This document shows positions 1-34,626 of a DNA stretch of 34,626 bases, piece by piece. This DNA is from a virus, in the IMG/VR virus record IMGVR_UViG_3300005860_000055, positions 1 to 34,626 of that record, one strand, 5' to 3'. How positions within the stretch are numbered: position 1 is the stretch's first letter; the number at the start of each line of letters is the position of its first letter. The position numbers and the translations under genes are program-made. The notes beneath the pieces were generated by a model that saw nothing but the letters and a program-made list of their open reading frames with translations, was not told where the DNA came from and searched no databases.

Positions 1-1
1 T

Positions 2-262
2 TATGATGAGCGGTTTGCTGGGTGGTATGGGGTGCCGTTTAGGGTGGAGGTATATGCTCATACGAGTAGTCCGATAATGGCGTTAAATTATCAGGAGATA
101 TTAGCGGGGTTGGTGGATAGTGGGTTAGTGCCGAGGGAGATACTGGTAGAGATGATGCCGATACCGATGAAGGCGAGGGTTAAGAAGGAGTTGAGGAAGC
201 AGGAGGAGATGGCTAAGGTTATGGCGATGGTGGAGATGGGTAAGGTGGGGGAGAAGAAATGA
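2..262 (+). CDS. C-terminal fragment of a probable portal protein (cut by the window edge)
   Basis: The frame is open from base 2, upstream of the first GTG/ATG, so the gene enters from the left and only about 86 residues are visible. These residues resemble portal C-termini: a strand-like stretch (FRVEVYAHTSSP), then helices describing a query-like loop (MALNYQEILAGLVDSGL), then MMPIPMKARVKKELRKQ and a charged tail. The position, with tail and lysis genes after it, is plausible for a portal, and no other portal candidate exists in the window. Its stop overlaps the next start (ATGA). The assignment rests on general resemblance only; it could be another virion protein. Confidence 0.45.
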   Translation, partial: YDERFAGWYGVPFRVEVYAHTSSPIMALNYQEILAGLVDSGLVPREILVEMMPIPMKARVKKELRKQEEMAKVMAMVEMGKVGEKK

Positions 263-1089
263 GGGATTGGTTTGGTAGGGCTTGGGATTTTGTTGTTAAG
301 AGTATAGGCGGGTTAGCAATAAACCAGAGGTGGGTTGATTATAAGCGGTGGACTGATTTTGGTGGGTCGTGGTTTCCTAAAGCGGATTATCAATTAGTTG
401 GTCATGATGAGAGTTTTAGAAAGCCGTCATATAAGTTTTTCTGGTGGTGGTTGCGGTATGCTGTTTTTATTGTGGGGAAGATTATAGGGCGAGTTAAGGC
501 GTTTGGGGCGGTTGGAATTAGAGGGGTTTATAGGTTAGGTGTTTTAGGAGTGGTTAAGGAGTTAGGTTCTTGTATGATAAGGGGAGTTTACAGGTTAAAT
601 GTTTTGGGGAGATGTAAGGTTCAAGGGGCGATTTCAAGTTGGGTTAGATATTGGCTTTATTTTTCAGGGTTGCTTAGGATTTTAGGGCAATGTTTAGCTG
701 TTATAAGGATATCTCTTCAGGTTTTAGGTTTAGCTAAACTTTTAGGGATTTGTAATTTGATTATAAGAATTTTAGTGAGTGGGGCGGGCAATATAAGAGT
801 TCAGGGGTCAGTTTTGAGTGGGATTAGGTGTTGGCTTTATTTTTCAGGGTTGCTTAAGGTTTTGGGGCGAGGTTTAGCTATTATAAGAATACCTCTTCAA
901 GTTTTGGGGTTGGTTAAGTTTTTAGGGGTTTGCAATTTGATTATGAGAGTTTTTGTTGGTGGGTCAGGCAATATAAAAGTTCAGGGCAAGTCTTGTGTTA
1001 CTCAGTATGTTTCTTGGCAACATTTTAAGACTTGGCAAGAGTGGGCTAACGCAACGGGTGGGAAGTGGTATTATATGTGTTCACAATAA
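259..1089 (+). CDS. Decapeptide-repeat protein with Trp-rich ends, probable virion/tail-associated
   Basis: A 276-residue protein of unrecognised family. Its centre (about residues 75-245) is built on a 10-residue period: very hydrophobic blocks end in Arg or Lys (YWLYFSGLLR, ILGQCLAVIR, ISLQVLGLAK, LLGICNLIIR). At least 12 consecutive blocks are in register, and two 60-residue super-repeats are nearly identical. Earlier blocks form 20-residue repeats around IRGVYRLxVLG. The ends are aromatic and resemble each other (QRWVDYKRWTDFGGSW near residue 23; SWQHFKTWQEWANATGGKW near the C-terminus), possibly caps. It is coupled to the upstream gene by ATGA and followed by tail genes. A beta-solenoid or membrane-inserting virion component is inferred, not shown. 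Confidence 0.6.
   Translation: MRDWFGRAWDFVVKSIGGLAINQRWVDYKRWTDFGGSWFPKADYQLVGHDESFRKPSYKFFWWWLRYAVFIVGKIIGRVKAFGAVGIRGVYRLGVLGVVKELGSCMIRGVYRLNVLGRCKVQGAISSWVRYWLYFSGLLRILGQCLAVIRISLQVLGLAKLLGICNLIIRILVSGAGNIRVQGSVLSGIRCWLYFSGLLKVLGRGLAIIRIPLQVLGLVKFLGVCNLIMRVFVGGSGNIKVQGKSCVTQYVSWQHFKTWQEWANATGGKWYYMCSQ
619..978 (+). repeat. Two tandem 180-bp coding repeats
   Basis: Two in-frame units, 619-798 and 799-978, each begin with a Val-Gln-Gly codon triplet and encode 60 residues; a third unit starts at 979 (VQG) and is cut short. Each unit contains six 10-residue (30-bp) sub-blocks. Nucleotide identity is high, including the shared stretch tggctttatttttcagggtt, so the duplication looks recent. 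Confidence 0.8.
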
Positions 1090-1109
1090 AATGAAGGAGG
1101 TGTTAGCAA

Positions 1110-1475
1110 ATGGCGACGATTGTGCAATCAGATTTTGTTAATAACATTTTCAATTCAATTTCGGCTATTGGTCTTTTTTATAATGGGTCGGAGATAGGAG
1201 CAGGAACTAATTATTCAAGAATATCGATAACTCCTGCAGACCATTTGCAAGTGACGAGTGATGCGAACAATTATTATATTAGCAACAAGGTGCAATTTAG
1301 TTTTGTTCAGGCGACCTCTGATTGGGGGGAATTTAATCAGATAGGGATTTTTGCTGGAACTACTCCAGTTTTATGGTTTTTGATTGATGTTCCTTTAAGG
1401 ACTGTGAGGGCGAATGACCAAGTTTTTATAGAGGTTGGGAATTTGCAGATAACGATACCTAAGAGTATAAGTTAA
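1110..1475 (+). CDS. Small tail/fibre-associated virion protein
   Basis: A 121-residue protein that looks wholly beta-structured. The pattern SFVQATSDWGEFNQIGIFAG, then a short loop, then a VEVGNLQITIP-type ending is familiar from small phage tail or fibre-base proteins (W...igif....v..Gn..i). A strong ribosome site (aaggaggtg) lies 9 bases before the ATG. It sits between the repeat protein and a fibre-type protein, which supports a role in the tail tip or fibre base. The exact family is not identified. Confidence 0.55.
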   Translation: MATIVQSDFVNNIFNSISAIGLFYNGSEIGAGTNYSRISITPADHLQVTSDANNYYISNKVQFSFVQATSDWGEFNQIGIFAGTTPVLWFLIDVPLRTVRANDQVFIEVGNLQITIPKSIS

Positions 1476-1489
1476 GTGAGGTGATGTAG

Positions 1490-2242
1490 ATGCCTTATAC
1501 GAGGAGACCTTTCAATTATACAGGAACTTTACCTAATCAGGTAGAGAATGATTTAGGGTTGGCAGATGATAATTTTGATATTTTAGCTCAAGCTTTTGTG
1601 AACAATGACCCAGCGACTGGGATAGTGAAGAATGCAGACATGTTAGATGGTTTCCACGCAAGTCAAACTCCTGCTCCGAATGTGATAGTTCCGCTTAATG
1701 CAAGTGGGATTTTAGATTTGAGTGCGACTTATGTGAAAAGTAGTGTTTATACATTTCGCAGAGTTTATTTGACTAATGCGACGAGTGATTATATGTTGCA
1801 GGTGGGAGAGGAGGCTTATATAAGTTTTAGTAATGCAACGAGTGTGCCGTTAAGAATAGCGACTTCTTCTAACGCACTTTATTGGCTTTACTGTAGTCAT
1901 AGTTGTTTGTTGCTTCCTAACAATACGACTTATTCAAATGCGTTTAAAGGTGTAGATTGGGGTTATAATTATGACGGAACAAATTTTTTTGCAGTAGGTA
2001 ATGGGCTTACAGGTAGTGGATTTATGTTAGGGAATGTATCTATGAGTGGTTTTATAATATCTTATATAGATATTTCGGAATTTAAAACTATTACTCAACA
2101 TGTTGCTGTTTATAGTATTGTACCATACAGCATAAGGCACATAGCATGTCATTGGATTTCCCCTGTTTCTTGGACTTCACTTGGAACTTTAAACTTTATA
2201 GAGCCAAGAACTGGTTATGTTTTAGTCAGGAGGTTAGCATAA
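1490..2242 (+). CDS. Tail fibre / receptor-contact protein
   Basis: A 250-residue protein. Residues about 46-75 contain MLDGFHASQTPAPNVIVPLN followed by a Gly-Ile-Leu-Asp segment, a signature common in phage tail fibres (DGyHAs.tP..N.ipv.d..G.L). The C-terminal part is rich in Ser, Asn, Thr, Tyr and beta-strand-like, as expected of a host-contact domain. The N-terminus (FNYTGTLPNQVENDLGLADDNFDILAQAF) resembles the helical start of many small fibre proteins. The stop overlaps the next ATG (taATG), suggesting coupling to the assembly-type gene. Confidence 0.7.
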   Translation: MPYTRRPFNYTGTLPNQVENDLGLADDNFDILAQAFVNNDPATGIVKNADMLDGFHASQTPAPNVIVPLNASGILDLSATYVKSSVYTFRRVYLTNATSDYMLQVGEEAYISFSNATSVPLRIATSSNALYWLYCSHSCLLLPNNTTYSNAFKGVDWGYNYDGTNFFAVGNGLTGSGFMLGNVSMSGFIISYIDISEFKTITQHVAVYSIVPYSIRHIACHWISPVSWTSLGTLNFIEPRTGYVLVRRLA

Positions 2243-2673
2243 TGAAGGTATGGGCTTATATTCATCCAGAATTGAAAATACTTTGCTGTGCTTTGCTACC
2301 TGAAGCGGTTCCCGAAGGCGTTCAAGCAGTAGAACTTGAAGTAGCATCTCCTGACGATGTAGTTCTTGACAATGGACAAATTAGGTTAAAAACAGAAGCA
2401 GAAAAGCTTGCGGAAGAAAAGCAGAAAAAACTTGAGGAGCTAAAGCGGTATGTGGCTTCATTGCTTACACCGACTGATTACATTGTCACGAAGATAGCAG
2501 AAGCTCAGATACGAAATGACACGGAAGAAGTAGAAGCTCTCAAGCAAAAGTATTCAGTCCAACTTCAGCAAAGAGAAGCAATTAGAGTTTGGAATGAGCA
2601 AATGAAGCAGGCTATACGGAATGCGCAGAGTTTGGAAGAGTTGATGAGGATAGTGATTGAGTTTAAAAGCTAA
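2242..2673 (+). CDS. Tail-fibre assembly-like / fibre-associated protein
   Basis: A 143-residue protein. The start is the ATG overlapping the fibre stop; the longer in-frame extension lies inside the fibre gene and is rejected. The N-terminus is beta-like (MKVWAYIHPELKILCCALLP), the middle is a charged helix (KTEAEKLAEEKQKKLEELKRY), and then comes LLTPTDYIVTKIAEAQI, reminiscent of the conserved DW/DY-containing segment in fibre-assembly and DUF4376-type proteins. Base use is richer in C and less G-skewed than its neighbours, which may indicate recent acquisition. Function is inferred from position and this motif. Confidence 0.5.
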   Translation: MKVWAYIHPELKILCCALLPEAVPEGVQAVELEVASPDDVVLDNGQIRLKTEAEKLAEEKQKKLEELKRYVASLLTPTDYIVTKIAEAQIRNDTEEVEALKQKYSVQLQQREAIRVWNEQMKQAIRNAQSLEELMRIVIEFKS

Positions 2674-2712
2674 TGAGATTTGTAAGTGCATAGATTTTAA
2701 GGAGGTAAGAAG

Positions 2713-2862
2713 GTGCCTAAGAAGTTAGACCGTTGTATCAGGAAAGTAATGCGGAAGGGTTATACTAAGTCTCAAGCGTATGCGATATGTTCTAAGTCAA
2801 CAGGATGGGTTCGTGGCAAAGGCGGGAAGTGGGTAAAGAGGAAGAAGAGGAAGAAGAAATGA
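2713..2862 (+). CDS. Small basic Cys-containing phage protein
   Basis: A 49-residue protein starting at GTG with a ribosome site (ggaggtaag) six bases before it. The core LDRCIRKVMRKGYTKSQAYA followed by IC matches a frequent phage mini-protein pattern (C...vm..G....sAy.IC). The tail is a run of Lys/Arg (RKKRKKK). The biochemical role of this class is not known to me. It overlaps the next gene by ATGA. Confidence 0.65.
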   Translation: MPKKLDRCIRKVMRKGYTKSQAYAICSKSTGWVRGKGGKWVKRKKRKKK

Positions 2863-3134
2863 ATTCTGAGACAGTAGTTTATTTACTGATTGCGGGTTTT
2901 GTAGGCATTTTATTCAAGATAGTTTGGGATTGGTTGGTTAGTTTGAAAAAGAATAACGGAATACAAGAGATTTGTCGGCAGCGGTTTGAGATGCTTGATG
3001 ATGAGATTTGCAGAGTGTATGAACGATTGGAAAAGATTGAAGAAAGGTTAGAAGCGACTTTGGAAAAAATCAACAGAAAAATAGATGAGAAGTTTGAACT
3101 ATTGATTAAAATGTTGACGCATGAGCGGTCGTAG
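2859..3134 (+). CDS. Membrane-anchored coiled-coil protein, lysis cassette
   Basis: A 91-residue protein. One N-terminal membrane segment (TVVYLLIAGFVGILFKIVWDWL, residues about 4-25) is followed by a long charged helix with heptad character (MLDDEICRVYERLEKIEERLEATLEKI). The layout resembles small lysis-accessory proteins of the XhlA type (there with the membrane segment at the other end), but no family is recognised. The start is the ATG overlapping the previous stop; an upstream in-frame start would lie inside that gene. It is the first membrane gene of the lysis cassette. Confidence 0.65.
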   Translation: MNSETVVYLLIAGFVGILFKIVWDWLVSLKKNNGIQEICRQRFEMLDDEICRVYERLEKIEERLEATLEKINRKIDEKFELLIKMLTHERS

Positions 3135-3145
3135 GAGGTAGTTTT

Positions 3146-3412
3146 ATGGAAGGTTATTGGAAGCAGTTTGGTTGGCATTGGGTGATAATAGGTTTAGGTT
3201 TGGTGTTTTTTATGACTGGGTTGATTGGTTTATTTTACGAGCCGTTTCAGTTTGTGTTTAAGAAGGTTTTTCTTTTGTCTTTGTGGTATGTATTTGCTTA
3301 TTTGACGAGGCTGACGAGGATAGGGCATATAGATTGGGATGATGAGTGGGCTAAGAGGTTGTATTATCTTGTTATATTAATAGGGTCGTCGTTAATAGTT
3401 GCACTTGCTTGA
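3146..3412 (+). CDS. Holin candidate (multi-span small membrane protein)
   Basis: An 88-residue protein with three likely membrane segments: WVIIGLGLVFFMTGLIGLFY near the start, VFLLSLWYVFAYL in the middle and LYYLVILIGSSLIVALA at the end. A short charged loop (RIGHIDWDDEWAKR) separates the last two. It lies directly before the secreted lysozyme, with stop and start overlapping (tgATG). Size, topology and position fit a holin. The family is not identified, and the 81-residue membrane protein at 17743 is a competing candidate. Confidence 0.6.
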   Translation: MEGYWKQFGWHWVIIGLGLVFFMTGLIGLFYEPFQFVFKKVFLLSLWYVFAYLTRLTRIGHIDWDDEWAKRLYYLVILIGSSLIVALA

Positions 3413-4020
3413 TGAGACAGTTATTGCTCACATTGGTTTTTATATTAACACTTACAAGTCAATTTTCATACGCTGAGTGTAGGAAGTTAGTTCATCAAGT
3501 CAAGCAGGCATCAGAGTTTGTATTAGGTTTGGATTATCCTTATTGGTATAATGTGGGGCAGATTGAAGCTGAGACCAATTGCATATGGCGGACTTCTTTA
3601 GACGGGTGGGGTTCGATTGGATATGCTCAATTGACTGAAAGGTTTTTGCCTTGGTTGAGCGAGAAGTTTCCGAATTGGCGGATTAAGGGGCATATAGACC
3701 ACTTCATGGCTCAAGCTTATTTGATTAAGCAGTTGATTGAGCAGGTGAAATGCAAGAAACTTTGGTGTGTGTATCAGTGTTATAATCGGTCGTGTTGGAA
3801 GGTGAATAGGGAGGCGGTGCAAGCAGATTGTATATGGGAGAGAGCGTTTGAGTTGTGTAATGGGCGGTATGTGGAGAATATTTGTGTTTGGAAGCAAGCT
3901 GGGAAGTGTTTGCAGTGGCGGACGAATTGTGATATAAATTACAACTATGGTTATAAAGTTTGGAAGAATGGAGTGAAGTATCGGAATGGGGTTATCGAGC
4001 GTGTCTATCGTTATTGGTAG
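3412..4020 (+). CDS. Secreted endolysin, lytic transglycosylase/lysozyme-like
   Basis: A 202-residue muralytic candidate. It starts with an N-terminal signal peptide (RQLLLTLVFILTLTSQFSYA, likely cleaved after AYA-like SYA). Next is a GH23-type core: QIEAETNC, where a Glu would be the catalytic acid, then GWGSIGYAQLT, the G-x-AQ motif of SLT lysozymes. The C-terminal half has about ten Cys (CKKLWCVYQCYNRSC and others), suggesting disulphide-stabilised folding outside the cytoplasm. Export by signal peptide would make this a Sec-dependent endolysin, released or activated when the holin depolarises the membrane. The ATG at 3412 is chosen over the adjacent TTG. Confidence 0.75.
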   Translation: MRQLLLTLVFILTLTSQFSYAECRKLVHQVKQASEFVLGLDYPYWYNVGQIEAETNCIWRTSLDGWGSIGYAQLTERFLPWLSEKFPNWRIKGHIDHFMAQAYLIKQLIEQVKCKKLWCVYQCYNRSCWKVNREAVQADCIWERAFELCNGRYVENICVWKQAGKCLQWRTNCDINYNYGYKVWKNGVKYRNGVIERVYRYW

Positions 4021-4327
4021 GCGTTGGTTTTGGGTTTTAATTGTGATAGGTTTATTAGTTGTTGTTTTGTGGTTAGTTATGTATATGAAGAGGCAAGAAA
4101 CTGTTTTTAGGCAGGCAATTAAACAGCAAGAACAGATGATTAAGCAAAAGGATGAGCAAATACAGCAGTTACAGGAGCAATTAGAAGCTTTGCAGAGAGA
4201 GCAGGTGTTAAGGGAAAAGAAGATAGTAGTTTTGAAAAAGCAAAGGATGCAGATACAGAAGCCCCAGAATGTTGAAGAGATAGTGCGAGAATTTAGAAGT
4301 TTAGGATATGAAGTGCAAATAAGGTAA
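3986..4327 (+). CDS. Inner-membrane spanin-like protein (Rz-type)
   Basis: A 113-residue protein. Basic start, one membrane segment (WFWVLIVIGLLVVVLWLVMY, residues about 14-33), then a continuous Gln/Glu/Lys coiled coil (QQEQMIKQKDEQIQQLQEQL onward) to near the end. This is the i-spanin layout, which implies a host with an outer membrane. It overlaps the lysozyme gene by 35 bases in another frame, a usual arrangement for lysis genes. No lipoprotein o-spanin with a lipobox was found, so the assignment stays tentative. Confidence 0.6.
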   Translation: MGLSSVSIVIGRRWFWVLIVIGLLVVVLWLVMYMKRQETVFRQAIKQQEQMIKQKDEQIQQLQEQLEALQREQVLREKKIVVLKKQRMQIQKPQNVEEIVREFRSLGYEVQIR

Positions 4328-4341
4328 AGGAGGTGAGAGGT

Positions 4342-4554
4342 ATGGGGGAGGTGATTAGGTGTTTTCATTGTGGCAAAGAGAGGACTAAAAGTGCTGAGGG
4401 TAAATTTATAGATGGTAGTTGGGTTGATGATTGGCGTCTAAAAAATACTGAGGCGTGGGGCAAATGGGTATGTTCTGTGCATTGTTTTTGGAGAGTGGTT
4501 CATACATATGGTTGGGATTTTGATGACTGTTGTGGGAGTTGGTGTGATGCTTAG
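4342..4554 (+). CDS. Small Cys/Trp-rich putative zinc-binding protein
   Basis: A 70-residue protein. The start is the ATG after aaaggaggtgagaggt. Cys pairs CFHCGK near the start and CSVHCFW in the middle could form one zinc site of the CxxC-CxxxC kind; a further CCGSWC lies at the end. It is rich in Trp. It lies inside the lysis cassette between two coiled-coil membrane proteins; its role is unknown. Confidence 0.55.
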   Translation: MGEVIRCFHCGKERTKSAEGKFIDGSWVDDWRLKNTEAWGKWVCSVHCFWRVVHTYGWDFDDCCGSWCDA

Positions 4555-4930
4555 ATGGCTTAAGTGGATGATAAGTGTTTTATTGGGAAGTTTATTGATA
4601 ATAGGGAATGTTTATGCATATGAAGTGTGTTTTTCTGAGGAGCAGGCGAAGCAGATAATAGTAGAGCTGAAACAGAAGCGTGTATTAGAGCAGGAAGTTC
4701 AGGAGTATGAAGCGTTGATTGAGAATTTGAAGAAGCAAAATGAGATACTGAAGGAGCAAAATCGATTGTTGAAAGAGCAGATAGAGCTTTACAAAAATCA
4801 AAAGCAGTTATATGATACGGCGTTGAAGGAGTGTGAAAAGAGACAGAAGGTTGGTTTATTTGAGAAAGGCAAGTGGTTTATATATGGTGCTGTTAGTGGA
4901 TTAATATTTTTGACGCTTTGGGTGAAATAG
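4547..4930 (+). CDS. Signal-peptide, coiled-coil, C-terminal-membrane protein (spanin-like)
   Basis: A 127-residue protein if it starts at the ATG at 4547, which overlaps the previous stop; an upstream in-frame ATG at 4508 would add 13 residues. Residues 1-25 look like a signal peptide (WMISVLLGSLLIIGNVYAYE, cleavage after AYA-like VYA). A long coiled coil follows (ALIENLKKQNEILKEQNRLL). A C-terminal membrane segment (WFIYGAVSGLIFLTLWV) closes the protein. This layout could span the periplasm from the outside in, a unimolecular spanin-like design. It is the last gene of the lysis cassette. Confidence 0.55.
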   Translation: MLRWLKWMISVLLGSLLIIGNVYAYEVCFSEEQAKQIIVELKQKRVLEQEVQEYEALIENLKKQNEILKEQNRLLKEQIELYKNQKQLYDTALKECEKRQKVGLFEKGKWFIYGAVSGLIFLTLWVK

Positions 4931-4931
4931 C

Positions 4932-4960
4932 TTGACAGGTGTAGAAGATGAAATTATATT
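4932..4960 (+). promoter_or_regulatory. Sigma70-type promoter of the head operon
   Basis: TTGACA (4932-4937), a 17-base spacer and TATATT (4955-4960). The expected start is near 4967-4968, at the G run that begins the large inverted repeat. It is the only consensus promoter seen on the + strand and lies just after the lysis cassette. Confidence 0.75.
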
Positions 4961-4967
4961 GCAAGTA

Positions 4968-5149
4968 GGGGGGCACTGAGTATATGTTTGCTAATTTTAG
5001 TTTGCAAAAGTGAAAATATTAAAAGAAGACTATAACAAGGAGGGGCGGCTATGGCACGCAGGAAGAGAAGAAAAAAGAGAACTTCTCGTAAGAAGAAAAG
5101 ATAATTGTTCATGAGCAATTATTTTTACATACTCAGTGCCCCTCTTTTT
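4968..5149 (+). ncRNA. Structured leader enclosed by a 14-bp inverted repeat
   Basis: GGGGCACTGAGTAT (4970-4983) is the exact reverse complement of ATACTCAGTGCCCC (5129-5142); a G-U and a G-C pair extend it to 16 bp. The 3' arm is followed by TTTTT (5145-5149) and then by the ribosome site of the next gene. The 5' arm starts where the promoter should start transcription, so the RNA's own 5' end would pair with a site 150 nt later. Inside lie a mini-gene (5051-5104) and a nested hairpin (5097-5126, 13 pairs with G-U, loop CATG) that covers its stop codon. It could act as a terminator or attenuator for the capsid genes or as a stable small RNA. Confidence 0.6.
5051..5104 (+). CDS. 17-residue Arg/Lys peptide MARRKRRKKRTSRKKKR
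   Basis: The ATG follows a strong ribosome site (aaggaggggcggct). The product has 13 basic residues out of 17 and no acidic ones, like phage DNA- or RNA-binding mini-peptides. Its whole gene sits in the loop of the 14-bp inverted repeat, and its stop codon is in the stem of a nested hairpin. It might bind packaged DNA, or the RNA that encodes it. The short length means chance cannot be excluded, but the ribosome site argues for translation. Confidence 0.5.
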   Translation: MARRKRRKKRTSRKKKR

Positions 5150-5162
5150 GTAGGAGGTGCCT

Positions 5163-5588
5163 ATGGCAGAAAAAGAAGAAATTTTAAGAGCTTTAGGGTT
5201 AGACAAGCCTGTGCCACCCCCGACTGGGAGTGGACCTATATCGCCCGATGTTTTAAGGGCGGAATTAGGAGGTCCTGCACCAGCTGGGTTGGATGCGCTT
5301 AAGGAAGGAATGATGGCGTTTATGTATCTGTTAGCTCAGACTGTAGCTACTACTCCTCCTTATGATGAGCTAACAGAGGCAAGTTTGGATATTATGAAGC
5401 GGATAGGGAAGGTAATAGATGTGAATGAAGCTTTGATTAAGGCTCAGATTGTGATGGGTGGTTTAGGTGCGAGTGCACCTATGGCGGGTGCACCTATGGC
5501 AGGAGGTTCTACGCCGACGCCGCCGACACCACCTGTAGAAGGAGCTTCACCTGAGGGAGCTCCTGATTTAGAAGGCATTGAAGTTTAG
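5163..5588 (+). CDS. Head-operon protein with Pro/Ala/Gly-rich tail
   Basis: A 141-residue protein. The ATG at 5163 is chosen because it lies seven bases after taggaggt; a GTG six bases earlier overlaps the ribosome site. Residues 1-100 look helical (KEEILRALGL; LDALKEGMMAFMYLLAQTVA). Residues about 102-141 form a low-complexity tail (APMAGAPMAGG; TPTPPTPPVEG). It is the first larger gene after the structured leader. Function is unknown; a head accessory or minor virion protein is inferred from position. Confidence 0.6.
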   Translation: MAEKEEILRALGLDKPVPPPTGSGPISPDVLRAELGGPAPAGLDALKEGMMAFMYLLAQTVATTPPYDELTEASLDIMKRIGKVIDVNEALIKAQIVMGGLGASAPMAGAPMAGGSTPTPPTPPVEGASPEGAPDLEGIEV

Positions 5589-5602
5589 AGGAGGTGATAA
5601 CA

Positions 5603-5764
5603 ATGGCTAAGAGAGCAAAAACTAAAGTTTTTACTCCAGAGAAGTATTCTGGAATTATTACCAGCAAGTCGGCTCCTCTATCTGGAGGGCAGATTGCTGG
5701 TAAAGATGAGCCTATTTATGAGAATTTTATTAAGCCTTCTCGTGGGAAGAAAGGCAGAAAGTAA
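5603..5764 (+). CDS. 53-residue basic protein of the head operon
   Basis: The ATG follows gaggaggtgataaca. Basic clusters at both ends (MAKRAKTKVF; SRGKKGRK) flank a small polar core (TSKSAPLSGGQIAGKDEP). No family is recognised. It sits between two head-operon genes with an intact ribosome site and an in-frame length of 54 codons. It may be a minor capsid or DNA-associated protein. Confidence 0.6.
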   Translation: MAKRAKTKVFTPEKYSGIITSKSAPLSGGQIAGKDEPIYENFIKPSRGKKGRK

Positions 5765-5780
5765 AAGAGGGGGATAATTT

Positions 5781-6299
5781 ATGGAAGAGAAGACTATTAA
5801 TTTAGACCAATTAGGTATCCAAGCCTTACAGAAGCTTATTGAGGAAATTCAGTATGACGATGAGTTGAGAGAGAAGTTTAACCAAATACTAAAAGACACT
5901 GAGTATTATATTCCCCCGCCAAAAGAGAAAAAAGTAGAGGAAAAAGTTAAAAACGAGATAAAAAAGATTGAAGAGGAAAAAGAAGAGATAAAGACAAAGC
6001 TTCAAGCTCTTGAAAACGAGAAAAAGCTTCAGAAGGCTTATGAGATAATGGACAAATACAATATTCCTCGTGAGATGATTGCTGAGGTAGAAAAGTATGC
6101 GAGGGAAAATGGCATTCAGAAGTGGGAGACTGCTTGCAAGCTTTATGCTTTAGAGCAGAAGCAGTTGCAATCGTTGACTATTAATCAGCCTCCTCACAAG
6201 AAAAATAAAGACTTAATAAGCCGTTATGCAGGTGAGGAGGGGAAAACTAATTTGAAAGAAGATTTGCTACAAGTTTACAGAAGCATTGTAAACTTTTAA
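5781..6299 (+). CDS. Scaffold-like coiled-coil protein
   Basis: A 172-residue, highly charged protein placed directly before the major capsid gene. A long Lys/Glu helix (EKKVEEKVKNEIKKIEEEKE onward, residues about 50-100) is followed by a helical C-terminal part ending in LLQVYRSIVNF. Such a layout before the capsid gene is typical of phage scaffolding proteins, which guide procapsid assembly and then leave. No protease domain is present. The start ATG follows agagggggataattt. The assignment is by composition and position. Confidence 0.6.
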   Translation: MEEKTINLDQLGIQALQKLIEEIQYDDELREKFNQILKDTEYYIPPPKEKKVEEKVKNEIKKIEEEKEEIKTKLQALENEKKLQKAYEIMDKYNIPREMIAEVEKYARENGIQKWETACKLYALEQKQLQSLTINQPPHKKNKDLISRYAGEEGKTNLKEDLLQVYRSIVNF

Positions 6300-6325
6300 C
6301 AAATTAGAAAAGGAGGTGTAAGGAG

Positions 6326-7420
6326 ATGCCAATAACACCTTATGTAACTGACATAGGAGGCGGTTTTCGAGACACCGCCACTTTAACCAGATGGTTGAAT
6401 GTAACTCGAAGAAACCTTTTGATGTATGCTTTAGCTCAAAACTTACCTAAAGTATCAGCGTTGTTTAAGCTTTTGATTGAGAAGCAAGACAGTCAGCCAT
6501 TCCAGCATGATTTTGTGATTTTCCCTGTGTATGGCGGTCCTGATGCAACTAACCAAGCTAACATGCAACCTCGTTATATCGACTTCACTACAGGAACTTT
6601 CACCAAACAAGACTACTTTGTAGATGTTGAGTATGCGAGGTTTACACCTTCTGGGTTGTATCAGACATTTACTGTGAACTTCTTTGAAGGGCTAATTATG
6701 GAAAGTCCGAATAACATTATTGATACTGTGCAATTGAAGATTGAGGAAGCGATTAGACAGATGTTCCTTGCTTTGCAAACTGATTTGATGGGTTCAAGAG
6801 GGACTAACGACCAGAAGTTTTATGGGTTAAAAGACATCATTGACAATGGAGTTAACCAGCCAACTTTTGGTGGATTAGATAGAGCTACTCATCCTTGGTG
6901 GAACAGTCCAATTTATAACTACAACGATTTACTTGCGGGTGATACTGGTATACCTATCTATGCAGTAATTAACCGTGGAATTAATAAGTATTGGAACGAC
7001 CACGGTAATGTTTACGGTATGCCAAAAGTTGGATTTACTGACACGATGACTTTTGCTAAGATTGCTGAAAGCTTTATGGCTTTTGAGAAATACATTGTTG
7101 GCGACATTAGAAGCATCGCAGACATTAGGGAATACAACATTAGAGGAATTGATATCGGCGGTATAGCAATCTTTCCTGACCCATATCTGCAACCATATAC
7201 AGTGGGAACTCAAACTGTTGGTGATATTTACTTCATTAACTTTGACCACATTTTCTTCACTGGAGCAAGCCCAATTGAGTATTACATGCACGAGTGGTGG
7301 TCTGAAGTTGTGAACGGAAAACTTGCATTTAGTTCTCTCTGCTTGCTCACAGGGCAATTTTATACTGATAGACCGAGAGCGCATTTTGTGATTAAAGGTG
7401 TTCCATCTATGGGCATTTAA
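6326..7420 (+). CDS. Major capsid protein (HK97-fold type)
   Basis: A 364-residue protein at the usual place after the scaffold. FYGLKDIIDNG followed by TFGGLDRATHPWWNS is the common segment of many phage coat proteins (fdGL..ii......yGgidR.t...W). The C-terminal half (IGGIAIFPDPYLQPY; IYFINFDHIFFT; RPRAHFVIKGV) fits the beta-rich axial and P domains. The ribosome site is aaaggaggtgtaagg. Codon use is richer in C than its neighbours (aac, ttc, gac), as expected of the most highly expressed gene. A strong hairpin follows at 7429. Confidence 0.85.
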   Translation: MPITPYVTDIGGGFRDTATLTRWLNVTRRNLLMYALAQNLPKVSALFKLLIEKQDSQPFQHDFVIFPVYGGPDATNQANMQPRYIDFTTGTFTKQDYFVDVEYARFTPSGLYQTFTVNFFEGLIMESPNNIIDTVQLKIEEAIRQMFLALQTDLMGSRGTNDQKFYGLKDIIDNGVNQPTFGGLDRATHPWWNSPIYNYNDLLAGDTGIPIYAVINRGINKYWNDHGNVYGMPKVGFTDTMTFAKIAESFMAFEKYIVGDIRSIADIREYNIRGIDIGGIAIFPDPYLQPYTVGTQTVGDIYFINFDHIFFTGASPIEYYMHEWWSEVVNGKLAFSSLCLLTGQFYTDRPRAHFVIKGVPSMGI

Positions 7421-7428
7421 TAAATGAA

Positions 7429-7455
7429 CGGGGAGGGTAACCTCCCCGCTTAAAA
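7429..7455 (+). terminator. GUAA-tetraloop hairpin after the capsid gene
   Basis: CGGGGAGG (7429-7436), loop GTAA, CCTCCCCG (7441-7448): a perfect 8-bp GC-rich stem closed by a GNRA-type loop. CTTTTT follows seven bases later, just before the next ribosome site. The T run is displaced, so it may be a partial terminator or a 3' stabiliser that raises capsid mRNA over the tail genes. Confidence 0.65.
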
Positions 7456-7474
7456 CTTTTTAGGAGGGTAGGCG

Positions 7475-7756
7475 ATGCCACTTCTGTATAATCACACTTC
7501 AAAGCCGATTAGAGTGAAATTTGGTTTCGAGACTGAATGGATAGAGATACCAGCAGAGGCTGAGTTTGAGATACCTGACAATTATGCTTATGTGTTTTTT
7601 GGCTATGGGTTGGAGACGGAAGCTCAGTTGAGAGAATGTTATAACAGGTTGCGGACTTTAGGGAATGATTTGTCTTATGAGGACTTTTTGAAAATTCATG
7701 ACAGCATTACTACAGCGACAGTAGTTAAGTATGGCAAGAAGAAAAATGTTGACTAA
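7475..7756 (+). CDS. Small head/neck protein of unknown function
   Basis: A 93-residue protein. The N-terminal half is beta-like (KPIRVKFGFETEWIEIPAEA) and the second half helical (EAQLRECYNRLRTLGNDLSY). It follows the capsid gene and hairpin with its own strong ribosome site (taggagggtaggcg). Position suggests a decoration, neck or adaptor role. No family is recognised. Confidence 0.6.
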   Translation: MPLLYNHTSKPIRVKFGFETEWIEIPAEAEFEIPDNYAYVFFGYGLETEAQLRECYNRLRTLGNDLSYEDFLKIHDSITTATVVKYGKKKNVD

Positions 7757-7762
7757 TATGCC

Positions 7763-8341
7763 ATGCCAACAGCACAGGAATATTTTCAGAGAGTTTTTGA
7801 CAGGTATCCAGTAGCATGGGATGAGGGACCTTTTCTTTATAGACAGCTTAATTTTGCTCGCAATCAGGTAGCTCTTGATTGTGATGTAGTCAAAAAATTT
7901 TCAATCCCAGCTGATACTGATGTCATTACTTTGCCTCGACCTTTTCTTGCTGTAAGACGGGTTTATTATCAAAAAAAGGGCAACGAGTTCACTTATGCTC
8001 TGAAGTATAAGGCAACGGCTTTTAATCCAACTAAAAAATGGTCTGATTTTCCTACAAATTATTATTTAGTCTATCCTAACAGGATTTTTATTTTACCGAC
8101 TGATTTTAAAAAGACCAGTGAGGATAAGTTTGAAATTTATTATGTGCCGAAGTGTCAAGATATGTGGAACCTTGGAGATGTTGAAGCTGATTTACCCGAG
8201 CAATTAGCAGAGCTTGTAGTTCTGCAAGTTTGCATGAGGCTTGCGGAGAATGATTTGCAGTATGCTGTGAAACAATATTTTGAGAACGAATACAAATTAC
8301 AACTTCTGAAAGTCCCTAAGGCGAGTTATTTATATGGCTAA
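7763..8341 (+). CDS. Head-tail adaptor / connector protein
   Basis: A 192-residue protein. Order and composition fit podoviral adaptor (gp4/gp11-like) proteins: N-terminal helix (TAQEYFQRVF), a long beta-rich middle with ITLPRPFLAVRRVYYQKKG, then EIYYVPKC and a C-terminal helical segment (LPEQLAELVVLQVCMRLAEN). The motif 'p.df..v..vyy..kg' and the closing helices are typical of proteins that extend the portal ring. The stop overlaps the next gene by eight bases. Confidence 0.6.
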   Translation: MPTAQEYFQRVFDRYPVAWDEGPFLYRQLNFARNQVALDCDVVKKFSIPADTDVITLPRPFLAVRRVYYQKKGNEFTYALKYKATAFNPTKKWSDFPTNYYLVYPNRIFILPTDFKKTSEDKFEIYYVPKCQDMWNLGDVEADLPEQLAELVVLQVCMRLAENDLQYAVKQYFENEYKLQLLKVPKASYLYG

Positions 8342-9737
8342 GAGTAAAAAAGTTGTAAGCATTCATGCAGATAAAAAATATAAAGGTCTTGGGGACTTAT
8401 TTTATATTGAGAGCCCTATTCTTGGGCTTGCAACCAATTTAGAAGATACTAAGCGTGAGCCGTTTCATGCTTTAGAGCTTTACGCTTTGCCTGATTTGCG
8501 TTACGGTTGGATAAGTATCCCGAAAGAAACTGCTCTATCTTTGAGTTCAATTAATCACAATCAACTAAGCTCACCTGTTAATTATCTCGTTGGTTGGTCA
8601 GGTAGTAATTTGTATATTTACGATTTAGAGAGACAAAGCATCGAATACCAAATTAATTTAGATGGGGTCATTAATTCAGCTATTTTCATAAACGATGTCA
8701 CAATTGCTTGTTTAGTGTCTGCAACTAATCCGTTGAGAATAATTTTCTACAAGTCAGGTGTTCAGAAAAGTTACAATAAAAATGGGACTTGTCTTGCATC
8801 TTTTAAAGGTCGTCTTTTTATTGGTGAGGGTAAGGTTTTGCATTTTACGAGTGCAAGCATTACAGACCCTAATTTTGCTGATGACCCGTTTGCTACTGCT
8901 AATGGTGGCGGGTATTTAATTCTGAATTATCCTCAGGTTTCAAAGATTTGTTATCTTTTGCCATGGGAAGACATGTTGTATATCTTTACAGATGGTGGGT
9001 TATATGTTTTGACTGTTTCTTTGGCGAGCAATTCTCCTTCAACTTTTTACATTATCGATGCGGGTATTAATTACGACTTTTCTAAAGCGAAGGTTTTGCA
9101 AACAGGAAACAGGTTAGTGATTGTTTCAAGCGTTGGCATATTTTATTTATCTGGCATGAATTTGGAGAGGATAGATTGGATAGTTGCTGACCAATTGAGT
9201 AATCTTGATTTTGTCAAATCTGGATGCGGTTATTATCAGGGGCAAGGATTTCTTTTGGTTCCTTATTTATTGCAAGACAAAACTTTGGCTTACAGTTTTG
9301 AGTATGGGCAATTTTTCTATTTGCCTTTTAAGGTGACCAATTGTGTTTTTACTCCGAGTGGCAAAACTTATGATTTTTCCCAGTCGTATCTCAGATTGCT
9401 TTTTAGCAATAACGATTTTTATTACAAATTTCAGTATATGTCAGTGCTTCATGATTATGGGCAAAATCGGTTCAAGTATATTAGAGAAGCATGGGTAAAT
9501 GGGCATGGTAATTTTCAAGTAAGTTTTTTGTATGATAATTTTGGTGCTTTTCAGAGTAGATTTTATAGTGCTATTGGTCCTGATTTGTCTACTTATCGGT
9601 CGAGTTTTGGGAGGAAGGGATATAGGATTGGCATTCAGATTGTTTCTGATGATAGCGGAACATTTGCATTTGTGAACAAAATCAATTTAAGAATACATGT
9701 GCTTGGGCATGTCAATTATTTTTACTATACGGGTTAG
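8334..9737 (+). CDS. Propeller-like tail protein (tail hub/nozzle or DNA-stabilisation type)
   Basis: A 467-residue protein built of repeated beta elements: SFKGRLFIGEGKVLHFTSAS, then DPNFADDPF, LLPWEDMLYIFTDGGLYVLT and GNRLVIVSSVGIFYLSG. This pattern (R.f...g..v.fs....p..f; d.lyif...gl.vl) is that of podovirus tail nozzle or gp10-like propeller proteins that close the tail tube. It follows the adaptor gene directly with overlap, as those proteins do. The C-terminal part has another beta-rich segment (SFGRKGYRIGIQIVSDDSGT). Confidence 0.6.
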   Translation: MAKSKKVVSIHADKKYKGLGDLFYIESPILGLATNLEDTKREPFHALELYALPDLRYGWISIPKETALSLSSINHNQLSSPVNYLVGWSGSNLYIYDLERQSIEYQINLDGVINSAIFINDVTIACLVSATNPLRIIFYKSGVQKSYNKNGTCLASFKGRLFIGEGKVLHFTSASITDPNFADDPFATANGGGYLILNYPQVSKICYLLPWEDMLYIFTDGGLYVLTVSLASNSPSTFYIIDAGINYDFSKAKVLQTGNRLVIVSSVGIFYLSGMNLERIDWIVADQLSNLDFVKSGCGYYQGQGFLLVPYLLQDKTLAYSFEYGQFFYLPFKVTNCVFTPSGKTYDFSQSYLRLLFSNNDFYYKFQYMSVLHDYGQNRFKYIREAWVNGHGNFQVSFLYDNFGAFQSRFYSAIGPDLSTYRSSFGRKGYRIGIQIVSDDSGTFAFVNKINLRIHVLGHVNYFYYTG

Positions 9738-9742
9738 AAAGT

Positions 9743-10120
9743 ATGTTGTATGTGAAGATTAACAAAAAATACTATGACAAACTTGTTGACTGGATGTATG
9801 ACATGGACAGAGACCATTTAAGTTTTTTGGATACTTTGCAGTCGTTATACAAGGCTTATACTGGTGCGGAGCGTTTGATGAGTTTACCTGTTTTAAGACA
9901 GTTGATTAAGCGAGAAGATTGGAATGATATAATGTTTTGGAATTATCGCATTCATTTAGATTTATATCAATTTATGGCTGATTTAGGGGCGAGGTTAACT
10001 CCACCGATAGTGGTAATACCTAAGATACTGAAGGCATCGAGCGAGGAAGATGCGATATACAAAGAGTATTTGATGCATCGGGATATTGAGCAGTTTTTAC
10101 TAAGTTTAGGAGGTGGCTAA
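9743..10120 (+). CDS. Tail-region protein of unknown function
   Basis: A 125-residue, largely helical protein (YYDKLVDWMYDMDRDHLSFL; LRQLIKREDWNDIMFWNYRI). It begins five bases after the propeller gene, with no strong ribosome site, so translation is probably coupled. Its C-terminal codons contain the ribosome site of the next gene (ggaggtgg). No recognised family. Confidence 0.6.
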   Translation: MLYVKINKKYYDKLVDWMYDMDRDHLSFLDTLQSLYKAYTGAERLMSLPVLRQLIKREDWNDIMFWNYRIHLDLYQFMADLGARLTPPIVVIPKILKASSEEDAIYKEYLMHRDIEQFLLSLGGG

Positions 10121-10121
10121 T

Positions 10122-10751
10122 ATGGGTTTATTTGGGGGTGGTAAGAAGAAGAAAAAGAAAAAGGCTAAGAGAGCGGCGCAAAGTGCTGCCGATTTAAGTG
10201 CGTATATAGCGAGGTTAAAGGCGCAGGCGCCTCATACAGCAAAAGATGAGATGATAAAGAAGCTTTTAGGAGATTTATTGCCGAAAGTAAAGGGGCAAGT
10301 CTCTGAAGAGTATACGAAAGTTTTTCAGCCAGCAGAGCAAGCGGGGACAGCGTTAGCCTCGACAGTAGCGGGATCTCCTGCGGAAGCATGGAAACAATTT
10401 TTTGCGAAGAGAAAAGAAGAGGCTGTTGAAGGGAAAATGAAAGAGTTAACACCTCAGTATATAGAGAACCTTAGTCAATTCTTAGGGGAGTTGTATAAGC
10501 CTGAGGTTGCGGTGACTTATGGTTTAGCGAAGACGGCGCCACAATGGTTAAGTAGGGAGTGGTATAAAGCGAGACCGCAAGTGGAGCAACAGTTTGCAGA
10601 GGTGCAGAAGTCCTATGCTTCTTTGGTAGAGAACATACAGAATTATTTAAAAGAGATAGGGCTTGAGGGGATAAGCGCTGAGGATATTTTAGGGCAGATA
10701 TGGTCAATTAATCCAAAGCGAAAGCGAAGAATATTTTTGGTAGGAGTATAA
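10122..10751 (+). CDS. Helical internal-virion-type protein with poly-Lys N-terminus
   Basis: A 209-residue protein. The start ATG at 10122 follows ggaggtggctaat. The N-terminus is MGLFGGGKKKKKKKAKRAAQ, a Gly-rich start plus poly-Lys; the rest is helical (KPEVAVTYGLAKTAPQWLSR; EVQKSYASLVENIQNYLKEI). It lies between tail and internal-core genes, which suggests a minor internal or ejection protein. Odd: the 3' end contains one copy of a 31-bp direct repeat, the second being just past the stop in another frame, so the present C-terminus may be a product of duplication or frameshift. Confidence 0.55.
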   Translation: MGLFGGGKKKKKKKAKRAAQSAADLSAYIARLKAQAPHTAKDEMIKKLLGDLLPKVKGQVSEEYTKVFQPAEQAGTALASTVAGSPAEAWKQFFAKRKEEAVEGKMKELTPQYIENLSQFLGELYKPEVAVTYGLAKTAPQWLSREWYKARPQVEQQFAEVQKSYASLVENIQNYLKEIGLEGISAEDILGQIWSINPKRKRRIFLVGV

Positions 10752-10780
10752 GTGCTAAAGGCATTTTAGGGCAGATATGG
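10673..10780 (+). repeat. 31-bp imperfect direct repeat around a gene end
   Basis: Copies at 10673-10703 and 10750-10780 agree at 26 of 31 positions, with 18 identical bases at their ends (attttagggcagatatgg). Both can be read as ISA..ILGQIW, the first in the frame of the 10122 gene and the second in the -1 frame, because the 77-base offset is not a multiple of three. The start codon of the 10777 gene lies inside the second copy. Confidence 0.75.
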
Positions 10781-11079
10781 ATGGTGTGAAGCAGTTGCAG
10801 GATTTGATTAAGGCTTGTGTAGATTTGGGGTGGTTTTATGTTGATGATGAAATGTTTTTAGTTTGGGTTTATACTAATGAAGAGTTGAGAAAAGTGCAAA
10901 CAGCAGAGGAGTTTTTAGCGAAGATGGATAGCCCGAAGGATGAAGTTTGGTTGCTTAAATGTTACGGGAAGCCAAAGTTTTCTGTGTTTAGGAGCCTTGG
11001 GCAAAAATGGAAGCAAGAAGGTATAAAGCGGATAATATGGTTTAGAAACTTAGAGGAGGTGAAAACATGGACGCTATAG
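10777..11079 (+). CDS. Small unknown protein of the virion operon
   Basis: A 100-residue acidic protein, Trp-rich (LIKACVDLGWFYVDDEMFLV; KDEVWLLKCYGK; IKRIIWFRNLEEVKTWTL). Its ATG sits within the second copy of a direct repeat, and the ribosome site is poor (agggcag), so it may depend on coupling or the start may be elsewhere. Its 3' end contains the strong ribosome site and start of the next gene, with a 13-base overlap. No family is recognised. Confidence 0.5.
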   Translation: MDGVKQLQDLIKACVDLGWFYVDDEMFLVWVYTNEELRKVQTAEEFLAKMDSPKDEVWLLKCYGKPKFSVFRSLGQKWKQEGIKRIIWFRNLEEVKTWTL

Positions 11080-11813
11080 GGAAGCTTTTTAAGGCTGTTT
11101 CTGGAGTTTTAGGTCCTATTAGTTCCATTATTGGAGTAGTAACTGGTATTGCTTCACTGATGAGTGCTTTTAAACCACCTAAGTTGCCTAAGTTTGAGTT
11201 TCCAAAGGAGATTTTTGACAGGCTTAATGCTCGGATACAGGCGTTAACTCCTCTTTCTGAAGAGGCAAAAAAAATAGCTACTCAAGCTTTAGAGAAGTTT
11301 AGGGCTGGGCAATTAAATGAGAGATATAAGGCTCAGCTTGATTTAATGTATGCACAGAAGAAGGCTCAAGCTAAAGCGATGCTGGCTGCGAGGGGATTAG
11401 AGGGAAGTTCTATAGAGCAAGAGATAATGAACGAGATAGACAAGTGGTATCAGCAGAATTATTATGCTTTGCTTAATCAGCAATTGCAGGATGCGTTGAC
11501 TATGGCAGGTTTAAGTCAATCAGACATTAATGCTTTGATGGAAGAGCTTAAAGCTTATGGGGTAACTTGGGCAGGATTAGGGGCAGGAGCACAAGCTGCC
11601 AGTCAAATATGGACTGGAAGGATAATTGGGTTAAGTCAAGGAGGAGCAACTTTAGGAAGGAGTTTAGAAGAATTAGCAAAAGGAACAGGGACTACTTCTA
11701 CAGGAATTACTCAAGGGTTAAATTTAGCTTTTCAAGATTTAGATATAGCAAGTAAGTTTAGCCAAATGTATCAGCCAACTCAATGGTTTAAGCAATATGA
11801 TTTTGGAGGATAA
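11067..11813 (+). CDS. Internal virion (gp14-like) protein
   Basis: A 248-residue protein. Residues about 5-35 form a Gly/Ile/Ser hydrophobic stretch (AVSGVLGPISSIIGVVTGIA), followed by long helices (AKKIATQALEKFRAGQLNER; YAQKKAQAKAMLAARGLEGS) and an Ala/Gly/Gln/Thr-rich C-terminal part. This layout is that of small podoviral internal-core or ejection proteins that insert in the membrane to extend the tail. The ribosome site is gaggaggtg. It is followed by two further large internal-type proteins. Confidence 0.6.
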   Translation: MDAIGKLFKAVSGVLGPISSIIGVVTGIASLMSAFKPPKLPKFEFPKEIFDRLNARIQALTPLSEEAKKIATQALEKFRAGQLNERYKAQLDLMYAQKKAQAKAMLAARGLEGSSIEQEIMNEIDKWYQQNYYALLNQQLQDALTMAGLSQSDINALMEELKAYGVTWAGLGAGAQAASQIWTGRIIGLSQGGATLGRSLEELAKGTGTTSTGITQGLNLAFQDLDIASKFSQMYQPTQWFKQYDFGG

Positions 11814-11815
11814 AA

Positions 11816-13225
11816 ATGGCTAATTCTCTTATTGATATTATACAGAGTTTAGATAAGACTTTGCAAAAAAGATTTGATGTTTTAATTCCATTTGGGGCTA
11901 AGAAGCCTACTTCAGCGCAGGCACCACAAACGCAGGAAGTGCAATCTTTTTCTGATTATCACAGCGGAACTAAGGAAATTGTGATAAATCCTATTACAGG
12001 GGCGGTAGAGGCAACTCCTAAGGTTTTTCCGCTTTATGGCGGGATAGAAATAGAGGTTGTGTCAAGGGATAAAAAGTCGTCACCGAAGACAACTTCGGCA
12101 CCGAAAGCAGTTGCGCCAACAAAAAAAGCATTAACAGCAGAGACTTTAACTTCAGAAGGTATTCCTTTGTTGCCTTATACACCTAAAGGATTATTGCAAG
12201 CTCTTAAACAGGGTAAAATGACTTCAGCACAACTTCAACAAGTTTTAGTAGAAACTGCTCCTCAGGATTTATCTTTAGAAAATCTTTTGGTTCAAATTAA
12301 GAGTAAAATAGACAAACTTCCTGATGAAATCAAATCTGAATTGACACTGGCTGATAAAGAAGTAAAGCAATATTTTGATATGGTTCAAGAAAATTTAAAC
12401 AAACAAATTGCATTGCAGACTAAATATGCGGATCAAGAAATTAATCTTATGCAAAAGCATTTAGATTTGATAAAAGATGTTTTTTTAGATTTGATGAAAG
12501 AAAAGCCAAAGTTAGAACCAGACAAGTGGACGCAGTTTGGCAGGCAATTAGCTATGGCTCTGGGAGCGATTACAGCATTAGCTCATCCCGAGTATGCTCC
12601 TTATTTTTACATGGCGATACCACAAGTAGTTCAGTATTGGCAGAATGAAGATGCTCAGAATTTTGAGCGTGCTATAAAAAAATTTGAGATGGCTTTGACT
12701 TTAGCAGGAACACAGATGGACTTTTATAATCAACTCATGGAGTATAATTTGAAAATTTTAGAAAAGAAAAAAGAAAAAGATTTGTTGCCTTTAGCTATGA
12801 CAGGAGAATTATTGCTTACACGATATACAAAATACATGGACCTTTATACAAAAATGGCGTTAGAATATACTAAAGCGCTTAGCGATAGAGTAGGCAATTT
12901 AATTTCCCTTGCTGATTTAGTAAATAAAGAAAGACATTACAAAAGACTTGAGGAATTAAAAGAAGAAGAACTTAAACTAAGAAAAGAAGCTTTAGAAAAA
13001 AGAGACAGATATATGCAAATTATGGCTGGACTTAGGCAAAAATATTTAGACTACTTAAACAAGAAGCTTTGGTTTGAGATAGACACAAAACAGCATCCTG
13101 AAAAATACCCAGGAGTGGTTATACCTAAACTGATACCACAAGCGAAAGATTTAAAAGACGCTCTCAAATTGCTTAAATATCTTCCACCATGGGATCATTT
13201 AAAGGTGTTTGAAGAAGATGAATAG
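11816..13225 (+). CDS. Internal virion / ejection protein candidate
   Basis: A 469-residue helical protein. The first about 110 residues are Pro/Ala/Thr/Lys-rich and probably disordered (KKSSPKTTSAPKAVAPTKKA). The centre is helical with one hydrophobic stretch near residues 245-275 (QLAMALGAITALAHPEYAPY). The C-terminal third is a long charged helix (YKRLEELKEEELKLRKEALE). It stands between the gp14-like and the giant internal protein genes, matching the trio of internal proteins in T7-like particles. No direct family match could be made. Confidence 0.5.
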   Translation: MANSLIDIIQSLDKTLQKRFDVLIPFGAKKPTSAQAPQTQEVQSFSDYHSGTKEIVINPITGAVEATPKVFPLYGGIEIEVVSRDKKSSPKTTSAPKAVAPTKKALTAETLTSEGIPLLPYTPKGLLQALKQGKMTSAQLQQVLVETAPQDLSLENLLVQIKSKIDKLPDEIKSELTLADKEVKQYFDMVQENLNKQIALQTKYADQEINLMQKHLDLIKDVFLDLMKEKPKLEPDKWTQFGRQLAMALGAITALAHPEYAPYFYMAIPQVVQYWQNEDAQNFERAIKKFEMALTLAGTQMDFYNQLMEYNLKILEKKKEKDLLPLAMTGELLLTRYTKYMDLYTKMALEYTKALSDRVGNLISLADLVNKERHYKRLEELKEEELKLRKEALEKRDRYMQIMAGLRQKYLDYLNKKLWFEIDTKQHPEKYPGVVIPKLIPQAKDLKDALKLLKYLPPWDHLKVFEEDE

Positions 13226-13240
13226 CCTTAGGGGGCAATA

Positions 13241-16200
13241 ATGACAGAGCAAGAAAATATCAAAGCTCCTAAGCAGAAAAGCACGAAAGGGGCGATTTTT
13301 TATCCCATCAGATGGCTTGATAAGGATACTCAAATTATTTTAGAGCCTCCTAAGCAGACCACAAAAAAAGATAGCCCTCCTCCTTTAGTAATTAAGTATC
13401 CAACCACTTCAGGGGCTGTAGAAACTGTTTTAGAAGTTGCAGGTCCTCCTGAAGTAAGCGAACAGATAAAGAAAAAAAGGGAAGCAATCAAATCTTTTGC
13501 TTGGCAATTTGCAACGGACAGTATTTTTACTTTGGGAAGTTTTTTAATTCCTGAAGTTGGGCTCGTCACGCTTCCTTTTAGACTTTTGCGGATGAGAAGA
13601 GCGGCCGAAGCTATTGGGACTTTTTTAGCTAATGTCGACAAAATTAAAGCGTTTAGATATATGAAGCCATTAGCTGAAGAATTTAAGACAGCAGTATTTG
13701 TCAGTGCAGGTGAACATTTAGTCAGTCAGTTTACAGACAAAGTGAAGTCTCCTCCTTTATTTCATGTTTATCAAGATTTCTTATTAGGAAGAGCTTTTTT
13801 AGAAGCAGGTGGTAAGGGTTTAAAAGTTGGATTTAAAGCAGGTAGGATAGCATCGAAAAAGTTGATAGATTATGCTTACGGTAAGTTTCCGAAATTGCCT
13901 GAATATGTGAATAAGGCTATTAATGTATTCTTCAAGACTTTTACTGGTTTGTCATTTGAGGCGTGGAAGACTTTGAATAAGCTTAGTGGGAAATTGCAAC
14001 CGCAACTATTAGAAGCGGCGATAGCACAGAAATTTTTTTCTGCTTTAGACAAGCCTGAAGTTGCTAAAGAGCTTGAGCAATATATTCCTCATTTAAGAGG
14101 TAGAATACACGAAGGAAGCAAATTTATAAGCGAAGAAAGCTTACAGGAAATACAAAAAATTATTCCAGAGTTTGATAGGAACAAGCTAAATCAGTTATCG
14201 GATGTTGTTTTATTGTATTTTTTGCGTCAAGACAATTTAACAAGTCCTGTTGTGGGTGCTTTTACAGAAAGTGTCTTGCAGGGGAGGTATAATGCTCCAG
14301 TTTTTAGAAGGGATTTTTGGGAAGAGTTAAAGGCTGATTTCAAGGAGCTTTGGGAGGAAAGTAAGCAGGCTTATGTAGAGAATGCTTGGCGAATGGTAAG
14401 AGGAGCAGTGGCGACAGCAAAAGAAGGACTGAAAATTCCTAAAAAGAAGCCAACAGAAGAGAAAACGTTAGATAAAATGGCAAGAACCTTTTTAGAGCGT
14501 CTTTATCAAGAGAACATGGCAAAATATAGAAGCGGGCGGGTTACGATTTTGCATTATTTGTTTAAACCTCTGTTTGAGTTGCATGGTCATGATCCTTTCA
14601 AGCTATTGACTGAAGGGTTGAAAGTGAATGTTGATACTAAGAAGTTAGCTCAGATGGTAAAAACTTTAAACAATTCGAGACAGCAAAGTTTTTCTATATT
14701 TTTAGAGAAGTTAGGTGAGTATGCGTATAAGTATGCAACTGACCTTTTTTTTGTTAGCAACAGGGCTTGGCAGTTGTTAAAAGGTGACCTTAGAGGATTG
14801 GAAAGGTTATGGAACAAGGAGCTGAAGAAGACAGCAGAGGAGTATTATGAGCAGTATATTCCGAGAATAGGGTTTAAGCATTATATGTTAGCTCCAACGA
14901 TGAAGGAGGCGAAGTTTACTGATATTGTTGAGGCTTTAGATTTAGATAAGGTTTATTCTGAGCATATTATTGAGCACATGCAGAGATTTGCTATAACTAA
15001 GCCGTTGAGACCTCGTTTTTATCACAGTATTGAAGATGCTTTGTCGATTGGGATACCGAAAGCGATAGTTGATACTTTGAAGAAGTATCCTCATTTGATT
15101 AATGAGCCAGAGAAGTTAGCTGAAGCTGTTGCAAAGGAGTTTGGTTTTACGGGTGGGTTGACTATTCCAAAGTGGGTAGCAAACAGATTTATAATTCCGA
15201 AGTTCATGGACAATCTGTATAAGCACGTTGATGAGATTATAGCTCATCCTGAAATAGTGAAGAAGCTCGGTGATCCGACAGTAGGCAAGCAGTTGTTTAC
15301 TTTGATGGATAAGAAAGTGGAAATGACTACGGGGATGCTTGATGCGTTGAAGGATTATTTTTTGGCTATAACGGGAAGGAATGCCCAAGCTTGGCAAGAA
15401 AGCAAGTTATTTACTTTTAATCGTTGGATGAAGAGATTTATATTGTTTTGGTCGCCTCTGTTTCATGCTACGGCGTTAACTCTTTCTGGGTTAGCAATTG
15501 CTGAGAAATACAAGATAAGGGCTTGGGATATTGTAGGAAGGGCTTATTTAGACAGTATGCAAGTTATGCTTAGAGGACTTAGTCATCCTGAGTTTGGTTA
15601 TATGGCTAAAGAAGTTACTAAAGTGATTAACGATTTGACGAAGCAAGGCTATAAGATTAATGAGATTATTCTATCTGGATGGAATGAGGGAGAGGCTTTA
15701 TGGGGGAACTATATTTTGACAGGCAGAAATATCCTTCAGGAACTGTTGCAGAAAGGAGACCTTCAAGCTTTTAAGGAGGTTGCAAAAGAATTTGAAAAGT
15801 TTGAAAAGAAGTTGAAAATAGACGAGCTTTTTCATATAGCACATGCACCAGAGCGTTGGTTATGGGCTGGGTATTATCAGGCGTTGAAGCTGAGAACTGC
15901 TTACAATTTAGTTAATGCTTATAAAAAGGGATTGATGACTGCTGAGGAATTAGTGCAAAATCTGAATACGATTAATTACATTTATGGTGGTTTGCATACT
16001 TGGTTTTATGTTGACCCGAAGAAGGCACAACTTTACAGGTTCTTCTTTTTTGCTCCTGACTGGTATTTGACGCTATTTCATAACTTCAGGACTTGGTTGT
16101 ATGGTGATGCGCCTTTGGTTGCGAACTTTTTCCCATCGATTTTGCGGATGAGGTTTTATCTTTCTGTTTATGCTAATTATGCATTTAACGGGCATTCTCC

Positions 16201-17191
16201 TTGGGACAATTACAATTTGCAAGACCCGAAAGAGTGGGTCAGGCTATTTATGAAAGACTGGACTAAGCTTTTTGAAATTCATATACCTATTGTTGACAGC
16301 CGTGGGCATTACAGAGTGTTTACTTTGAGCCTTTTAGGTTTCGATATAGAGCCTTTAGAGATGATTGGTTTAACGCAATTTTCGAAAAATCTGTATGAGG
16401 CGTTTACTCATCCTACGATGAGTATAGAGCAAAGGTCGTTAAAAGTTACTTTAGGAACGTTAAGAGAATGGTTGGAATTCTGGTTTAGAAAAGGAAGTAT
16501 GGCAGTAAGAACTTTAATCAAGATGTATGAAGCGACTAAGCCGAGGTATTCTACTATTAAAGAAGAAGGAGTTACTTTTGAAGAGGCTTTTTATGATTTA
16601 GTTCAGGGCTTTGCTCCTTTGGCGGCTTTACAGCTTATAGCGCCTGTTAGGTATCCTTACAAGGCGACACCTGAAAACAGAGAAGCTATGCTTTTTGCTA
16701 CTCGGTTAAACATGTTGGGAATGAAAACTCGAGTGCATGAGACTTTGACAATGCAATTATTTGATAACAGACACAGACCGCAAATAGTTTCTGAGATTTT
16801 AACTGAGTGGTTGCGTTCATATAGGGAGATAAAGCGGGCTGAGAAAAAGTCTGGTTTAAGTTCTCCCAAGACGAAGGATGTTTATTCAAGTTTGATTGTA
16901 TCTTTAAGTCATGCTTATTACAGTTACTATTTGTATCCTTGGTTGAAAAATAAAGCGCATAAAGACTTAAAAGAAATTAAAAAGGAAGCAAAGGAAATTT
17001 TGTTAATGATGAAGGAGGACATAAAGAATTCAGCTTTGCCGAGCAAGGTTAAGCGTGATTTATGGAATTCTATTCAGAGGCGATTTGAAAGTGAGTTACG
17101 TGATGCCTATAGAGCTATAGCAAAGAGAGATTTGCCTGATATAATAGAGAAGAAGATAGAGGAATATCGTATGCGTAGGGAGGTGGAATAA
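13241..17191 (+). CDS. Giant internal virion protein (gp16-like / large polyvalent protein)
   Basis: A 1,316-residue protein, the largest in the window. The N-terminal region carries a hydrophobic stretch (FTLGSFLIPEVGLVTLPFRL). Around residue 727-760 is RWMKRFILFWSPLFHATALT, and near 930-960 is YRFFFFAPDWYLTLFHNFRT; both resemble a conserved domain of phage internal proteins (LPD38-type large polyvalent proteins: '.RF.lFaPdw....'). The C-terminus is very basic and helical. No transglycosylase or protease motif was seen. The expected role is ejection with the DNA and formation of a channel across the host envelope. The ribosome site is tagggggcaata. Confidence 0.6.
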   Translation: MTEQENIKAPKQKSTKGAIFYPIRWLDKDTQIILEPPKQTTKKDSPPPLVIKYPTTSGAVETVLEVAGPPEVSEQIKKKREAIKSFAWQFATDSIFTLGSFLIPEVGLVTLPFRLLRMRRAAEAIGTFLANVDKIKAFRYMKPLAEEFKTAVFVSAGEHLVSQFTDKVKSPPLFHVYQDFLLGRAFLEAGGKGLKVGFKAGRIASKKLIDYAYGKFPKLPEYVNKAINVFFKTFTGLSFEAWKTLNKLSGKLQPQLLEAAIAQKFFSALDKPEVAKELEQYIPHLRGRIHEGSKFISEESLQEIQKIIPEFDRNKLNQLSDVVLLYFLRQDNLTSPVVGAFTESVLQGRYNAPVFRRDFWEELKADFKELWEESKQAYVENAWRMVRGAVATAKEGLKIPKKKPTEEKTLDKMARTFLERLYQENMAKYRSGRVTILHYLFKPLFELHGHDPFKLLTEGLKVNVDTKKLAQMVKTLNNSRQQSFSIFLEKLGEYAYKYATDLFFVSNRAWQLLKGDLRGLERLWNKELKKTAEEYYEQYIPRIGFKHYMLAPTMKEAKFTDIVEALDLDKVYSEHIIEHMQRFAITKPLRPRFYHSIEDALSIGIPKAIVDTLKKYPHLINEPEKLAEAVAKEFGFTGGLTIPKWVANRFIIPKFMDNLYKHVDEIIAHPEIVKKLGDPTVGKQLFTLMDKKVEMTTGMLDALKDYFLAITGRNAQAWQESKLFTFNRWMKRFILFWSPLFHATALTLSGLAIAEKYKIRAWDIVGRAYLDSMQVMLRGLSHPEFGYMAKEVTKVINDLTKQGYKINEIILSGWNEGEALWGNYILTGRNILQELLQKGDLQAFKEVAKEFEKFEKKLKIDELFHIAHAPERWLWAGYYQALKLRTAYNLVNAYKKGLMTAEELVQNLNTINYIYGGLHTWFYVDPKKAQLYRFFFFAPDWYLTLFHNFRTWLYGDAPLVANFFPSILRMRFYLSVYANYAFNGHSPWDNYNLQDPKEWVRLFMKDWTKLFEIHIPIVDSRGHYRVFTLSLLGFDIEPLEMIGLTQFSKNLYEAFTHPTMSIEQRSLKVTLGTLREWLEFWFRKGSMAVRTLIKMYEATKPRYSTIKEEGVTFEEAFYDLVQGFAPLAALQLIAPVRYPYKATPENREAMLFATRLNMLGMKTRVHETLTMQLFDNRHRPQIVSEILTEWLRSYREIKRAEKKSGLSSPKTKDVYSSLIVSLSHAYYSYYLYPWLKNKAHKDLKEIKKEAKEILLMMKEDIKNSALPSKVKRDLWNSIQRRFESELRDAYRAIAKRDLPDIIEKKIEEYRMRREVE

Positions 17192-17730
17192 TGCCTAAGA
17201 CTTGGAAGGAGTTAGCAGAGGAGCTTAAGAGTTTAGCTGAGGTGATTTTAGAGCAAGCAAAGCGGGCGTTTAGCGAGGGGGATGTAGAAAGGGGGCTAAT
17301 GTTAACGAAGGAGTTCAGAAATGCGATACGGACAGCAGGAGAACTGAATATGATAGCTCAGGGAGCAGGAGAATTAGAGGAAGAGTTTGAAGAGGAAGAT
17401 ATAGAGAAAGCTTTAGGTTTAGAAGATGAAGAAAGTGAAGAAATAGAAGAAGAAATTGAAGAGGAGGAGGAGGAAGATGAAGAGGAAGACTTTGATACCG
17501 ATGACGATAACGAGCTTGAAGAAGAGATTACAGAGGAGGAAGATGAAGAGGAAGACTTCGACACCGATGACGATGGAGACCTTGAAGAAGAGGTTACAGT
17601 TGATGAAGTTGAGGTGGCTTCCTCTGGGGAGAAGATTATTGAGCAAAAAAGGAAAATAAACAGTCAAGTAGGCGAAAGTTTAATAACACTCGAGCAGATT
17701 TTGAGGGGGATAGCAAGGAAAAAAACTTAA
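17191..17730 (+). CDS. Highly acidic protein with duplicated Asp-rich EF-hand-like loops
   Basis: A 179-residue protein. A helical N-terminus (TWKELAEELKSLAEVILEQA) leads to an acid run from about residue 62 to 135. Inside it a 22-residue unit is duplicated: EEDEEEDFDTDDDNELEEE then EEDEEEDFDTDDDGDLEEE. The core DTDDDGDLEEE resembles a Ca-binding DxDxDG loop. The C-terminus returns to a normal helix (ESLITLEQILRGIARKK). It overlaps the giant internal gene by taATG. Candidate roles are a chaperone for basic virion proteins, a DNA mimic, or a Ca-responsive component; none is shown. Confidence 0.6.
   Translation: MPKTWKELAEELKSLAEVILEQAKRAFSEGDVERGLMLTKEFRNAIRTAGELNMIAQGAGELEEEFEEEDIEKALGLEDEESEEIEEEIEEEEEEDEEEDFDTDDDNELEEEITEEEDEEEDFDTDDDGDLEEEVTVDEVEVASSGEKIIEQKRKINSQVGESLITLEQILRGIARKKT
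17470..17601 (+). repeat. Two tandem 66-bp coding repeats
   Basis: Units 17470-17535 and 17536-17601 encode 22 residues each and share nearly all bases (gaggaagatgaagaggaaga then ttcgacaccgatgac or its variant). Several differences are third-position changes, so the acid pattern has been retained under selection after duplication. Confidence 0.8.
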
Positions 17731-17742
17731 AGAGGTAAAAGG

Positions 17743-17988
17743 ATGCCTAAACAGAAGAGCGCCCCGACAGGGGCAAGTCAGGATAGTAAGCTTATTGGGT
17801 CTTTTGTGAGCATTTTAATTGGTATTTTAGCAAACATGAGAAATGTTCTTTATGTTTATACTACCACTTTGTCGGCTTATCTTTTTTATGAGGCAATGAA
17901 TAAGGATGTTATTTTTACTTTACCTGTGCTGGGTTTTTTAGCTATCAGTTATTTCCCGATTTTCTATAGACGCAAAAATAATGATTAA
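17743..17988 (+). CDS. Small two-span membrane protein (second holin candidate)
   Basis: An 81-residue protein. A polar N-terminus (PKQKSAPTGASQDSK) is followed by two or three hydrophobic segments (LIGSFVSILIGILANM; VLYVYTTTLSAYLFYEA; VIFTLPVLGFLAISYFPIFY) and a basic end (RRKNND). This matches class II/III holins in size and topology. It lies far from the lysozyme and directly before the terminase genes. It overlaps the next gene by eight bases. Its function is not certain. Confidence 0.55.
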   Translation: MPKQKSAPTGASQDSKLIGSFVSILIGILANMRNVLYVYTTTLSAYLFYEAMNKDVIFTLPVLGFLAISYFPIFYRRKNND

Positions 17989-18253
17989 TCCTGACAAAGA
18001 GACGCTTAAGCTTATTCAGAAGTTTTATATTTTGCTTGAGAGTGCTCATCCTGCAAGGCGAAGGATTATTGCTACGAAGATACTCGAAGAGTTTATGCCG
18101 TTTGTCGTAGGAAAAGGCGGGAAAGTAGACAGTAGATACGATGCAGATGTGTTTACTCGGGCTAAGCAAGTTGGTAGTTATTTGATAAATCATTACGGCA
18201 AGGTGGGATATCTTTTGCTCGAATACTTCATTAAGTATCATGAGATATGTTGA
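17981..18253 (+). CDS. Possible small terminase subunit
   Basis: A 90-residue helical basic protein (ETLKLIQKFYILLESAHPAR; VFTRAKQVGSYLINHYGKVG) placed immediately before, and overlapping by seven bases, the large terminase. Position is the main argument for a TerS role, that is DNA recognition during packaging. No classical helix-turn-helix was recognised and the protein is shorter than most TerS, so it is listed as a candidate only. Confidence 0.4.
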   Translation: MINPDKETLKLIQKFYILLESAHPARRRIIATKILEEFMPFVVGKGGKVDSRYDADVFTRAKQVGSYLINHYGKVGYLLLEYFIKYHEIC

Positions 18254-19998
18254 GAGAGCTAATCAAGAAATTTTGGGCTTGGTCAAAGTATCTGAAAATC
18301 AACTCGAAAGATTACGGTCTTATTAAGTTTAGTCCTGAAAGGTGGTGGGGTTCTCAGAAGTGGTTGCTAAAGGCTATTTATACTGCTGAAGATGATCAGA
18401 GGACTTTTGTAGTTCTCAAGGCAAGACAGCTTGGTATTACTTCTCTTTGTAATGCATTAACGCTATTTTATCATCAGTTCATTCCTAATTCTAAGGGAGC
18501 TGTTTTTGTAGCGAATTACAACGACATTGATTACATCAGGAAGACTATCGTTCATGATTTTTATGACATGCTTGATGAAAAGGTTAGGGTGATGTTGACG
18601 CATAGTTCAAGGGAGGGGTTGCGTTTTGCTAATAATTCTACCATTCATTTTATTTACACTTCGAAGCGAGTTACAGGGCAGGGCAAGGCTGGGCGTGGTA
18701 GGGGTTATAATTTTCTACATGCGACTGAGGTTGCGTATTTTAACTCATGGGAGGATTTGAATGCGATACAAGCTTCTCTTTCTGATGTGCATCCTTATCG
18801 GCTCTACATTTATGAGAGCACTGCTAATGGATATAACGAGTTTTATGACCTCTATGAGATAGCGAAGACTTCGCCAGCAATGAAAGCTGTTTTTATTGGT
18901 TGGTGGACTAAGGAAACTTATCGATTGAAGCCTGAGAGCAACATTTACAAGCATTATTCTTATCCGCCGAATAAAGAGGAGAAAGAATGGATTAAGGCTG
19001 TTAAGCAATTATACGGTTATGAGATAACGATGGAGCAGTTGGCGTGGTGGCGTTATCAGATGTGGGATAGGTATCGTGGACATAAGATGTATGCTTTGCA
19101 AGAGTTACCATTTTTTGAAGACCAAGCATTCCAGCTATCTGGAGACAGATTTTTTGATGCTGTTATTTTGAAACAGTATGAAGATGAGATTAAAAAAGAG
19201 CTTGCTAACGGAGCTATTAGAGAAAAGCACTATAGGCTTACTTATGATGGGGAAAGGTTTGTATTTGAGGAGACTGGTTCAGACAAGGCGAATTTAACTA
19301 TTTGGGAGTTTCCTTCAGCTCATTGTGTTTATGTTTTAGGGGCTGATCCGACGATGGGAGCTAACCCTGACAGTGACAACGCTGTAATTTCTATTTGGCG
19401 ATGCGAAGAGGACAAAATAATTCAAGTTGCTGAGTTTGTGGATAATCAGGTGCCTCCTCAGATTTTTGCTCGGTATATTTTGCTTTTAGGTGGGCTTTAC
19501 AATGGGGCTTATGTAAATTTGGAAGTAACGGGACCTGGGCAAACAACTTTGAAGGAGTTTGATTATTTGCGTTCGCAAGGATGGGTGCCTGAAGTTGTAA
19601 TGGATGAAGTCACGAAAGAAGTTCTACAAAACAACATCAAATACATACGAGATTATCTTTATTACAGAGCAGATAGCTTCAGGCGGAGCTTTTTGAGGCA
19701 TTGGAAGACAACTCCTGATTTGAAGGTTGATTTAATGCAGATGTTTAAAGGATGTGTGCATGAAAAAAAGACGGTGATAAGGTCGAGGGCTTTATTGAAG
19801 GAGATGGCTAAGGTTGTGAAGGATGGCTCAGTGATAGAGGCTGAGAGCGGGTTCCATGATGATAGAGTTATTGCTGGGGCTTTAGCGGTTGAATATTGGA
19901 TAAGATACTTAAGAGGCAAGGTGCATTCATTGAAGCGGAGCTTTTCTTTAGGTCAGAAAGTTCTCAGAATTGGCAACGTGACTATTCCGCTTCACTAA
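18247..19998 (+). CDS. terL: Terminase large subunit
   Basis: A 583-residue packaging motor ATPase and nuclease. Residues about 55-70 hold FVVLKARQLGITSLCNALTL, the TerL variant of Walker A (KARQLGiT). YNFLHATEVAYF (about 157-168) is Walker B with the catalytic Glu. VLGADPTMGANPDSDNAVIS (about 362-380) starts the RNase H-like nuclease with its first metal Asp, and SGFHDDRVIAGALAVEYW near residue 540 holds the later Asp pair. The length is normal and no break is seen. It is the last gene of the rightward block; its stop overlaps the stop of the opposing gene. Confidence 0.92.
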   Translation: MLRELIKKFWAWSKYLKINSKDYGLIKFSPERWWGSQKWLLKAIYTAEDDQRTFVVLKARQLGITSLCNALTLFYHQFIPNSKGAVFVANYNDIDYIRKTIVHDFYDMLDEKVRVMLTHSSREGLRFANNSTIHFIYTSKRVTGQGKAGRGRGYNFLHATEVAYFNSWEDLNAIQASLSDVHPYRLYIYESTANGYNEFYDLYEIAKTSPAMKAVFIGWWTKETYRLKPESNIYKHYSYPPNKEEKEWIKAVKQLYGYEITMEQLAWWRYQMWDRYRGHKMYALQELPFFEDQAFQLSGDRFFDAVILKQYEDEIKKELANGAIREKHYRLTYDGERFVFEETGSDKANLTIWEFPSAHCVYVLGADPTMGANPDSDNAVISIWRCEEDKIIQVAEFVDNQVPPQIFARYILLLGGLYNGAYVNLEVTGPGQTTLKEFDYLRSQGWVPEVVMDEVTKEVLQNNIKYIRDYLYYRADSFRRSFLRHWKTTPDLKVDLMQMFKGCVHEKKTVIRSRALLKEMAKVVKDGSVIEAESGFHDDRVIAGALAVEYWIRYLRGKVHSLKRSFSLGQKVLRIGNVTIPLH

Positions 19999-20639
19999 AT
20001 TAGGATGGTTTTAGTTTTTTTGTTTTTCAGTTCTTGTTCTTTTTTGGCTTGCTCGTAGCGATACAAAAAGTAATTATCAACGATGTTTTCTTCTTCTACT
20101 TCGAAGTGAGAAAGGAGTTCATTGAAGGTCATTTTTTCTCCTCGGAGGATGCCTTTGCTTTTTAAGCGTTCGAAAGCTTTTTCAAGGCAATTTTTTGTGA
20201 AGTAGCGTTTAACTCCTCTGATACAGAGCGCATCGGTTAAAGTAAGGAGAGCGATAGGCAAAGGATTTCGTAGGAAAATGGGATGGATTAAGCCATAAAG
20301 AGTAGCCCACATTTTAGCCATTTCCTTGGGGAATTTTAGGAGAAAGTAAAGATAAAGCACTCTTACTTCGCAAGCGAGGTCCTGAAGGTCAGAAGGGATA
20401 AACATTTTGGCGTATTTGCGTTTAAGATTTTTGAAAAAGGCAGCTTCAGCCTTCAGGACCTCTTTTAAATCTTTGAAGTCAACAAGGTTGATATTGAATT
20501 CTTGCATTATAGTTTGCCAGATTTCTTCAAAGGTCTTCTTGTTTTCTACATGCTTGATAAACATTAAGGTCATCGTTGTATAGATAACATCATGGAAGGT
20601 ATGCAAAAAGCGATTGCCTATTTTATGTTGCTTGCTCAT
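19995..20639 (-). CDS. Unknown helical protein at the convergent boundary
   Basis: A 214-residue protein of no recognised family, helical, with hydrophobic stretches (VIYTTMTLMFIKHVENKKTF; LYLYFLLKFPKEMAKMWATL; LPIALLTLTDALCI) and a basic C-terminus. A segment near residue 150 (RGVKRYFTKNCLEKAFERLK) looks like a small winged-helix-type helix pair but cannot be assigned. It starts two bases after the Cas4-like gene ends and has no ribosome site of its own, so it is probably translationally coupled to the nuclease and may work with it. Confidence 0.6.
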   Translation of the reverse strand: MSKQHKIGNRFLHTFHDVIYTTMTLMFIKHVENKKTFEEIWQTIMQEFNINLVDFKDLKEVLKAEAAFFKNLKRKYAKMFIPSDLQDLACEVRVLYLYFLLKFPKEMAKMWATLYGLIHPIFLRNPLPIALLTLTDALCIRGVKRYFTKNCLEKAFERLKSKGILRGEKMTFNELLSHFEVEEENIVDNYFLYRYEQAKKEQELKNKKTKTILI

Positions 20640-20640
20640 C

Positions 20641-21633
20641 TTACAAAGCTTCTATCGTTATTCTGCATCTTGGGGCTTTGACAGCGTATTGCTGTTTGAT
20701 TTCTTTAGGCACTTGATACTCAGTTTGCCAATAAAGCTTCTGCTTGATGACAAACCTATCAACAACATAAAACTTCTCTGTTTCATTTCTGCTGAGCATT
20801 TCTGCTTGCATATCTTTTGGAATAGTGAAGGCTTCTTTAATTTTCTCAGTTAACTCCTCGTATCTTTTAGCATATTCCTCAAGTTCGGCTCTTTCTTTCA
20901 ATATCATGAGGAGCTCGTTATCTTCACGGAAAATGATTTTCTCTGCTCCTTGCATCTCAGTTAGGCACATATGCTTATAGGGGCACATCAGACAAATAGA
21001 CAAATCATCAGGTTTGGTTTTCCATAACGGTTCAGGGTAGGTTCGTTTTTCTACATGCTCGTTAATTCTCTTTGCTTTTTCTAAAATTTCCAGAGCTCGA
21101 TCCTCATCTAAGGACATATGAATTTCCTTCCAAGAGCCATCGAAACCTCTCAAAATAAAAATCCCGCCTTCTATTTTTTCTCCTTGCTCTCTCATCATGT
21201 AAAGATACAGATTAAGTTGATGGTAGTAGCCTCTAAAGTAAAATTTGTCTGCCTCTAAAAAGTCCTCAGCTTTATTGAATTTCCGAAGGTTCCAGCTTTC
21301 CATTGATTTAATTTCGATGGCATAAACTTTCCCGTTAGTCAGGATTTTCCCGTCTATTTTCCCGCTAATCTGATAATCTCGCAAAAAATAAGGGACTTGC
21401 TGATGGATAACCTCGAAGCCCGCTTGAAGTAAATCGATAATTGTTTGCCTCTCGATGAGTTTCCCCATTTCCATTTTCATTAAGACTGAGGTAGGAAGCG
21501 GTGCCTTCTGATCCCAATGCAACCGCTCGAAAACTAAATACCTTAGGCAAGGATGCCCTAAAGAAGAGCATCTGTTACTATTAACGGGGAATTGGACTGG
21601 TTGATACTTTTCTTTAATTTTTTCTACTATCAT
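20641..21633 (-). CDS. Cas4/RecB-like PD-(D/E)XK nuclease with Fe-S-type cysteines
   Basis: A 330-residue protein. N-terminal RCSSLGHPCLRYLVFERL gives Cys22 and Cys29. ISGKIDGKILTNGKVYAIEIKSM (about residues 88-111) holds the nuclease Asp and the E-x-K motif. YYHQLNLYLYMM is the QxxxY motif. C-terminal CLMCPYKHMC (about 213-222) completes a Cas4/AddB-type 4Fe-4S cluster. The expected activity is a 5'-3' or end-processing exonuclease in recombination or genome maturation. It lies in an operon with a recombination-like protein (22162) under one promoter. A CRISPR-adaptation role is less likely because no cas1 or array is present. The C-terminal 100 residues are extra to the minimal fold. Confidence 0.8.
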   Translation of the reverse strand: MIVEKIKEKYQPVQFPVNSNRCSSLGHPCLRYLVFERLHWDQKAPLPTSVLMKMEMGKLIERQTIIDLLQAGFEVIHQQVPYFLRDYQISGKIDGKILTNGKVYAIEIKSMESWNLRKFNKAEDFLEADKFYFRGYYHQLNLYLYMMREQGEKIEGGIFILRGFDGSWKEIHMSLDEDRALEILEKAKRINEHVEKRTYPEPLWKTKPDDLSICLMCPYKHMCLTEMQGAEKIIFREDNELLMILKERAELEEYAKRYEELTEKIKEAFTIPKDMQAEMLSRNETEKFYVVDRFVIKQKLYWQTEYQVPKEIKQQYAVKAPRCRITIEAL

Positions 21634-21657
21634 TTTTGCCCTCCTTTTTGATGTTTT

Positions 21658-21894
21658 TTAGCTCTTTTTTCTTTTTCCGCCTATTCTAATTGTCCCCGTT
21701 TGTTCCTCAAAAATCTTCCTGAGTTGTATTTTTTCTTCCTCAGTCACATCAGTATAGTCGAGATAAAATCCAGACCTAAACCAAAACCTAACATCAGCTT
21801 CATTAGGATGTTTCTTTTTATTGCCAAAAGTCACGGCAACGATGTCTTCTTGTCTGAGAATATCTTCGTCTTCACCGATAACTATGAATGCCAT
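21658..21894 (-). CDS. Small unknown protein
   Basis: A 78-residue beta-rich protein (DEDILRQEDIVAVTFGNKKK; VRFWFRSGFYLDYTDVTEEE) with a basic end (IGGKRKK). The ribosome site gaggaggtg is eight bases before the ATG. The start overlaps the end of the 21882 gene. It belongs to the recombination operon between the nuclease and the recombination-like protein. Confidence 0.6.
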   Translation of the reverse strand: MAFIVIGEDEDILRQEDIVAVTFGNKKKHPNEADVRFWFRSGFYLDYTDVTEEEKIQLRKIFEEQTGTIRIGGKRKKS

Positions 21895-22169
21895 TTCATC
21901 ACCTCCTCTTTTGTTTTTTTATCAATTTTTTCTGTTGTTAGCATCTTCATTTCTAACTCTTCTATTTGCTTGTCAAGCTCCATTAAATACATTGACCTTG
22001 CGTAGTAAAAAAGTTTAACATAATGTTTTGCTTTTTCAAACATTCCAGCACTGATATAATTACACGCTATATAAGCATAGGAGTTCATCACAGTTTCTAA
22101 TCTCTGCAAAAGAGACCCTGTTGCTCGGCGTAAGTCTCGAACCACTATGTCTTTTATCGGTTTATCCAT
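21882..22169 (-). CDS. Small helical unknown protein of the recombination operon
   Basis: A 95-residue helical protein (RRATGSLLQRLETVMNSYAY; MFEKAKHYVKLFYYARSMYL; MELDKQIEELEMKMLTTEKI). It begins inside the end of the recombination-like gene, with aaggaggtaaaaaATG as ribosome site. No family is recognised; a partner of the recombination protein is a guess from coupling. Confidence 0.6.
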   Translation of the reverse strand: MDKPIKDIVVRDLRRATGSLLQRLETVMNSYAYIACNYISAGMFEKAKHYVKLFYYARSMYLMELDKQIEELEMKMLTTEKIDKKTKEEVMKWHS

Positions 22170-22803
22170 TTTTTACCTCCTTAGATTTGAACTCAACTTG
22201 CTGTTCTATCTTGCCTACCATTTTCATGACATCTTGAATATTAAGTCCTCGTAATCCTAACAAAGTAGAAACTCCTCTTGCAATCAAATTAGACCGTGCG
22301 GATTTGATAACATCTGAGAGCCTGATTTGATGCGGGGGAATGTCTTGTCCCTTAGCTCTACTGAAGAAAGGATCTCTGGAAGAGCGGATGCCGATTTCCT
22401 CGATGGTTTTATCTCCCCAAGTGAAGGTGCCCCGAAAGATTACTGTGAAGTGTCCATCTTGGTCGTATTTAATCTCAGGCTCACCTATTTTGTAGGAAAT
22501 GTTGAATAGGAGCATTAGTCGTTCAGCGCCGTAAGCTGAAAGATAGGCTCGACCACCAAAGTTAACCCAATCATACGGTTTCGTTAGCTTCAGGATGAGC
22601 ATTCTCTGTTTAGCGAGTGCTTCGAGCCGTTTCTCAGCCTTCTCCACTTCCTCAACGAAGTAATCCTTCTCCTCGACAACCGAGGGCAATCCAGAGAAAG
22701 CTTCTGCGACAGGATCTCCGTTGGTGATAATTTGAGTGTCTACTACCTCCTGAGCATGCCCATTTTGGGCTGTTTCTTGTTGCTTGTTGAAAAGCTCACT
22801 CAT
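22162..22803 (-). CDS. Probable phage recombination / single-strand-annealing-type protein
   Basis: A 213-residue protein. After a polar N-terminus and a coiled segment (VEEVEKAEKRLEALAKQRML), the pattern RAYLSAYGAERLMLLFNISY, EIGIRSSRDPFFSRAKGQDI and ARSNLIARGVSTLLGLRGLN resembles phage proteins tied to DNA recombination ('..R.a...G..T..sr..ff..........di..aA..n....a...llGl..l'). It is the first gene after a consensus promoter and shares its operon with a Cas4-like exonuclease, the usual pair for annealing-type recombination. Annealing activity is inferred; the family name is uncertain. The ribosome site is agggaggtggagcc. Confidence 0.5.
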   Translation of the reverse strand: MSELFNKQQETAQNGHAQEVVDTQIITNGDPVAEAFSGLPSVVEEKDYFVEEVEKAEKRLEALAKQRMLILKLTKPYDWVNFGGRAYLSAYGAERLMLLFNISYKIGEPEIKYDQDGHFTVIFRGTFTWGDKTIEEIGIRSSRDPFFSRAKGQDIPPHQIRLSDVIKSARSNLIARGVSTLLGLRGLNIQDVMKMVGKIEQQVEFKSKEVKNG

Positions 22804-22841
22804 GGCTCCACCTCCCTTTTTTTGTTTTTGCCTTTGCTTAA

Positions 22842-22870
22842 AATATAACTTAACTTTTTCATTTTGTCAA
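22842..22870 (-). promoter_or_regulatory. Promoter of the recombination operon
   Basis: On the minus strand: TTGACA (22870-22865), 17-base spacer, TATATT (22847-22842). The start would be near 22835, giving a leader of about 30 nt to the 22803 ATG. The spacer end plus -10 (AAAAGTTAAGTTATA) is identical to the promoter at 28226-28254. Confidence 0.8.
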
Positions 22871-22876
22871 GACCCC

Positions 22877-25600
22877 TTAAAAAGGTATGCCATCATCAGG
22901 CGTCGGAATGTTAATCTGTTTGGAGTTCCACTCTTCTTCCTCCTCTTCCTCGGGTATCGTTATCATTTGAGACAAAGGATTAGGTCTCCCTGTGCTCCTT
23001 TGTATCGCTCCTGCAAGCTCTTCAGCTATGTTCTCAGATATTTTCTTTAAGTCAAACTCATAAACGGATACCGTCATCTCCGTCCCTGCGTATTTAATCT
23101 TTTTCGCTTTGGTATATCTCTTAACTGCCCCTGTCGCATCAGTCGTATAAAATACAGATATCACTCCCGCCTCTTCAAAAAGCTTTAAAATAGTCCTCAA
23201 ATCAAGCTTTACAAAATCCCTAAAATATTCTAAACACTCCCGTGTTATATAAGCTTTCTCGGCTATCGGATCTATCTCCCCAAATACTAAATTCCTCGGA
23301 ATTTGTTGATCAAGCGAATTCCTGATGACAAAATGCGGAGCTCTTGAAAGCAAAAACTCAGTAAACATAGACAAAAATCTCTCGATGCTCAAATCAAGCT
23401 TCTCTAACTGAAAAGATAACAACGCACAAAGATTTCTCTCAAGCATCCTTATCTCTTGCTGTGAAAGATTGTAAAACTTTTTCAGAAAATTAAAGCTCTT
23501 TTCTATCAACGGCGTAAAAGTAAAAATTTGAAAATGCTCAGGCAATTCTATCTCAATCTCAACTTCACCTTCTTGCTCAAGAAACTTAATATAGTCAAAT
23601 GCACAACCACAAGCAATCCTCATCATCTTATGCAAATCCTGAGGTCCTACTTTTTCTGTATAGTTACCCCAATGGTCAACAGGAACCACAACATATCTTC
23701 TTTCAGCTCCTCTCCTTTCAAATTGAGGGTCTACTTCACCCGTTATGAAAACGACAGATTTAAGCAAAGTGATATCTACTGATAAGTCTTTTGTGCCTCT
23801 TAACTTTCCTACTCCTCCCGCAATTTTGAAAACACGCTCTTGAAGTTTGCTGTCTGATATTAGAGCTGTCTCATCAAAAAGAACGGGCAAATTGTGAAAC
23901 CGTCTCATATAAAGCTCAAATCCTGTCTCAGTCGCATTCAAAGTCATCGGAACATTCACATTGTAAAAAAGGCTCATTACAAACTGTGAAGTCGTTGTCT
24001 TCCCCACCCCACGGGGTCCCACATCAAAAACAGTAAAACCTGAAAGATTGTCTTCAATAAATAAACTTGCTACCCCTAACACTATTTTTACTCCAAGCCA
24101 TCGCCCTTCAACTAATAACTCTCTGACTAATTCATGCTGTTTTGAAGCGTTAACATATTTGAAATGCTCAACTTCTTTTGGGTCAAGGTCGCAGTATAAT
24201 CCATGCTCAATCAAGGCGCTCTGATTTAGCGGATGTATAAACAAACGTTTGCTCCCTGTTTTATACCAGCCAATATCCGATAAAAACAGTTTTTCTTGGT
24301 GATTGCGAATTAAAGCATCAAGTAGAAACTTGAGATTAGCTGTATCTAAAATGGGTCGCCCAAGAAAATTCTGCAACTCAACTGTATCAAGACCAATCCT
24401 TCCTACTCGCCTTGTCTCGCAATTGTATACAACATAAACAGGCTCGTTAGTATTAGGCTTAAATCCTCTATCTTTTAGCAAAAATCCAGCGCAAACAGGC
24501 TTTAACTTTTTAGGCTTTTTGTCTTCTTTATCTTTCTCGCTATCAACCAGCATATACCAGTCATTCTCAATCAAAGCGAATACTTTAGTCCCATGCTTAA
24601 TGATTTCCTGAGCTCTGCCGAGGTCATCCTCAGTATAAACTGGAACCCCTGGGATTTTGGGCTTAGAAAGTCTACCTAAAATAAATGAGGCAGTCCGTGC
24701 GTCTTCTTCATTGAAAACTTGCTGAGTAAGAATACTGATGCCTGCTACTTCTTCTATTGACTTCTTGTAAGTCTCTTCTATTGCTGATAAGCGTTGTTTG
24801 TAGCTATCATCATCGCTTAAATCTTCATATAATTCTTTTTTCAAAATGTCTTCTACTACTTCACGAGGCAAGAATAACTTTCTTGCTATTCCTGCTAAAC
24901 CGAGCCAAATTGTCTGTCTCAATCCTTCTACATAGTATTTTTTGCAAAGCTCAACTATTTGTAAAAACTTGGATACTTTTGTCTCATCACCTACTTTCGG
25001 TGCGAATACTTGAACATTAGCTTGAACTCTCTCTGTTTCGTATTCTTTGCCAGCTCGCTTGTATGCTTTGATAAGAAGCTTTTTATATGCTTCGAAGTCA
25101 AGTAAGGCAATGTTTAACTCGTGTTTAAAAACATCGTAGCCATCGATGAAAACATATTTGTGAATGCCACCGTTAACTCTAACTTCCGAAGGGGGTGCTA
25201 CTGCATATCTGCGACCGAATAGGAATTCGATTTTGAAAACTTCATCTGGGTCATTAAGCTTAATTGAGCGTTTTTCAAAATCTTCAGGGACATTATAAAG
25301 TCCATACCAATAATGATGCCCCCTTCGGGTTTTAACTGTGACTGTCGGGATAAATTCTTCCTGAGCTTCGAACCAAGTAATAGCCTCGGGGCTATCGCAG
25401 TCGATAATCAGCAAATTATTAAATCCCGAGACTATGCCAATATTGCCTTGATGCTTCTCCCAGTAATATTCGACTTGTCCTGTATCGTAAACCTTCTCTA
25501 AATCGAACCCTTTAATAGGGACTTTAGAGTGCTGAGCGAGAGGGATTACAACGAGACCATATTTACGATACAGACGCAAAAACTTTTTTAATTCGCTCAT
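22877..25600 (-). CDS. Primase-polymerase / helicase replication protein
   Basis: A 907-residue fusion. The N-terminal AEP-type prim-pol domain (bifunctional primase-polymerase, PF09250-like) begins YRKYGLVVIPLAQHSKVPIK. LLIIDCDSPEA (about 62-72) gives the metal-binding DxD and TVKTRRGHHYWYGL (about 87-100) the conserved His. A middle region links to an ATPase: FDVGPRGVGKTTTSQFVMSL (about 520-540) is Walker A, LPVLFDETALI (about 568) Walker B, and FITGEVDPQFERRGAERRYV carries the sensor and Arg-finger region, as in DUF927/SF3-like helicases. Together they would prime and unwind at the origin. The C-terminus is acidic (EEEEEEEWN). No separate DNA polymerase gene is seen. Confidence 0.85.
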   Translation of the reverse strand: MSELKKFLRLYRKYGLVVIPLAQHSKVPIKGFDLEKVYDTGQVEYYWEKHQGNIGIVSGFNNLLIIDCDSPEAITWFEAQEEFIPTVTVKTRRGHHYWYGLYNVPEDFEKRSIKLNDPDEVFKIEFLFGRRYAVAPPSEVRVNGGIHKYVFIDGYDVFKHELNIALLDFEAYKKLLIKAYKRAGKEYETERVQANVQVFAPKVGDETKVSKFLQIVELCKKYYVEGLRQTIWLGLAGIARKLFLPREVVEDILKKELYEDLSDDDSYKQRLSAIEETYKKSIEEVAGISILTQQVFNEEDARTASFILGRLSKPKIPGVPVYTEDDLGRAQEIIKHGTKVFALIENDWYMLVDSEKDKEDKKPKKLKPVCAGFLLKDRGFKPNTNEPVYVVYNCETRRVGRIGLDTVELQNFLGRPILDTANLKFLLDALIRNHQEKLFLSDIGWYKTGSKRLFIHPLNQSALIEHGLYCDLDPKEVEHFKYVNASKQHELVRELLVEGRWLGVKIVLGVASLFIEDNLSGFTVFDVGPRGVGKTTTSQFVMSLFYNVNVPMTLNATETGFELYMRRFHNLPVLFDETALISDSKLQERVFKIAGGVGKLRGTKDLSVDITLLKSVVFITGEVDPQFERRGAERRYVVVPVDHWGNYTEKVGPQDLHKMMRIACGCAFDYIKFLEQEGEVEIEIELPEHFQIFTFTPLIEKSFNFLKKFYNLSQQEIRMLERNLCALLSFQLEKLDLSIERFLSMFTEFLLSRAPHFVIRNSLDQQIPRNLVFGEIDPIAEKAYITRECLEYFRDFVKLDLRTILKLFEEAGVISVFYTTDATGAVKRYTKAKKIKYAGTEMTVSVYEFDLKKISENIAEELAGAIQRSTGRPNPLSQMITIPEEEEEEEWNSKQINIPTPDDGIPF

Positions 25601-25621
25601 TTTTTGCTTCGTAAGTTTAGA

Positions 25622-25834
25622 TTATTGACAGAGAACCACTTCTTTTCTTAAATTCTCCAGTGCTTCCTTCAGTTTAGCAAACTCCTCATCTGGGACTTCT
25701 TCTCCTCGGATATAAGTAATAGGTCCCTGAGGGAGCCAGAAAATCACTCTTTCTTTGTCCTCATCGTTTGTATCGAATTCTATGATAGGGACGATGCAAA
25801 GATTAATGTAGGCATTGCCAAGCTTAATAATCAT
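25622..25834 (-). CDS. Small unknown protein upstream of the replication gene
   Basis: A 70-residue protein. The ATG at 25834 is chosen because it follows gcaggaggtggaaacc; a longer start would include that site as coding sequence. The N-terminal half is beta-like (IIKLGNAYINLCIVPIIEFD) and the C-terminal half is a charged helix (EEFAKLKEALENLRKEVVLC). No family is recognised. It overlaps the end of a 23-codon ORF (25824-25895). Confidence 0.6.
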   Translation of the reverse strand: MIIKLGNAYINLCIVPIIEFDTNDEDKERVIFWLPQGPITYIRGEEVPDEEFAKLKEALENLRKEVVLCQ

Positions 25835-25895
25835 GGTTTCCACCTCCTGCATAAATTTTAGCATAGTTTACCAATTCATCACGGCACATGTCCAT
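25824..25895 (-). CDS. 23-residue mini-protein candidate
   Basis: ATG at 25895 after ggaagggtaagaa, ending at TAA in an overlap with the next gene's start. The product (MDMCRDELVNYAKIYAG and six more residues) has a normal mix of residues, and the overlap suggests translational coupling. Too short to judge by composition alone. Confidence 0.3.
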   Translation of the reverse strand: MDMCRDELVNYAKIYAGGGNHDY

Positions 25896-25946
25896 TTCTT
25901 ACCCTTCCGCATCTTTACCAGTTCGATACTTAACGTCACACCTCCT

Positions 25947-26159
25947 CTACGTCACCTCTGCAAACCTCACCATATCTATACTGCTCACTACTTCACCTTC
26001 ATTTCCTCTACTATTCAGCTCAACTCTACACAAGACCTTTTCTCCTCTACACCTTACCGCAACCGCACTTAACCCAGACGCTTCTTCACGACACTCTACC
26101 TTTACTTCAATTCCATACAATTCACGACCATCAAACCCTACCTTATCAACTCTACTCAA
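25947..26159 (-). CDS. 70-residue protein candidate with TTG start
   Basis: The start is TTG at 26159, six bases after tggaggt; the next in-frame start (GTG or ATG) would remove much of the protein. The product is Val/Glu/Arg-rich and beta-like (RVDKVGFDGRELYGIEVKVE; SGLSAVAVRCRGEKVLCRVE). No family is recognised. Its start overlaps the stop of the 36-residue ORF. The ribosome site and residue balance make translation plausible, but the region may also be a decayed gene. Confidence 0.45.
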   Translation of the reverse strand: MSRVDKVGFDGRELYGIEVKVECREEASGLSAVAVRCRGEKVLCRVELNSRGNEGEVVSSIDMVRFAEVT

Positions 26160-26262
26160 AACAATACCTCCACAATCTCGTATCGAAACTTTTCATTACC
26201 CCTACCGCACGACTTATCACTATACTAGCCCCCTTTTTACTTGACTTAACGTCTCCTTCCAT
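26152..26262 (-). CDS. 36-residue ORF coupled to the 70-residue candidate
   Basis: ATG at 26262 overlaps the stop of a 27-codon ORF (26262-26345) as TGATG, and its own TAG overlaps the TTG start of the next ORF. The product is basic (EGDVKSSKKGASIVISRAVG; KSFDTRLWRYCFE). There is no clear ribosome site, so it would rely on coupling. A weak call. Confidence 0.25.
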   Translation of the reverse strand: MEGDVKSSKKGASIVISRAVGVMKSFDTRLWRYCFE

Positions 26263-26475
26263 CAATTCCATTCCAAAATACTCAGCTCCTCACCCTGTCG
26301 AGACACCACCTTACTTGACAACTCAGTTCCACTTCTCATCACCATCTTGCCTCACATTACCAACTCCTACTTTACTGCTCTTTGCTCCACAAAACCCAAC
26401 TCACAACCCCTCTTTACTTTATCATATCTTCTCCCTTCGTCTCCACCTCTTTTCTTGACAATTCAGCTTCCGATT

Positions 26476-27243
26476 TTACTTTCTCACAATAGTTAGCTTC
26501 TTCACTTTCTTAGCTTCCCCTAATACATTAAACTCCTTTACCACATACCGTCCATACCTCGCAGTCCGCCACCCAGAATGACCCCATTGGACGCCATATT
26601 CTAAAATTTTGCGGATGTGGTCTGAAGTAGGAATTTTGTCTTTTTTTTCAATATCCCAAATGACCACACGAAATTTTAACTCAGCTGGCGGATTAATCAC
26701 TTCTGAGCTCGATATCGTAACTATCCTCTGACTTCCAACCCACGACGTAAGAGGTCTCGATAAGACACTGTCTGGTTGCTTAATCGGCTTACCATTACGA
26801 AGGATAGGTATCAAATCAGCCTCTGGACTTATCTTCTCTATATCCCACCCATACGGAAAAATATCAACAAACCTCGATATAGCATTCCGCAACCAAGTCT
26901 CAGACATTCTGTATTGGACAACTTCTTTCAGATGTCCTTTGACTTGGTGGTGGCTCCAGCAAAGAGCCCCTTCCTTATTTCGAAGAAATACCTTGATCTT
27001 TTTATTCTCGAATTCCTCATCCTCGTTACTTGACATCGCCGTTAACTCCTGCTGAAGCCTCTCAAGCCTCATTTCCAAAGTTTGCCTCTCCTCTTCGCTT
27101 TTTACCTTCGTTAGCTTCTTTTCGATTTTTTCGATTTCTTTTTTGATACGATCTTCAAAATAAGCCATTCCGATATCGTCAACGGGATTAATCCCTAAAA
27201 TGGGAGTAATATATTCAATTGATACATCGATTATTGTTGGCAT
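26476..27243 (-). CDS. Conserved phage protein with RAMP-like C-terminal motif, accessory operon
   Basis: A 255-residue protein. A coiled coil (DRIKKEIEKIEKKLTKVKSE) interrupts the N-terminal region. The rest follows a pattern I associate with conserved phage proteins of unknown role: HHQVKGHLKEVVQYR, then RPLTSWVGSQRIVTISSSEV ('RPLra..G.r....SE'), then ILEYGVQWGHSGWRTARYGR and YVV ('LeyG...GlGqwR..gyGrf'). The last segment recalls the Gly-rich loop of RAMP/Cas5-Cas7 folds. It lies directly downstream of the AcrIII-1 gene, with its own ribosome site (gaggaggtgcagac). A link to type III CRISPR interference is a guess; no catalytic residues are evident. Confidence 0.5.
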   Translation of the reverse strand: MPTIIDVSIEYITPILGINPVDDIGMAYFEDRIKKEIEKIEKKLTKVKSEEERQTLEMRLERLQQELTAMSSNEDEEFENKKIKVFLRNKEGALCWSHHQVKGHLKEVVQYRMSETWLRNAISRFVDIFPYGWDIEKISPEADLIPILRNGKPIKQPDSVLSRPLTSWVGSQRIVTISSSEVINPPAELKFRVVIWDIEKKDKIPTSDHIRKILEYGVQWGHSGWRTARYGRYVVKEFNVLGEAKKVKKLTIVRK

Positions 27244-27281
27244 GTCTGCACCTCCTCTTTTGATTTTTTAACAGATTGAAA

Positions 27282-27297
27282 GGGGGCAGTAGCCCCC
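27282..27297 (-). terminator. Hairpin between the ring nuclease and RAMP-like genes
   Basis: GGGGGC (27282-27287), loop AGTA, GCCCCC (27292-27297), followed in the minus direction by TTT. A 6-bp all-GC stem after the ring nuclease stop, before the next ribosome site. Probably a weak terminator or mRNA 3' stabiliser rather than a full stop. Confidence 0.5.
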
Positions 27298-27309
27298 CTG
27301 TTTTTCCTA

Positions 27310-27642
27310 TTAGCTCACTCTGCTTAAGACCAGATCAAAGTCAAGCTCTCTGAGCTCCTCCTCAGAGAGCACCTTGCCCTCAGGTAATCTTGTTCTGAGG
27401 ACAAAATGGATGGCACTGTCGCCCTCTTTCATTTTTACGGCAATTCTGTTGAAGGGTATCTCTACCCCAAGAAGCTCCGTGAGCACTTTGGCTGTCGCCT
27501 CGTGCCCAACGGCTGATGTGAAAGGCATCTCTCGGATAATCCTCCGAGCCGTCTCAAGGTCAATCTTCCACAGGGATACCACATACCCCTGCTTATTCTG
27601 AAAATCAACTGGGACGATAAGAGAATTGAGAATGTAAAGCAT
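27310..27642 (-). CDS. AcrIII-1 family anti-CRISPR ring nuclease (DUF1874)
   Basis: A 110-residue protein, the normal length of DUF1874 (STIV B116, SIRV1 gp29). The family degrades cyclic tetra-adenylate, the alarm signal of type III CRISPR, and so silences Csx1/Can1-type effectors. SAVGHEATAKVLTELLG places His at residue 47, the position of the catalytic His in SIRV1 gp29. NRIAVKMKEGDSAIHFVLRT followed by RLPEGKVLSEEEL is the conserved second half, with Arg85 and Glu88. The start ATG at 27642 follows the standard leader of this phage (ggaggtggggct). The upstream ribbon-helix-helix ORF runs into it in frame with no stop, so a fused form is possible. It lies in an operon from the promoter at 28226. 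Confidence 0.88.
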   Translation of the reverse strand: MLYILNSLIVPVDFQNKQGYVVSLWKIDLETARRIIREMPFTSAVGHEATAKVLTELLGVEIPFNRIAVKMKEGDSAIHFVLRTRLPEGKVLSEEELRELDFDLVLSRVS

Positions 27643-27813
27643 AGCCCCACCTCCTTTTTGTTGTTTTTTTTGCTGAATTAACTCCCAAATGCCTTCCTTT
27701 AAAAGGTCTGACTTCGTCCGCCCGAACATTCGGGCAATTTTGCAAAGCTTCCGATATAGAATAGGGTCCACATTAGACCCTATTCTTCCTTCTGCTGTTT
27801 TTTCCTTCCCCAT
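27310..27813 (-). CDS. Ribbon-helix-helix protein in frame with the ring nuclease (167-residue fused ORF)
   Basis: The ATG at 27813 follows taggagaaagct. Residues 1-48 are RHH/CopG-like: EGRIGSNVDPILYRKLCKIA is the strand and first helix, and FGRTKSDLLKEGIWELIQQ the second. Residues 49-57 (KKQQKGGGA) are the translation of what elsewhere is the non-coding leader (A run plus ggaggtggggct), and residue 58 is the ring nuclease Met. So one ORF may give a full fusion plus a free nuclease by internal initiation, or the RHH stop has been lost. A run of eight A in the junction could also allow slippage. RHH proteins often repress acr operons (Aca role); that is inferred here. Confidence 0.65.
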   Translation of the reverse strand: MGKEKTAEGRIGSNVDPILYRKLCKIARMFGRTKSDLLKEGIWELIQQKKQQKGGGAMLYILNSLIVPVDFQNKQGYVVSLWKIDLETARRIIREMPFTSAVGHEATAKVLTELLGVEIPFNRIAVKMKEGDSAIHFVLRTRLPEGKVLSEEELRELDFDLVLSRVS

Positions 27814-27958
27814 AGCTTTCTCCTAAGTATTTCTTGCAAAGATGAATTATCGCTCTGTTGAGCAATTCTGTATATGTGAGCCCCTCTTCTTTGCAATACT
27901 CATTTATCCGATCCAAAAACCAGTTCGACACTCTGAAAATGACCACTGGCGCTGGCAT
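27773..27958 (-). CDS. Small ribbon-helix-helix DNA-binding protein
   Basis: A 61-residue protein starting at the ATG at 27958 after gagaggaggaagt; the upstream TTG at 27973 lies at the tRNA end and is rejected. APVVIFRVSNWFLDRINEYC then EEGLTYTELLNRAIIHLCKK gives the strand-helix-helix order of RHH/Arc/CopG folds. The C-terminus is basic (KNSRRKNRV). It overlaps the second RHH start by 41 bases. Two RHH proteins in tandem before an anti-CRISPR gene fits a regulator pair for this operon. Confidence 0.6.
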   Translation of the reverse strand: MPAPVVIFRVSNWFLDRINEYCKEEGLTYTELLNRAIIHLCKKYLGESYGEGKNSRRKNRV

Positions 27959-27972
27959 ACTTCCTCCTCTCA

Positions 27973-28046
27973 AGCCCCTGGGGGGATTTGAACCCCCAAC
28001 CCTGGGATTAGAAGTCCCATGCTCTATCCTGTTGAGCTACAGGGGC
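27973..28046 (-). tRNA. tRNA-Arg (anticodon UCU)
   Basis: Full cloverleaf on the minus strand. Acceptor GCCCCTG / CAGGGGC, D arm GCTC-GAGC, anticodon stem TGGGA / TCCCA with loop CTTCTAA (anticodon TCT at 28012-28010), T arm GGGGG-TTCAAAT-CCCCC. CCA is not encoded. It reads AGA (and AGG by wobble), codons used heavily in this phage. It lies inside the accessory operon, between a 46-residue gene and the RHH genes, so it would be cut from the same transcript. Confidence 0.95.
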
Positions 28047-28060
28047 TCTCTCAAAAAAAT

Positions 28061-28201
28061 CTAACGCCTAAATAATCTTTTCAAAGCCTTTGAGATTTTT
28101 TTCACAATCCCTTGACGCTCAAACTCCTCCCTCTTGAGAAAAACCCACTTTCCATCTTTCCAGAGCGTCAGATACTTCGGTGCCTGAATTTCTCTCTTCA
28201 T
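28061..28201 (-). CDS. 46-residue basic protein, first gene of the anti-CRISPR operon
   Basis: The start ATG at 28201 follows gcgaggaggtggggcg; a longer frame upstream would translate the promoter and leader and is rejected. The product is basic with a Lys/Arg-rich helix at the end (REEFERQGIVKKISKALKRL). No family is recognised. It comes about 20 nt after the expected start of transcription, and first genes of such operons are often early regulators or inhibitors. Confidence 0.6.
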   Translation of the reverse strand: MKREIQAPKYLTLWKDGKWVFLKREEFERQGIVKKISKALKRLFRR

Positions 28202-28225
28202 CGCCCCACCTCCTCGCTTTTTTAA

Positions 28226-28254
28226 ATTATAACTTAACTTTTCCTTTTTGTCAA
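28226..28254 (-). promoter_or_regulatory. Consensus promoter of the tRNA / anti-CRISPR operon
   Basis: Minus strand: TTGACA (28254-28249), 17-base spacer, TATAAT (28231-28226): a perfect sigma70 match. The spacer end and -10 share AAAAGTTAAGTTATA with the 22842 promoter. The -35 abuts a hairpin (28255-28277) that ends the upstream gene. Confidence 0.88.
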
Positions 28255-28277
28255 GAGGGGGACTTAAAATCCCCCTC
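28255..28277 (-). terminator. Hairpin before the anti-CRISPR promoter
   Basis: GAGGGGG (28255-28261) and CCCCCTC (28271-28277) with a 9-base loop. It stands right after the stop of the 28286 gene, in contact with the -35 box. There is no T run, so it may be a weak terminator or insulating stem. Confidence 0.45.
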
Positions 28278-28285
28278 AAACCTTA

Positions 28286-28783
28286 CTAATGCAGAACTCT
28301 GCTAACTTGGCTCATCAGCGCCTCCGTAGTCTGCAATAGCGGAAAAACAAAATCTGCATTCTCTTCAAATAAGAATATATACACTGCCCTTTTTATCACC
28401 TCCTCCCCACTTACTTTACTCAACATCTCCATGTATTCAATAAACTGCTCCTCGAACCGCTTGACTACCTCACTCATCTTTGCCCTTTGGATATCTTCCG
28501 ACAATAACCCGCACAAAATCAAATACCACATATTCGAAGAATGCTTCACCTGAACAAAATGCATTATGGTCAAACGTATCAGCAACGCTAAAAATTCCTC
28601 ATCGGTCATCTCACCATCCTTGCTCTTAAGATACTCCACTGCCCCCAACAGACACGCTTTCTCAAATGTCTTTGCTTCATGATTAAACTCAAACTTCCTC
28701 AAAGCTTCCAGAATTTTCCTCCCGTCGATTTGCTCATACCTGTCAATAATCTGAGATAAACCCTCGTTACTCCTCTCAACCAT
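28286..28783 (-). CDS. Unknown helical early protein
   Basis: A 165-residue protein, helical and acidic (IDGRKILEALRKFEFNHEAK; EMTDEEFLALLIRLTIMHFV; VVKRFEEQFIEYMEMLSKVS). The ribosome site is aggaggtgtagct. No family is recognised and no metal or catalytic motif is seen. It is the last gene before the anti-CRISPR operon promoter. Confidence 0.6.
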   Translation of the reverse strand: MVERSNEGLSQIIDRYEQIDGRKILEALRKFEFNHEAKTFEKACLLGAVEYLKSKDGEMTDEEFLALLIRLTIMHFVQVKHSSNMWYLILCGLLSEDIQRAKMSEVVKRFEEQFIEYMEMLSKVSGEEVIKRAVYIFLFEENADFVFPLLQTTEALMSQVSRVLH

Positions 28784-28785
28784 AG

Positions 28786-28998
28786 CTACACCTCCTCCTT
28801 TTTTATAATTTTTACTTCATAGCTTACTTTGACTAAAATCTCGAAATCTTGAAATTCATCATCTTCAACTTTTATCACTCTCCACCCGACAAAATGCTCA
28901 CAAACTTTCTCTTCGTCTTCGTCTATCTCAAACCATTCATTACAAGCAACGCAATAATAATATATGCGATTTCTAATAAGCAAGCCCTTTACTTCCAT
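28786..28998 (-). CDS. Small putative zinc-ribbon protein
   Basis: A 70-residue protein. YYYCVACNEWFEIDEDEEKV followed by CEHF offers a CxxC plus C-x-H zinc site. The C-terminal half is acidic and beta-like (VIKVEDDEFQDFEILVKVSY). The ribosome site is agagggggaatagtc. It overlaps nothing and stands two bases before the next gene. Function is unknown. Confidence 0.55.
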   Translation of the reverse strand: MEVKGLLIRNRIYYYCVACNEWFEIDEDEEKVCEHFVGWRVIKVEDDEFQDFEILVKVSYEVKIIKKEEV

Positions 28999-29113
28999 GA
29001 CTATTCCCCCTCTTGATTTTCTTCAAATCCTGCTTTATACTGTTTGACAGCACCTCCTCCCTCAACGCATAGTTTCACCTCCTCTCCCAATTTCTTACCA
29101 CCGCTCCACCTCC

Positions 29114-29132
29114 CGCCCCCGCAAAGGGGGCG
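29114..29132 (-). terminator. GC hairpin after the 29144 gene
   Basis: CGCCCCC (29114-29120), loop GCAAA, GGGGGCG (29126-29132), just past the stop of the 29144 gene. No T run follows. The rest of the gap down to 28999 holds three ribosome-site-like GGAGG strings leading only to ORFs of 2-8 codons, and no normal gene. Confidence 0.5.
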
Positions 29133-29143
29133 TAAATACATTT

Positions 29144-29785
29144 TTACAACACAATCTTTTCTCTAAGCAAATCTTCATATTTTTTTAAAACTTCATCAAC
29201 TTTTTTATAAGCTTCTTTCCCATAATAACCTTTGTTATACTTCAAAATAAAATTCCTTGCTTCACAAGAAATCTTATACCACCAGACTTTGTAATTTAGA
29301 CCCAAGTCTTCATACTCCTTTTTAACATCAATTGGATAAATTTTATGTGCCCCTACTTCTTTTCTCAAAAACATAAAAAAGTCCTCTAATGTGAATAACT
29401 TGCTGTCAAAATAAATCGTGAGTTTGTGACCCAATTTTTCTGCTGTCTTTATCGCTTTCAAATACTCTTTCAGCTTTTTCTCTTTTATCTCAACAATGTT
29501 ATCAAAAAGAACTTCCTCTTCCTCATATCCTGAATAAGCATACTCAGCCTTTTGAATTACTTGCCCCACAAAATCTTTATAAATTTTGATTTCATAAATT
29601 GCGACTTTTGCTCCTCCAACTCCCTCAAATCCTACTCCGTTTTTGCAAATTTCTTTGACTTTTTCAATTTTATAATTGCCCTCTAACTTCTTAACTTTAA
29701 TACTATACCAAATTCTCTCGCTTGTCGCCCATGACCAGTCATAACCTTCTTTTGCTTCGATAATAACTACTGCTCTTTTTCTCAT
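29144..29785 (-). CDS. Unknown early protein
   Basis: A 213-residue protein. The ATG at 29785 overlaps the previous stop (ATGA) and follows gaggaggtgcgcgtc. It is Lys/Glu/Tyr-rich with alternating strands and helices (RAVVIIEAKEGYDWSWATSE; EIKEKKLKEYLKAIKTAEKL; LTIYFDSKLFTLEDFFMFLR). No family is recognised. Confidence 0.6.
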   Translation of the reverse strand: MRKRAVVIIEAKEGYDWSWATSERIWYSIKVKKLEGNYKIEKVKEICKNGVGFEGVGGAKVAIYEIKIYKDFVGQVIQKAEYAYSGYEEEEVLFDNIVEIKEKKLKEYLKAIKTAEKLGHKLTIYFDSKLFTLEDFFMFLRKEVGAHKIYPIDVKKEYEDLGLNYKVWWYKISCEARNFILKYNKGYYGKEAYKKVDEVLKKYEDLLREKIVL

Positions 29786-29997
29786 GACGCGCACCTCCTC
29801 CTCTGTTTTTTTCTTCCTTCAAAAACAATACTCAATTTCTTCATTACCAACTCCCTTATTCTGTCTTCGCCCCACTTCTCCCAGAGCCTGCGACCCTCCT
29901 CTGTGAATAGCAACTCAAAAAGCTTCCCCTCTTCGATAGCCCGCTCCACTATCTTTTCAATACACGCCTCAGGAAACAACCTGAAACTCACTGGCAT
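29782..29997 (-). CDS. Small unknown early protein with basic tail
   Basis: A 71-residue helical protein (EACIEKIVERAIEEGKLFEL; RRLWEKWGEDRIRELVMKKL) ending GRKKQRRRCAS. The ribosome site is gggaggtggggct, the standard leader. It is coupled to the next gene by ATGA. No family is recognised. Confidence 0.6.
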   Translation of the reverse strand: MPVSFRLFPEACIEKIVERAIEEGKLFELLFTEEGRRLWEKWGEDRIRELVMKKLSIVFEGRKKQRRRCAS

Positions 29998-30022
29998 AGC
30001 CCCACCTCCCTTTTTTGATTTT

Positions 30023-30451
30023 TTAAAATATCTCCACTGCTGACTTTGTGTCGTTCACTATAACATAAAAAGTCGGATAGTTTCTCTCCCTCACCTGATC
30101 AAACATGTCCGCAAATGCCCATAACAACCGAGCAACTTTATATCTGCTCAATAGCCAACGAAATCTTCGATTTCTTTTCAAACTATCAAGCACAGCCTTT
30201 TTTTGCCAATTAATAATCAAATCTGGCGTATCATAAATACCAAATACAATCACACGAGCCCACGGAGCATCAATCGGACCACAAATAAAATACTCATTGC
30301 ACCCAGACCTTTTTAGCTCGATCCCTCCAATTTGGATTTCAAAAGTATACTCGGGATCCCAACAATGAGGACAATCCGTGGGCAACCTTAATAACTCTCT
30401 CCACTCTTTCTCTGAAAAAGCAACTGCTGTGCGTGGCTCTAATCTCATCAT
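30023..30451 (-). CDS. Unknown early protein with Cys pair
   Basis: A 142-residue protein. LPTDCPHCWDPEYTF gives a CxxC; later SGCNEYFICGP offers two more Cys, so one zinc site is possible near residues 26-62. The C-terminal part is helical and basic (RRFRWLLSRYKVARLLWAFA). The ribosome site is aggaggtggagct. No family is recognised. Confidence 0.6.
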   Translation of the reverse strand: MMRLEPRTAVAFSEKEWRELLRLPTDCPHCWDPEYTFEIQIGGIELKRSGCNEYFICGPIDAPWARVIVFGIYDTPDLIINWQKKAVLDSLKRNRRFRWLLSRYKVARLLWAFADMFDQVRERNYPTFYVIVNDTKSAVEIF

Positions 30452-30517
30452 AGCTCCACCTCCTTCGTTTATGTTTTTTAAATTTTTGCAATAAAAAACT
30501 GCACATAATATATCAAC

Positions 30518-30539
30518 CCCTGCCCCGTTAGGGACAGGG
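30518..30539 (-). terminator. Intergenic hairpin, related to the one at 31269
   Basis: Minus-strand RNA forms CCCTGTCCC, loop TAAC, GGGGCAGGG: nine pairs, one of them U-G. The U-G pair is a mismatch on the plus strand, which supports a minus-strand RNA. GTTGATATATTATG follows rather than a T run. It shares stem bases and the flank GGGGTTGA with the hairpin at 31269. Confidence 0.55.
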
Positions 30540-30550
30540 ACACTTTCCGC

Positions 30551-31120
30551 TTATTCAAGAGGGAATACTTCGTATTTGTTTTCTACCAGTTTCCAACCGT
30601 CCCACTTTTTGTAATAAACGTATTTTTCCGCTTTCACTTTCCGACCTCTCACTCTCTTTTCGTAATGAGAAATAACTTCGACTTCCGCTGAAATCAACGG
30701 AATAAAGACTACATAAGTGACATTTTCTTCATATGTAGAATAAGATACTCGGTAAATCTCGGGAACACTTTTTCTTCTGTATTCTTGATACAGAAACACC
30801 CTACCCTCAATCACTCGCAATTCCTCATCTGTGTAAGTCTCAAATTCAGTAGATGTGTTGTCATAATATGTGGAAAAACGAGAGTTTTTGTAAACTTGGA
30901 AATATGGAACTTTCAGAGCATATAAGAAATGAAGTAATGCAAGATTGACATTGTCTGCGAAATCGCTTAATCTTTCGATTGCTTTTTTAGATATTTCGAT
31001 TTCTTGATCATTGTCAATTCGTTTCAGATAAAATTTGTCATCTCTTACAACTATCTCCAATCTGTTGTCTAAGCTCTCTTTTACTATTGCATTAATAAAC
31101 TCCAAATTGAATTTCTCCAT
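30551..31120 (-). CDS. Unknown early protein
   Basis: A 189-residue protein. The N-terminal half mixes strands and helices (FINAIVKESLDNRLEIVVRD); the C-terminal half is beta-rich with many Tyr/Val/Glu (VFLYQEYRRKSVPEIYRVSY; TYVVFIPLISAEVEVISHYE). The ribosome site is acaggaggtgcgct after a long A-rich leader. No family is recognised. Confidence 0.6.
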   Translation of the reverse strand: MEKFNLEFINAIVKESLDNRLEIVVRDDKFYLKRIDNDQEIEISKKAIERLSDFADNVNLALLHFLYALKVPYFQVYKNSRFSTYYDNTSTEFETYTDEELRVIEGRVFLYQEYRRKSVPEIYRVSYSTYEENVTYVVFIPLISAEVEVISHYEKRVRGRKVKAEKYVYYKKWDGWKLVENKYEVFPLE

Positions 31121-31301
31121 AGCGCACCTCCTGTTTTTGTTTTTTTCGTTTTTCTTTTTCTTCGTTTTGCACTTTTAATTTTTTTCATTTCATTTTTTCG
31201 TTTTTTCGTCCGCTTAGCGCTTTAGCACGGATCTCTACACTGCATCACTGCTCCACCTCCTCCCTCAACCCCTGCGCCTTCTACGGCACAGGGGCAGTAA
31301 A
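31121..31301 (-). promoter_or_regulatory. 180-nt intergenic leader with hairpin, mini-ORF and A-rich tract
   Basis: Reading leftward: a 10-pair hairpin (31294-31269: CCCCTGTGCC, loop GTAGAA, GGCGCAGGGG), then gagggaggaggtggagca, a strong ribosome site, and a mini-ORF (ATG 31245 to TAA 31222, MQCRDPC). About 90 bases almost devoid of T follow (repeats of cgaaaaa), up to the ribosome site of the 30551 gene. No promoter was recognised in it. A leader peptide or the remnant of a deleted gene would both fit. Confidence 0.5.
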
Positions 31302-31724
31302 TTATTCTGGATAAGGCTCACTCTGCATAAGTCGCTCTGCTTCATCTATTATCTCAAAAATTCCTGCTGTGTTTTCTTCAGATAACTCTCTCATTTTTGC
31401 AATACAATACTCATCGAGTTTGCTCGATGGATATCTTTCTGCATATCGAAAAATCTTCTTTGTTGTCTCTGCGTCTATCTCCAATACTCTCCTTGCTCTC
31501 TGAAGCAATCGGTTATTTGGATATATCCAGAAGGGTAATACCACAAGCACCGCTCTTTCAATTGGATCATTTGGGAAAATCCTCAACCGTGGATGTTTAC
31601 TCCGCAATGCGTATAATCCATCCTCCACTAAAACCACTGCCCGATTGTCCTCTGGGCAGTGGAGAAGATAGGTAAACGGATAATCATACAACTCATATAA
31701 CACACACTCTGTCTTTACAGCCAT
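31302..31724 (-). CDS. Unknown early protein
   Basis: A 140-residue protein. The ATG at 31724 is chosen after gggaggtggagcc; the longer frame includes this site. The N-terminal half is beta-like (TECVLYELYDYPFTYLLHCP; AVVLVEDGLYALRSK), the C-terminal half helical (LLQRARRVLEIDAETTKKIF; SSKLDEYCIAKMRELSEENT). It overlaps the peptidase gene by ten bases. No family is recognised. Confidence 0.6.
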   Translation of the reverse strand: MAVKTECVLYELYDYPFTYLLHCPEDNRAVVLVEDGLYALRSKHPRLRIFPNDPIERAVLVVLPFWIYPNNRLLQRARRVLEIDAETTKKIFRYAERYPSSKLDEYCIAKMRELSEENTAGIFEIIDEAERLMQSEPYPE

Positions 31725-32662
31725 GGCTCCACCTCCCTCAGTTTTTTCTTTAAGCACCTGGGATGCTCCGTATCTGGAGCATCCTCAATCTCCCAACACC
31801 AATATCCCACGACCCTGTCCCAATCGAGCGCCCCACAATTCCAGCACTCGACTGGGCATGTATCCTTAGTCTCTTCCTCCTCTGGCTCATACCACCAGAG
31901 GTAACTTTCTCTTTTGCTACTCTTAACTTTGCTCTTTTTCCCCCTTCCCCAACTCCAATAATGCGAATGCCAGAATGAGAATTCAGGTAACTCATACCGC
32001 TTGTCCCCAAGCTCACTGATAAGCTTGGGGACTGTTTCGATTGTATACTGCAACGATGAAATGTGAATATATTCCGCTGAGCGCTGGTGCTCATTGTAAA
32101 ACCCAGCACTCAAATTCACTGAGGCTACTTGAAAATGACGCCCAAGGATACTGATATCACTAAAAGTCCCTTGAGCAATCTGAAAATACTTCTCAACTAC
32201 GCTGACAAATTCAGGCATATCTACTTCCTCACAGTTGTAAAACACCGCTTGTCGCTCTCCTCTCCTATCAATCTCTATGAAGTATGGGACACTGGCTAAC
32301 CTCGGCTCTTCACACGCCTCCCATGCCCCAATGCCCCCTCTCTCTTCTTGGTCAGTAAATAATGCATTCACTTTTAACACCTCGAATAACCTCATTACCG
32401 CATATACTCCACATCTATCATCCCCCGCAATGCCATGTGGAGACCATATATACTCCTCATTGTAGAGGATGGGACGCTTGTCCCATCCCTTCTCTTCATA
32501 TACATGGTCAATATGGGCTACCAGACAAGGTAGCCCCTCGCCCCTATGCCACAATACATAATGCTTTCCACATACGGCATAGGGGCGATTTTTCAACTCT
32601 GCAAAAAGCTTCTTTGTTGGTAATCTCAAAATTTGCAACAATTCTTCAATATCAACTTGCAT
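31715..32662 (-). CDS. M20/M28-like zinc peptidase with C-terminal zinc ribbon
   Basis: A 315-residue protein. The di-zinc peptidase order is visible: LVAHIDHVYE (about 47-56) with the first His and Asp, GIAGDDRCGVYAVM (about 77-90) with the bridging Asp, FTDQEERGGIGA (about 102) with the general-base Glu pair, YFIEIDRRG (about 127) and GFYNEHQRSAEYIH (about 188-201) with the last His. This is the pattern of peptidase T/M28-like phage enzymes. A further segment, CPVECWNCGALDWDRVVGYW and CW, adds a zinc-ribbon-like tail. The substrate is unknown; host peptides or a cell-wall peptide are options. The ribosome site is gggaggtagagta. Confidence 0.75.
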   Translation of the reverse strand: MQVDIEELLQILRLPTKKLFAELKNRPYAVCGKHYVLWHRGEGLPCLVAHIDHVYEEKGWDKRPILYNEEYIWSPHGIAGDDRCGVYAVMRLFEVLKVNALFTDQEERGGIGAWEACEEPRLASVPYFIEIDRRGERQAVFYNCEEVDMPEFVSVVEKYFQIAQGTFSDISILGRHFQVASVNLSAGFYNEHQRSAEYIHISSLQYTIETVPKLISELGDKRYELPEFSFWHSHYWSWGRGKKSKVKSSKRESYLWWYEPEEEETKDTCPVECWNCGALDWDRVVGYWCWEIEDAPDTEHPRCLKKKLREVEPWL

Positions 32663-32685
32663 TACTCTACCTCCCTCGTTTTTTT

Positions 32686-34206
32686 TTATTCCATTGATAG
32701 TATCTCTCTTAAAACTCTCTCCCCTGGATCTATCGAATATGTAAACAATGAGGGATGCTCCCTATTCTCAAATGCCTCATCAAAAGCATCTCTCCTCCGC
32801 TTACAATAACAATCTAAACACTCTTCAAGACGCACCATATCTCTCACTCTCTCACTGTTGCGGAAGTCCATGACTGTATAATGCAACTCTCTCCCGCATT
32901 GATGGCATTGATAACTATACAAATATTTTTCTGCACACCTGCTACATATATGCACATCCGATAACCAATGACCTCTGTTTATCGTATACTCCTGAATGTT
33001 GCACTCTTCATCATCGAAGTAATAATATTGCCCGCATATTTCACATATTGCACCAATTTTACTGGCACAATTCTCGCATAGCCACCTCCCATCAGGAGTG
33101 ACTATGCTATAATCCCTGTGATGAGGCTCCTCGCACTCATCACAATAAAACCAATTTTCATCGAAACATCTATCGCAAATATAGCCCACCCCCTCAATAT
33201 AATGAGCATCACTGGGGTGAATTACCTCTCCACAATCATGACAATAAACCATATCATCAAGTTGATAACTGCAATTGCGACATACTATTAAACCATTCAC
33301 TCTTTCCCCCACTGTAGAATAGTAAATTGGCTCATCGTATTTTCGCAATTCGTATATTTCGACTTCCTCAAAACACCATAGGCACTTTGACTTCAATTGC
33401 CCCATGGCATCTAATACATGAGCCGAACTCTCCCACTGCGACGGCTCGTATATTACGATACCGTCGCCATTCAGATATATCGGCAACGGGGCACTCTTCC
33501 CCGTTGCAAACTTGACATTCTCGGAAAGATCAAATAGACGCCTTATCAACCGAACGATCGGCTTACTGAACCGATCGTCCTTAATTTCAAATTTCAAACT
33601 ATAAAAATTTGTTGCATAGATGGCGCCGGGTATAGAATACACCCAGCACCTCCCATATCCTACCCTCGAGCCACTCTGGTAGTGAAACACTACCAGCTTG
33701 GCTCTATCATATTTTTTGTCTTCCTCTATGAGCCAAAGGGCATTTCCCTCGTTGCACCCTCCGTATCTGAAACATGAGTTGGTATCCCCTAAGTCACTGG
33801 GGATATCATACTTACTCCTTTCCCTAAATGCCTCCGCTGGATATAATCCAGCGGAGAGAATAGCTTCTTCTCCATAATGCCTTCTAACTTCGTTTAAAAT
33901 CCTCGATAAAGCATCATTTGATAACGAGATACTGTGTGATTTGCATATCTGCTTTATGACTTTCTTGAATAAATTCTGCACTGGCTCGTTTTTCTTATTA
34001 CGATAAAACTTCAAGTCCCACTGCCTCTCTTCCGCCTCTTTCGCTATCAACTCATAAAATTCCCCTGGCGTAATCAATATCTGCGTCTCTTTGTGCAATT
34101 TGTCCCATACTGCATCTGTCAGCTCCCGCACTGTCCCGAGCATTAATTCTGCTCTTAATTCCTCAACCTCAACTCTTAAAGCTTTTGCGAAAAGCTCATT
34201 CCTCAT
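32686..34206 (-). CDS. First early protein with multiple zinc ribbons
   Basis: A 506-residue protein. The start ATG at 34206 follows ggaggaggtgtggct. The N-terminal 120 residues are helical. The middle (LGDTNSCFRYGGCNEGNALW; GRCWVYSIPGAIYATNFYSL) resembles conserved phage proteins with a DS.sCFr..G signature. From about residue 270 a tandem array of CxxC knuckles follows: CLWC, CRNC, CHDC, CDRC, CDEC, CENC, CEIC, CSRC, CHQC, CLDC, which could hold five or more zinc ions. As the first gene after the attenuated early promoter it may act on host transcription or nucleic acid; this is inference. Confidence 0.6.
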   Translation of the reverse strand: MRNELFAKALRVEVEELRAELMLGTVRELTDAVWDKLHKETQILITPGEFYELIAKEAEERQWDLKFYRNKKNEPVQNLFKKVIKQICKSHSISLSNDALSRILNEVRRHYGEEAILSAGLYPAEAFRERSKYDIPSDLGDTNSCFRYGGCNEGNALWLIEEDKKYDRAKLVVFHYQSGSRVGYGRCWVYSIPGAIYATNFYSLKFEIKDDRFSKPIVRLIRRLFDLSENVKFATGKSAPLPIYLNGDGIVIYEPSQWESSAHVLDAMGQLKSKCLWCFEEVEIYELRKYDEPIYYSTVGERVNGLIVCRNCSYQLDDMVYCHDCGEVIHPSDAHYIEGVGYICDRCFDENWFYCDECEEPHHRDYSIVTPDGRWLCENCASKIGAICEICGQYYYFDDEECNIQEYTINRGHWLSDVHICSRCAEKYLYSYQCHQCGRELHYTVMDFRNSERVRDMVRLEECLDCYCKRRRDAFDEAFENREHPSLFTYSIDPGERVLREILSME

Positions 34207-34253
34207 AGCCACACCTCCTCCTTTTTATTTTTTTTGCTCTTTTTTGCCAAAAT

Positions 34254-34293
34254 AAAAAAAGGGCTCAGATGAGCATAAAGCCCACCTGAGCCC
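34254..34293 (-). terminator. Strong intrinsic terminator in the early leader
   Basis: Minus-strand RNA: GGGCTCAGGTGGGC, loop TTTAT, GCTCATCTGAGCCC (14 pairs, two G-U), then seven T. It lies between the promoter at 34382-34410 and the first early gene, so most transcripts would stop after about 120 nt. Confidence 0.85.
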
Positions 34294-34381
34294 TCTCTCT
34301 TTCTATTTTTCTCTCTTTCACTCTTTATACTTTCCATTTTCTGCTCTTTCCCCCTCTTTTCTTCTTCTTCTTCTGCACTCT

Positions 34382-34410
34382 ATTTTAGCTAAGCAAGCTT
34401 GAAAAGTCAA
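34382..34410 (-). promoter_or_regulatory. Early leftward promoter
   Basis: Minus strand: TTGACT (34410-34405), 17-base spacer, TAAAAT (34387-34382). The start would be near 34375. An almost pure purine leader (gaagaagaagaagaaaagag and on) precedes the terminator at 34254-34293. A-tract repeats just upstream (34417-34450) could be an UP element. Confidence 0.7.
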
Positions 34411-34416
34411 GTCCAG

Positions 34417-34450
34417 TTTTAGCTTGTTTTAGCTTGTTTTAGCTTGTTTT
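34417..34450 (-). repeat. Three 10-bp tandem repeats upstream of the early promoter
   Basis: Plus strand TTTTAGCTTG three times (34417-34446), with a further related AGCTTG near 34460 and 34395. On the transcribed strand they read CAAGCTAAAA. One helical turn per repeat puts all copies on one face of DNA, as in activator sites, iterons or UP elements. Confidence 0.7.
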
Positions 34451-34497
34451 TTGTTTTTTAAGCTTGTTTTTTTTGAATTTTTTGTAAGTTTTCTCGA

Positions 34498-34519
34498 GCT
34501 TGTGAAAAAATTCACAAGC
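34498..34519. promoter_or_regulatory. 9-bp inverted repeat, operator-like
   Basis: GCTTGTGAA (34498-34506), AAAA, TTCACAAGC (34511-34519). Perfect dyad, about 90 bases upstream of the early -35 and sharing the CAAGC/GCTTG core with the tandem repeats. A regulator-binding dyad is the likely reading; there is no T run on either side. Confidence 0.5.
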
Positions 34520-34533
34520 AAGGGAAACTTAAA

Positions 34534-34626
34534 AAACACTCCCCCACCCCACCACCCAACCACTACCACCACTACCCCCCGAAAAACACCCACCCACCCC
34601 CCCCCCCAACCCCCACACCAAAACCG
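34534..34626. other. C-rich low-complexity end of the window
   Basis: The plus strand is nearly all C and A with runs of up to ten C, and contains a single G-bearing break (ccccccg) before the last base. The minus strand carries many G runs that could form G-quadruplexes. No coding potential is seen. It may be a genome terminus, a packaging-related element, or the place where assembly stopped at the homopolymer. Confidence 0.55.

What the first reader, a model, noticed from the sequence alone, without database searches (positions are those of the whole stretch)
4932..5149. Promoter-born RNA whose 5' end pairs with a site 150 nt downstream, enclosing an Arg/Lys peptide gene
A consensus promoter starts at the first base of a perfect 14-bp inverted repeat. 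The second arm carries a terminator-like T run directly before the capsid operon's ribosome site. Within the loop are a mini-gene for a 17-residue basic peptide and a second hairpin over its stop codon. This could be an attenuator in which translation of the peptide, or the peptide binding its own RNA, controls head-gene expression; or a stable structural RNA with 5'-3' pairing, as in packaging RNAs.
Basis: partly seen in the sequence, partly recalled or inferred. Interest (0 to 1): 0.78.

Follow-up and report, generated by a model that had tools for sequence, protein, structure and literature searches.

The report
Phage RNA clamp around tiny peptide gene
In phages of the hot-spring bacterium Hydrogenobaculum, the start of the virus-shell gene message pairs with a site about 150 bases downstream, closing a loop around a 15-25 residue, highly positively charged peptide gene; the pairing is kept across relatives although its sequence has changed, so it is a real, apparently undescribed RNA device.

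Summary
Confirmed and strengthened. A strong promoter should start RNA at about 4967. Its first ~17 nt pair with 5129-5145, just before the ribosome site of the head operon. All six available relatives (IMG/VR contigs; capsid protein 80-96% identical) keep the layout: promoter, 5' arm, strong SD, 15-25 aa Arg/Lys peptide, AU-rich linker, 3' arm, head-operon SD. Compensatory changes maintain the helix: 117/131 cells paired, 13 of 22 columns changed on both sides, cognate duplexes -31 to -37 kcal/mol. The peptide is under purifying selection (window vs L002: 7 synonymous, 0 nonsynonymous codons). The T-run after the 3' arm and the hairpin over the stop codon are not conserved, so an attenuator/terminator is unlikely. 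Best explanation (inferred): a translation-compatible 5'-3' mRNA clamp that protects the late transcript's 5' end and keeps an anti-SD tract off the head-operon SD. The peptide class is more widespread: freshwater phages with a ~21% identical capsid protein carry two 12-14 aa basic peptides at the same locus, with a covarying H-type pseudoknot between them. Host: Hydrogenobaculum, by a 92% identical terminase. Rfam matches neither clamp nor pseudoknot. New variant of a known kind.

The parts
4932..4960 (+). sigma-70 type promoter TTGACA-17-TATATT
   Evidence: 11/12; a promoter-like pair at the same place in all six relatives, -10 end to arm 5-9 nt in six of seven, 20 nt in L004
4967..4983 (+). 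5' arm of the clamp helix, at or next to the predicted transcription start
4984..5036 (+). A/U-rich leader loop between 5' arm and the peptide's SD (arm to AUG 67 nt; 44-71 nt in the seven phages)
5037..5043 (+). Shine-Dalgarno of the peptide gene (AAGGAGG), in the loop
   Evidence: SD present in all seven
5051..5104 (+). 17-aa basic peptide gene MARRKRRKKRTSRKKKR
   Evidence: synonymous-only codon differences from L002; basic peptides at the same locus in freshwater relatives
5101..5122 (+). A/U-rich hairpin over the stop codon; shared only with L001, so probably not essential
5129..5145 (+). 3' arm of the clamp helix; its C/U tract is also complementary to the next SD
5152..5157 (+). Shine-Dalgarno of the head operon's first gene (AGGAGG), 2-8 nt after the 3' arm in all seven
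5163..5588 (+). first head-operon gene (141 aa, function unknown, upstream of scaffold-like and capsid genes)
5781..6299 (+). scaffold-like coiled-coil protein (172 aa)
   Evidence: position immediately upstream of the capsid gene; name inferred
6326..7420 (+). major capsid protein
   Evidence: phrog_9953, E 5.9e-14

Best explanation
The element is a cis-acting leader of the late (head) transcript: a 5'-terminal RNA clamp that encloses a minigene. The first ~17 nt of the RNA pair with a segment 124-169 nt downstream that ends 2-8 nt before the SD of the head operon. A ribosome can initiate, translate and terminate on the peptide gene inside the closed loop, because 44-71 nt separate the 5' arm from the AUG and 20-36 A/U-rich nt separate the stop from the 3' arm. 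The clamp most likely (i) hides the 5' end of the transcript from 5'-end-dependent decay and (ii) holds the C/U-rich 3' arm away from the head-operon SD, which it could otherwise mask. The peptide is an independent, conserved product, probably a nucleic-acid-binding packaging or condensing peptide. Shown by sequence evidence: the layout, the coevolving helix, selection on the peptide. Inferred: the start site, co-transcription with the head operon, 5' protection, control of the SD, the peptide's role.
For: Seven phages share the layout. Cognate arms pair at -31 to -37 kcal/mol, arms of different clades at -10 to -30, most of them weaker than -21. 117 of 131 cells are paired versus 44-56% when the partner is slid; 13 columns have changes on both sides. 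The arm begins 5-9 nt after the -10 box in six of seven. When the 3' arm and SD are folded without upstream sequence the SD is mostly paired in six of seven (mean unpaired 0.00-0.28 at 37 C); with the whole leader it is freer in window, L002, L003 and, at 65 C, also L001 and L006. The peptide's SD is predominantly unpaired at 65 C in the clamped form (0.59-0.90). No conserved terminator.
Against: No RNA data. L004 has a predicted tail of about 12 nt before the arm and its SD stays mostly paired even with the clamp (0.08 at 37 C, 0.24 at 65 C); L005's SD is open with or without it. In the window, removing only the 5' arm hardly changes the SD (0.57 to 0.59 at 37 C) because other pairings compete. 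Complementarity of the C/U arm to any SD may be a by-product of a purine-rich transcription start. Only seven genomes in about four lineages.
Confidence: 0.45

Rival explanations
1. Fold-back-inhibited mRNA, as in type I toxin mRNAs (hok, aapA): the 5'-3' pairing keeps a stable but silent message until the 3' end is processed, then the peptide is made.
For: Same overall geometry (5' end paired near the 3' side, short ORF inside), and a CU-rich 3' tract acting as anti-SD is the described mechanism in aapA mRNAs (PMC6733600).
Against: The peptide's SD lies in the loop, not in the paired arm, and is mostly open at 65 C in the clamped fold. The peptide is purely basic, not a hydrophobic membrane peptide. 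Minus-strand promoter-like sites in the loop are weak (9/12). The pairing segment is followed by an operon, not by a transcript end.
Confidence: 0.1
2. RNase III processing site: the 14-20 bp helix is cut, separating the peptide message from the head-operon message, as in early phage RNAs or the icaR 5'-3' duplex.
For: Near-perfect 14-20 bp duplex in all seven; a 5'-UTR/3'-UTR duplex is an RNase III substrate in icaR (PMC3868564).
Against: The duplex is shorter than two helical turns; cleavage would leave part of the anti-SD tract before the head-operon SD.
Confidence: 0.2
3. Transcription terminator or attenuator whose upstream half is the start of the RNA, controlled by peptide translation.
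For: Window and L002 have a T-run directly after the 3' arm.
Against: No T-run in L001, L003, L004, L005, L006; loop of 124-169 nt is far longer than that of intrinsic terminators.
Confidence: 0.08
4. A stable structural RNA of about 180 nt (packaging-RNA-like), with the ORF incidental.
For: 5'-3' terminal helix; fold z -5.55.
Against: ORF kept by synonymous change and SD kept in all; loop A/U-rich and unfolded; ordinary terminase.
Confidence: 0.07
5. The clamp binds its own product or a capsid protein and gives feedback control of head genes.
For: Arg-rich peptides can bind RNA helices (general knowledge); in the freshwater relatives an RNA pseudoknot also sits next to the basic peptide genes.
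Against: No direct evidence; arm sequences differ strongly between clades while peptides stay generically basic.
Confidence: 0.1

Closest known systems
5'-3' long-distance interaction of type I toxin mRNAs (hok/Sok, aapA/IsoA)
   Same: 5' end of the message pairs with a distant 3' segment, enclosing a very short ORF; a CU-rich segment can act as anti-SD (PMC6733600)
   Different: here the peptide SD is outside the helix, the peptide is basic and not toxin-like, the message continues into the head operon, and no strong antisense promoter was found in the window
icaR mRNA 5'-UTR/3'-UTR pairing in Staphylococcus aureus
   Same: long-range pairing of transcript ends through a C-rich (UCCCC) tract with a G-rich 5' segment; the duplex can be an RNase III substrate (PMC3868564)
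   Different: there a 7-nt motif pairs with the SD of the enclosed gene and represses it; here a 14-20 bp helix at the transcript start leaves that SD in the loop
5'-terminal stem-loops that stabilise bacterial mRNAs (ompA type)
   Same: 5' end hidden in a helix, next to a strong SD (general knowledge)
   Different: partner strand is 124-169 nt away and a whole gene lies in the loop
phi29 pRNA
   Same: 5' and 3' parts joined by a helix, phage late functions
   Different: no folded loop, translated ORF inside, different packaging motor; no Rfam match
Microvirus DNA-condensing protein J
   Same: very short basic peptide encoded beside capsid genes (general knowledge)
   Different: J is about twice as long and belongs to ssDNA phages; no sequence test possible at this length

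Membership tests
Rfam family (any of 4227) | score at or above the gathering threshold | tested here: not met
   only the tRNA at 27973-28046 in the window; best weak hits E 1.8 or worse over the element
Intrinsic terminator/attenuator | G+C-rich stem with short loop followed by a U-run | tested here: not met
   U-run in two of seven phages only; loop 124-169 nt
Type I toxin mRNA (hok/aapA) | SD of the enclosed ORF sequestered by the long-distance interaction | tested here: not met
   SD in the loop, mostly open at 65 C
Type I toxin mRNA (hok/aapA) | antisense RNA promoter opposite the gene | tested here: inconclusive
   weak 9/12 sites on the minus strand of the window; not scanned in relatives
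Type I toxin mRNA (hok/aapA) | small hydrophobic membrane-active peptide | tested here: not met
   peptides of Arg, Lys and few other residues
phi29-type packaging RNA | packaging ATPase without an ordinary terminase; RNA bound to the portal | tested here: not met
   large terminase phrog_2 / Terminase_6C at 18247-19998; portal binding not testable
5'-3' long-range paired bacterial mRNA (functional kind) | coevolving pairing of the transcript start with a distant downstream segment | tested here: met
   transcript start itself predicted, not measured
RNase III processing site | cleavage in the duplex | not testable with these tools
   needs RNA end mapping

The most novel reading that the evidence does not exclude
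A pseudo-circular messenger: an RNA clamp built so that ribosomes initiate, translate and finish a 15-25 codon gene inside a closed loop, while the same clamp switches on the head operon by holding an anti-SD tract; and the peptides (12-25 aa, mostly Arg/Lys) are a previously unrecognised, very widespread class of phage minigenes at the head-operon boundary, each lineage with its own RNA structure (clamp in Hydrogenobaculum phages, H-type pseudoknot in freshwater phages).
Probability: 0.3. Interest if true: 0.8.

Novelty: new variant of a known kind. Interest (0 to 1): 0.64.

Why it matters
Long-range pairing of the two flanks of a gene is rarely supported by covariation in phages. Here a tiny gene is boxed in by a coevolving helix whose spacing fits a ribosome, at the head of the structural operon. 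It gives a compact, testable model of how a bacterial message can be clamped and still translated. It also draws attention to 12-25 residue basic peptides, missed by gene annotation (not annotated in MW202753 or MW202825), that are conserved in a large group of freshwater phages and may take part in DNA packaging or head assembly.

Tried and rejected
MAFFT alignment of the whole leaders misaligned the arms; arms were aligned by hand around the shared GGC..CUGA core and tested with slid and non-cognate controls. A mobile element with terminal repeats was rejected: same place in all seven phages, no second copy found in the 4500-5700 region, no target duplication seen at the ends. A conserved upstream ORF starting at the end of the 5' arm was considered: ATG present in window, L001, L002, L003, L005 but the reading frames differ, and absent in L004 and L006, so not conserved. 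Terminator reading rejected (no T-run in five of seven). More members of the thermophile clade were sought with the capsid protein, its alignment, a scaffold DNA pattern and two terminases: the same six contigs came back, plus HP1, whose record lacks the head region. Genome contigs gave nothing. Other capsid relatives (Mx8, BUCT555, Mwe-JY13, ppBjS10J-1, ct52p938, TM7 phage) have no such basic minigene in the stretches scanned. A blind duplex scan of freshwater loci gave low energies spread over long G+C-rich flanks and was not interpretable as clamps. Literature searches found no report of the element; most subscription papers are not covered.

Full report
What was checked. All are in the sequence. 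The promoter is the best of the 39 sites found in 18 kb (11 of 12 consensus positions). The total number of sites is no more than chance, so its weight comes from its position and conservation. The 14-bp repeat is the longest within 600 nt in the window, but 4 of 30 shuffled windows also hold one of 14 bp or more; one sequence alone would not settle the matter.

Host and kin. The large terminase of the window is 92% identical to that of Hydrogenobaculum phage 1 (HP1, KP282676), a contig from an Icelandic spring assigned to Hydrogenobaculum by CRISPR spacers (PMC7689252). The HP1 record lacks the head region (its capsid gene was not found). Six IMG/VR contigs carry capsid proteins 80-96% identical: L001, L002 (closest), L003, L004, and L005 with L006. 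A large group of phages, called freshwater here after its named members MW202753 and MW202825 from Manatee Spring, is a distant relative: terminase 31-34%, capsid about 21% identical, same order of the four genes ending in the capsid gene.

The clamp is real. In all seven phages a promoter is followed by a 5' arm, an A/U-rich leader, a strong SD, a peptide gene beginning MARR, an A/U-rich linker, the 3' arm and, 2-8 nt later, the SD of the same head-operon gene. Between clades the arm sequence is largely replaced: GGGGGGCACUGAGUAU, GAAGGGCGCUGAGU, AGAGAGGCUGCUGAAAU, UAGUGGGGAGGCAUCUGA. Each 3' arm has followed. Cognate duplexes are -31 to -37 kcal/mol; arms exchanged between clades give -10 to -30, most of them weaker than -21. 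On a hand alignment 117 of 131 cells form standard pairs, against 44-56% when the partner is slid by 1-3 positions and 71% for non-cognate clades. Thirteen of 22 columns have changes on both sides. Random pairing of the flanks reached the observed energy in 0 of 2000 shuffles for six phages and 1 of 2000 for L001. The alignment is by hand and the lineages are about four, so the counts are not independent events. The replacement of so many pairs on both sides is nevertheless hard to explain without selection for pairing.

The peptide is real. Codon differences between the window and L002 are 7 synonymous and 0 nonsynonymous, between the window and L001 6 and 1. Lengths differ by whole codons (15-25 aa). 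Freshwater relatives carry, at the same place, usually two still shorter genes, typically MYKKMKRGRKTRR and MARKARKGRKARK, with SDs, in most of the 60 loci examined; they are not among the annotated genes of MW202753 and MW202825. More distant capsid relatives do not have them in the stretches scanned.

How it may work. The first paired base lies 5-9 nt after the -10 box in six of seven phages (20 nt in L004), so the transcript probably begins in the helix. Such 5' ends are poor substrates for 5'-dependent decay (general knowledge). The loop leaves 44-71 nt between 5' arm and AUG and 20-36 nt between stop and 3' arm, enough for an initiating and a terminating ribosome (inference from usual footprints). 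The 3' arm ends in a C/U tract that can pair with the head-operon SD. Folded without upstream sequence, that SD is mostly paired in six of seven phages; with the leader it becomes freer in several, clearly in L002 and L003, least in L004. I therefore propose protection of the 5' end plus release of the head-operon SD as the most likely roles, at 0.45, with RNase III processing (0.2) as the main rival. An attenuator is unlikely because the T-run is missing in five of seven.

Comparison. The nearest known designs are the 5'-3' long-distance interactions of hok and aapA toxin mRNAs and of icaR (PMC6733600, PMC3868564). The present one differs in that the SD of the enclosed gene is left in the loop, the peptide is not hydrophobic, and the message probably goes on into the head operon. 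No Rfam family matches. I file it as a new variant of a known kind.

Side finding. In the freshwater relatives the two basic peptide genes are separated by a compact H-type pseudoknot (S1 GGGG/CCCC-like, S2 GGCUGACUU/AAGUUGGCC-like), parsed in 67 distinct sequences. On 24 chosen sequences 91.3% of cells pair, six pairs change on both sides, and the covariation score is 0.310 against 0.121 in shuffles and at most 0.117 when slid. Ten loci of the group gave no Rfam hit. It usually ends about 20 nt before the second peptide's start codon.

Limits. No transcript data exist here; start site, co-transcription and function are inferred. Folding at 65 C uses extrapolated parameters. Hosts of the six contigs were not tested other than by kinship to HP1.

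Noticed in passing
L009:4820-4854, L030:3521-3553 and 65 further distinct loci: Compact H-type pseudoknot with strong covariation between two 12-14 aa basic peptide genes of freshwater phages; no Rfam match in ten loci scanned. Candidate new cis-regulatory RNA motif.
   Followed up: partly
L009:4758-4799 and 4878-4919; L008:8277-8318 and 8396-8437; L016-L095: Pairs of 12-14 residue Arg/Lys peptide genes (MYKKMKRGRKTRR, MARKARKGRKARK) with SDs upstream of the head operon in most freshwater relatives with enough upstream sequence, not annotated in the two GenBank records.
   Followed up: partly
L008:8455-8533, L009:4948-5010: In the freshwater relatives the second basic peptide gene is followed by a terminator-like hairpin and a fresh TTGACA promoter for the head operon, unlike in the Hydrogenobaculum clade.
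   Followed up: no
window 27310-27813 (-): STIV_B116-like protein (Pfam PF08960, E 5.3e-27), a family named for an archaeal virus, in a phage of Aquificota.
   Followed up: no
window 27972-28047 (-): Phage-borne tRNA-Arg (anticodon TCT), reading AGA, a frequent codon in the basic peptide gene.
   Followed up: no
window 2749-2862 (+): Second small basic ORF, MRKGYTKSQAYAICSKSTGWVRGKGGKWVKRKKRKKK, 37 aa, with an SD-like AGGA.
   Followed up: no
window 22877-25600 (-): 907-aa Prim-Pol plus DUF927 primase/helicase fusion.
   Followed up: no
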